Origin: a virus
Virus record (IMG/VR): IMGVR_UViG_3300031658_003088
Location: 1 to 26,329 of that record
Length of the DNA stretch: 26,329 nt
Strand: one strand, 5' to 3'
Shown: positions 1-26,329 of the stretch, piece by piece
Layout of the letters: the number at the start of each line of letters is the position of its first letter
Position numbering within the stretch: the first letter of the stretch is position 1
The notes under the pieces: generated by a model
What the model was told of the DNA's origin: nothing
Databases searched by the model: none
What the model saw: the letters and a program-made list of their open reading frames with translations, nothing else
Position numbers and translations under genes: made by a program

Positions 1-180
1 GATAAATCACGATTCCGGAAGCCCGTGATACCAGGAGATCAAATACAATGTGAAGTAACTGTGGACTCTAAACATGGATTAGCTTGGAAATATACAGGCA
101 CAGCGTATGTTGAAGACAAGATAGTCGCTGACGCCCAATGGATGACTGTTGCAGTAAAGGTGTGTAATAATGGCGAATAG
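1..180 (+). CDS. FabZ-like 3-hydroxyacyl-ACP dehydratase, C-terminal part (partial at window start)
   Basis: The reading frame is open from base 1 to a TAG at 178-180, giving the last 59 residues of a protein that starts upstream. The segment RFRKPVIPGDQ, followed by alternating beta-strand sequence and a terminal strand containing ADAQWMTVAV, matches the end of the hotdog fold of FabZ, where R(F)xxPVxPGDQ is a family signature. FabZ dehydrates 3-hydroxyacyl-ACP to trans-2-enoyl-ACP in type II fatty acid synthesis. The catalytic His and Glu lie in the missing N-terminal half and cannot be checked. The next gene starts inside its last codons, so the two are translationally coupled. An ACP and a ketoacyl synthase occur 14 kb downstream. 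A MaoC-type or other hotdog hydratase is the main alternative. Confidence 0.75.
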   Translation, partial: DKSRFRKPVIPGDQIQCEVTVDSKHGLAWKYTGTAYVEDKIVADAQWMTVAVKVCNNGE

Positions 181-370
181 TGATGAAGTATGCCAGAATT
201 GTATTTGGTGGCTTGGAGATAATTCTGGCGATCAAGGCGAATGCCTTAATGATGAAGCCGATGATAGTAGGCTTATTATGGGGCGATTTGAAGACTGTAT
301 TAATATCTTAGTTCGAGAAGTAAATACTGATACAGAACCGCAGGAGTTAGACGCTCTTGACTTTAGTTAA
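170..370 (+). CDS. Small acidic cysteine-rich protein, unknown function
   Basis: This is a 66-residue acidic protein whose ATG lies 11 bases inside the end of the FabZ-like gene. Its N-terminal third has CQNCIWW followed by GDQGEC, so three cysteines are arranged as CxxC then C, which could bind a metal or an Fe-S cluster. There is no signal peptide or membrane segment. Short phage proteins with a CxxCxW start and a later GxC are common, but I cannot assign a function. The overlap with the upstream gene suggests it is translated together with the dehydratase, but this says nothing about a shared role. Confidence 0.6.
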   Translation: MANSDEVCQNCIWWLGDNSGDQGECLNDEADDSRLIMGRFEDCINILVREVNTDTEPQELDALDFS

Positions 371-387
371 TTATACGGAGAATTTAT
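361..387 (+). repeat. Leader direct repeat, copy 1
   Basis: This 27-base segment starts CTTTAGTTAA and ends GGAGAATTTAT. It recurs at 852-878 with three mismatches. Both copies sit just before a start codon and supply the ribosome binding site (GGAG), here for the gene starting at 391. The repeat looks like a duplicated translation-initiation leader. Confidence 0.6.
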
Positions 388-390
388 GAT

Positions 391-846
391 ATGGCTTCCT
401 GGGCAGAGTTAAGAGATATGGTTGCTGCAGCTGGATTAGGCGCTATTAACGGCCCTATTGATGTGGGCTATTATGGCAGTAAAGCTATTAATTACGCTGG
501 TAATAAGCTAGGGGTAATCCCAGATGAATTCAGTCAAAGATGGGGGAGTAATTTAGATAAGCTGAGGGTTAACCCTACAGGTAATCCAGAGATAGATGGA
601 TATCGCAGAGACATGCAAGAAAAGCACCCTAACTTATTCACTGCTGGAGAAATTGCAGGCCCTGGTGGGATAGCAGCTTGGGTTGCTAAAGCGGGTAAAT
701 ACTCCTTAGCTAAAGAAGGAGCAAAACGCTTTATGGATGCAAATAAGAAAAAGATAATAGCAGGAGCAGCTGCTACAACTTTAGCTGCCGGGGGAGAGTC
801 AGTGGCTGAACCACTGCAAGATGCGTTCTACAGGAGCGAAAAGTAA
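391..846 (+). CDS. Possible internal virion or membrane-active protein, unknown
   Basis: The protein has 151 residues and I do not recognise it firmly. Residues 10-35 are glycine- and alanine-rich (GLGAINGPIDVGYYGSKA), the middle is mixed, and near residues 120-137 there is a short hydrophobic stretch IIAGAAATTLAAGG after a lysine run. This amphipathic, glycine-rich character resembles segments of ejected internal virion proteins, but that is only an impression. The ATG at 391 is preceded by CGGAG at 376-380; a nearer ATG at 386 opens only a very short frame, so 391 is taken as the start. It is followed 33 bases later by another small gene with the same leader. Confidence 0.6.
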   Translation: MASWAELRDMVAAAGLGAINGPIDVGYYGSKAINYAGNKLGVIPDEFSQRWGSNLDKLRVNPTGNPEIDGYRRDMQEKHPNLFTAGEIAGPGGIAAWVAKAGKYSLAKEGAKRFMDANKKKIIAGAAATTLAAGGESVAEPLQDAFYRSEK

Positions 847-851
847 TATGG

Positions 852-878
852 CTTTAGTTAAATACATGGAGAATTTAT
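852..878 (+). repeat. Leader direct repeat, copy 2
   Basis: This is the second copy of the 27-base leader seen at 361-387, differing at three central positions. It carries the GGAG ribosome binding site for the gene at 880. The segment also contains a ten-codon open frame (848-880, MALVKYMENL) whose TAA overlaps the ATG at 880. Confidence 0.6.
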
Positions 879-879
879 A

Positions 880-1305
880 ATGGCAGACCTAAGGTGGAAT
901 AAGAATAGCGGGGTGTCCTCAACCGCACATGATTGGCAAAAATTAGGCAAATATTTGACTGTATCAGGCAGCGGCAGCATGACCCCTATGCGGAGTGTAG
1001 GTAATAATGGTATACGTGAAAGCAACTGGAATATTAATGGCAGAGCTGAAGCCAAAATTTATACAGATAGATTTATTTCAGACTCCTTGCTCCGACTTAA
1101 TATAGGGGGGCATGCTTATGGGGGTAAAGTTGAGTTACCTCAAAATATGCAAGAATATGGTGAACCAGCCCATATTAAATATGGCGGGGGAGCCATCAAT
1201 AACATAGGTGTAGGGTACACTCAGGGGGGGTTCTCTGCAGATGCGGGCTATAACCCTAACTCTAAAAAACGCTACTTAAGCGCGAAATATAAAATTAATT
1301 TTTAA
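880..1305 (+). CDS. Glycine-rich beta-structure protein ending in an outer-membrane-like C-terminal strand
   Basis: This 141-residue protein has no signal peptide. It is rich in Gly, Asn, Tyr and Ser and shows alternating polar/hydrophobic strands from about residue 50 on, such as LLRLNIGGHAYGG and NNIGVGYTQGGFSADAGY. It ends in LSAKYKINF, a terminal aromatic strand of the sort bacterial outer-membrane beta-barrels present to the BAM machinery. These features suggest an all-beta or barrel-like fold. Being phage-encoded and without a secretion signal, it could be a virion component or a membrane-inserting ejection protein, but this is inference. A ribosome binding site GGAG lies at 868-871, and TerL starts 16 bases downstream. 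Confidence 0.6.
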   Translation: MADLRWNKNSGVSSTAHDWQKLGKYLTVSGSGSMTPMRSVGNNGIRESNWNINGRAEAKIYTDRFISDSLLRLNIGGHAYGGKVELPQNMQEYGEPAHIKYGGGAINNIGVGYTQGGFSADAGYNPNSKKRYLSAKYKINF

Positions 1306-1321
1306 AGTTGGGTAGGGTCAG

Positions 1322-2920
1322 ATGACTTTAGTTAAGAAAACCGTGGATGAGTGGCTTAATGACATCGATTATTCTGAGGACTATGATTATATCCCCAGCA
1401 AGTTTGCCCTCGAGTTTGTATCCTTTATTAAATTAGTTAATGGTGAAAAAGGCGAGGAAAATAAGACGCCAGTTATTCACCTTAAAATGATGGATAAAAT
1501 ACCAGGTAAAATACAGAACACTGCTAACATGTGTTCTCGTGGCCTGGCTAAGACTACTATATTTGCTGAATATCTGTTCCTGTATATAGCTGTTTACGGC
1601 GGTATACCTGGATTTGGTGATATAGATTACGCGTTATATGTTTCTGACAGCATCGAGAATGGTGTTAAAAAGATGCGCTTACGTATGGAGCGCCGTTGTG
1701 AGAATAGCCCATTCCTTCTTAAATATATCAAAGAGAGTCGGTTCACTGATATCAGGTGGTATTTTAAGAACGCTGAAGGCAAAGAGTTTGTAGTTACAGG
1801 CCACGGCGCCAAGACAGGCGTACGTGGTACAGTGGAGCTCAATACCCGGCCTCAGCTTGCTATATTGGATGATCTACTGGGAGATGAAGATGCTAAATCA
1901 GCCACAATTATCGAAAACGTGGAGAATACCGTGTATTCTGCCATTGATTACGCGCTTCATCCTCAGAAAAGAAAGGTTATCTGGTCAGGCACGCCCTTTA
2001 ATGCCAAGGATCCATTATACAAAGCAATTGAATCTGGAGTGTGGCACGTCAATGTCTATCCGGTCTGCGAGGCCTTTCCTTGTTCGAGAGAAGAATTTAA
2101 AGGTGCCTGGGACGATCGGTTTGATTATGACTATGTAAAGGCCCAGTATGATAAATCTAAAGGCGCTGGTAAGTTAGATTCCTTTAATCAGGAGCTTATG
2201 TTGCGTATTATGTCAGAGGAAGACAGGCTAATTCAAGACTCTGACTTAATTTGGTATAAGCGATCTAATGTACTGCAGCAGAAAGGTGCCTATAACTTCT
2301 ATATAACTACTGATTTTGCCACCAGTGACAAGCAACACGCTGATTACAGCGTGATTAATGTATGGGCTTTTAATAATAATGGTGATTGGATGTGGGTAGA
2401 TGGCTGGTATAAAAAAGCCCTGATGGATGAAGTAATGGATAACCTATTTAGATTAGCTCAGAAGTACCCAATACAAGAAGTAGGTATTGAGACTAACGGG
2501 CAGCAAAAAGGATTTATATCTTGGATCCAAAATGAGATGGGATACCGCAATAATTACTTTACTTTGTCTAGCGGTAAGACCGGCAAAGAACCTGGTATAC
2601 AATCATCTAGAGATAAAATGAGCAGATTCCAGCTTAATGCTGTTCCATTATTTAAGGCGCATAAAATATGGTTGCCTGAGGAATTAAAAGACAGTGAGGA
2701 ACTCGTAGAGTTGCTTTCTGAAATTAAATTAGCTACATTTAAGGGGTTCAAAAGCAAGAATGATGATGAGCTTGATACCGTAGCTCAACTAGCTGAATTG
2801 AATACCTGGCGGCCGAGTGAGTCTTTCGTAGAGGAAGAACAACTACATAAAGAAGATGAATCTGGCATGTGGGCCGAAGAGAATAGTAATAGAAAAGGCG
2901 ATTCCTCCTACTTCGTTTAA
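1322..2920 (+). CDS. terL: Terminase large subunit (packaging ATPase and nuclease)
   Basis: The 532-residue protein has the expected TerL order. The ATPase domain carries a Walker-A-like SRGLAKTT (72-79), a Walker B LAILDD (179-184) and the coupling segment WSGTPFN (221-227). The RNase H-fold nuclease domain shows acidic residues at D331 (ITTDFATSD), E390 (VGIETNG) and D485 (DELDT). TerL docks on the portal, pumps DNA into the prohead and cuts the concatemer. Length and motif spacing fit T7/P22-type short-tailed phage terminases. No small terminase subunit was recognised in the window. GGTAGG at 1310-1315 acts as ribosome binding site. The head-tail adaptor follows after 13 bases. Confidence 0.92.
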   Translation: MTLVKKTVDEWLNDIDYSEDYDYIPSKFALEFVSFIKLVNGEKGEENKTPVIHLKMMDKIPGKIQNTANMCSRGLAKTTIFAEYLFLYIAVYGGIPGFGDIDYALYVSDSIENGVKKMRLRMERRCENSPFLLKYIKESRFTDIRWYFKNAEGKEFVVTGHGAKTGVRGTVELNTRPQLAILDDLLGDEDAKSATIIENVENTVYSAIDYALHPQKRKVIWSGTPFNAKDPLYKAIESGVWHVNVYPVCEAFPCSREEFKGAWDDRFDYDYVKAQYDKSKGAGKLDSFNQELMLRIMSEEDRLIQDSDLIWYKRSNVLQQKGAYNFYITTDFATSDKQHADYSVINVWAFNNNGDWMWVDGWYKKALMDEVMDNLFRLAQKYPIQEVGIETNGQQKGFISWIQNEMGYRNNYFTLSSGKTGKEPGIQSSRDKMSRFQLNAVPLFKAHKIWLPEELKDSEELVELLSEIKLATFKGFKSKNDDELDTVAQLAELNTWRPSESFVEEEQLHKEDESGMWAEENSNRKGDSSYFV

Positions 2921-2933
2921 ATAAGGTGATGAC

Positions 2934-3608
2934 ATGAAAGTTTCTGAATATATTGATTATCTGGTTACTGGTGAGTGCAGCAAATTAGCTATCGCCAGTG
3001 TTGGAGATATGGCACTAAACCCAAGCGTAACCCCGTCTGCAGTACAGGTGGTTAACCAAGGTAAGTTTCTTAATTATGTTAATCTAGCTAATCTAGCTAT
3101 ACATAAGCGATTCAATTTACTTCAGAAAACATTTGAAATGGATCAGCCTATTGACGGCGAGGAGTATGATCTCCCTGATAATTTTCTTGTTCCAATCAGC
3201 GCCCACTATACTGCGGATAATGACGAGGTAACAATTAAAGATAGCTCAGTTAATATGGTGAGTTCGATTGATACTGCGGTCTCTATTTTAATTCCGGAAC
3301 CTTTTAAAGCTGTTATTAAAGGCACTGATTCAGAAGCTCGTGATCAGATCATAATGAATTATACTGCATCCCCAATCACAGCTACCCGGGCTTCGTTAGA
3401 TCTAAAAGTAAGCGAAGTGTATACAGAAGCTATGCTTAACTACGCTGCTTATAAGGCACACAGCTCTATTAGTGGTGATATAAAAGATGAGAATAACACC
3501 TACTACCTTCGTTATGACGCCAGCTGCAAGCAACTTGTTCAATCAGGCATGTGGGGCAATAACGAAATTGAAACTAATAACAAACTCTTAAATAGTGGGT
3601 TCGTCTAA
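2934..3608 (+). CDS. Head-to-tail adaptor (tail tubular/DUF6682-like protein)
   Basis: The protein has 224 residues. The N-terminal half has a helical stretch with LNYVNLANLAIHKRFNLL followed by GEEYDLPDNFLVPISAHY. The C-terminal part has YAAYKAHSSISGD and NTYYLRYDASCKQL. This layout (helix, a 'YxLPxDFL' strand, then 'AYKAH' and 'YY.RYEASCKQ'-like helices) is typical of adaptor proteins that form the ring below the portal in short-tailed phages. The position directly after terL and before the fibre genes agrees. AAGGTGA at 2922-2928 is the ribosome binding site. Assignment rests on motif pattern, not on an alignment. Confidence 0.75.
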   Translation: MKVSEYIDYLVTGECSKLAIASVGDMALNPSVTPSAVQVVNQGKFLNYVNLANLAIHKRFNLLQKTFEMDQPIDGEEYDLPDNFLVPISAHYTADNDEVTIKDSSVNMVSSIDTAVSILIPEPFKAVIKGTDSEARDQIIMNYTASPITATRASLDLKVSEVYTEAMLNYAAYKAHSSISGDIKDENNTYYLRYDASCKQLVQSGMWGNNEIETNNKLLNSGFV

Positions 3609-3612
3609 TTAG

Positions 3613-3640
3613 TTGACTTTTTATGGGAAGGCAGTATTCT
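3613..3640 (+). promoter_or_regulatory. Candidate sigma70-type promoter before the fibre genes
   Basis: TTGACT (3613-3618) and TATTCT (3635-3640) are separated by 16 bases, in an 81-base gap between the adaptor and fibre genes. The match is five and four of six bases to the -35 and -10 consensus. It would drive the tail fibre cluster. Only the sequence match supports it. Confidence 0.4.
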
Positions 3641-3689
3641 GCAACGGCAACTTAGCCATTGCTGAAAATAACCTCCGTAGGAGTTAACC

Positions 3690-4067
3690 ATGGCATATTA
3701 TCCTACCATCGGCCTAGTGGCTGGTGATGATAAGCCCGAGATTAATTTAGTTCTTCGAGACGCTAACACAGCTGTATCCGGCATGGTCCTTGACCCCGAT
3801 GATTCAACAACGTGGGCTCTCATCGATATTAGTGATCCAACAATCTACGTAAAATTCCGTAAATTAGGTGAGACAACTATCCTAGATACGATGACCTGTG
3901 TTAAAGAGGCCCCGTATACTGATGGTGCTTGTTACATGCCCTGGAATCTGACCACCCTGGATGTCGCTGCTGGCACCTATGAAGGTGAGATCGAGCTCGT
4001 ATACTCAGATGGCCGGGTAATGACTATATTTGATAAACTTAAATTTAAAGTAAGGGGTGAGTTTTAG
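3690..4067 (+). CDS. BppU-like N-terminal domain protein (tail fibre/baseplate component)
   Basis: This 125-residue all-beta protein has the pattern of BppU-type N-terminal domains. An opening strand GDDKPEINLVLRDANTA is followed by YVKFRKLGETTILDT, DGACYMPWN and GTYEGEIELVYSDG, and it ends in FKVRGEF. Such domains link receptor-binding appendages to the tail or baseplate. The gene is the first of a run of fibre-type genes. TAGGAG at 3678-3683 precedes the ATG. The TAG stop shares a base with the GTG start of the next gene, so translation is probably coupled. Confidence 0.7.
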   Translation: MAYYPTIGLVAGDDKPEINLVLRDANTAVSGMVLDPDDSTTWALIDISDPTIYVKFRKLGETTILDTMTCVKEAPYTDGACYMPWNLTTLDVAAGTYEGEIELVYSDGRVMTIFDKLKFKVRGEF

Positions 4068-4465
4068 TGGCTACTACTAAAACAACTGTCCGAGTTAATG
4101 GAGTTGGTGTAACAGTTACTTACGTTGATGCTGCTTTGGACATTGTCCTCAGATTTGATAGTAAAAATAAAGTATTAGCTGATGATGTTTCTTTGGCAGA
4201 AGCATTAGCAATAACAGTTACTAAAGCACTGGTTGATAGTGTATCTACTTCTGAAGAAATCCGTGCTGGATTCCAATCAGTAGCTGATGCTTTAACAATT
4301 ACAGATGTAATATCTATAACTGTACTTAAACAGTTGGCTGATACCCAAGGAGTTACTGATATTTATGTAACAAACTTTGGACCACTAAATACTCATACAT
4401 TCAATGGCGTAGTCATGAATGGCGGCACGGATCCGGTATCTAATACAGATATTTCAATATCTTAA
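4067..4465 (+). CDS. Repeat-containing tail appendage protein
   Basis: The protein has 132 residues and uses a GTG start that overlaps the previous stop by one base. The centre has degenerate repeats of the form ADxVSxxEALAITVTKALxDSVSTSEE, then DALTITDVISITVLKQLAD, built from short valine/isoleucine strands with regular Asp-Ser-Val spacing. The C-terminus reads NTHTFNGVVMNGGTDPVSN. This is typical of low-complexity beta-repeat spacers in phage fibres. The neighbours support a tail role; nothing catalytic is visible. Function beyond a structural appendage is unknown. Confidence 0.6.
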   Translation: MATTKTTVRVNGVGVTVTYVDAALDIVLRFDSKNKVLADDVSLAEALAITVTKALVDSVSTSEEIRAGFQSVADALTITDVISITVLKQLADTQGVTDIYVTNFGPLNTHTFNGVVMNGGTDPVSNTDISIS

Positions 4466-4496
4466 TTTAACTAGTTAACCAATGACGGAGTCTATT

Positions 4497-4982
4497 ATGA
4501 TCGATAAAAAAGCACTAACTAACGCCTTAGCTAAAGCTCCAGATAAGGTGAAACTTACTGGTAAATTAAAAATTACCCTTAACGGCAAAGTGGTTCGTGA
4601 AGTGGACAATCTTGTAACTACCGTGGGCAAAGAATTTATTGCCTCACGTATGCAAGGTGTTGTTGACGGCGTAATGACCCATATGGCCATCGGTACCGGT
4701 ACCACTGCAGCAGACGTAGCTGACACTACCTTGGAGACCGAGATTACCCGGCAAACTTTAGCCACATCGGGTGGTACAGTTTCTGGTGCAGTCATTACCT
4801 TTGAGCGTACTTTCGCTGCAGATGACCCGGATATTACTGCTCCGGCCGTATCAGCTGTAACAGAAGCAGGTATATTTAATCATGCCAGTGCTGGCGATAT
4901 GCTAGCTCACACAGTCTTTACTGTTGTCAATAAAGCTGAGACCGACACAATGACAATTAGCTGGGCAATTACAGTTTCTTAA
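4497..4982 (+). CDS. Conserved tail-fibre-associated protein
   Basis: An in-frame ATG also exists at 4482, but GGAG at 4487-4490 sits six bases before the ATG at 4497, which is therefore the better start (161 residues). The sequence has the family-like order VREVDNLVTTVGKEFIASRM, MTHMAIGTGTTAAD, TTLETEITRQTL, then a strand with TFERTF, VTEAGIFNHASAGDMLAHTVF and a final WAITVS. I recognise this arrangement from structural proteins encoded near tail fibres in many phages. It is presumably a beta-rich virion protein. The stop TAA is followed by AGGAGATAG, the ribosome binding site of the next gene. Confidence 0.65.
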   Translation: MIDKKALTNALAKAPDKVKLTGKLKITLNGKVVREVDNLVTTVGKEFIASRMQGVVDGVMTHMAIGTGTTAADVADTTLETEITRQTLATSGGTVSGAVITFERTFAADDPDITAPAVSAVTEAGIFNHASAGDMLAHTVFTVVNKAETDTMTISWAITVS

Positions 4983-4993
4983 GGAGATAGCTC

Positions 4994-5986
4994 GTGGGTG
5001 TTAAATTTAGCAATAATGCTGCTACTACGTTAACAAGTGGTATATCAAATGTAGCCACATCAATGACTGTGGATGATCCAAGTCCTTTTCCAACTATTGG
5101 CGGGGCGGATTACTGCTATCTTACTTTAGTTAGCTCTACTGCTATTGAAATTGTTAAGGCTACTGCCTTATCTGGGTCTGTATTTACCATTGTGCGTGCT
5201 CAGGATGGCACCTCAGGCGTAGCTTTTGATGCTGCAGATGTTGTGGAGCTCCGTGTAACATTACTTGGTCTCGATGAGGCTTACGCCGCTATTGATGTAG
5301 TAACTGGCACAAACACTGGTGATAATGACCCTGCTGATTTAACAACTGCCGGTATTATTGAAGTTGCTACAGTGGCTGAAGGCAACGTAGGAACAGACGC
5401 CACCCGGGCAATGTCTCCTGCAGGCTTAGCTGGCTGGATCGGCCATGCTTTAATTACGGCATTAGGTACTATTGCTACCGGTGTTTGGAATGGTACAGCG
5501 ATTGCTGTTGGTTATGGCGGTACTGGCTCCGGTACTGCAAGCGGTGCTAGGACTAATTTAGGGCTTGGTACAGCTGCTGTAGAGAATGTTGCGGCTATGC
5601 CTGCTCAGACACTAGCTGGCGCTGTTACAGGTGCCGCTCAGTTGGTTTCAAATATTGAATTAAAAGATACTGCTGAAACTGTCGTTGCTAAAGGGGACTT
5701 TGGCGCTACTCCTGCTTGGGATGTATCTGCTGGTAATGTACAGTGGGGAACTCACAGTGAAATTATAACCTCATCTACCATGACTGATTGGCCTGCTGAT
5801 ACTAAGAATGGTAAATTGGAACTTGAGGTTAATGGTGGTGCAGATTACGCCTTCGTTTGGCCTACAAGTGTGCAGTGGCAAGGGGATGTAGTGCCTACTT
5901 TAACTGCTGGTAAAGATGTATTTGTATTTAAATCTCGTGATGCAGGAGTCACTGTCATAGGCTATATAGCCGGATTGGATATGTAA
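4994..5986 (+). CDS. Tail fibre protein
   Basis: The protein has 330 residues and starts at GTG with AGGAG 8 bases upstream. The N-terminal 90 residues carry FSNNAATTLTSGISNVATSM and VFTIVRAQDGTSGVAFDAAD, a common fibre/tail-tip attachment domain. Residues 150-200 have GTIATGVWNGTAIAVGYGGTGSGTASGARTNLGLG, the 'GGTG..T...AR.NLGLG' motif found in side-tail fibre shafts. The C-terminal 110 residues form a beta-rich domain with FVWPTSVQWQGDVVPTL and VFVFKSRDAG, likely a tip or oligomerisation domain. It is directly followed by the larger LamG-type fibre gene. Confidence 0.8.
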   Translation: MGVKFSNNAATTLTSGISNVATSMTVDDPSPFPTIGGADYCYLTLVSSTAIEIVKATALSGSVFTIVRAQDGTSGVAFDAADVVELRVTLLGLDEAYAAIDVVTGTNTGDNDPADLTTAGIIEVATVAEGNVGTDATRAMSPAGLAGWIGHALITALGTIATGVWNGTAIAVGYGGTGSGTASGARTNLGLGTAAVENVAAMPAQTLAGAVTGAAQLVSNIELKDTAETVVAKGDFGATPAWDVSAGNVQWGTHSEIITSSTMTDWPADTKNGKLELEVNGGADYAFVWPTSVQWQGDVVPTLTAGKDVFVFKSRDAGVTVIGYIAGLDM

Positions 5987-5988
5987 TA

Positions 5989-8502
5989 ATGTTAACTGAT
6001 TTATTCCCAGATTTTAATGAACGCAGAAAGCTATCTTTAAATGATGATATGATGATGGCTGCCGCAGGTAGAGCTGGTGGGTCTTCGATTGTTTCTGTGC
6101 CCTACTCTGCGCTGTTTGATAGTGCTAACTCTGAGAGCTTATCGTGGGCACCTGCGCAAGACAGTGATAGTCAAATACTACAAACTTGGGCTGGCTGGGT
6201 GTACCGAGGAAAGATGGGGCAGAATGATGCTTTGTTCCATTGCGTAGATACAGGAGCTGGCAAGCAGTTTCATTTAGGATTTAATTCTAGCGACCAAATT
6301 CAAGCGTTTACAAATAGCGGGAGTGACTGCCATTTAGTTACATCAGCAGTTTATCGTGATATTGGTTGGTATCACATTGTGTTTACTTACGACAGCGCAC
6401 AAGGAACCGCTGCTAACAGGTGTAAGCTATATGTAAACGGCACACAGGTCACGTATTTTGGAACAGAAACTTATCCCACAGCTAGTGAAGCTGAACCGGG
6501 ATGGTCTAAAGCGTTTACCATTAGCGATCCTCTTGAGATAGGCGTAAGGGACACAGGCCAGTATCTTGACGGTTATCTCTCTGAGATGATTTATATTGAT
6601 GGCACAGCATACGCTGCAACAGACTTCGGTGAGTTCTCAACAGACGGCCTATACTGGACACCTAAATCTAATGCAGCCATCAAAGCCCTTACGTTTGGCA
6701 CTAATGGCTTCTACCTTGATAACGCCACCAACGCCCAGACAGACGCTAGTGGCAATGGTAATAATTTTACTAATAACAACACTGTAACCACAACTACACA
6801 TACGCCTACTAATACAGTATGTCGGGTGAACGCCTTAGCTACACGACTACAAGCATCCTTTGCACCCTACGCTTGGACTATAAGCAATGGTAACAGAACA
6901 TTCGTTAATGTATCCGGTGGTGCTGGTGATCCTGCATTGTCATTCGATCAGTACATGATACCGGGGAATAAGTACCATTTTGAGTTTGATATAGACACTG
7001 TACACGCTTCAACATGGGTGAACTTTGCATGGTTCTTCTCTCCTCTAGCTTACTATCAGACAACAGCAGCTTTCTTAGGTGCAGAGACTGATTTGTTCCG
7101 TATGACTATTGGTAAGACCGGAGGAGGTATTACTAATAATGCCTATTTTAACAACAGTTCAACCACTGCCCCTACTAACAAAGTAACCACTGGTAGCCGT
7201 GTCACGTTTGAAGTTGACATGTCTACTATTGGCTCGACAACAGTTCGGTATTACTTTAATGGGTCGCTTGATACTACTTGGTCAAGTCTTGCATTCTCTG
7301 ATGAGCCATATGTTATTGGCTTCTCTACTGGTACAGAGACAGATCGTAACGGTATCGTTACCTCTAACTTCGATGTTAATGATTTTGCTGATACACCAAC
7401 CACTGATTACATAGGTCTATCGACTACTGAGGCTAACGAGGCCATAGCAGACCGTACACCTCAGACAGTTGGTGATCACTGGTCTAACACATTATACACC
7501 GGGAACGGTACAGCTATTGGCTCCGGTGGAAACGCCATAAGTGGTGTGGGTTTTCAACCTGACTTCGCATGGATCAAAGGGCGCAGCGGGTCTACTGAAC
7601 ATGTGCTGACTGATAGTATCAGAGGTGTAACCAAAGAATTAAGCTCTAACGATAATGGAGCAAGTGAGACAGTTGCTGAAGGGCTGACTACATTTGGGAG
7701 TGACGGCTTTACCGTTGGTTCTGATGGATCATACAACACGAATACAGCAACATATGTAGCATGGTGTGCAAAGTTGGGTGGGGCAGCGGTGACCAATACT
7801 GCTGGTGATGTTAATAGTTCAGTTAGCGTAAACCAAACTTTGGGAATGAGTGTAGGTACATTTACAACACAGGCATCAGCGGGTAACTATACTGCTGGCA
7901 CAGGGCTAACTGGTACAGCGCAGTTGTACTTTATTAAACGGCTAGACGGTACTGGTAACTGGTACGGCAACCATGTGGGCATGCCGAACCGCACAGGTTA
8001 CTACGTCAAACTTGATACTACCGCAGCACAAACAGCCTCTACGGCAATATGGGGGGCTGGCCCAAGTGACGGTCTAATTGGTATAAAATCAGGCGCGATA
8101 CACGCAGAATCAGCTATGTCATATATGTTTGTGGCTTTTGAGGTATCTGAGTTCATGTCGATAGGAAGTTATGAAGGAAATGGAAATACAAACGGCACCT
8201 TTATACCAACCCTGAACTCACTTGGAGTACCTATTCAGCCTGTCTGGGTGTTGCAAAAATCACTAGACAGTACCTCAGATTGGATCATACATGACAATGC
8301 CCGTGAAGGTTATAATGTGGACAATGATGAACTTGCTGCTAATACAAACTCAGCAGAAGGTACAGCAAATCAGATTGATATTGTCAACGGCGGCATCAAA
8401 AACAGGATCGCCAGTGACCCTAACGTATCTGAGACATATGCATATGTAGCAATCGGGCAGCCAATAATATCAAGTGACGGCCTACTTAAAGGAGCAAGGT
8501 AA
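5989..8502 (+). CDS. Large tail fibre / receptor-binding protein with LamG-like domain
   Basis: The protein has 837 residues. About residues 60-205 form a concanavalin/LamG-like lectin domain: TWAGWVYRGKMGQNDALFH, WYHIVFTYDS, CKLYVNGTQV, then a closing YLDGYLSEMIYIDG. Further beta domains follow. Around residues 500-600 there is a segment with GVGFQPDFAWIKGRSG, FGSDGFTVGSD and TYVAWCAKLGG, a module often seen repeated in marine phage fibres. A second version of it may lie near the C-terminus (QPVWVLQKSLDSTSDWIIHD). LamG domains bind glycans, so this is the best candidate for the host receptor binder. The start ATG is two bases after the previous stop. Confidence 0.8.
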   Translation: MLTDLFPDFNERRKLSLNDDMMMAAAGRAGGSSIVSVPYSALFDSANSESLSWAPAQDSDSQILQTWAGWVYRGKMGQNDALFHCVDTGAGKQFHLGFNSSDQIQAFTNSGSDCHLVTSAVYRDIGWYHIVFTYDSAQGTAANRCKLYVNGTQVTYFGTETYPTASEAEPGWSKAFTISDPLEIGVRDTGQYLDGYLSEMIYIDGTAYAATDFGEFSTDGLYWTPKSNAAIKALTFGTNGFYLDNATNAQTDASGNGNNFTNNNTVTTTTHTPTNTVCRVNALATRLQASFAPYAWTISNGNRTFVNVSGGAGDPALSFDQYMIPGNKYHFEFDIDTVHASTWVNFAWFFSPLAYYQTTAAFLGAETDLFRMTIGKTGGGITNNAYFNNSSTTAPTNKVTTGSRVTFEVDMSTIGSTTVRYYFNGSLDTTWSSLAFSDEPYVIGFSTGTETDRNGIVTSNFDVNDFADTPTTDYIGLSTTEANEAIADRTPQTVGDHWSNTLYTGNGTAIGSGGNAISGVGFQPDFAWIKGRSGSTEHVLTDSIRGVTKELSSNDNGASETVAEGLTTFGSDGFTVGSDGSYNTNTATYVAWCAKLGGAAVTNTAGDVNSSVSVNQTLGMSVGTFTTQASAGNYTAGTGLTGTAQLYFIKRLDGTGNWYGNHVGMPNRTGYYVKLDTTAAQTASTAIWGAGPSDGLIGIKSGAIHAESAMSYMFVAFEVSEFMSIGSYEGNGNTNGTFIPTLNSLGVPIQPVWVLQKSLDSTSDWIIHDNAREGYNVDNDELAANTNSAEGTANQIDIVNGGIKNRIASDPNVSETYAYVAIGQPIISSDGLLKGAR

Positions 8503-9093
8503 ATGTTTATAATAGAGAATAAAAATGGTGAAAAAGTAGACACCTGGAACTCAAATAAAAATCCAATATGGCCTGATGGTACATCTATGTCAGGTAAAGC
8601 TCCTGATGGGTTTAAGCGTTTAGATTTTACTGTCCGCGAAGTTAAAGAAATAACTGAAGGTGAGGGTACTCGTGCTCTTGGTTTCAGGGGACCTGAAAAG
8701 GTTAATGGTAATTGGCAGAGAGTCAGATTAAAGGGCCCCGCTCTACCCCCACCACCTGAGCCTGCACCTGGTGATGCAGGGTACGATTATGTACAATTAC
8801 GTAAGCAAGAATTTGATAAAAATATTCCTGCTGGTGATCAAGCAGATTCCCTATTAAAATGGGCAGTTGCTATTAGAATGAAGCAATCTACAGTCGCTAC
8901 GGCAATTGACAACCTAGCTATTGATGTAGCAGTCGATCCTGATGGGTTAGTAGCAGATGTTATTACATTGAATACCGACAGTTTAGATGGTTTAAAATTG
9001 GCTCTTACCCCTATCTTTGATTTACCTTCTGACCTGGATGCTATTGTTGGTAAGTGGACAGCAGTGAAAGCAAAGTTCCCTAAGCCTGAGTAG
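8503..9093 (+). CDS. Fibre-associated or fibre-chaperone-like protein
   Basis: The protein has 196 residues and its ATG touches the TAA of the large fibre gene; AAGGAG at 8488-8493 precedes it. The N-terminal 80 residues are mixed beta with WPDGTSMSGKAPDGF. A proline-rich linker PALPPPPEPAPGDAG (around 84-98) separates this from a helical C-terminal half with YDYVQLRKQEFDKNIPAGDQ and DSLLKWAVAIRMKQS. Placement immediately after a fibre gene, plus a linker and a helical tail, resembles tail fibre assembly proteins, but I see no diagnostic motif and it could be a structural adapter. Confidence 0.55.
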   Translation: MFIIENKNGEKVDTWNSNKNPIWPDGTSMSGKAPDGFKRLDFTVREVKEITEGEGTRALGFRGPEKVNGNWQRVRLKGPALPPPPEPAPGDAGYDYVQLRKQEFDKNIPAGDQADSLLKWAVAIRMKQSTVATAIDNLAIDVAVDPDGLVADVITLNTDSLDGLKLALTPIFDLPSDLDAIVGKWTAVKAKFPKPE

Positions 9094-9107
9094 TAGGAGA
9101 ATAAGTT

Positions 9108-9200
9108 ATGATGCAAGGATTAACATTATCAATGGGTGAATTTATAATCATCGGTCTTCTAGTTATAAATATTATTATAACTATAAGAAGTCGTAAGTAA
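9108..9200 (+). CDS. Small single-pass membrane protein (30 aa)
   Basis: This 30-residue open frame has a strong AGGAG at 9095-9099, eight bases before the ATG, and fits the 108-base space between two genes. After MMQGLTLSMGEF there is a run of about 14 hydrophobic residues (IIIGLLVINIIITI), then a basic end RSRK, so it is a single membrane span with a cytoplasmic positive tail. It may belong to the group of small membrane proteins that continues to 11408, which includes the lysis genes. Holin-like or lysis-modulator roles are possible but not shown. Confidence 0.6.
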   Translation: MMQGLTLSMGEFIIIGLLVINIIITIRSRK

Positions 9201-9201
9201 C

Positions 9202-9786
9202 ATGGTCGTAGCAGAAACAATGCTGGTCTTCTCAGCCGTAAAAGGTGCTGTCGATCTGTGTAGATCAGCTGTCGATACCTGTGAAGATGTTCAAGGTATC
9301 TACCAAGGCATTGACCAGTTATTCTCTTCTAAAGATGCGGCAGAGAAGGTACTTGCTGGAGAGAAGAGGAAGAGTAAGAAGAAACCTAAGAGTAAGATGC
9401 ATCAAATCTTTACTAGGGCCACGAACGAAGATGAAGATGATGACTTATCTATAGGTGCCATTGCCGCTATGGTTCTAGAGCAGAAGAAGCTAGACCGTGA
9501 GATAGAGAACTTAGGCATCCGTATTGACAACCGCTTCGGTGAGGGAACCTGGCAAGAGATACTAGACATAAGAGAAGAGAAGATTGCTGAACGTAAGCAA
9601 GAAGAGAAAGACGCTGAGATTGCCAGAGACATAGCCAAGAATGATAAGGCTCTAGGTGGAGAAGATGGTCAAGATAAGATCATTCGGTATATGTTAGAGG
9701 CACTTAAGTTGTGTTTAATTATAGGTTTAGCTTATGCAGTCATAGCCTATGTATGGGCTAACAGATGTGTGGAGACAACTTGCTAA
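9202..9786 (+). CDS. Coiled-coil protein with C-terminal membrane anchor
   Basis: The protein has 194 residues. The N-terminus (MVVAETMLVFSAVKGAVDLC) is followed by DVQGIYQGIDQLFSSKDAAEK, then a lysine-rich stretch near 55-66. Residues about 85-155 are highly charged and helical, with DNRFGEGTWQEILDIREEK, likely a coiled coil. A membrane span near 170-188 (LCLIIGLAYAVIAYVWA) precedes a short tail with two cysteines. I recall the MVVAE..LVFSAVKGAVD start and RFGEG.W.EIL..REE segment from proteins of unknown role in marine podoviruses. The stop TAA overlaps the following ATG. Confidence 0.7.
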   Translation: MVVAETMLVFSAVKGAVDLCRSAVDTCEDVQGIYQGIDQLFSSKDAAEKVLAGEKRKSKKKPKSKMHQIFTRATNEDEDDDLSIGAIAAMVLEQKKLDREIENLGIRIDNRFGEGTWQEILDIREEKIAERKQEEKDAEIARDIAKNDKALGGEDGQDKIIRYMLEALKLCLIIGLAYAVIAYVWANRCVETTC

Positions 9787-9983
9787 TGATTAAAGGAAAA
9801 ACAGTAATGGAATTATCCGCTGACCTGGAAGGTTATGAAAAGTTGTCCACAGAAAGGAACAAGAATATCGAGCTACAATTCTCAGGTGTTAACGCCAGAT
9901 TGAAACGTCTTGAAGTTATCTTGATGTCTACTACTGGAGCTATAATACTAATGCTACTTGGTCTGGTCTTTAGGGTAACGTAA
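9786..9983 (+). CDS. Small XhlA-like membrane protein
   Basis: The ATG at 9786 shares a base with the upstream TAA and gives 65 residues; the ATG at 9807, with AAAGG before it, is a possible shorter start (58 residues). The sequence has a charged helical N-terminal half (MELSADLEGYEKLSTERNK) and VNARLKRLEVIL, then one membrane span (TTGAIILMLLGLVFRV). A short coiled coil with an 'RLKRLE' helix followed by a C-terminal anchor resembles XhlA-type haemolysin/holin-accessory proteins. Its place within a run of membrane proteins just before the lysis genes fits. Function is inferred only. Confidence 0.6.
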   Translation: MIKGKTVMELSADLEGYEKLSTERNKNIELQFSGVNARLKRLEVILMSTTGAIILMLLGLVFRVT

Positions 9984-10321
9984 TGCCTGAGATTGAATTA
10001 CCTCAGAGCTGGGTCGTTTGGGTGGGTTTCATTATCACCGTTACGGTTGGCCTAGCAATAAGAGACTGGGCGGCTGATGTAGTCGCAGCCTTCAAATGGA
10101 AGACAACACCGGGGTTTGAACCCATGGACACCGCCATTCTAGACGGCGAGAAGGTAGTCATAATAGCTATTGGTATACGCGATACAATCTTTGAAAGTAG
10201 TGGGCAGTTTGGACGCACATGGCGGTACATTCCTAGTAGTCAGATTGTTAAACATGACCTCAGAAGAGTAGTGGGTGACGATAGGATGTTGGATCACAAG
10301 ATAAATGGAGGAGAATTATAA
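9983..10321 (+). CDS. Membrane-anchored protein, unknown function
   Basis: The protein has 112 residues. It starts MPEIELPQSWVVWVGF and has one N-terminal membrane span (about residues 10-28, VVWVGFIITVTVGLAIRDW). A soluble domain follows, with GEKVVIIAIGIRDTIFE, TWRYIPSSQIVKHDLRR and VVGDDRMLDHKING. The soluble part alternates strands and looks folded. The start overlaps the previous TAA (TAATG) and the stop TAA overlaps the next ATG in the same way. Neither a lysis nor a virion role can be shown from sequence. Confidence 0.65.
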   Translation: MPEIELPQSWVVWVGFIITVTVGLAIRDWAADVVAAFKWKTTPGFEPMDTAILDGEKVVIIAIGIRDTIFESSGQFGRTWRYIPSSQIVKHDLRRVVGDDRMLDHKINGGEL

Positions 10322-10497
10322 TGCCATATGGACCTGGAACTTACGGATCGAAAGTGGGCAGACCCCCGAAGCCTAAAGCAAAGACCAAGCCTCTGGACAA
10401 TAGGTATTATAGTGCTTTAGGAGAGCAACATGAAAAAAGTATATGCAGGATTAGCAGGGATTGGCGTAATTGTTGGTATATTAACGGGCTGGTTTGA
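10321..10497 (+). CDS. Small basic protein of the MPYGxGTYGxKxGRP type
   Basis: This 58-residue frame begins MPYGPGTYGSKVGRPPKPK, a start I recognise from very short basic proteins encoded by many bacteriophages, usually next to structural or lysis genes. GGAGGAG at 10307-10313, seven bases before the ATG, is one of the strongest ribosome binding sites in the window. The last 68 bases overlap the next gene in another frame, so residues after about 36 may be less constrained. The Lys/Pro/Arg-rich N-terminal half could bind nucleic acid or membrane. Function is unknown. Confidence 0.65.
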   Translation: MPYGPGTYGSKVGRPPKPKAKTKPLDNRYYSALGEQHEKSICRISRDWRNCWYINGLV

Positions 10498-10735
10498 GTT
10501 TGCCCAATATCCCCCGTATGCAACAGCGGCTGAAGCTAAAGAGATACGTAAAATTGCTAGAACAGCTAAACAACAAGCCTTTGAAAATAGAGTAGACAGT
10601 CAACAAAATCGGGTGATTGCCTATGAGACTCACATCGATACAGTCGGGGCGACACCCGAGCGCAAACAACGGTTGCGTGAGTTAAACACTATCTTAGATA
10701 AATTCACGCAACAAAAGAATAGGTCTTACAAATGA
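10430..10735 (+). CDS. Membrane-anchored helical protein, possibly lysis-associated
   Basis: This 101-residue protein has an N-terminal membrane segment (VYAGLAGIGVIVGILTGW) followed by a polar helical region rich in Lys, Gln, Glu and Arg (AEAKEIRKIARTAKQQAFEN, RKQRLRELNTILDKF). The topology, a single N-terminal anchor and a long periplasmic helix, resembles an i-spanin, but a better Rz/Rz1 pair lies downstream. TAGGAG at 10419-10424 precedes the ATG. The stop TGA overlaps the ATG of the endolysin gene by four bases, tying it to the lysis operon. Confidence 0.65.
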   Translation: MKKVYAGLAGIGVIVGILTGWFEFAQYPPYATAAEAKEIRKIARTAKQQAFENRVDSQQNRVIAYETHIDTVGATPERKQRLRELNTILDKFTQQKNRSYK

Positions 10736-11187
10736 GTAGCTACGGCACATCCTCCAAAGAAAGACTTGCAACCTGTAGTCAAAATATACAGGCTGTTATG
10801 TATGGTGTTATTGAATGTCTCCCTTGGACAGACCCAGTATCTGGCATCACTATTGATGACTGCACTATAATTGAAGGGCACCGGAATGAGTTTCGACAAA
10901 ATTATTTGTACGACACCAAAAAATCTAAAGCTAGATATCCGGACTCAAGACATAACAAATTACCAAGTGATGCCGTTGACGCTGCACCCTATCATGCGAC
11001 AGCACCTCATATCCATTGGAATGATAAAGAAGAATTTATTGCCTTTGGAAGATTAGTTAAGCAGGTATCTGAGGCTTTAGAGATTAATATACGTTCCGGT
11101 ACCGATTGGAATCAGAATGGCATTAGCGTGGATAAAGATCCACATGAGTCATTTTTTGATGGCCCGCATCATGAAGAGGTATTGTAA
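10732..11187 (+). CDS. Endolysin, M15 (VanY/L-Ala-D-Glu endopeptidase-like) peptidase
   Basis: The protein has 151 residues. The order is SSKERLATCSQNIQAVMYGV at the N-terminus, IIEGHRNEFRQNYLY (46-60), SRHNKLPSDAVDAAPY (72-87), IHWNDKEEFIAFGRLV, IRSGTDWNQNG (120-130) and FFDGPHHEEV at the end. This is the M15 zinc peptidase layout; H74, D83 and H146 are the expected zinc ligands. Such enzymes cut peptide bonds in the peptidoglycan stem during lysis. Relatives usually have 'DxPHFE' at the third ligand, here DGPHHE. There is no signal peptide, so release would need the holin. The TAA overlaps the ATG of the holin candidate. Confidence 0.85.
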   Translation: MSSYGTSSKERLATCSQNIQAVMYGVIECLPWTDPVSGITIDDCTIIEGHRNEFRQNYLYDTKKSKARYPDSRHNKLPSDAVDAAPYHATAPHIHWNDKEEFIAFGRLVKQVSEALEINIRSGTDWNQNGISVDKDPHESFFDGPHHEEVL

Positions 11188-11408
11188 TGACAACTCCTAA
11201 AAAACCACCACCCAAATCATATAAACGTGAAGTAGCCTGGTGTCTTCTAGGGGTTACCTTACTGATGATCATTAAGCTCTTCGTGTACACTGAGGACCCA
11301 AAGCTTGCTACTGCCCTCACAACAGCCTTTAATGGCTGGGTATTAGTGTCTATTCCCACTGCTATGGCAGCTTTTGGGCTTCACTCATGGCAAAATAAGG
11401 ATAAATGA
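11187..11408 (+). CDS. Holin candidate (two membrane spans)
   Basis: The 73-residue protein has a short basic, proline-rich N-terminus (TTPKKPPPKSYKRE). Two hydrophobic segments follow, about residues 16-33 (VAWCLLGVTLLMIIKLFV) and 46-65 (FNGWVLVSIPTAMAAFGL), and then a polar tail SWQNKDK. Size, charge and two spans fit a class II holin that releases the endolysin. Its start overlaps the endolysin stop by one base and the Rz start overlaps its stop by four bases, which is the usual lysis-cassette arrangement. Confidence 0.7.
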   Translation: MTTPKKPPPKSYKREVAWCLLGVTLLMIIKLFVYTEDPKLATALTTAFNGWVLVSIPTAMAAFGLHSWQNKDK

Positions 11409-11896
11409 TGACCAAGATCCTCGTAATCACTATCATCGTTCTAGGGGGCGCCTTAACCCTTGCAACCGAACTTTGGCTAAGTGCTCGGGATGATTTAGCT
11501 AAGAATCAGGTAAAATTAGATGATGCTAATGCTGAAACAATTAAACAAAAATTACAAAATACTCTATTAAAGTTAGAGGCAGCCAAGGCAATAGGCCAAA
11601 TTACTGTTATGGCCGAGGAGAGGAAAAATGATGCTATACGTTATCAAACAGAACTTAATAGAATTAACAGTCGCCTCGTCAGTTCTAAAAAAGCGGCTAC
11701 GGAACACCCTGAACGTTACGGTGCTATTGCTACTTTCCGTATCCGTCGTGGGATGCGAGACATTTGTAGGAGTGGAGAAGGCTCTCCCGACACCTGTAAA
11801 ATTAAAAGTGTACGTCCCGCCAAGGCCAGCACCAGTTATCCCCGTAAATTTGACGTTATCCCAGGTAAACAATCAAGTAGCAAAGCAATTAAGTGA
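11405..11896 (+). CDS. Rz: i-spanin, Rz-like inner-membrane subunit
   Basis: This 163-residue protein has one N-terminal membrane span (ILVITIIVLGGALTLATELWL). A long periplasmic helix follows, rich in Asp, Lys, Asn and Glu (ARDDLAKNQVKLDDANAE, KQKLQNTLLKLEAAKA, AEERKNDAIRYQTEL), and a basic, less structured C-terminus. This is i-spanin topology: it spans the periplasm and pairs with an outer-membrane lipoprotein to fuse the two membranes at lysis. The o-spanin gene starts inside it in the +1 frame at 11628, as in many Rz/Rz1 pairs. The ATG overlaps the holin stop. Confidence 0.8.
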   Translation: MMTKILVITIIVLGGALTLATELWLSARDDLAKNQVKLDDANAETIKQKLQNTLLKLEAAKAIGQITVMAEERKNDAIRYQTELNRINSRLVSSKKAATEHPERYGAIATFRIRRGMRDICRSGEGSPDTCKIKSVRPAKASTSYPRKFDVIPGKQSSSKAIK

Positions 11897-12032
11897 AGAC
11901 GGAATAGCCTTTGATTACACGGCTATGAGCATTGAAGATGGTTCTCTTCTTATGACTTGGTTAGCAGCAATTAAGAATAACCAAAGAGCTTGGGCTAATT
12001 ACGCTAAATATTGGGAAGACAAATTTAAATAG
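11628..12032 (+). CDS. Rz1: o-spanin, Rz1-like outer-membrane lipoprotein (nested start)
   Basis: The ATG at 11628 follows GAGGAG (11615-11620) inside the Rz gene and reads in the +1 frame; it continues 136 bases beyond the Rz stop. Residues 26-43 form a signal peptide ending in a lipobox VVGC, with Cys43 as the lipidated residue. A proline-rich segment follows (ALPTPVKLKVYVPPRPAP), typical of Rz1. At 134 residues it is longer than the classic lambda Rz1, with a C-terminal helical domain (SLLMTWLAAIKNNQRAWANY) that resembles longer o-spanin variants. The 25-residue polar lead before the hydrophobic core is unusual. Confidence 0.8.
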   Translation: MMLYVIKQNLIELTVASSVLKKRLRNTLNVTVLLLLSVSVVGCETFVGVEKALPTPVKLKVYVPPRPAPVIPVNLTLSQVNNQVAKQLSEDGIAFDYTAMSIEDGSLLMTWLAAIKNNQRAWANYAKYWEDKFK

Positions 12033-12040
12033 GAATATAC

Positions 12041-12535
12041 TTATGACTTTTCTTCTGATGACATTAACCGTTTTTCTAGGTTCCTCAACTCGTGCGTTAG
12101 TCGGTTCTGGACGTAGTCTTTTTCCAAAGCCGGTGACTTATCTGCTCGCGTCTGTACTGTGCGCCAGTATTGGATTAGGTCTCGCTCCATCTCCGTCAGC
12201 CATCCATCTACTAGCTGCTCTTTGGGCAGCACTGGCTGTGACTGTAAGCTTGTCAGCTGGCTATACGAATTGGGAGAAGACTGCTGTAATGCTGCCACGG
12301 CTGGCAATACCGAGCTTATTTGTTGTAATGCCGCTAATGTATACGATTGGAATTCATCTAAATTTTCTAATTTATGTGCTATTTTCGATAGGTGTCGCAC
12401 TACTATACCCACGCCGAGAAGCTGCTTATCAATATCTACTGGCTCTGAAGATTCCGTACTATTGGCAGTGGGTTGCCGATCCCGTTGATCCGGCAATAGT
12501 CCATCGGAAGTTACGTCTGTATACGCCATTTTCAT
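12041..12535 (-). CDS. Hydrophilic protein A-minus, antisense to a membrane-protein gene
   Basis: The 164-residue hydrophilic protein is the last gene of the minus-strand operon. It has no signal or membrane segment; the middle is Gln/Ser-rich and helical (LAALQQISSVLPAVAALQQS). The C-terminal third has QPVLPKE and ERDLIQYWRTVQTRADK. The minus-strand gene at 13154-13636 has QPELPKE and EVALIQHLRSEGLSADK at the same spacing, so the two look like paralogues. Purine-rich AGAAGAG precedes the start. The whole gene lies opposite the plus-strand frame 12043-12630, with codon position 1 opposite position 1; its TAA stop shares a base with that frame's ATG. Function is unknown. Confidence 0.6.
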   Translation of the reverse strand: MKMAYTDVTSDGLLPDQRDRQPTANSTESSEPVDIDKQLLGVGIVVRHLSKIAHKLENLDEFQSYTLAALQQISSVLPAVAALQQSSPNSYSQLTSLQSQPVLPKEQLVDGWLTEMERDLIQYWRTVQTRADKSPALEKDYVQNRLTHELRNLEKRLMSSEEKS

Positions 12536-12630
12536 TTTTCTCTTCTAGTGATTTTTGGGATAGCGCAAGGTTAGCTGAGTGTGCCTCAGGAGCTGCTCAT
12601 ATTGGGCTATTACCTATATTATTTATATAG
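12043..12630 (+). CDS. Polytopic membrane protein A-plus, end of the lysis operon
   Basis: This 195-residue protein follows the Rz1 stop by 10 bases with AGGA at 12031-12034. It is strongly hydrophobic, with about four membrane spans (residues 2-15, 30-48, 53-71 and 88-118). The motif FLGSSTRALVGSG near the N-terminus and PLMYTIG...LLYPRR in the second half also occur, diverged, in the plus-strand frame at 13123-13638 (LLGGSARSFVGTG, PLVYLFG, LFYPHR). It resembles small phage membrane proteins with an N-terminal span followed by a GSG/GR loop, of unknown role; a lysis-related role is possible from position. The last 60 residues lack a counterpart in the second copy. It overlaps the minus-strand gene A almost entirely. 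Confidence 0.65.
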   Translation: MTFLLMTLTVFLGSSTRALVGSGRSLFPKPVTYLLASVLCASIGLGLAPSPSAIHLLAALWAALAVTVSLSAGYTNWEKTAVMLPRLAIPSLFVVMPLMYTIGIHLNFLIYVLFSIGVALLYPRREAAYQYLLALKIPYYWQWVADPVDPAIVHRKLRLYTPFSFFSSSDFWDSARLAECASGAAHIGLLPILFI

Positions 12631-12799
12631 AATTACCGGTCCATACGTTAGCAGTTTTACAGGTTTTACACACCCGATTGCCTGAATGAGTTGAGGTAAA
12701 CACCTCAAAGCATGAAAGGCATTTTCTACGTAATGTCTTATATTGGTATGCTATTTCTGCATCAGGATCAGTAGGTCTTTTACTATATGGCATTGGCAT
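12623..12799 (-). CDS. Small zinc-ribbon-like protein (58 aa)
   Basis: Reading the minus strand from ATG at 12799 gives 58 residues. The sequence has KCLSCFEVF and RVCKTCKTANVW, i.e. two CxxC pairs 13 residues apart with a basic N-terminal half (KRPTDPDAEIAYQYKTLRRK). This is a typical short zinc ribbon of the type seen in phage proteins with 'RxCLxCxxxF...GNRxCxxC'. It may bind nucleic acid or RNA polymerase, but that is inference. AAGGAGA lies 12 bases before the ATG, a rather long spacing. It converges with the plus-strand frame ending at 12630, overlapping by eight bases. Confidence 0.7.
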   Translation of the reverse strand: MPMPYSKRPTDPDAEIAYQYKTLRRKCLSCFEVFTSTHSGNRVCKTCKTANVWTGNSI

Positions 12800-12803
12800 A
12801 ATG

Positions 12804-12986
12804 TTATTTAATCTCCTTACAAGTCGCCTTATCTTTAGGTAGTTTTAGCTTTTGATCTACCTTACGATAAAAGCTAATATTATAGTTATCCATTGCCTGA
12901 TGACATTCAAATATATCTTCGAATTGAATAGTTACTGCATATGGGAAATGAAGGCCAATTATGATGGTTAATATAGCAGGGGTCAT
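12804..12986 (-). CDS. Small secreted or membrane-anchored protein (60 aa)
   Basis: The 60-residue protein starts MTPAILTIIIGLHFPYAVTI, a hydrophobic N-terminal segment that could be a signal peptide or anchor, followed by a polar domain with two cysteines (FECHQAMDNYN, KATCKEIK) that could form a disulfide in the periplasm. AGGAG lies about 11 bases before the ATG on the minus strand. The start overlaps the stop of the previous minus-strand gene by four bases (ATGA), so it is part of the same operon. Function is unknown; an inhibitor or a superinfection-exclusion peptide would have this shape. Confidence 0.65.
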   Translation of the reverse strand: MTPAILTIIIGLHFPYAVTIQFEDIFECHQAMDNYNISFYRKVDQKLKLPKDKATCKEIK

Positions 12987-13141
12987 GATAAGGTTTCTCT
13001 CCTTTTTGTAATAACATACTCATCTATTTCTAAATGATCGTATGGGCAATTATCAATATTACAGGGCATTGTTTGGGGGTAAGGTTTATCTCGTCGTTTT
13101 AGCCGTATTGTGCATAGCTCGCATGTACTGCGTCTTGGCAT
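12983..13141 (-). CDS. Small cysteine-rich basic protein (52 aa)
   Basis: Reading the minus strand from ATG at 13141 gives 52 residues. There is a CELC pair near the N-terminus, then CNIDNC in the middle, between basic segments (RLKRRDKPYP, TKRRETLS), suggesting metal binding. AGGGA lies about nine bases upstream of the ATG, and the preceding minus-strand gene ends 12 bases before it. Its TGA overlaps the ATG of the next gene (ATGA). These operon features make it a likely real gene despite its size. The 5' part also lies opposite the start region of the plus-strand frame at 13123. Function is unknown. Confidence 0.6.
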   Translation of the reverse strand: MPRRSTCELCTIRLKRRDKPYPQTMPCNIDNCPYDHLEIDEYVITKRRETLS

Positions 13142-13638
13142 TTGTAATTTCCCTTATGTTTCTTTTAGGAGGGTCGGCCAGATCGTTTGTAGGTACAGGC
13201 TCCGGTCCACGTTGGCTAGGTAGGTGGTCAGTTTATCCGCCGATAGCCCTTCTGAGCGCAAGTGTTGGATTAACGCCACCTCTTGAGTGGACATATAACC
13301 TAGACCAATTACTCCTTCTTTGGGTAGCTCTGGTTGCTTCTCTAAATCTGGCGATGGGGTGGACGAAGTTACTCGATCAATATCTGCCTCAATGGCTCGG
13401 TTATGTTTGTCGATACGTTCTTGGTGATCCAAAGTGGGATCAAAAACATCAGTCTTATGCTTGGGATTGGGATCATGGTCGGTGGATGGCCGTAAGGTTA
13501 CTGCCTTCGCTAGTGTGTATAAGCCCTCTCGTATATCTATTCGGCCAATTATCTCAGGGGGCGATTTCATATATGGTTCTGTCTCTGATAGCTGGACTAT
13601 TCTATCCACATCGTCAAAGAGTGTTTGGTCAGTCATAG
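13123..13638 (+). CDS. Polytopic membrane protein B-plus, antisense to the minus operon
   Basis: This frame encodes 171 residues from ATG 13123; ATGs at 13042 and 13156 are also possible and none has a good ribosome binding site, which weakens the call. The protein is hydrophobic with about four spans. It is similar to the plus-strand protein at 12043-12630: LLGGSARSFVGTG, LSASVGL, LLLLWVALVASLNLAMGWT, LPSL.....PLVY and LFYPHR have counterparts in order. Several shared residues use quite different codons (R as AGA versus CGT, S as TCG versus AGC), a sign of selection on this protein frame. It covers the whole minus-strand gene 13154-13636. It may be expressed weakly, or be a decaying copy. 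Confidence 0.5.
   Translation: MYCVLAFVISLMFLLGGSARSFVGTGSGPRWLGRWSVYPPIALLSASVGLTPPLEWTYNLDQLLLLWVALVASLNLAMGWTKLLDQYLPQWLGYVCRYVLGDPKWDQKHQSYAWDWDHGRWMAVRLLPSLVCISPLVYLFGQLSQGAISYMVLSLIAGLFYPHRQRVFGQS
13154..13636 (-). CDS. Hydrophilic protein B-minus, paralogue of the 12041-12535 product
   Basis: This 160-residue protein starts MTDQTLFDDVDRIVQLSE and is soluble, acidic at the N-terminus with a charged, proline-containing middle (LRPSTDHDPNPKHKTDVFD). The C-terminal part has QPELPKE and ALIQHLRSEGLSADK, matching A-minus. AGGA sits seven bases before the ATG, and the previous minus-strand gene ends ten bases upstream, so its place in the operon is well supported. The gene is fully opposite the plus-strand membrane-protein frame, in the same 1-to-1 codon phase as the other pair. 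I do not recognise a domain. Function is unknown. Confidence 0.75.
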   Translation of the reverse strand: MTDQTLFDDVDRIVQLSETEPYMKSPPEIIGRIDIREGLYTLAKAVTLRPSTDHDPNPKHKTDVFDPTLDHQERIDKHNRAIEADIDRVTSSTPSPDLEKQPELPKEGVIGLGYMSTQEVALIQHLRSEGLSADKLTTYLANVDRSLYLQTIWPTLLKET

Positions 13639-13646
13639 CCTAATCC

Positions 13647-13841
13647 TCATTTTTGCTTTGTGTGATCAAATACTTCAGTTGAATCATAGAAGTCTTGTAA
13701 TCGCTTAATAAGATGTTTAGCTGTACCTCTACTAATCGTACCATTTACTAGGCATACCCCATTCTCACCATGGACATAATGGGTGCACCGAGTATCCCCG
13801 TGTTGATGCACAAACATAGGAAATATACGAGGTTCAGTCAT
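13647..13841 (-). CDS. Small His/Cys-containing protein (64 aa)
   Basis: The ATG at 13841 gives 64 residues; a TTG seven codons upstream is less likely. The ATG overlaps the end of the previous minus-strand gene by eight bases. The first half has FVHQHGDTRCTHYVHGENGVC, with several His and two Cys that could bind a metal, followed by a helical segment RGTAKHLIKRLQDFYDST. There is no membrane segment. The sequence looks like one compact strand-rich domain plus a helix. I do not recognise the family. Its stop is ten bases before the start of the next minus-strand gene. Confidence 0.65.
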   Translation of the reverse strand: MTEPRIFPMFVHQHGDTRCTHYVHGENGVCLVNGTISRGTAKHLIKRLQDFYDSTEVFDHTKQK

Positions 13842-13944
13842 CTTTAAAACTATCCTGATCAATCAGCATCCTGACTCTGACCATAGTTGCGGTCTCTCTT
13901 TCAAATTGCTGTATTACTTTTTCAATTCTCTCAGCTTCAGTCAT
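13834..13944 (-). CDS. Very small helical protein (36 aa)
   Basis: Reading the minus strand from 13944 gives 36 residues beginning MTEAERIEKVIQQFERE and ending in an acidic tail. It is likely one amphipathic helix. AGGA lies eight bases before the ATG. The start overlaps the upstream stop by four bases (ATGA) and the stop overlaps the next ATG by eight bases. The ordered overlaps on both sides support it as a coding gene. Confidence 0.55.
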   Translation of the reverse strand: MTEAERIEKVIQQFERETATMVRVRMLIDQDSFKDD

Positions 13945-14057
13945 ACAATGATTCCTATTTGAGCTAAGGCCCTACGGCAGACCTCTACATATGATTTACT
14001 ATTTGTACGCCAGTTTGTGGTGACATACACGCACTCAGATTCCTGGGCTCTAGTCAT
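13941..14057 (-). CDS. Very small protein (38 aa)
   Basis: Reading the minus strand from 14057 gives 38 residues: MTRAQESECVYVTTNWRTN, then a helix-like YVEVCRRALAQIGIIV. It has two cysteines and a hydrophobic C-terminus. Its ATG lies inside the last eight bases of the upstream gene, and its TGA overlaps the next ATG by four bases. There is no recognisable family. The overlaps on both sides are the main evidence. Confidence 0.5.
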   Translation of the reverse strand: MTRAQESECVYVTTNWRTNSKSYVEVCRRALAQIGIIV

Positions 14058-14352
14058 GACTATCACACCAATTTTCATAAGCAGTTTCAGCTAAATCCTC
14101 TAAAAATAATGTGAAGTAAGGGGGGATAACTACTGTTATACCAGAAGCATGCCTAACCCATAAATCTGATAGATCCATCTTATGATGGTCCTCAGTAGTT
14201 ACGAGAATTATCTCAGCACTGCCTGCTTCAGCTGGGTAACATTCAGAAGGTTCTCCGTATAGTTTACCAGGGGTTGGTTCAGTAATCTCAGACTCTACCT
14301 GGATAGGCTGACCTGATGGCAATTCATATTCAAACGAATAAGATATTGTCAT
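14050..14352 (-). CDS. Conserved-looking acidic phage protein, first gene of the minus operon
   Basis: This 100-residue acidic protein starts MTISYSFEYELPSGQPIQVE, with beta-strand pattern, then EPSECYPAEAGSAEIILVTT and a helical C-terminal third (FTLFLEDLAETAYENW). The 'FEYELPSG' opening and the 'YPAEAGSxEI' segment recall a family of short hypothetical proteins found in many phages. TAGGAG lies about six bases before the ATG. It is the most upstream gene of the minus-strand operon and is divergent from the ACP gene, with 67 bases between the two starts. Function is unknown. Confidence 0.7.
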   Translation of the reverse strand: MTISYSFEYELPSGQPIQVESEITEPTPGKLYGEPSECYPAEAGSAEIILVTTEDHHKMDLSDLWVRHASGITVVIPPYFTLFLEDLAETAYENWCDSHD

Positions 14353-14419
14353 TTCATTCTCCTAAGTGTTATTCTTTAATAAATCCAATTTTATTAGCTA
14401 TTAACCATAAGGTGTTAAG
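14353..14419. promoter_or_regulatory. Divergent intergenic region between the minus operon and the ACP gene
   Basis: This is the only divergent gap in the window: 67 AT-rich bases between minus-strand ATG 14352 and plus-strand ATG 14420. It must hold the start signals for the minus operon unless that operon is read from elsewhere. On the minus strand TTAACA followed 16 bases later by TAATAA is a weak promoter candidate. On the plus strand only AAGGTG (14409-14414) as ribosome binding site is clear. Confidence 0.4.
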
Positions 14420-14746
14420 ATGTCATCAACTGAATTTAATTTTACAGATGAAGAATTTCTAACCGTTATTAATTTAATGTGCAAAATGGACATGCCTGCA
14501 GGTAAAGAGTTTATTCCTGTGGCGCACATGGAAGAATTACTTAATGCCGAACGATTGGATAGCTTGGGCATTGTGGTGTTCTTTATTTGGATATCTGAGT
14601 TGTTTGGTATACCTGAGTCAGATGTAGCAGAATTTGCCCAAATAGAGGAGCTCACTCCTCGAGCAATAAAAGACTTTGTTATTGCTAATTGTACGCAAAC
14701 GTACGCTTACGCTGATGCAGAGGAGTTTGCTAAAAAATGTTTATAA
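14420..14746 (+). CDS. Acyl carrier protein-like protein
   Basis: This acidic 108-residue protein is predicted helical. Residues 45-68 read ERLDSLGIVVFFIWISELFGIP, matching the ACP core: a DSL motif whose Ser48 is the expected phosphopantetheine site, followed by helix II and the 'E.FGI' turn. EELTPRAIKDFVI is in place of helix IV. It is longer than a standard 75-80 residue ACP, with a 20-residue N-terminal lead and a C-terminal helix. Holo-ACP would carry acyl chains as thioesters; host holo-ACP synthase would be needed. AAGGTG precedes the ATG. The ketoacyl synthase gene starts ten bases before its end, a clear functional pair. Confidence 0.8.
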   Translation: MSSTEFNFTDEEFLTVINLMCKMDMPAGKEFIPVAHMEELLNAERLDSLGIVVFFIWISELFGIPESDVAEFAQIEELTPRAIKDFVIANCTQTYAYADAEEFAKKCL

Positions 14747-15747
14747 CCCACACAAACTCAGTATATTCTGAAGAGATAACTCTATTAGATCATTTACCAT
14801 GGCCCCAATATGTACACCAGGTAGCCAATGGTGGAGGCATGGTTGTCGAGCGCGGTATTAAGACAATGCCTGCTGAGCTCATTGATTATGTACTTAAAGG
14901 CAAGCATGGAGCCGCTGAAGGCACTGTCGAATTCATTCAAGAGCTATTAGCTACAAATGCCAGAGTTGGCCTTATACTGGCTGCAGGTGGCACCAGCTGG
15001 ACAGGGTACACCTCAAATATTCCCCGAACAGACAAATACCCAATATGTAAGGTTCCTCCTATGGGCGCCACACAAGTGTTTGCTGGGTATCTTGCTAACC
15101 GGTTAGGTTCTTTTGAATACATATCCACGGACTGCACCAGCTGCATTAGTGGGCACTCCGCCTGGTATACAGCCAATAATATGCTTAAATTAGGCCTCTT
15201 AGATGCCATGGTAGTCATCTCCTCAGACAATGGGCTTTCTGAAGAATACTTAGCAATATTTGGTGAACACGGTTTATCTAAATCAGTAGAAGAAGAAGAT
15301 ACTGATATAGTTAAATTCCGAGTAGGCCATGGGTGTAACATAACTATATTTGAAGGCGTTAACCACTTAGCAGCAGTTAAGCGTGACCCAATAGCAATAG
15401 TAACTGATATGCATTTAGCAGCTGAAACGCATGTTAACCCTTTAGGAATATCAGATACTGGTGCCGGGTATGAGAAGGTGATTACTGCTGTAGATACCAC
15501 CGGCATTGACTTTGTTAAGACTCACAGTACATTCTCTGAGGATAATAAAGTGGAAGAAAAGTTAGTTAAAGCTGCCTTTGGTGATATTAGATTAGTTAAT
15601 TATAAACTACGTATTGGCCATACCATGGGGTCTTCTACTGCGATAGAGACTGCTTTAGCTATCCAAGAAGAACAAGGTAAGTTCCTTAGTTTAGGTGCAG
15701 GCATGGGTAATGTATTTTCATCGGCCGTAGTGGAGATTATTAAATGA
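14737..15747 (+). CDS. Compact beta-ketoacyl-ACP synthase (KAS I/II-like thiolase fold)
   Basis: The 336-residue protein is shorter than FabB/FabF (about 410). YISTDCTSCISGHSAWY (128-144) matches the nucleophile region, with C133 at the place of the KAS cysteine. FRVGHGCNITIFEGVNHLAA matches the 'GEGA..LVLE...HA' region. VKTHSTFSEDN (260-270) matches the 'HGTSTP.ND' loop with H263. NYKLRIGHTMGSSTAIE (288-304) matches 'K...GH..GA.G..E' with K290 and H295. So a Cys-His-His triad appears complete. KAS enzymes condense malonyl-ACP with an acyl chain. AGGAG at 14721-14725 lies in the ACP gene. Substrate is unknown; the C-terminal glycine loop is GAGMGN instead of FGFGGTN. Confidence 0.82.
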   Translation: MFITHTNSVYSEEITLLDHLPWPQYVHQVANGGGMVVERGIKTMPAELIDYVLKGKHGAAEGTVEFIQELLATNARVGLILAAGGTSWTGYTSNIPRTDKYPICKVPPMGATQVFAGYLANRLGSFEYISTDCTSCISGHSAWYTANNMLKLGLLDAMVVISSDNGLSEEYLAIFGEHGLSKSVEEEDTDIVKFRVGHGCNITIFEGVNHLAAVKRDPIAIVTDMHLAAETHVNPLGISDTGAGYEKVITAVDTTGIDFVKTHSTFSEDNKVEEKLVKAAFGDIRLVNYKLRIGHTMGSSTAIETALAIQEEQGKFLSLGAGMGNVFSSAVVEIIK

Positions 15748-16091
15748 TATTCAAACACTGTAGTTTAATCCAAGAAGGGGGATCAGTCCTATTTTATAGA
15801 TTTAACCGCCCTCTTAATGGATATATGATAGCCGGGCTATTCATAGCTCCTAATATTGAGGATAAGTTATGCTTTGCTAAAATATGGAAATACTTTGTAT
15901 CTGAAGTAGTTAGAGGAGATGACATATATTGCTCAGTAGCCCTCGGGGTAGAGAATCCTATGTTTGATAGTTACTTAGAATTCTATAAGGAAATTGATGG
16001 TCTTAAAATTTATAAGGTTGATAATTTTCTTAAAGATCAATATAGTTCGTACACTCACCATAAAGTAACGCATGGCCTTAGGCGGGAATAA
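15744..16091 (+). CDS. Unknown protein of the ACP-synthase operon
   Basis: This 115-residue protein begins at an ATG overlapping the synthase stop by four bases, with GGAG at 15732-15735, and ends one base before the portal ATG. The N-terminal part alternates strands (GGSVLFYRFNRPLNGYMIAGLF), then helix-like CFAKIWKYFVSEVVRGDD and strand IYCSVALGV. NPMFDSYLEFYKEIDGLKIY follows and the tail is basic. The alpha/beta pattern with 'N.M...YL.FYK..G' at the end is reminiscent of a small GNAT-type acyltransferase, which would fit the acyl context, but no acyl-CoA loop (RxxGxG) is visible. I leave the function open. Confidence 0.65.
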   Translation: MIFKHCSLIQEGGSVLFYRFNRPLNGYMIAGLFIAPNIEDKLCFAKIWKYFVSEVVRGDDIYCSVALGVENPMFDSYLEFYKEIDGLKIYKVDNFLKDQYSSYTHHKVTHGLRRE

Positions 16092-18182
16092 ATGAGCGAT
16101 CTTATTAAAGATGATGGTGGAGATACCACTGAAATTGATGTCACTACATTAGTGGATTGGGAAAATCCCCCTAAGCTAGCTGACTTAAAGCATGATTTAG
16201 AGTCTGCTCAGTCAGCCCATAAAGCTCACGTTATGGAAGTTGACGCCTGGCTTGCTGTTCTTAAGGGCGAGCAAATCATTAACTCTAAGACCGGTAGATC
16301 TAAACTTGTACCTAAATTGGTACGTAAGCAGGCAGAATGGCGTTATGCTGCGCTATCAGAACCTTTCTTATCTACCGATGACCTATTTAACACATCCCCC
16401 TCTACATTCGAAGATAAAGAAACAGCAGAACAAAATGGTATGCTGTTAAATTATCAGCTTAACTGTCGTATTGATAAAGTGGACTTTGTTGATACTTATG
16501 TTCGCACGGCTGTAGATGAAGGCACTGTAGTTGTTCGTGTTGGTTGGGAGTTCGAAGAAGCTAAGCGTAAAGTATACACCCCTGTTATGGAACCTAGAAT
16601 GGTGCCTGGCCCTGATGGCCAGCCCCAAATGGACCCAGAAACTGGCGTACCTCTTATGGAGGAGGTTAAGGTTGGTGAGACATCTGCAATGAAGATGGTC
16701 ACTATTAAGAATCAACCTGAATTAACCGTATGTGACTATAACAATTTAGTGTTAGATCCCACTTGCCAGGGAGACATAGATAAAGCTGGTTTTGGTGTTT
16801 ATAGTTTTGAGACCTCGTTATCCGAGCTCAAAAAAGATGGCCGGTATAAGAATTTAGATGATGTTAACTTTGAGACTGCTTCTGTATTAGCTGAGCCAGA
16901 TCATAAGATTAAATCTGATGACACTGCCTTCACCTTTCAAGATAAAGCCCGTAAAAAAGTAGTTGCCCGGGAATACTGGGGGTCATGGGATATCCATGAT
17001 ACTGGCGAAGTAGTACCCTTTGTGGCTGCCTGGATAGGCAGCACTTTAATTAGATTAGAAGAAAACCCATATCCTGATAAGAAACTTCCATTTGTGTTAG
17101 TTCAGTACTTACCTCGCCGTAAGAATGTGTATGGTGAGCCTGACGCTGAGCTTATTGAAGACAATCAAAAGATTGTAGGAGCTGTAACCCGTGGTATCAT
17201 TGATATTATTGGACGTAGTGCCAATGGCCAACAAGGTATCCGGAAGGATGCTTTGGATGTTACTAACGCCCGTAAGTTTGATCGGGGTGATGATTATAAA
17301 TTTAATGCTCAGGTAGATCCTAAGCAGGCCTTCCACATGGAAGTGTACCCCGAGATTCCTAGATCAGCTCTCGAAGTACTAGATATGCAAAATAATGACG
17401 CTGAGGCCCTCACAGGCGTTAAGGCGTTCACTAATGGCATTTCTGGCCAAGCCTTAGGAACTACGGCTACTGGTATACGCTCTGCTCTAGACGCTACCTC
17501 TAAGCGTGAGCTAGGCATACTTCGTCGGCTATCAAATGGGTTTAATAAGATTGGCCGTAAGATTATCTCTATGAATTCTGAATTCTTAGATGAAAAAGAA
17601 ATTATTCGTATTACCAATGAAGAGCTTATAGCTATCGATCGTAATGATCTTGGTGGCAAATATGATATTAAACTTAACATTTCTACTGCTGAAGCAGATG
17701 AGCAGAAAGCCAGTGAATTAGCATTCATGTTGCAAACCACTGGTAATAGTATGCCTATAGAAGTTACCCAGATGATCCTATCTGACATTGCTAAGTTACG
17801 TAAGATGCCTGAGTTAGCTAAGCGTATGGCAGAGTTTAAGCCTGAACCTGATCCGTTAGCCCAGAAGAAAGCTGAACTTGAAATAGCATTGTTAGAAGCA
17901 CAAGTGTTTAATGAACAAGCTAAAGGTGAAGAAAACAAGGTGGATGTTGGCCTCAAGACAGCTAAGACAGCTACTGAAGAGGCTAAGACACGCAATATGA
18001 ATAGCGATTCTGATGGTAAGGATCTTGACTTTGTTGAGAAAGAATCTGGTGTTGCTAATGCTCGAGAAACTGAAGCTAATAATAACAAACACGCCCAAGC
18101 CATGGAAGGTAAAGAGCACGATAGGTTAAGTAATCTTGACAGCCAAGCTCTTACCGAGTTAAATAAACCTAACAAAACTTAA
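16092..18182 (+). CDS. Portal protein (head-tail connector)
   Basis: The 696-residue protein is of P22/N4-like portal size. The N-terminal region has KGEQIINSKTGRSKLVPKLV, WRYAALSEPFLSTDDLF and YQLNCRIDKVDFVDTYVRTA; the centre has AREYWGSWD, LPFVLVQYLPRRKNVYGEPD and LIEDNQKIVGAVTRGIIDII. Near residues 455-480 is TATGIRSALDATSKRELGIL, a helical segment conserved in large short-tailed-phage portals. The C-terminal 130 residues are charged coiled coil (LEIALLEAQVFNEQAKGEEN), the region that forms the barrel in related portals. The dodecameric ring seats terminase and DNA. The ATG follows the previous TAA directly; AGGCGGG is the ribosome binding site. Confidence 0.88.
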   Translation: MSDLIKDDGGDTTEIDVTTLVDWENPPKLADLKHDLESAQSAHKAHVMEVDAWLAVLKGEQIINSKTGRSKLVPKLVRKQAEWRYAALSEPFLSTDDLFNTSPSTFEDKETAEQNGMLLNYQLNCRIDKVDFVDTYVRTAVDEGTVVVRVGWEFEEAKRKVYTPVMEPRMVPGPDGQPQMDPETGVPLMEEVKVGETSAMKMVTIKNQPELTVCDYNNLVLDPTCQGDIDKAGFGVYSFETSLSELKKDGRYKNLDDVNFETASVLAEPDHKIKSDDTAFTFQDKARKKVVAREYWGSWDIHDTGEVVPFVAAWIGSTLIRLEENPYPDKKLPFVLVQYLPRRKNVYGEPDAELIEDNQKIVGAVTRGIIDIIGRSANGQQGIRKDALDVTNARKFDRGDDYKFNAQVDPKQAFHMEVYPEIPRSALEVLDMQNNDAEALTGVKAFTNGISGQALGTTATGIRSALDATSKRELGILRRLSNGFNKIGRKIISMNSEFLDEKEIIRITNEELIAIDRNDLGGKYDIKLNISTAEADEQKASELAFMLQTTGNSMPIEVTQMILSDIAKLRKMPELAKRMAEFKPEPDPLAQKKAELEIALLEAQVFNEQAKGEENKVDVGLKTAKTATEEAKTRNMNSDSDGKDLDFVEKESGVANARETEANNNKHAQAMEGKEHDRLSNLDSQALTELNKPNKT

Positions 18183-18215
18183 CAATTTAACACTTAACTC
18201 ATAAGGTATTTGATA

Positions 18216-18563
18216 ATGACTGATTTAGAACAAGTAGAAATTCAGATTGAAGTAGCTAATACTATGCGCAAATTGCGCGACAACGCAATTAAGCTGATGG
18301 ACAACAAATTGTTTAAAGATGTCATTGGTGAAGGCTATTTTAAAGAAGAGGCTGCCCGGTTGGTTATGGCTAAAAGTGCAAGCCTGGCGCCAGAACATGA
18401 GAAGTTGATCGATAATATGATTTATGGAGTCGGTGCTTTGAATAATTATCTTGATGCTATTGTAGAGCGCGGCAGACAAATGGACGCAGCTATCGGTGAG
18501 CATGAAGAGACTCGTGATGAAATACTGGCCGAAGAGATGGCTCAAGCGGAGGGATCAGCCTAA
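18216..18563 (+). CDS. Small helical virion-assembly protein between portal and scaffold
   Basis: The ATG at 18216 has AAGG nine bases upstream; a TTG two codons earlier is less likely. The 115-residue protein is acidic and almost wholly helical: MRKLRDNAIKLMDNKLF, EGYFKEEAARLVMAKSASL, NMIYGVGALNNYLDAIVERG, with an acidic tail. A protein of this size and composition is commonly found between portal and scaffold in short-tailed marine phages, but its role is not known to me. The stop shares one base with the scaffold ATG, so expression is coupled to assembly genes. Confidence 0.7.
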   Translation: MTDLEQVEIQIEVANTMRKLRDNAIKLMDNKLFKDVIGEGYFKEEAARLVMAKSASLAPEHEKLIDNMIYGVGALNNYLDAIVERGRQMDAAIGEHEETRDEILAEEMAQAEGSA

Positions 18564-19759
18564 TGGCAGATAGTTCCTTAGCGTTATCAGATGCAGAATT
18601 TATGGAACAAGCCCCTCCAGCTGATGAAGTTGAAGAGGCCCCTGCGGAAGCAGGAGAAGTCGTGGATATTGAAAAAGAAGCTGCGGCAGAAGAAATTACC
18701 TCCTCAGACAATCTAGAAATAGAATCTGAGGATGAAGAGGCCTTAGCTGCGCAAGCAGCTGAGGATAGTGAAGCACAGGAGGACCCTGATGCTGTTGCTG
18801 GTGAAGGAGAATTAGGCCAACCTGAGGGGGATACCTCTAAGGAGCACGAAACTTCCGATGATAGTGATGACACAGAATCTCTTGATACTAGTGAGAAAGA
18901 CTCGCCTGACACGAAAGCTGATAAGCCGGATACAACAGAGTTTGATTACGAAAGTGCGTATAAGAAGGTATCTGAACCTTTCAAGGCCAATGGCGTTGAT
19001 ATGCAAGTTAAGGATCCTCAAGATATCGTTCGTCTAATGCAGATGGGCGCTAATTATCAAAAGAAGATGGCTTCGTTGAAGCCTAACCTTAAGATAATTA
19101 GTACATTAGAAAAAAATGGACTCCTCGATGAGGATAAGTTAAATCAGCTAATTGATATATCTAATAAAGATCCTAAAGCAATCGCTAAGCTAGTTAAAGA
19201 AAGTGGGCTAGATCCTGAAGATATCGATGAAGATGCGTCGAATGACTATCGACCTAATGATCATTCGGTTTCTGACAAAGAGTTTAACTTAGATCAAGTG
19301 TTAGACGGCATTAAGGATACTGAGACCTTCAGCAAAACTATCAATGTTTTAACGAAGGAATGGGATGGAGACAGTAAAGCTGCTATCTCTGATAATCCCG
19401 AAATTATCAGTATTATTAATGAGCATATGCTCAACGGAGTATACGATAAAGTTAATACGGTAATGCAGCAGGAGAAGACGTTAGGTAAACTAACTGGCGT
19501 TTCTGATGTTGATGCGTATAGACAAATCGCCGAACAATTGCATAAAAGTGGAATTCTTAAAGAAGATACCAGTGATTCAAAGGAAGGTAGTTCAGGAGAT
19601 ACATCTAATGTATCGAGTGAAACTGAACAAGCTAAGGCTGAGCGTGATAAAGCACGTAAAGCAGTAGCGCCGGTTAAGCAGACTACAACCCAGAAGGCCA
19701 AGCCTGATGGGGATTTCTTAGGTTTATCTGACGATGAATTTATGAAGAAGTATGGTTAG
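18563..19759 (+). CDS. Capsid scaffolding protein
   Basis: The 398-residue protein is strongly acidic. The first 130 residues are mostly Glu, Asp, Ala and Ser with little hydrophobic content, and the rest is helical (SEPFKANGVDMQVKDPQDIV, LMQMGANYQKKMASLKP, VNTVMQQEKTLGKL). A basic stretch (RDKARKAVAPVKQTTTQKAK) precedes a short hydrophobic acidic end, FLGLSDDEFMKKYG; in scaffolds, such a basic C-terminal helix-turn region contacts the capsid protein. It lies directly before the major capsid gene, the standard position. Interestingly the start has LALSDAEFMEQ, echoing the LSDDEFMKK end. Confidence 0.85.
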   Translation: MADSSLALSDAEFMEQAPPADEVEEAPAEAGEVVDIEKEAAAEEITSSDNLEIESEDEEALAAQAAEDSEAQEDPDAVAGEGELGQPEGDTSKEHETSDDSDDTESLDTSEKDSPDTKADKPDTTEFDYESAYKKVSEPFKANGVDMQVKDPQDIVRLMQMGANYQKKMASLKPNLKIISTLEKNGLLDEDKLNQLIDISNKDPKAIAKLVKESGLDPEDIDEDASNDYRPNDHSVSDKEFNLDQVLDGIKDTETFSKTINVLTKEWDGDSKAAISDNPEIISIINEHMLNGVYDKVNTVMQQEKTLGKLTGVSDVDAYRQIAEQLHKSGILKEDTSDSKEGSSGDTSNVSSETEQAKAERDKARKAVAPVKQTTTQKAKPDGDFLGLSDDEFMKKYG

Positions 19760-19788
19760 CTGGTATCATATGATGGAAGGATGTCATC

Positions 19789-21075
19789 ATGGCTAATGAA
19801 TATAATGCCCCCGCCAGTACCGCCTCTGGTACTGCCTCGGCTATTGGCCCACAAGCCCGTACCGATTACTACTACAAGAAAGCGCTTATCGCTGTACGCG
19901 AGATGCAATACTTCATGCCTTTGGCTGATGTACGTGCAATGCCTAAAAATATGGGTAAGAAAATTAAGCAGGACGTTTACGTTCCATTGCTTGATGTTCT
20001 CAACGTAAGTGATCAGGGTCTTAACGCCGCTGGTAATGTTCTAACGCTGACTGAATGGTCTGCCTGGAACTCTGCTGGTGTGTTGCAAGGCTATGCCTAC
20101 GCTAACCGTTCTGCTGCCGCTAGTGGCGCCGGTGCAGGTGGTGAAGTCGCCCTAAACGGCGGTAACTTGTATGGCTCCTCTAAAGATACTGGTACCATTT
20201 CCTCCAAGATCCCGGCTTTGACCGAGAATGGTGGCCGTGTTAACCGTGTCGGCTTTACGCGTACTCAGATCGAAGCTGATCTGTATAAGCGTGGTTTCTT
20301 CACTGAGTACACTCAAGAGTCTATGGATTTTGATTCCGACGCTGAATTGCTGTCGCACATCACAACCGAAGCTCTTGTTGGTGCTAATGAATTGACTGAA
20401 GCTGAGTTGCAATCTGATCTCATTACCAATGCTACAGCTAATGGTACTGCTTACTACATGGGCGGAACCACTAAGCTTACTGTTGATGAAGTGGTCACGT
20501 ATAGCGATCTCATGAGTCTTTCAATTGCTTTGGATAATAACAAGACTCCTAAGCAGACTAAGATCATTGCCGGTTCCCGCATGATTGATACTAAAACCAT
20601 TAATGGTGGTCGTATCATGTATGTTGGTTCTGAATTGATCCCGGTTTTGAAAGCCATGGTTGACCTTCACAGCAACCCTGCATTCAACTCAGTTGAGAAG
20701 TATGCTGCAGCTGGTACTATCATGAACGGCGAAATTGGCTCTATTGACCAGTTCCGCATTGTTGTGGTACCAGAGATGCAATATGACGAAGCTGGTGGAG
20801 CTGCTGCTGCAGATACTGCTGGTACCGGTGATAACGGTGCAGACATTTATCCAATGCTCGTAGTTGGTGATGGCGCGTTTACCACGATTGGTTTCCAAAC
20901 CGATGGTAAGAGCGTGAAATTCACGGTTAACCACAAAAAGCCAGGCAAGGAAATCGCTTCCCTGGATGACCCATATGGTGAAGTTGGATTCTACTCCATC
21001 AAATGGTACTACGGCTTCATGGCGCTTCGTCCTGAACGTCTTGGAATTATCTGGACCGCTCTAGTAGCCGTCTAA
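19789..21075 (+). CDS. Major capsid protein (N4-gp56-like HK97 fold)
   Basis: The protein has 428 residues. The opening YYYKKALIAVREMQYFMPLAD and the segment GFTRTQIEADLYKRGFFTEY fit the N4-gp56 capsid family, as does the end FYSIKWYYGFMALRPERLGI. Central strand-rich regions (TKIIAGSRMIDTKTINGG and RIVVVPEMQYDEAGG) fit the HK97 fold domains. The codon choice looks more GC-rich and C-ending than in neighbouring genes, as expected of a highly expressed product. A strong hairpin follows the stop. AAGGATG precedes the start. Confidence 0.9.
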   Translation: MANEYNAPASTASGTASAIGPQARTDYYYKKALIAVREMQYFMPLADVRAMPKNMGKKIKQDVYVPLLDVLNVSDQGLNAAGNVLTLTEWSAWNSAGVLQGYAYANRSAAASGAGAGGEVALNGGNLYGSSKDTGTISSKIPALTENGGRVNRVGFTRTQIEADLYKRGFFTEYTQESMDFDSDAELLSHITTEALVGANELTEAELQSDLITNATANGTAYYMGGTTKLTVDEVVTYSDLMSLSIALDNNKTPKQTKIIAGSRMIDTKTINGGRIMYVGSELIPVLKAMVDLHSNPAFNSVEKYAAAGTIMNGEIGSIDQFRIVVVPEMQYDEAGGAAAADTAGTGDNGADIYPMLVVGDGAFTTIGFQTDGKSVKFTVNHKKPGKEIASLDDPYGEVGFYSIKWYYGFMALRPERLGIIWTALVAV

Positions 21076-21089
21076 GATAGGGCCTAACT

Positions 21090-21126
21090 TCCCCCGAGAG
21101 ATCGAAACTCTCGGGGGATACCTTTT
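21090..21126 (+). terminator. Rho-independent terminator after the capsid gene
   Basis: An 11-base-pair perfect stem, TCCCCCGAGAG (21090-21100) with CTCTCGGGGGA (21108-21118), encloses a seven-base loop. A weak T-run (TACCTTTT) follows. It lies between the capsid gene and the next virion gene, so it likely limits read-through and lets the capsid message be more abundant, or stabilises its 3' end. Confidence 0.85.
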
Positions 21127-21149
21127 AACAAAACATAAGGAACTAAATT

Positions 21150-21752
21150 ATGGAAAATGAAATGAACAGTGAAGTTGCAGAAGTAACTATCGAAGAAATG
21201 GAAAGCGCAGACATCCTGGCTGAGATTGTAGCTAGTGGCGTCAAGATGCACCATAAGACCGGTAAAACTAAGCTGGTAGCTACCCTTACTGCTATTCGTG
21301 CCGGTGAATATTCTCCTGAAGTTCTAGCTCCCGTGGTGGATGACCCAGAAGATTCAGTCACAGAAATCACAACAGAAGAAGCCAATAAGCGGCTAACTAA
21401 AGAACAAAAAGCAATGAAGCTCTCACGTATTGTGGTCAGTCCTAATGACCCATTGATGAGCTCATACCCTGGCCTAATCTTTACTGTTGGCAGCTCGTCT
21501 ATTAATCAAGGTCGTATGATTAAGAAATTTGTGCCCTTCAATAACGATGAAGGTTGGCATGTTCCTCAGATCATTATTGATCAGATCGATAGTGCTGAAA
21601 TGCAGAAGTTCAAAACAGTCACTATGCCTGATGGTGCTAAAGAAGTGCAGCCGTATTTAACTAAGAAATTCAACGTGCAGCGTCTTCCTGATCTTACCCA
21701 ACCTGAAATGCAGGCTCTTGCTGCTTCGCAACAAGCTAAGGGAGGCCTCTAA
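21150..21752 (+). CDS. Virion-associated protein downstream of the capsid gene
   Basis: This 200-residue protein has an acidic N-terminal region (NSEVAEVTIEEMESADILAE), then helical and strand segments. A central part, SRIVVSPNDPLMSSYPGLIF, is followed by VGSSSINQGRMIKKFVPFNN and GWHVPQIIIDQIDSAEMQKF. The phrase 'G.....RM.KKFVPFN...WHVP..I...I..AE...F' is one I associate with a conserved protein next to N4-like capsid genes. Likely function is structural or assembly. AAGGA precedes the ATG, downstream of the capsid terminator; its AGGGAGG end is the ribosome binding site for the next gene. Confidence 0.7.
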   Translation: MENEMNSEVAEVTIEEMESADILAEIVASGVKMHHKTGKTKLVATLTAIRAGEYSPEVLAPVVDDPEDSVTEITTEEANKRLTKEQKAMKLSRIVVSPNDPLMSSYPGLIFTVGSSSINQGRMIKKFVPFNNDEGWHVPQIIIDQIDSAEMQKFKTVTMPDGAKEVQPYLTKKFNVQRLPDLTQPEMQALAASQQAKGGL

Positions 21753-21755
21753 GCC

Positions 21756-22280
21756 ATGCCACTAACTATTGCTGACCTAACCACTAACCTCGCCACCAGC
21801 GCTACTTATGATGTAACTGGTGACGGGGTATTTGATGACCTTATGGAAACTATTAATGCCCATATGGCTGCTCAGTTTAACTTAGGTCGCATCACTGGTA
21901 CGGATTACGCAACAGTGTACCTAACAGCAATTGAAGCTGCTATTGAGCACTCTATTCAATATACGTTAGGTCAGGCAAAGACTAATGCTGAGGTGTCCTT
22001 ACTATTTCAAAAGGAGATCACTGAGTTTGCTCAAACAGAGGTGGCTACTAAAATAGTTCCAGCCACTGGTAGTATCCTGGATAACCAGGCGACTCTTACA
22101 GCTGAGCAAGCTAAAGGCTTTAAGTGGAATGCTGATCAGAAGTATCTTAAAACTTTGTTAGATGCTTGGAGTATTAACATATCCACTGCGGGTGTTGCTG
22201 CTACCGGTATTGATGCTATCAATGAAACAGGTACCGATAATATGAATACTCAGATCTCCAATGCGGAGCCACAAGCCTAA
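21756..22280 (+). CDS. Conserved virion protein
   Basis: The 174-residue protein starts MPLTIADLTTNLATSATYDV and continues DDLMETINAHMAAQFNLGRI, then GTDYATVYLTAIEAAIEHSI and a glutamine-rich helix region with LLFQKEITEFAQTEVATKI. The 'GRITGTDYATVYL..IEAA' phrase recurs in virion proteins of many short-tailed phages next to capsid and tail genes. It is probably a minor virion or head-completion protein. No enzyme motif is visible. AAGGGAGG (21739-21746) in the preceding gene is the ribosome binding site. Confidence 0.7.
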   Translation: MPLTIADLTTNLATSATYDVTGDGVFDDLMETINAHMAAQFNLGRITGTDYATVYLTAIEAAIEHSIQYTLGQAKTNAEVSLLFQKEITEFAQTEVATKIVPATGSILDNQATLTAEQAKGFKWNADQKYLKTLLDAWSINISTAGVAATGIDAINETGTDNMNTQISNAEPQA

Positions 22281-22291
22281 GGCATATTCAA

Positions 22292-24883
22292 ATGGCTGCA
22301 GTCATTGATCTACTTGAAGATATTGTCGATATTATTATTGCTGTTGTTGAGATAGTTATTGAAATTGTCGAAGCAATAATCGAATTTATTATGTCTTTGT
22401 TGGGGTTTGAAGATCAAGTAATAGAATATTTTGATGTACAGAATATTCCGTTATTTGAGAACCCTGAGAGGGGTAGTCCTGATGCCGCAGTGGTTACCAG
22501 CGCTGTATTACGAGAAGTAGATATTGCTTCTGAGTTAATCTACGCCGGTACATTTCGAAGCCTTAAAGTTAATTTACGTAGTTTTATAGCATTTATAGAT
22601 GATGGTAATTACTTTGAGGATTTCCCTAATGTAGAATCTCATATTGCCCAAATAGGGTATGATGATTTAATAGACACCCTCACCACATTAGAAGGGTCTG
22701 CCTGTTCTTTAGATCAGACTGCCTTAAAAGCATTAGATAACCAATCTTGGATTGCATCATGGATGCAGGATAACCAAGTATATGATGTTGGTACCAATGA
22801 GGTTGGCGCCGGTCGGTATGAGACTGTAACAACTACTCCTATTACCCCGGCCGCAACAGGGTACTCACTAGATGCTGGATCCCCTGCTTTTGAAATATCT
22901 ATAACAGATGAAGTAGCTACTGAAGACAGTGTGCTTGCTGATCAGAGATGGTCTATACAGTTTAATGGCACTGTGTATAATTCAGGGCCGGATGACTATA
23001 GTATTGAAGCTATTGATGCATCTGGGGTAGAGATATTTTTACCATATACTGCCCCTAGTAAGCCTTTGCAGTTACATTATGTTTCATACTATTACGTAAA
23101 TAGCGCCCCTTCTGATCAGTTTATATTTATTTATAAAGTAGGATCCGGAACATATCCTGTATTGGATGCTGGAGTAGAGCAGCCGATCGATATAGATAAC
23201 TCAAATCTACAGGCAATGCCTGCTATCCCATTAAGGATATCCAATGTAACTTACACCTCTTTTACCACAGCTAAGAGAGATGCTATCAATGATTTATGTG
23301 ATTTAGTTGACTTAGATGCAGAGAATATCATTGATGCTATAATGAATGATCCTGGGGTAGTGCCTGGAGATATTGATAACGTATATCTTAATTTTGGTGT
23401 ACCTCTATGGGATACCACCCAGGCAGGGTTAACATACCTTTTTGCTATGTTTGAGAACCTATTCCCTGCGCAGGGCATTACCCAGGGTGACTATAATGAT
23501 GCCGCGTCTGGCGATACAAAGCCAACAAATAACTTAATTATAACTACTGCTGATTATAAATCTGTATTTCAATTTAATTATATTACCTTTGAGCACACTA
23601 CCCTTGCTACGATCGATGGAGATTCAGGTAGTGATGAGAACGGTATATATTATTCAGATATGTCTAAATTTAAAGATGGGATTATAGTTTATGATTATTA
23701 TATTTCCTCAGGCAAGGGTACGTATAATGTAGGATTTAAGTCAGATACACTTGCTGAGGTCACATTATTCTTAGCAGGCACCGGTGTAGTTAATCCCGGT
23801 ACCGTTTCAACTGAGGGAGCTGCTTGGATGCAGCCAACAGTTAAAATGCGTTACACTGACACCCTGCAGGAGTCTGATGGGTCTACTAGCACCCTGCGCT
23901 ACATAACGCCCGACATGGTGTATACAAACGCCTCAGGCACTCTTAGACTCGTCGAGCAGGCCAGTGAGGAAACTACCTCAGGACAGTCTATTACTTACTA
24001 TTTAGCAGATGAAGATGGGTTAGACGCCTATACAGTTGCTGCACCTATCGCAGTGCTAAAAGTAGTAGATGCTGCTTCTGGTAACTTTAAGATGGTTAAG
24101 TTTAACCTGGGTGACAAAGTCGATCTCATGGTTCCACTGCTTTATGAATTTATCCAAAATGGATCTAATCATGACATAAGTAAGCTATTTTTAACTGCCT
24201 CACATATATCAATTTATATTGCCAATTACGAAGTTATCGAGCTGAGTATATGGGCCCAGCTACTAATTATTGCTGCTATTGTTATTGCTATTGTCATAAT
24301 CGTGGTATCTTGGGGTACTCAAACAGGGCCTGTTATGATTGCCTTAGAGGCGATCGTGGCAGGAGTTGCCACAACAGTTATCATCCAGGCAGCTGTAGTG
24401 GCTATTTTACAGGGCCTTATAATTGCTTATGCCATTGAACTAATTATCACTGAGGTGGCTAAACATAGCCCAGAGCTGGCAGCAATATTAGCGGTAGCTG
24501 CCGCAGTAGTTATGGTTGCTTATGGTAACACTGAAGGGTTAGGTTTATTAGATTATGGTAAGATAGTTGGTCTTGCTATGAAAAACCTTAGTATAGTTGT
24601 AAATGTATACGTCGAAGGTTTAGATGAAGAATTAAATTTAGCCTATGAGGCTTTAGTTAAAGACACTGAATTAGAAGATTTATTAGAAATTAAAAAAGAC
24701 TTATTTCAAAAACCTGATGGTACAGCATTAGATCTATTAAATGGCAGCCTACGTTTACAGCCCCAATTCCCCCTTAGAGCAGAAGAATTCTTAGCCCTGA
24801 GTGAAGGGTACATAGAAGCTAATTTTATACAATATGAGCAAACTGCGGGGTATGTTTTAGCTACATCAGGCACAGTAGTTTAG
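22292..24883 (+). CDS. Large virion/tail protein with N- and C-region hydrophobic segments
   Basis: This 863-residue protein starts with a long hydrophobic, acid-containing helix (LLEDIVDIIIAVVEIVIEIV). The body is beta-rich and resembles large tail or hub proteins (RSFIAFIDDGNYFEDFPNVE, ALDNQSWIASWMQDN). Residues about 650-750 hold three very hydrophobic stretches (LLIIAAIVIAIVIIVV; VATTVIIQAAVVAILQGL; LAAILAVAAAVVMVAYG). Such spans are unusual in a stable tail protein and suggest membrane insertion during DNA entry, or a core-buried region. It sits between capsid-associated genes and internal virion proteins. No peptidase or glycosidase motif is seen. Confidence 0.7.
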   Translation: MAAVIDLLEDIVDIIIAVVEIVIEIVEAIIEFIMSLLGFEDQVIEYFDVQNIPLFENPERGSPDAAVVTSAVLREVDIASELIYAGTFRSLKVNLRSFIAFIDDGNYFEDFPNVESHIAQIGYDDLIDTLTTLEGSACSLDQTALKALDNQSWIASWMQDNQVYDVGTNEVGAGRYETVTTTPITPAATGYSLDAGSPAFEISITDEVATEDSVLADQRWSIQFNGTVYNSGPDDYSIEAIDASGVEIFLPYTAPSKPLQLHYVSYYYVNSAPSDQFIFIYKVGSGTYPVLDAGVEQPIDIDNSNLQAMPAIPLRISNVTYTSFTTAKRDAINDLCDLVDLDAENIIDAIMNDPGVVPGDIDNVYLNFGVPLWDTTQAGLTYLFAMFENLFPAQGITQGDYNDAASGDTKPTNNLIITTADYKSVFQFNYITFEHTTLATIDGDSGSDENGIYYSDMSKFKDGIIVYDYYISSGKGTYNVGFKSDTLAEVTLFLAGTGVVNPGTVSTEGAAWMQPTVKMRYTDTLQESDGSTSTLRYITPDMVYTNASGTLRLVEQASEETTSGQSITYYLADEDGLDAYTVAAPIAVLKVVDAASGNFKMVKFNLGDKVDLMVPLLYEFIQNGSNHDISKLFLTASHISIYIANYEVIELSIWAQLLIIAAIVIAIVIIVVSWGTQTGPVMIALEAIVAGVATTVIIQAAVVAILQGLIIAYAIELIITEVAKHSPELAAILAVAAAVVMVAYGNTEGLGLLDYGKIVGLAMKNLSIVVNVYVEGLDEELNLAYEALVKDTELEDLLEIKKDLFQKPDGTALDLLNGSLRLQPQFPLRAEEFLALSEGYIEANFIQYEQTAGYVLATSGTVV

Positions 24884-24892
24884 CCATAGAAG

Positions 24893-24921
24893 TGGACATT
24901 AACATTAAAGCACGATAATAT
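24893..24921 (+). promoter_or_regulatory. Candidate sigma70-type promoter before the internal virion genes
   Basis: TGGACA (24893-24898) and TAATAT (24916-24921) are 17 bases apart, the optimal spacing, in a 71-base AT-rich gap. Five of six bases match the -35 consensus and four of six match the -10. It would serve the genes from 24955 on. Only sequence similarity supports it. Confidence 0.4.
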
Positions 24922-24954
24922 AAATTTAACCGAGCTAATTTTAAAGGTATTAAC

Positions 24955-25422
24955 ATGACAAATATATACACGGGCGCAGAAGGTTATGGTGCTTTGCGGG
25001 ACTACCGGGTAAATACCAGTGGGTTTGATAAGGATAAATTCCTTAAATATCGCCCATTGGATCAAGGAGGTACTCGGACATCTTACTCAGGGGAAATAAA
25101 CCCAGCAGACCGGCTACGTAGTAATCTGCCTGGTAGTTTACCTGGTAATGGTGTGCTTCCTGATCCAGGGTTTGGGTGGAATAAAGGCACAGCTAATACT
25201 ATTGGTACTGTAGCAAGCGGAGCTGGTGCGTTATTCCAGGGTTATTTAGGCCTTAAAAATTATAATTTAAACAAAGATAATATGGAATTCCAACAAGCCG
25301 CCTATAGGGAAAATGTTGATCTACAAAAGAAAACGATCAATAATGAATATAAATCTCAAAATGATTTTATTAAAGCAACCCACCGAGATAAGAATGCCGG
25401 TATTCGTAATCTAATCACTTAA
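24955..25422 (+). CDS. Internal virion-like protein
   Basis: The 155-residue protein has a polar, glycine-rich N-terminal half (GAEGYGALRDYRVNTSGFDK) and PLDQGGTRTSYSGEINPADR. A hydrophobic-glycine patch (TIGTVASGAGALFQGYLGL) is followed by a charged helical tail (NKDNMEFQQAAYRENVDLQK, NNEYKSQNDFIKATHRDK). The 'GAGALFQGYLGLKNY.L.KDN..FQ' pattern occurs in small internal or ejection proteins of podoviruses. AAAGGT precedes the ATG; the next gene follows after 15 bases. The assignment is by position and composition. Confidence 0.65.
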   Translation: MTNIYTGAEGYGALRDYRVNTSGFDKDKFLKYRPLDQGGTRTSYSGEINPADRLRSNLPGSLPGNGVLPDPGFGWNKGTANTIGTVASGAGALFQGYLGLKNYNLNKDNMEFQQAAYRENVDLQKKTINNEYKSQNDFIKATHRDKNAGIRNLIT

Positions 25423-25437
25423 TTCAGGAGATCACTG

Positions 25438-26329
25438 ATGCCGCCAATTACTTGGAAAACAGTAAACCCCCCTTCCAATGCTGCTGGACTTGCTGGCTTA
25501 TCTCAAGCAGCAAAGGATGTAGGCGATGGTTTTAGAGGCGTAGGCAAGGCCTTTACTGATTACAGTGATGGCCGTGAAGAAGCAGATACAGATGCCTTGT
25601 TAGCTCAAATAGCAGGCGCACCGGATGATGCTGCTCGTGCAGACATAATCTCTCAGGCTAAAAGTGGTTTCCTTGATATGAGCAAGGTGGCTGATGCCCG
25701 TACAACTGCTCAAAATCAAGACTTTCGAGTAGATGCTAATGAACGGGCAATAGGGGCTAATGATAGAGCTCAAAATGTTTTTGAATATGATGAAAGTCAG
25801 CGTCCTGCAAAAGAAGCAAGATTAAAAGCTAGCGATCTTGCTTTAAAGCAGGATCAAAATATGCAAATTGAGAAATTTATTACAGATGCTCAAGCAGATG
25901 CCACTGAGAAAAATGCATTTAATAAAGCTCAAAAAATAGCGGCAGTACCTATTCCTACTCGAGAAGAAATACTTGCTTCTTTGGGAGGTAACCCCTCTGT
26001 AGCAGCTACGCCTCCTATTACCTCTACAGCAGCCACATCACCTATTGATGTAGCAGTACAGCGAATTGCTCCTGTAGCTGCTCAGACGGCGCCCGCTACC
26101 TTTGAGCGGGCTATTCCTGGATTGCTGCAACGAGAAGGTGGATACGTTAATAATCCTGCTGATGAAGGCGGTGAGACAAATTTTGGAATATCCTCTAAAT
26201 GGAACCCAGGGGTCGATGTTAAAAACCTCACTCCTGAAAAAGCATCTGCTATTCATCGCAAAACCTGGGATAATATGAATATTGACCAGTTACCGGATCA
26301 GTTAAAAGATAGCGCATTTGATGCCGCTA
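25438..26329 (+). CDS. Virion protein with GH108-like muramidase domain (partial at window end)
   Basis: The frame runs from ATG 25438 (CAGGAG before it) off the window end, 297 residues so far. The first 200 residues are Ala-, Asp- and Gln-rich helical sequence (GLSQAAKDVGDGFRGVGKAF, ARADIISQAKSGFLDM, PAKEARLKASDLALKQDQN). A proline/threonine linker leads at about residue 222 to FERAIPGLLQREGGYVNNPA, DEGGETNFGIS and a helix ending DNMNIDQLPDQLKDSAFDAA. This is the GH108 lysozyme-like start, with E233 in the EGGY motif as catalytic acid. It is most likely an internal virion protein that opens peptidoglycan during DNA entry. The remaining domain(s) lie outside the window. Confidence 0.75.
   Translation, partial: MPPITWKTVNPPSNAAGLAGLSQAAKDVGDGFRGVGKAFTDYSDGREEADTDALLAQIAGAPDDAARADIISQAKSGFLDMSKVADARTTAQNQDFRVDANERAIGANDRAQNVFEYDESQRPAKEARLKASDLALKQDQNMQIEKFITDAQADATEKNAFNKAQKIAAVPIPTREEILASLGGNPSVAATPPITSTAATSPIDVAVQRIAPVAAQTAPATFERAIPGLLQREGGYVNNPADEGGETNFGISSKWNPGVDVKNLTPEKASAIHRKTWDNMNIDQLPDQLKDSAFDAA

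Follow-up and report, generated by a model that had tools for sequence, protein, structure and literature searches.

Could a lytic phage itself carry out some of the steps of fatty acid synthesis, and if so, would the product serve the membrane, the balance of lipopolysaccharide, or the acyl tagging of a molecule of the virion or the host? This testable question is raised by the first 180 bases of a virus record that is complete at 26,329 bases, all of which was analyzed and is called the window here. A sequence-only reading had proposed that the end of a FabZ-like hotdog protein opens the window, 14 kb from acyl carrier protein (ACP) and synthase genes. On the plus strand, bases 1 to 177 are free of stops in frame 1 and encode 59 residues starting DKSRFRKPVIPGDQ, followed by a stop codon at 178 to 180. 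Residues 1 to 45 of this stub aligned with positions 89 to 137 of the 138-position Pfam FabA-like family PF07977 (E 4.5e-5), and the score of 23.5 bits was barely above the curated cut-off of 23 and came from the C-terminal third only. When phmmer was used to compare the stub with PDB chains, 20 FabZ or FabZ-like chains matched at E ≤ 0.0043 (best, 1.5e-7), and every alignment fell on the C-terminal end of the chain. The contig end cuts off the remaining N-terminal part of about 95 residues, which includes the active site. A PF07977 search across the entire window record did not detect the stub, and a scan for close relatives with the 59 residues as the query gave no matches. The sole contig matching at 100%, L001, spans the synthase to the capsid and does not contain the 5′ part of FabZ.

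Relatives came instead from a scan of viral contigs with the large terminase subunit gene, terL (1322 to 2920, plus strand; phrog_38, E 1.2e-92), which serves as the landmark of the FabZ site. It returned 65 loci. The same FabZ C terminus was present upstream of terL in 24 of these 65 independently fetched loci; therefore, the stub is not a chance match. Loci counted as informative if FabZ was present or if the sequence extended 900 bases or more ahead of terL. Of 57 such loci, 25 had FabZ shortly before terL and 32 lacked it; the other 8 loci were too short. A separate FabZ scan produced 42 loci. Between FabZ and terL in the window is a 66-residue, cysteine-containing open reading frame (ORF; 170 to 370, plus strand) that has 11 bases in common with the end of FabZ, stop codon included, and it also accompanies FabZ or terL in some relatives (7 of 65 terL loci by tblastn, plus further loci, including more with the order FabZ, 66-residue ORF, terL from the FabZ scan). 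In one relative without FabZ (G050), the ORF that elsewhere precedes FabZ abuts terL. FabZ is thus facultative and, when present, inserted at a constant position.

The location of the stub exactly at a contig end could mean that bacterial DNA was misassembled onto the phage. This would also fit the 24 records in an isolate phage collection that matched phage FabZ, none of which is N4-like by name and all of which we judged to be host DNA from their names, lengths, and missing annotation. However, the FabZ-(66-residue ORF)-terL order recurs in tens of contigs and is internal in a 74.7-kb relative. This synteny refutes contamination or misassembly, which we consider barely credible. Translation, PF07977, the FabZ chains in PDB, and recurrence upstream of terL together confirm by sequence that bases 1 to 180 are the 3′ end of a genuine FabZ-type 3-hydroxyacyl-ACP dehydratase gene (its last 59 codons and stop) cut by the contig end. 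The proposed distance also held, with the ACP gene starting at 14,420. Separately, some phage-labeled records with fabZ resemble host chromosome fragments (for example, OR846916, OR846615, PQ520154, and MT837229).

The portal protein gene (16092 to 18182, plus strand; phrog_1216, E 4.8e-224), which is the landmark of the ACP-synthase site, matched 484 phage records. N4-like phages were best, with 54% identity to FSL SP-058. The window terL matched 478 phage records and was 59% identical to that of SABI. Judged by its related portal and terminase sequences, the window phage is an uncultured N4-like bacteriophage (Schitoviridae), and the best-matching isolates for both proteins infect Gammaproteobacteria. 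One relative, G088, is near complete at 74,681 bases, with similar ORFs at both ends and FabZ at its internal position. It also carries a 4,208-residue ORF that would fit the giant virion RNA polymerase by size alone.

The relatives supplied the part of FabZ that the window does not. PF07977 scored 72 to 115 bits in 24 of 45 records. The sequence-only reading had called for a check of the FabZ active-site His and Glu, and both were present in all 24 distinct full-length copies from relatives, which defeats the counter-case that the reading had named, a non-FabZ hotdog protein lacking catalytic residues. One additional copy, on the minus strand of record G104 (L374:2007-2435), carries Asp where the other copies have the catalytic Glu, and the adjacent terL is split into two frames. 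Asp is the residue that FabA uses at this position. We built a tree from 31 viral sequences, 80 cellular sequences, and one Salmonella FabZ. In it, 23 FabZ proteins of N4-like phages formed a single clade (support 100/99) relative to the cellular and Salmonella proteins. Two N4-like sequences were on long branches, L060 within the phage clade and L049 outside it with weak support. Seven viral-contig rows from outside the N4-like set (L197, L198 to L202, and L204) branched with cellular FabZ; these were excluded from the active-site count, and L203 was collapsed as a duplicate. The cellular rows had been chosen by similarity to phage FabZ, and therefore the tree does not name a donor. Pairwise dN/dS had a median of 0.17 in one set of 45 pairs and of 0.32 in another, in which 53 of the 66 pairs could be used; these values are low enough to indicate purifying selection on phage FabZ. 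The phage proteins share with bacterial FabZ of the lpxD-fabZ-lpxA type the FabA-like domain, a length of about 145 to 160 residues, and the GHFP...PGVLILE motifs with the active His and Glu (the L070 copy is 37% identical to Salmonella FabZ). Unlike the bacterial genes, they form their own clade, have no lpx neighbors, and are placed before terL.

At the other site, three plus-strand genes, each overlapping the next, lead straight into the portal gene. They are predicted to encode an ACP-like protein of 108 residues (14420 to 14746; phrog_28189, E 3.3e-11), a FabF-like beta-ketoacyl-ACP synthase of 336 residues (14737 to 15747; phrog_35856, E 4.8e-111) whose gene overlaps the ACP gene by 10 bases, and a small protein that we call ORF115 (15744 to 16091; phrog_28689, E 1.8e-16), which overlaps the synthase gene by 4 bases. 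PHROGs lists all three families as of unknown function. The window ACP had no Pfam match, and its profile found a peptidyl carrier protein as the best PDB match (E 0.009). However diverged it may be, Asp47 and Ser48 of its D-S-L motif were invariant in 58 of 58 relatives, with Leu or Met next. These were 58 of 64 loci, because the gene was too short or absent in L001, L134, L145, L147, L148, and L151. Its structural model has helices like those of an ACP, with Ser48 opening a predicted helix (48 to 62), and the eight best Foldseek matches were all ACPs, although weakly scored (best E 0.53). The synthase sequence alone scored 16.2 in Pfam against a cut-off of 20.8, which a relative in phage ctpbd312 exceeded, and the alignment profile matched FabF structures at E 1.7e-18. 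Its Cys136-His263-His295 triad and Lys290 were retained in 62 of 62 relatives (62 of 64 loci, with the partial L001 and L180 dropped). A scan for promoters and terminators around the ACP and synthase genes found no more sites than in shuffled sequence.

ORF115 was modeled with a pLDDT of 79. GNAT chains filled its Foldseek and VIA lists, with a Z score of 7.1 at best, and Foldseek gave no PDB match at E ≤ 0.001. Members of the GNAT family usually have an acyl-CoA pyrophosphate motif, [QR]xxGx[GA]. It was absent from all 36 ORF115 sequences (the window copy and 35 relatives), and therefore we describe the protein as having a predicted GNAT-like fold rather than as a GNAT acetyltransferase.

A scan of viral contigs with a profile of the synthase found 64 loci, of which 36 belong to the N4-like clade and the other 28 to a second phage group typified by MW202545 (ctpbd312). 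In N4-like loci L118 to L152, the synthase was followed by ORF115 and then the portal gene in 35 of 35, and ACP preceded it in 33; the remaining two loci start inside the synthase. ACP also preceded the synthase in all 28 second-group loci. Many of these (L153 to L180) have a conserved protein of about 148 residues after the pair (e.g., L153:7631-8098), for which neither Pfam nor PHROG gave a match in the scanned members; L167, L170, and L172 have another gene in its place. This protein looked like ORF115 by eye, but profile comparison revealed no similarity, and we rejected the idea that they are kin.

The portal site is variable. An alignment-based scan found 80 portal loci (a single-sequence scan had found only 6), of which 47 had the synthase, 18 with at least 900 bases upstream did not, and 15 were too short. 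By tblastn, the 18 synthase-less loci comprised 8 with ACP and ORF115 (L319, L325, L326, L327, L341, L342, L344, and L346), 2 with ORF115 and no detected ACP (L360 and L367), and 8 with neither, some of which may hold an ACP because tblastn missed a diverged one in L353. We read six of the ACP-ORF115 loci gene by gene, and in these the ACP and ORF115 genes either adjoin or share bases. In L349 and L353, the synthase is nearer to the second-group type and ORF115 had no match, and reading L353 gene by gene revealed an ACP-like ORF upstream of its synthase.

We then asked whether FabZ and the synthase occur together. Thirteen records, related to one another, display both the terL and portal sites. 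FabZ and the synthase were both present in 7 (the window, G006, G010, G014, G016, G088, and G104), and ACP was also present in all 7. Two records (G050 and G108) had the synthase without FabZ, or 2 of the 9 with a synthase. Four distant members (G033, G034, G038, and G109) had neither. None of the 13 had FabZ without the synthase, an association with a one-sided Fisher p of 0.021 when relatedness is ignored. FabZ was not found in any of 40 other synthase-bearing records from both groups that were searched whole, and most of the N4-like ones end before terL. The proposal that these genes form a dispersed pathway rather than one stray gene is therefore upheld in part. The 7-of-7 association agrees with it, whereas the gap of about 12 to 18 kb between FabZ and the ACP-synthase genes, the synthase without FabZ in G050 and G108, and the 28 second-group loci with ACP and synthase do not. 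At the sequence level, "one pathway" describes an association only.

The phage genes do not amount to a full cycle. PF13561 (FabG and related short-chain dehydrogenases/reductases [SDRs], including the FabI type), PF00698 (FabD), and PF01648 (AcpS) were each absent from all 24 records searched, including the 74.7-kb G088, and PF13561 was absent from the window. Of 14 control genomes, 13, 10, and 10, respectively, were positive. When 83 of the 105 predicted ORFs of G088 were searched with Pfam, FabA was the sole fatty acid family found. Of the two sources that the earlier reading had named for the missing parts, the host and DNA outside the window, this favors the host, and we read the phage set, from its sequence, as an incomplete type II fatty acid synthesis (FAS-II) system completed by the host. 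The same reading had suggested that products could be unsaturated or 3-hydroxy chains if enoyl reductase were lacking. We rejected this as unsupported because bacterial hosts have their own enoyl reductase and FabZ, unlike FabA, normally does not isomerize.

On balance, we consider it probable that these phages keep a working FabZ of bacterial origin in an accessory slot beside terL and add it, with other phage parts, to the host FAS-II cycle. An N4-like lineage would have acquired FabZ from bacteria and retained it directly upstream of terL. During infection, FabZ would dehydrate 3-hydroxyacyl-ACP to trans-2-enoyl-ACP, the phage ACP would be made holo by host AcpS, and the FabF-like synthase would condense acyl chains with malonyl-ACP. 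Host FabD, FabG, and FabI would supply the remaining steps. In this way the phages probably insert their own parts into host lipid assembly. The gene family, catalytic residues kept in relatives, purifying selection, gene order, and co-occurrence are established; from them we infer that the enzymes are active and work with the phage ACP, that their products enter host lipids, and when the genes are expressed. In the available part of one study, adding FabZ raised E. coli fatty acid synthase activity about 6-fold in vitro and excess FabF was inhibitory (PMC3896788), and the available part of another describes competition between FabZ and LpxA for one substrate in E. coli (PMC12444477). Therefore, the level of dehydratase is likely to matter. 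Several observations count against the host FAS-II reading: FabZ lies apart from ACP and the synthase, it is missing from 32 of 57 terL loci, the synthase occurs without it (G050, G108, and the second group), 8 of 80 portal loci have ACP and ORF115 but no synthase, and one FabZ copy is of the Asp type.

The separate and facultative position of FabZ might instead mean that it acts alone in remodeling the envelope. By dehydrating 3-hydroxymyristoyl-ACP it would deprive LpxA, and thus lipid A synthesis, of substrate and, late in infection, tilt the cell toward phospholipid at the expense of lipopolysaccharide, while ACP and the synthase served otherwise. The FabZ-LpxA competition in E. coli fits this idea. 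So does the best-matching cellular FabZ, which is in a bamA-ompH-lpxD-fabZ-lpxA cluster (gene names are from ORF reading). However, that neighborhood says little about phage function, being the usual home of fabZ in Gram-negative bacteria, and FabZ was never without the synthase in records with both sites (7 of 7). We regard this as unlikely. A private acyl chain is a somewhat more doubtful alternative. Here ACP, the synthase, and FabZ would make a chain that ORF115 moves from acyl-ACP to an amine on a virion protein, host protein, or small molecule, with FabZ only improving the supply. The constancy of ORF115 after the synthase (35 of 35 loci; in the window its start codon overlaps the synthase stop codon), its persistence with ACP in the 8 portal loci without the synthase, and a GNAT-like fold without the CoA pyrophosphate motif, which would suit an ACP-bound donor, all point this way. 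However, the structural matches score poorly (PDB gave nothing at E ≤ 0.001, and Z was near 7) and the arrangement may be a common one. In addition, no catalytic residue was identified in ORF115, two loci (L360 and L367) have it without a detected ACP, and the second-group gene after the synthase has no profile similarity to it.

The presence sets form a nested series, from ORF115 to ORF115 with ACP, then with the synthase, and then with FabZ at the terL site. It is conceivable, if rather improbable, that the pathway was built backwards from an enzyme using acyl-ACP, gaining the donor, elongation, and dehydration stepwise, for a phage-specific acyl group in virion production. ORF115 could also be a noncatalytic virion or assembly protein of GNAT-like fold; ACP and the synthase would then be little-used passengers in the late operon, and FabZ an unrelated stray. 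All of the genes are in or beside structural genes, and among the 50 best viral fold matches of ORF115, two carry virion protein annotations (internal virion protein A and a minor capsid protein). However, passengers would not be expected to keep full catalytic sets across large divergence, as the synthase, ACP, and FabZ do, nor to have the low dN/dS of FabZ, and we find this very unlikely. In this phage clade, three steps of a single cycle are represented by proteins that are divergent yet conserved, each encoded at a constant position amid the structural genes.

Fatty acid genes in phages have already been published. They have been listed for single steps of lipid synthesis, in most cases as metabolic genes that look like an operon of the host. 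Three roseobacter prophages carry fabG-acpP-fabF in the host operon order, with no fabZ reported in the part of the paper available (PMC8224337). They resemble the window phage in having phage-borne ACP and FabF. In contrast, as far as that part describes them, the window ACP and synthase are divergent (without a Pfam call), FabZ is present, FabG was not found, and the phage is N4-like. The Alteromonas schitovirus R22Y belongs to the same family and also bears an ACP (gp30), reported as an auxiliary metabolic gene in the available portion of its description (PMC11705849). Our ACP, synthase, ORF115, and FabZ profiles had no match in its genome at E ≤ 1; therefore, its ACP differs from that of the window. 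Reads for fabG, fabF, and fabZ occur in 1,000-m marine viromes (PMC10653327), and FabZ and FabF are likewise viral there; the reads are assigned to functions, and the available part of that report does not give genome context. ACP is also described in a Vibrio phage in the accessible part of another report (PMC10152775). In Caudoviricetes ctpbd312 from Manatee Spring (MW202545), an ACP gene immediately precedes a synthase gene from the same family, but the annotated head and tail genes and the gene after the synthase are different, and the whole record contains no FabZ. In a literature survey made mostly at listing level, we found no report of FabZ with the ACP-synthase-ORF115 cassette in N4-like phages. 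What appears to be new is this set of genes and its layout.

Other features of these genomes were seen along the way. In the window, two long plus-strand ORFs at 12041 to 13638 overlap minus-strand ORFs of 160 to 164 residues. In G088, adjacent ORFs after the tail genes (L206:12516-13640 and L206:13640-15409) have RCC1-repeat and sulfotransferase family matches, one ORF matches a Tad2-like anti-Thoeris domain (PF11195, E 3.5e-10), and another matches Thy1 thymidylate synthase (PF02511).

Follow-up and report, generated by a model that had tools for sequence, protein, structure and literature searches.

Does one stretch of phage DNA encode two proteins here, one on each strand, or is one of the two frames open without meaning? 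A first-pass annotation of the window (the whole 26,329-nt stretch analysed, a virus record from a virus of bacteria known from environmental DNA alone) had proposed a gene on both strands at a site that we call locus A. Antisense overlaps of this kind are contested, since an isolated example can be put down to a frame that happens to be open. We found a second, diverged copy of the overlap in the same window, locus B. Two diverged copies provide an internal control, in that either frame can be examined with its partner held fixed, and judging from the sequence the second copy makes genes on both strands likely. Our preferred reading, which we hold to be fairly probable, is that a single unit of overlapping sense and antisense genes in an N4-like phage gave rise to both A and B, which have since diverged.

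Locus A and its setting

The large terminase (1322-2920) and the portal (16092-18182) both pointed to N4-like phages. The terminase matched 478 of 50,697 phage records, with a best identity of 59.4%, and the portal matched 484 of the 50,697, with a best identity of 53.9%. The late genes follow the order terminase, tail, lysis, portal and capsid, in outline agreement with the 8 N4-like records compared. By portal and terminase homology and late gene order, the phage is N4-like (Schitoviridae type). The 26-kb record is a fragment and stops short of the expected place of the giant virion RNA polymerase gene.

The plus strand carries the lysis run at 10430-12032, which starts with a 101-aa ORF. 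It comprises an endolysin (10732-11187; PHROG 465, E 2e-23), a small membrane ORF (11187-11408), an Rz-like ORF with a weak spanin match (11405-11896; E 0.4) and, nested in Rz, an ORF at 11628-12032 that we take to be Rz1 from a lipobox-like motif and from its position. The last ORF of this plus-strand run is A+ (12043-12630), which encodes a 195-aa membrane protein. It follows Rz1 as annotated, with the Rz1-like ORF ending 10 bases before the ATG and a Shine–Dalgarno (SD)-like AGGA (12035-12038, plus strand; predicted duplex -4.2 kcal/mol) in between.

After the lysis run comes a minus-strand run of small ORFs (12041-14352), of which A- (12041-12535; alternative ATG at 12529) is the last and encodes an acidic, hydrophilic protein of 164 aa. 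Other members, with the predicted SD energy at each start, are a 58-aa Cys-rich ORF at 12623-12799 (-9.2, start 12799) and ORFs at 12804-12986 (-8.7, start 12986), 12983-13141 (-5.3, start 13141), 13647-13862 (-4.1, start 13862) and 14050-14352 (-7.3, start 14352). The Cys-rich ORF, next to A- on the same strand, belongs by similarity to PHROG 13335 (E 1.8e-6), a family whose function is not known.

The coordinates and lengths first given for A+ and A- were exact, and the sequence reads TTATG where the minus stop TAA (12041-12043) and the plus ATG (12043-12045) have base 12043 in common. The overlap measures 493 nt. Its description as full-length holds for A-, of which it covers 99.6% (493/495 nt), but fails for A+, of which it covers 84% (493/588 nt), leaving 95 nt free at the 3' end. 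First codon positions of both frames fall at coordinates equal to 1 mod 3. As annotated, position 1 therefore faces position 1, plus position 2 faces minus position 3 and plus position 3 faces minus position 2, a phase that PMC7531306 names sas11.

This phase had also been said to leave both proteins the most freedom. Our calculation of joint coding capacity for the three antisense phases agrees, placing sas11 highest at 5.85 bits per codon, ahead of sas13 (5.70) and sas12 (4.80). Mir & Schober 2014 (PMC4182739) give a concordant result in their Table 2, where freedom is highest in frame -3 (3.12) and lowest in frame -2 (1.59). A third frame at locus A is also open, over 109 codons at 12159-12488 on the plus strand. 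That frame contains 2 stops across the A overlap and 4 across the B overlap, so that locus A is stop-poor in general.

Hydropathy of A+ predicted about five helices within the first 121 residues, and the GRAVY of A- is -0.60. AF2 models built from two-sequence alignments were of low confidence for both A+ (mean pLDDT 54) and A- (mean pLDDT 42), and a Foldseek search with the A+ model returned nothing at E 0.001 or better. No PHROGs holin, antiholin or spanin family matched A+, the best E being 0.045 to a family labelled hydrolase. It likewise had no match in Pfam or NCBIfam, and its best E in the PDB was 0.27. Taken together, A+, A-, B+ and B- had no usable match in PDB, Pfam, PHROG, NCBIfam or PADLOC.

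A diverged second copy and similarity on both strands

Locus B lies about 1 kb downstream of locus A and repeats its arrangement. B+ (13042-13638, plus strand, 198 aa) is a paralogue of A+, with homology from about residue 35, and B- (13154-13636, minus strand, 160 aa) is a paralogue of A-, likewise acidic and hydrophilic, that lies inside B+ in the same sas11 phase and within the tight minus run. BLASTP gave E 2e-5 for A+ and B+ and E 8e-6 for A- and B-, and tblastn on the window gave 42 bits (E 1e-7) for the plus pair. We considered whether the repeat was an exact duplication of recent date or an assembly artefact, and dropped both ideas, as the two copies are too diverged.

The presence of two diverged copies that hold the same two frames open and similar leaves next to no credibility to the idea that neither overlap is meaningful and that stop-poor DNA produced the long frames by chance, even though the third frame at 12159-12488 (109 codons) is open too and long antisense ORFs in other phases occur elsewhere in the window.

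The plus and minus pairs share their DNA, so either similarity might be no more than a by-product of its counterpart. When the plus proteins were kept and their synonymous codons shuffled, the minus score of 65 was reached in 0/3000 shuffles (mean 27, maximum 51). Keeping the minus proteins instead, the plus score of 99 was also reached in 0/3000 (mean 30, maximum 68). Shuffles with genome codon usage gave maxima of 50 (minus) and 56 (plus), again with 0/3000 each.

Shuffling also erases shared ancestry, so real homologous genes were taken as a second null. Among segments of 100-164 codons, a sas11 antisense score of at least 65 occurred in 0/9 with sense scores of 40-90, in 0/15 with sense scores of 90-130 and in 1/43 with sense scores of 130-200. 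Among segments of mixed or shorter lengths, sense scores of 90-115 came with an antisense score of at least 65 in 3/313, and sense scores of 55-75 came with 99 or more in 0/151. From this null and from the position comparison below we left out L001 and L002, which are copies of the window (L002 being an identical 6.1-kb piece from sample 3300031659), together with matches under the set length and repeated gene-identity pairs. When A was compared with B in each of the six frames, the two that are open scored 101 and 65 and the other four 21, 45, 32 and 42. Residual DNA ancestry is thus visible (42-45 in non-coding frames), and 65 is a moderate excess.

These scores bear on a reading that we regard as unlikely, in which A+ and B+ form the sole gene family and the minus frame has no meaning, staying open through chance and the shared ancestry of the copies. 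The stronger plus similarity (101 versus 65) speaks for such a reading, and a minus similarity above 3000 of 3000 shuffles speaks against it. The opposite reading, with A- and B- as the sole gene family and the plus ORFs as shadows, we consider highly improbable. A plus similarity of 99 against a shuffle maximum of 68, equalled in 0/151 real-gene segments, argues against it.

We also compared the codon positions in a frame-neutral alignment of the A and B DNA over 110 codons, in which 42% of first, 32% of second and 43% of third plus positions differed. Plus position 2 is the most conserved, which indicates that the plus protein matters. This favours genes on the plus strand alone and speaks against genes on the minus strand alone, for which that position is the wobble base. 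Among 13 ordinary segments with comparable identity, the mean excess of position 3 over position 1 was 0.11, and none (0/13) had an excess of 0.01 or less; in the 20-35% class of reference segments, an excess that low was seen in 1/5. This reference also left out matches above 62% identity and alignments of fewer than 50 codons. The absence of a position 3 excess between A and B suggests an additional constraint on plus position 3, the base that serves as minus position 2.

Conservation beyond the other frame was scored on one A/B pair from one contig. As we found no homologue, selection could be tested on this pair only. Searches by tblastn with A+, A-, B+ and B- gave zero matches at E up to 1 in 50,697 phage records, and blastn of 10430-15747 found nothing. 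Scans of viral contigs with A+, B-, the A+/B+ alignment, the A-/B- alignment and the endolysin as queries yielded zero relatives; in such scans the portal found 6 loci, the terminase 65 and the ketosynthase 1, which was already in the set. Genome-contig scans with the A+/B+ and A-/B- alignments found none, and the A and B proteins were also negative against the 80 loci compared (tblastn and profile) and in a profile search of six viral records. By portal, the nearest distinct relative is L003 (77%), which carries other genes instead of A and B between its lysozyme-like and acyl-carrier-like ORFs. The lack of homologues and the other genes in L003 make the A/B unit look like an accessory insertion of this lineage.

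Open frames, codon usage and translation signals

To gauge openness, we kept one protein and redrew synonymous codons 5000 times, either permuted within the gene or taken from genome usage. With A+ kept, the minus frame was open in 0/5000 (permuted) and 1/5000 (genome usage) redraws. With A- kept, the plus frame was open in 1078/5000 and 4/5000, respectively. The corresponding counts were 37/5000 and 10/5000 for the minus frame with B+ kept, and 109/5000 and 0/5000 for the plus frame with B- kept. Both frames are therefore open over the overlap beyond chance, though with permuted codons the result for A+ given A- is weak. Stops are rare in this region, so the A+ frame opens easily when A- codons are reused, and this count (1078/5000) suits a family confined to the minus strand. 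By contrast, if only the plus frame were a gene family, the minus frame would have had to stay open against counts of 0 and 1/5000 (A+ kept) and 37 and 10/5000 (B+ kept), despite wide divergence.

Across 39 ORFs and the three antisense phases, sas11 stop-free stretches of at least 80 codons occurred at A and B only; the survey outside A and B listed stretches from 80 codons upward. The openness test was also positive in 3/105 ORF-phase combinations outside A and B, all of them in other phases. One is an antisense frame of about 288-289 codons opposite the portal (17309-18175, minus strand, sas12; P 0.002). Stops interrupt this frame in L003, so it is probably due to chance. Another lies opposite the ketosynthase (194 codons; P 0.003), and the third was flagged at 18210-18563, with 0/1000 for genome usage and P 0.067 for permuted codons. 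Since three were flagged elsewhere at P <=0.003 (genome usage), the openness test is somewhat liberal, and the case for genes is not based on openness alone.

Opposite-strand ORF overlaps of at least 300 nt in the 80 loci compared numbered 88 in sas13, 74 in sas12 and 9 in sas11, with 6 of these 9 in one locus, L068. That related viral contig contains a 984-nt opposite-strand overlap with position 1 facing position 1 at 17212-18933, and five more such pairs. Base composition may be the cause of the sas11 overlaps in L068.

In 19 ordinary genes, the codon-usage log-odds had a mean of 0.143 and a minimum of 0.059; in the sas11 antisense readings of the same 19 genes the mean was -0.135 and the maximum -0.070. 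Within the overlaps the log-odds were -0.028 for A+, 0.018 for B+, -0.151 for A- and -0.161 for B-. The values of A- and B- equal those of a meaningless minus frame, and we counted this against both; resembling ordinary antisense noise, they favour genes on the plus strand only. In the free 3' end of A+, the log-odds are genome-like (0.300, 29 codons). This 95-nt extension past the overlap is a further point against a family encoded on the minus strand only. By the codon-usage argument set out in PMC3744397 for which of two overlapping frames is older, the plus frame is probably the older and the minus frame was probably overprinted later on the plus gene.

Predicted anti-SD energies were -4.2 for A+, -6.1 for B- and a weak -2.9 for A-. 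At B+ an SD was absent at the ATGs at 13042 and 13123, and the value was -1.5 at 13156. For reference, 25 ordinary plus starts averaged -5.6, and 617 other plus ATGs averaged -2.5. Signals and position thus appear reciprocal, favouring A+ at locus A and B- at locus B. Being well placed, A+ and B- would each support their own paralogue through homology. The proposal of a gene on both strands therefore gains from locus B, where the similarity on each strand goes beyond what the other explains, and loses from the weak SD of A- and the lack of one at B+.

The weak SD of A- is compatible with genes on the plus strand only, which would leave unexplained a well-placed B- that has an SD and fits the tight minus run, beside a B+ that has none. 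Genes on the minus strand only would account for the missing SD of B+ and for the position of both A- and B- within the minus run, but would leave A+, with its SD, unexplained. The same reciprocal pattern (A+ and B- with good signals and operon position, A- with weak ones and B+ lacking them) would be expected if the copies had split their roles after duplication, so that A makes only A+, B makes only B-, and A- and B+ are relics. We consider such a split rather improbable. At this divergence relics should hold stops, and shuffles opened A- given A+ in only 0-1/5000 and B+ given B- in 109 or 0/5000.

Scans of 9000-16200 found 1 terminator-like site against 4.8 expected from shuffles and 22 promoter-like sites against 19.5 expected. 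As these scans did no better than shuffles, operon borders were drawn from ORF spacing.

A candidate dual-strand unit and known overlaps

On the reading that we prefer, in which both strands of A and B carry genes, the plus frame would encode a polytopic membrane protein and the minus frame an acidic hydrophilic one. The phase sets the decisive second base of each protein on the wobble base of the other, so that one stretch of DNA can spell both a hydrophobic and a hydrophilic protein. Copy A sits at the meeting point of the plus lysis run and the end of the minus run; A+ would be made late as the final product of the first and A- as the final product of the second. Transcripts that cross A from the two sides would be complementary over the whole unit, so that A+ and A- are probably expressed at different times or dampen each other. 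We infer translation of all four ORFs. With about five predicted helices and a place after the spanin genes, A+ would by a natural guess have a late membrane role, for example in lysis timing or in blocking superinfection. A more demanding version, in which A and B form one heritable dual-strand module that was duplicated and whose four products are still made and selected at ~37% plus-strand identity, seems to us a little short of an even bet.

Bacterial antisense overlapping genes include laoB, ano and asa. In E. coli O157:H7, a further example, the 603-bp gene pop, lies antisense to ompA (PMC7103648). Like the bacterial cases, A and B have proteins on opposite strands over several hundred bases, with one frame embedded in the other. 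Unlike those single overlaps, for which expression was found by experiment, the present case is in a phage, comprises two paralogous copies and is known from sequence.

Antisense overlaps are thus known in bacteria (PMC7103648), and they are annotated in phages (PMC7017920). The latter source reports annotated antisense overlaps in virus genomes, including 21/347 Podoviridae reference genomes, which resemble A and B as opposite-strand overlaps in short-tailed phages. Its counts, as presented, are of annotation, for overlaps of at least 50 nt and with no two-frame test, whereas here the frames were tested mutually in two copies. Our search of the open-licence literature turned up no antisense overlap that had been duplicated and kept on both strands, which is a weak negative. 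If confirmed, A and B would demonstrate that duplication can carry over a complete overlap that then persists, and that the antisense phase with the fewest restrictions has room for both a membrane protein and a soluble one. A+, A-, B+ and B- provide a concrete ORF set for expression tests.

The lysis region of phage N4 is described as encoding the gp60/gp60a spanins, the gp61 endolysin, the gp62 regulator and the gp63 pinholin (PMC12642591). The present region is similar in that an N4-like phage has nested spanins and small membrane proteins among lysis genes near the portal gene. It differs in that A+ (195 aa) is longer than N4 gp62 and gp63 (109 and 110 aa, according to that description) and has no detectable relation to any PHROG lysis family. 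In an N4-like Salmonella phage the lysis run is on the opposite strand to the portal, whereas here the two share a strand.

Between the minus run and the portal lie two further plus-strand ORFs. The first (14420-14746) we presume from its sequence to be acyl-carrier-protein-like. The second (14737-15747) resembles a beta-ketoacyl-ACP synthase (NCBIfam best E 1.8e-8). Both are present in L003, and the synthase-like ORF matches 1/50,697 phage records, at 28% identity.

Follow-up and report, generated by a model that had tools for sequence, protein, structure and literature searches.

Two neighbouring loci of an uncultured marine N4-like phage, A and B, probably descend by duplication from a single pair of antisense, fully nested genes and have since diverged, with both frames kept by selection. 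Since that duplication, selection appears to have maintained the openness and the similarity of the two frames, each beyond what the other frame accounts for. Judged from one pair of paralogues in one contig, selection appears to act on the plus-strand and the minus-strand products alike.

Genomic setting of loci A and B

The window (the whole 26.3-kb stretch analysed, virus record IMGVR_UViG_3300031658_003088) is a fragment of a Schitoviridae (N4-like) genome. Its terminase is mostly 47-59% identical to those of N4-like (Schitoviridae) phages and its portal protein up to 54% identical, and its N4-type terminase, portal and capsid genes stand in N4-like order. Of the related contigs, 80 were retained by capsid protein match. 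A near-identical contig (L001) overlaps the window from about position 15001 onward only, so that loci A and B lie outside it and it gives no confirmation of them. The features that bear on the analysis are as follows.

Before the lysis cassette, plus strand: tail genes
10732, plus strand: endolysin (PHROG 465), opening the lysis cassette
11405-11896, plus strand: Rz-like spanin gene (weak PHROG spanin match)
11628-12032, plus strand: embedded Rz1-like lipoprotein spanin gene (PHROG spanin match, E=3.4e-4)
12041-12630: locus A, with long ORFs on both strands
12043-12630, plus strand: A+, an orphan of 195 aa, predicted membrane protein of 4-5 helices
12041-12535, minus strand: A-, an orphan of 164 aa, hydrophilic and helical, nested antisense in A+
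12137-12247, minus strand: core of A- kept in B-, LQSQPVLPKEQLVDGWLTEMERDLIQYWRTVQTRADK (BLASTP, block counts, spill-over test)
12623-14352, minus strand: island of small ORFs (from the ORFs and their start contexts)
14050-14352, 13941-14078, 13834-13944, 13647-13862, B-, 12983-13141, 12804-12986 and 12623-12799, then A-, minus strand: members of the island
13154-13638: locus B, with long ORFs on both strands
13042-13638, plus strand: B+, 198 aa, paralogue of A+
13154-13636, minus strand: B-, 160 aa, paralogue of A-
13232-13345, minus strand: core of B- matching that of A-, LEKQPELPKEGVIGLGYMSTQEVALIQHLRSEGLSADK (BLASTP, block counts, spill-over test)

The Rz/Rz1 pair (11405-12032) ends the plus-strand lysis cassette directly 5' of A+, which begins 10 nt past the stop of the Rz1-like gene with a good Shine-Dalgarno sequence (AGGA, 8 nt upstream of the ATG). 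The stop codon of A- overlaps the start codon of A+, and the Shine-Dalgarno sequence of A- is weak and purine-rich (AGAAGAG). At locus B, the stop of B+ overlaps the start codon of B-. Similarity of B+ to A+ starts at about 13135-13159 (with an ATG at 13159), B+ has about 33 additional residues between the third and fourth aligned blocks, and no recognisable Shine-Dalgarno sequence was found at any of its candidate starts. B- is preceded by GAGG, with the TGA stop of the upstream minus-strand ORF falling within this Shine-Dalgarno region, and is packed among other minus-strand ORFs, the one downstream (13141-12983) being preceded by AAGGG. The open plus frame covers essentially all of A- and of B-, and the antisense register is identical at the two loci, where the first codon positions lie opposite one another and the second position of each frame lies opposite the third of the other. 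Locus A holds an additional open ORF of 109 aa on the plus strand (12159-12488, GTG start, Cys-rich), making three of its six frames open.

The island is followed on the plus strand by an acyl-carrier-like ORF, a ketosynthase-like gene and the portal gene. Related phages have the same layout, in which plus-strand lysis genes lead to a minus-strand island and then to the carrier protein and ketosynthase. The presence of minus-strand genes here is thus as expected, since the relatives carry them at the matching position; at the site of A and B the relatives have minus-strand genes without a comparable plus-strand gene. The island ORF at 14050-14352 (minus strand) has a relative at 5707-5435 of contig L018. 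Promoter-like and terminator-like sites were no commoner than in shuffled sequence, no Rfam family was matched, and the endolysin, used as a query, brought up no other contig with this lysis module.

Between A and B are two small Cys-rich, zinc-ribbon-like ORFs (12623-12799 and 12983-13141, minus strand) with the motifs CLSCF...CKTCK and CELC...CNIDNCPYDH, for which Pfam matches were sub-threshold only. Minus-strand islands upstream of the carrier-protein ORF are present in eight relatives (L065, L072, L057, L060, L083, L025, L027 and L018), with content that is highly variable between them, and they carry ORFs that by eye look like DUF5664-type (NPKD...KYGRHN), peptidase-like (CKCGCG) and IHF/HU-like proteins. 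At 14420-15747 (plus strand), the small ORF, which has an LDSLG motif of acyl-carrier type, overlaps the 5' end of the ketosynthase-like gene (a match to PHROG 35856 at E=5e-111 and, weakly, to Pfam ketoacyl-synt). This pair lies just 5' of the portal gene in about 20 related marine contigs, with ketosynthase identity of 60-70%, and is nearly missing from cultured phages (one 28% match); they are possible auxiliary genes, for fatty acids or polyketides, in a clade of marine N4-like phages. A 115-aa ORF overlapping the end of the ketosynthase (15744-16091, plus strand) is found in about 30 related contigs at 59-75% identity, and a Pfam search with it gave no match.

Paralogy and conservation in each frame

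The original prediction held that the products of A and B are paralogous on both strands, and this was borne out. By BLASTP, A+ matches B+ (E=2e-5) and A- matches B- (E=8e-6), with the matches lying in different parts of the DNA; against 1000 shuffles the plus pair scored z=8.0 and the minus pair z=6.2. In a comparison with 1,199 ORFs of 100-400 codons drawn from 946 kb of DNA of related phages, A+ and B+ are mutual best matches by a wide margin (Smith-Waterman scores of 151 vs 84.5 for the next, and 145 vs 82), as are A- and B- by a modest one (111 vs 84, and 108 vs 96.5; 65 vs 61 with stiffer gaps). At the sequence level, paralogy of the plus pair is decisive, and that of the minus pair is weaker but real. 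Across the common core both alignments place identical DNA columns opposite each other, a one-codon gap included. The shared motifs that had been picked out by eye are likewise real and in register at the DNA level, both on the plus strand (FLGSSTRALVGSG/LLGGSARSFVGTG, LCASIGL/LSASVGL, LW.AL, PSL, PL.Y..G and LLYPRR/LFYPHR) and on the minus strand (QPxLPKE...LIQxxR...ADK), and the codon details given with them (R as CGT/AGA, S as AGC/TCG) are correct.

It had also been proposed that the conserved parts differ by frame. The switch between frames is real, as mismatch counts at plus positions 1/2/3 of the aligned blocks indicate, but the two frames do not share the gene evenly: minus conservation covers only a core, some 50 codons long, in blocks 2-3, whereas plus conservation runs through the whole gene. 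Block 1, containing VGSG, has mismatches of 8/2/10, consistent with a conserved plus frame; the middle blocks have even counts (13/11/12 and 14/14/14), consistent with conservation of both frames; and the C-terminal blocks (9/4/11 and 14/12/18) favour the plus frame only. In the VGSG and C-terminal blocks plus position 2 is conserved while the minus residues differ. The A- core lies opposite residues 32-68 of A+, which are themselves conserved in B+. Identity between A and B is only about 50% at the DNA level even in the best blocks.

Whether conservation in one frame fully explains similarity in the other was addressed by holding the amino acids of one frame, redrawing its codons and scoring the similarity of the other frame in the aligned blocks. 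It does not, in either direction. With the plus frame fixed, minus similarity was 18 as observed vs -66±25 as redrawn (P=0.001); in the middle blocks, where the whole minus excess sits, it was 43 vs -27±17 (0/3000). With the minus frame fixed, plus similarity was 155 vs -78±24 (0/3000). Use of hand-chosen, plus-aligned blocks favours the plus frame in the latter test, a bias that is removed by an automatic minus alignment (P=0.0045); with wholly automatic alignments, minus similarity exceeded spill-over from the plus frame at P=0.0075. The suggestion that minus similarity is only spill-over from the plus frame is rejected on these results. Nor is it left-over ancestry, since plus synonymous sites are saturated (13 shared codons vs 10.9 expected). 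Thus, the original claim that both frames are under selection is supported by the reciprocal spill-over tests, and by the tests of stop codons described below, as applied to A and B in one metagenomic contig.

Homologues beyond this pair were sought widely. A tblastn search of 50,697 phage records, with hits allowed up to E=10, yielded no homologue of any frame. Motif-seeded scans were equally negative, both in IMG/VR (queried with A+, with B- and with each of the two alignments, plus and minus) and in 84,980 genomes of bacteria and archaea (queried with each alignment), as were profile searches of 36 related records and 93 loci. Pfam and PHROGs gave best E values of about 0.015, to different families for A and B, which were treated as chance. 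The basis of the case is thus one pair of paralogues in one assembled metagenomic contig, with no third homologue in the collections searched.

Open frames and competing explanations

The openness of the second frame goes beyond what the first frame and codon usage account for, as indicated by synonymous recoding, simulated divergence and a census of overlaps. When each protein was rewritten synonymously with the codon usage of the phage (5000 trials per ORF), 5-10 stops were expected in the opposite frame, and this frame was left free of stops at locus A in 0/5000 trials with A+ fixed and 1/5000 with A- fixed (P<=2e-4), and at locus B in 11/5000 with B+ fixed and 0/5000 with B- fixed (P<=0.0022). 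Permuting a frame's own codons gave P from 0 to 0.21, but the constraint is already built into those codons, which makes this test a weaker one. In simulated divergence with one frame constrained, the other gained about 4-10 stops and stayed open in <=1% of runs. The 946 kb of related DNA contain only four antisense overlaps of at least 150 codons in this register, namely A, B and two in a Photobacterium phage of 56% GC, and none of the reference genes of the window exceeds 70 open codons in that antisense register. Stop-free DNA by chance is disfavoured as an explanation by the recoding, the census and the simulated divergence.

The alternative that survives best, although an unlikely one, is that the ancestor was dual-coding and that A is now translated from the plus strand only and B from the minus strand only, the remaining two frames being relics. 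The clear Shine-Dalgarno sequences of A+ and B-, together with the weak one of A- and the lack of one at B+, fit this reading, as does the codon score of B-, the most gene-like of the four; but an unselected frame should hold about 4-10 stops per copy at this level of DNA identity, and all four frames are open; B+ also retains a strong similarity to A+ that B- does not account for.

It is less probable still that the plus frame alone is the gene, encoding two paralogous membrane proteins opposite accidental minus-strand ORFs. Such an arrangement would agree with the stronger, full-length similarity of the plus pair and with its codon usage being closer to that of the genome. It does not agree with the rarity of an open minus frame among the recodings (0/5000 for A and 11/5000 for B), with similarity in the minus core above spill-over, or with the Shine-Dalgarno sequence of B- and its packing in a minus-strand island whose layout is common to the relatives.

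The converse, in which the minus-strand ORFs encode island proteins and the plus-strand ORFs are accidental, is a decidedly improbable explanation: plus similarity is far above that expected from minus conservation (155 vs -78±24), the plus frame was open in just 1/5000 (A) and 0/5000 (B) recodings, conservation in the VGSG and C-terminal blocks falls on plus position 2 while minus residues differ, and A+ has its good Shine-Dalgarno sequence right behind Rz1, even though the relatives have minus-strand islands here without a comparable plus-strand gene and B+ has no Shine-Dalgarno sequence. Finally, that these are unrelated ORFs of similar composition, or low-stop DNA, would suit the ordinary overall GC content and the further open plus-strand ORF in locus A (12159-12488), but can hardly be credited when the 946 kb contain just four overlaps of this kind, of which two lie side by side and resemble each other in both frames.

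Predicted products, relative age and known overlapping genes

A+ is predicted to be a membrane protein, and a model of it (from two sequences, residues 1-140; pLDDT 61) consists of five helices only, consistent with 4-5 spans. A structure search with A+ gave no fold match, and no known family of lysis membrane proteins or holins was matched by A+ or B+ in PHROGs or Pfam below E=0.02. The position of A+ after Rz1 suggests a late membrane protein, possibly with a role in lysis timing or in the exclusion of other phages. A- and B- are acidic and hydrophilic (net charge -5 and -10). The AlphaFold2 model of A- is helical but of low confidence (pLDDT 42), and was set aside as unusable for structural evidence.

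The composition of the four ORFs is unusual for this phage. Their codon log-odds scores (A+ -0.10, B+ -0.15, A- -0.06, B- +0.03) are all intermediate between those of genes (0.25±0.09) and of same-phase antisense frames (-0.30±0.09), B- being the most gene-like. Overlapping genes are enriched in six-fold-degenerate residues (PMC6195259), and by this criterion all four proteins are enriched in L, R and S (0.31 in A+, 0.32 in B+, 0.30 in A- and 0.23 in B-, vs 0.17±0.02 in the other genes of the window, maximum 0.19). The codon usage of A- and B- is unlike that of the genome; correlation with phage codon usage is r 0.49 for the plus frame and r -0.15 for the minus frame (bootstrap difference 0.26 to 0.74). 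By the criterion that codon usage nearer to that of the genome marks the older frame (PMC3744397), the plus frame is probably older and the minus frame overprinted on it. The pattern could also reflect the membrane character of the plus products, given that the base at plus position 2 determines the one at the minus wobble position, and an ancestral plus frame sits awkwardly with the relatives, which have minus-strand genes at this site but no comparable plus-strand gene.

In the proposed arrangement, the plus frame would be read at the end of the late lysis operon as an orphan inner-membrane protein of 4-5 helices, and the putatively overprinted minus frame would be read within the opposing minus-strand island as a hydrophilic helical protein. 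Plus position 2 is often T and plus wobble positions are T-rich in this phage; T at plus position 2, specifying hydrophobic residues, would place A at the minus wobble position, and T at the plus wobble would place A at minus position 2, specifying hydrophilic minus residues. The codon register would thus pair hydrophobic plus with hydrophilic minus residues, and a membrane protein and a soluble protein could therefore share the DNA with little conflict. Convergent transcription may make the two messages mutually antisense, which would fit a separation in time between expression of the minus-strand island and of the late lysis genes. A and B may now be partitioning the strands, A serving mainly as a plus-strand gene and B mainly as a minus-strand gene, because B+ is without a Shine-Dalgarno sequence while those of A+ and B- are good and that of A- is weak. 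Tentatively, the two copies may still express four predicted proteins, two membrane and two soluble, and have been caught as the strands divide between the copies.

For the majority of antisense overlapping genes in the literature, selection on the second frame is difficult to distinguish from a shadow cast on it by the first. Antisense overlaps as such are already known. Expression has been demonstrated for pop, a long overlapping gene embedded antisense to ompA of E. coli O157:H7 (PMC7103648), and further antisense overlapping genes of bacteria have been described (PMC9927249). Like A and B, these are protein-coding ORFs fully embedded antisense to another, but each is a single locus, with an overprinted ORF on a gene already well known and with expression shown, whereas A and B are two paralogous copies in which both partners are orphans, known here from sequence alone. 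Ambigrammatic narnaviruses, with a reverse ORF over the RdRp (PMC8316113; disputed in PMC8155312), also have both strands open along a whole gene and raise the question of whether the second frame codes; these are RNA viruses with one well-known frame, whereas A and B belong to a dsDNA phage, encode another pair of proteins and, being duplicated, allow a paralogue test. The Rz/Rz1 spanin overlap of the same phage (11405-12032) is likewise a case of nested dual-coding genes in the lysis cassette, but on the same strand, with a well-known function and unduplicated, whereas A and B are antisense pairs. The Rodin-Ohno hypothesis derives class I and class II aminoacyl-tRNA synthetases from an ancestral bidirectional gene (PMC10423125, PMC8835825), and shares with the present proposal a bidirectional ancestor whose duplicates specialise on opposite strands; it is a reconstruction of deep time, whereas the proposed duplicates are 1 kb apart in one phage with four frames still open. 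In the part of the literature that was searched, no report of a duplicated antisense pair was found, and as far as found, such a pair with both frames kept in both copies is new.

Two paralogous copies that have diverged to synonymous saturation provide an internal comparison, in which each frame can be tested with the other held fixed. If expression is confirmed, A and B would offer a clear-cut natural example of coding on both strands by a DNA phage, along with a reason in the codon register (hydrophobic plus, hydrophilic minus) for its sustainability, and possibly a view of duplication resolving two-strand conflict. If the four-protein, strand-dividing reading is true, they would be direct evidence of the ability of duplication first to carry two-strand coding and later to relieve it.

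Follow-up and report, generated by a model that had tools for sequence, protein, structure and literature searches.

An incomplete phage genome carries, at the head of its head gene run, a three-gene cassette that encodes an acyl carrier protein (ACP), a compact and divergent beta-ketoacyl-ACP synthase (KAS) and a small protein predicted to have a GNAT fold. We propose with moderate confidence that this cassette is co-expressed with the head genes as an acyl-transfer module, in which a beta-ketoacyl chain made by the KAS on the phage ACP is used by a lineage-specific partner. The proposal is based on the gene order, the predicted folds of the KAS and the third protein, the conserved active sites, the signature of selection, the recurrence of the genes in other phages, the swappable partners and the absence of other pathway genes. 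The DNA analysed, called the window, is the whole 26,329-nt virus record IMGVR_UViG_3300031658_003088.

The three ORFs are located as the preliminary description had reported, with stop/start overlaps and with the portal gene directly downstream (Table 1). The ACP and KAS ORFs overlap by 10 nt, the KAS stop and the start of the third ORF share an ATGA, and the portal ATG at 16092 immediately follows the stop of the third ORF. A likely ribosome-binding site, AAGGTG, was read ahead of the ACP ATG, and a promoter scan around the gap upstream of the ACP gene gave nothing above shuffled controls. The portal protein matched PF23899 (SU10_portal) with an E-value of 1.3e-136 and PHROG 1216 with 4.8e-224, and its identity to Schitoviridae portals is 54%. 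Like the portal, the capsid and terminase are of the N4 type, which places the phage in the Schitoviridae (N4-like); this 26-kb fragment of an incomplete record has no ORF of the size of the giant virion RNA polymerase. In the two cultured Schitoviridae examined, Pollock and Vibrio D497, the cassette is absent upstream of the portal gene, and lysis genes or an endolysin occupy the site. Three uncultivated contigs with portals 45–50% identical (L206–L208) also have no cassette there. Elsewhere in the window, a block of reverse-strand ORFs extends from the lysis genes to the cassette (12041–14352), and those tested gave no convincing PHROG match. Two overlapping ORFs in different frames (11405–11896 and 11628–12032) lie downstream of the endolysin gene (10732–11187), in a layout like that of nested Rz/Rz1 spanins.

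Table 1. Features of the cassette and its surroundings in the window, and diiron-type genes found beside ACP-KAS in other contigs
Feature	Position	Strand	Description
Short gap	14353–14419		from the divergent ORF 14050–14352 (–) to the ACP start; sequence reading
Acyl carrier protein (ACP)	14420–14746	+	108 aa; Asp47-Ser48-Leu49 predicted phosphopantetheine site; opens the head gene run
Compact beta-ketoacyl-ACP synthase (KAS)	14737–15747	+	336 aa; Cys136, His263, Lys290, His295
Minimal GNAT-fold protein, putative acyltransferase or acyl-binding partner	15744–16091	+	115 aa
N4 gp59/SU10-type portal	16092–18182	+	follows the GNAT-fold gene in the head gene run
Ferritin-like diiron protein, two ExxH motifs	L078:6455–7243; L080:7030–7737; L091:257–1198; L190:179–1003		beside ACP-KAS; weak Rubrerythrin/FA_desaturase_2 matches

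The second gene had been described as encoding a KAS-like synthase, and the structural and profile comparisons with FabF agreed with that description. The AF2 model of the KAS (pLDDT 95.3) aligned with FabF (1ox0) over 312 of its 336 residues with a VIA Z of 33.1, that is, over a full predicted thiolase fold, and with ApeO with a Z of 32.9. A profile built from 45 KAS relatives matched FabF structures with an E-value of 1.1e-29. Curated models see the window KAS weakly: it missed the Pfam ketoacyl-synt cut-off (16.2 bits vs 20.8) and matched the NCBIfam FabF model with an E-value of 3e-8; its relatives L001 and L080 passed the Ketoacyl-synt_C cut-off. Cys136, His263, Lys290 and His295 are each present in 74 of 74 aligned sequences and match the catalytic set of cellular ketosynthases. 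The two histidines and the lysine had been named before, together with Cys133 as the catalytic cysteine. The latter is ruled out, as Cys is found at position 133 in 3 of the 74 sequences vs all 74 at Cys136, which aligns with the known ketosynthase nucleophile and is the predicted nucleophile here. On the basis of the alignment and the match in fold, the four residues are predicted to meet in one site. The N-terminal signature (GxGxxSxxG) is missing from the window KAS and GMGN stands at the position of GFGG in FabF-type enzymes, so its chemistry may differ from that of FabF. Judging from the model and the alignment, we conclude that this protein is a condensing enzyme with the FabF/thiolase fold, a full Cys-His-His-Lys set and predicted activity.

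The serine assigned to the ACP in the preliminary description, Ser48 in a DSL motif, proved to be the right one. Asp47 and Ser48 are the only invariant columns among 25 ACPs drawn from three types of phage and from Campylobacterota; within the N4-like plus diiron-type set, Phe62 is also invariant. A DS[LMIFA] motif was present in all 172 ORFs of 80–200 aa upstream of the KAS gene, which were gathered without a motif filter and include near-duplicate loci and bacterial outgroups. With the profile of the 25 ACPs, the 60 PDB matches listed were all ACPs or ACP-like subunits, with a best E-value of 1.5e-4. The window ACP had no match in Pfam, PP-binding included, and its relative L080 scored 19.7 bits vs the cut-off of 20.8. 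The conserved residues indicate that the first gene product is an ACP with a DS(L/M) attachment serine, and its phosphopantetheinylation is predicted.

The 115-residue product of the third gene had been noted as present and overlapping but left blank as to its nature, and this second part has to be amended, since the protein models as a minimal GNAT fold. Its AF2 model (pLDDT 83) has a b-b-b-a-b-b-b core corresponding to GNAT b2–b7 only, and aligned with spermidine acetyltransferase 2fl4 over 94 residues with a VIA Z of 8.4. Nearly all of the best 50 structural matches were GNATs, and the anti-CRISPR AcrVA5 was also among the matches (Z 7.9). Because Z values of 7–8 are common for small proteins by chance, the fold assignment is good but not certain. 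The RxxGxG/A acetyl-CoA loop (b4/a3) was not seen on reading the alignment of 38 family members, and the protein may therefore not be a transferase. None of 50,697 phage records contained a relative; the protein belongs to no Pfam family and showed no sequence link to any known synthase or to relatives of known function.

The cassette had been considered not to be a standard podovirus module, and its absence from Pollock and D497 agrees with this; it is no one-off, however, and occurs in hundreds of contigs and in several phage types. Profile scans of viral contigs gave 323, 550 and 324 KAS relatives in three overlapping scans, and 80 relatives were kept from each. The resulting ORF set contained 203 loci with a recognisable KAS, counting bacterial outgroups and re-fetched duplicates, and 54 distinct loci have the N4-like cassette arrangement. 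The relatives are 26–69% identical to the window KAS. Of the loci whose upstream sequence is available, nearly all have the ACP gene directly 5' of the KAS gene, and this holds across different phage types; in L091 the diiron-type gene lies between the two. No KAS relative other than that of MW202545 was found in the 50,697 phage records, and no plasmid relative was found. The carriers are uncultivated aquatic phages, and in the N4-like group the cassette lies within the head operon.

The partner of ACP-KAS depends on the phage type. In the N4-like group it is the 115-aa GNAT-fold protein, whose gene is next to the KAS gene in the loci examined, including two in which a start-codon filter had masked it. 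The second group, of the MW202545 type (57 kb, Manatee Spring), has a 145-aa third protein. Its family gave no convincing match in Pfam, PHROG or PDB, and homology with the 115-aa protein was not supported (hhalign probability 0.2%). In the third group (L078, L080 and L091), which has tail-fibre and PAAR-type genes, the neighbour is the diiron-type protein; this was not found elsewhere in N4-like or MW202545-type records. The diiron-type partner with its two ExxH motifs, which is shared with a Sulfurovum cluster, points to acyl-chain chemistry. Among other features of these phages, the virion-region proteins of MW202545 (L001:13497–16658) are unusually Cys-rich, with runs like CCSCCCSCCC.

In the tree, the KAS of all phage groups and two Sulfurovaceae KAS were separated from the aryl-polyene and FabF-type enzymes with 100/100 support, with long branches involved. 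L193–L199 and L201 fell outside the phage KAS clade and look like ordinary bacterial enzymes; they were not retained as members. One Sulfurovum contig has a diiron-ACP-KAS set in a polyketide-like cluster with FabG-like and large PKS-like genes, and this context suggests, short of proof, a bacterial origin of the module. In a Sulfurovaceae MAG (L191, 470-kb contig), a phage-clade ACP-KAS pair lies in an aryl-polyene-like cluster, where its neighbours are an ordinary FabF-type KS and a gene resembling 4HBT thioesterases.

Among the 54 distinct N4-like loci, KAS identity correlated with portal identity (r 0.78), and the median dN/dS of close pairs was 0.18 for the ACP, 0.16 for the KAS and 0.22 for the GNAT-fold protein. 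These values indicate that the module is old and kept, and that the cassette is inherited with the head genes under purifying selection. Together with the profile E-values of the KAS and the ACP and the recurrence of the loci, they also argue against a chance assembly of ORFs.

Other genes of acyl-chain synthesis were not found beside this core. A family profile search for phosphopantetheinyl transferase (PPTase), malonyl transferase, ketoreductase and acyl-AMP ligase gave no match in any of 14 long phage records, among which MW202545 is a complete circular phage genome and the others are possibly incomplete; the same four families were matched in 10 to 13 genomes used as controls. No record had more than a single ketosynthase match, and a complete type II fatty acid synthesis (FAS) or polyketide synthase (PKS) pathway was not found in these records. 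Therefore, the module must borrow the host AcpS and the host supply of malonyl and acyl groups. The suggestion that the phage builds an acyl chain of its own is weakened to this extent, as the module would at most condense host-derived units.

In the proposed mechanism, a host PPTase would load the phage ACP at Ser48, and acyl and malonyl groups would come from host fatty acid synthesis. Cys136 of the KAS would accept the acyl group, and His263, His295 and Lys290 would assist its condensation with malonyl on the phage ACP, so that one or a few condensations would leave a beta-ketoacyl chain on a phage-dedicated carrier. In the N4-like members, the GNAT-fold partner would transfer this chain onto an amine. 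A virion protein or a membrane-active phage protein would be the most likely acceptor, given that the cassette is located in, and inherited with, the head operon. In other phages, the diiron-type or 145-aa protein would take the partner's place. Expression would occur late in infection. It is possible, though we hold it doubtful, that in all three phage groups the ACP and the divergent KAS make a custom beta-ketoacyl group, which the swappable partner completes or attaches to a phage protein in the course of virion assembly. To our knowledge, no such protein modification has been described in any virus. A candidate target is the 863-aa protein encoded downstream in the window (22292–24883; PHROG 2220), which begins with a long hydrophobic stretch. 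In Pollock and D497, which have no cassette, the proteins at the corresponding position lack this stretch and carry MGLFS(K/R)KK close to the N-terminus.

Other explanations were weighed against the acyl-transfer module. The cassette could consist of auxiliary metabolic genes (AMGs) that, during infection, increase or divert the fatty acid synthesis of the host or alter its membrane composition, with no phage-specific product. Chain elongation in host fatty acid synthesis centres on an ACP and a KAS, and phage ACPs have already been termed AMGs (PMC11705849, PMC8224337). However, the phage KAS belongs to a clade distinct from the FabF and aryl-polyene-type enzymes compared and is altered in the GFGG region, and the cassette forms part of the head gene run, with partner genes that differ between lineages. 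We consider this explanation unlikely. That the cassette produces a small diffusible acyl compound, such as an N-acyl amine, a signal or a pyrone, appears quite improbable to us, although a 3-oxoacyl amide would need no more than an ACP, a KAS and a GNAT fold and the Sulfurovum cluster provides a polyketide-like setting for KAS relatives. The module would then be comparable to LuxI and FeeM, which are GNAT-fold synthases that use acyl-ACP. The phage GNAT-fold protein, however, has no sequence link to known synthases, and the position of the genes in the head operon speaks for a role in the virion.

The cassette might also act by binding and not by catalysis, in which case the ACP or KAS would be a decoy, tying up acyl groups, the PPTase or FAS partners of the host, and the GNAT-fold protein would have an anti-defence or structural role. 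The match to AcrVA5 and the unconserved acetyl-CoA loop are consistent with this. On the other hand, the four KAS catalytic residues and the ACP serine are strictly invariant despite the wide divergence of the KAS, and binding alone does not require invariant catalytic residues; we regard this reading as very improbable.

Comparison with known systems indicates known parts in a new combination. Like FabF and FabB, the phage KAS has a thiolase fold, a Cys-His-His-Lys set and an adjacent ACP; it differs from them in length (336 aa vs about 410), in its 15–20% identity and in the two motifs noted above, and no other FAS genes were found in the phages. It shares its fold and a dedicated ACP beside the KS with the aryl polyene and type II polyketide systems (ApeO, AntDE and the actinorhodin KS). 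In contrast to these, no second KS or chain length factor, ketoreductase or dehydratase was found in the phages, and the aryl-polyene-type enzymes compared form a separate clade. The Sulfurovaceae pairs (L190, L191) share the KAS clade, GMGN and an ACP directly upstream, with a diiron neighbour in L190. These are on bacterial MAG contigs, however, with thioesterase, FabG-like and PKS-like neighbours, and no phage structural genes were seen. Phage-borne ACPs have been reported as AMGs (PMC8224337, PMC11705849, PMC5463345), such as Alteromonas R22Y gp30 and Erythrobacter R6L ORF32, and Rhodobacteraceae prophages carry fabG-acpP-fabF in the order of the host fab operon (PMC8224337). The cassette differs from these phage ACPs. 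R22Y was rejected as a carrier of the same cassette; its portal region is without it, and a motif scan of the first 45 kb gave no ACP-like ORF. No published description of a phage ACP-KAS module was found in the open-licence literature.

Carrier-bound acyl chemistry run by a phage itself has, as far as we could find, not been described. The cassette also marks out a clade of ketosynthases with an altered gate region. A module that is widespread in uncultivated phages, conserved and located in the virion region suggests an unseen step of infection, which may be the modification of a protein or lipid or the production of a metabolite, and three small genes make this question directly testable.
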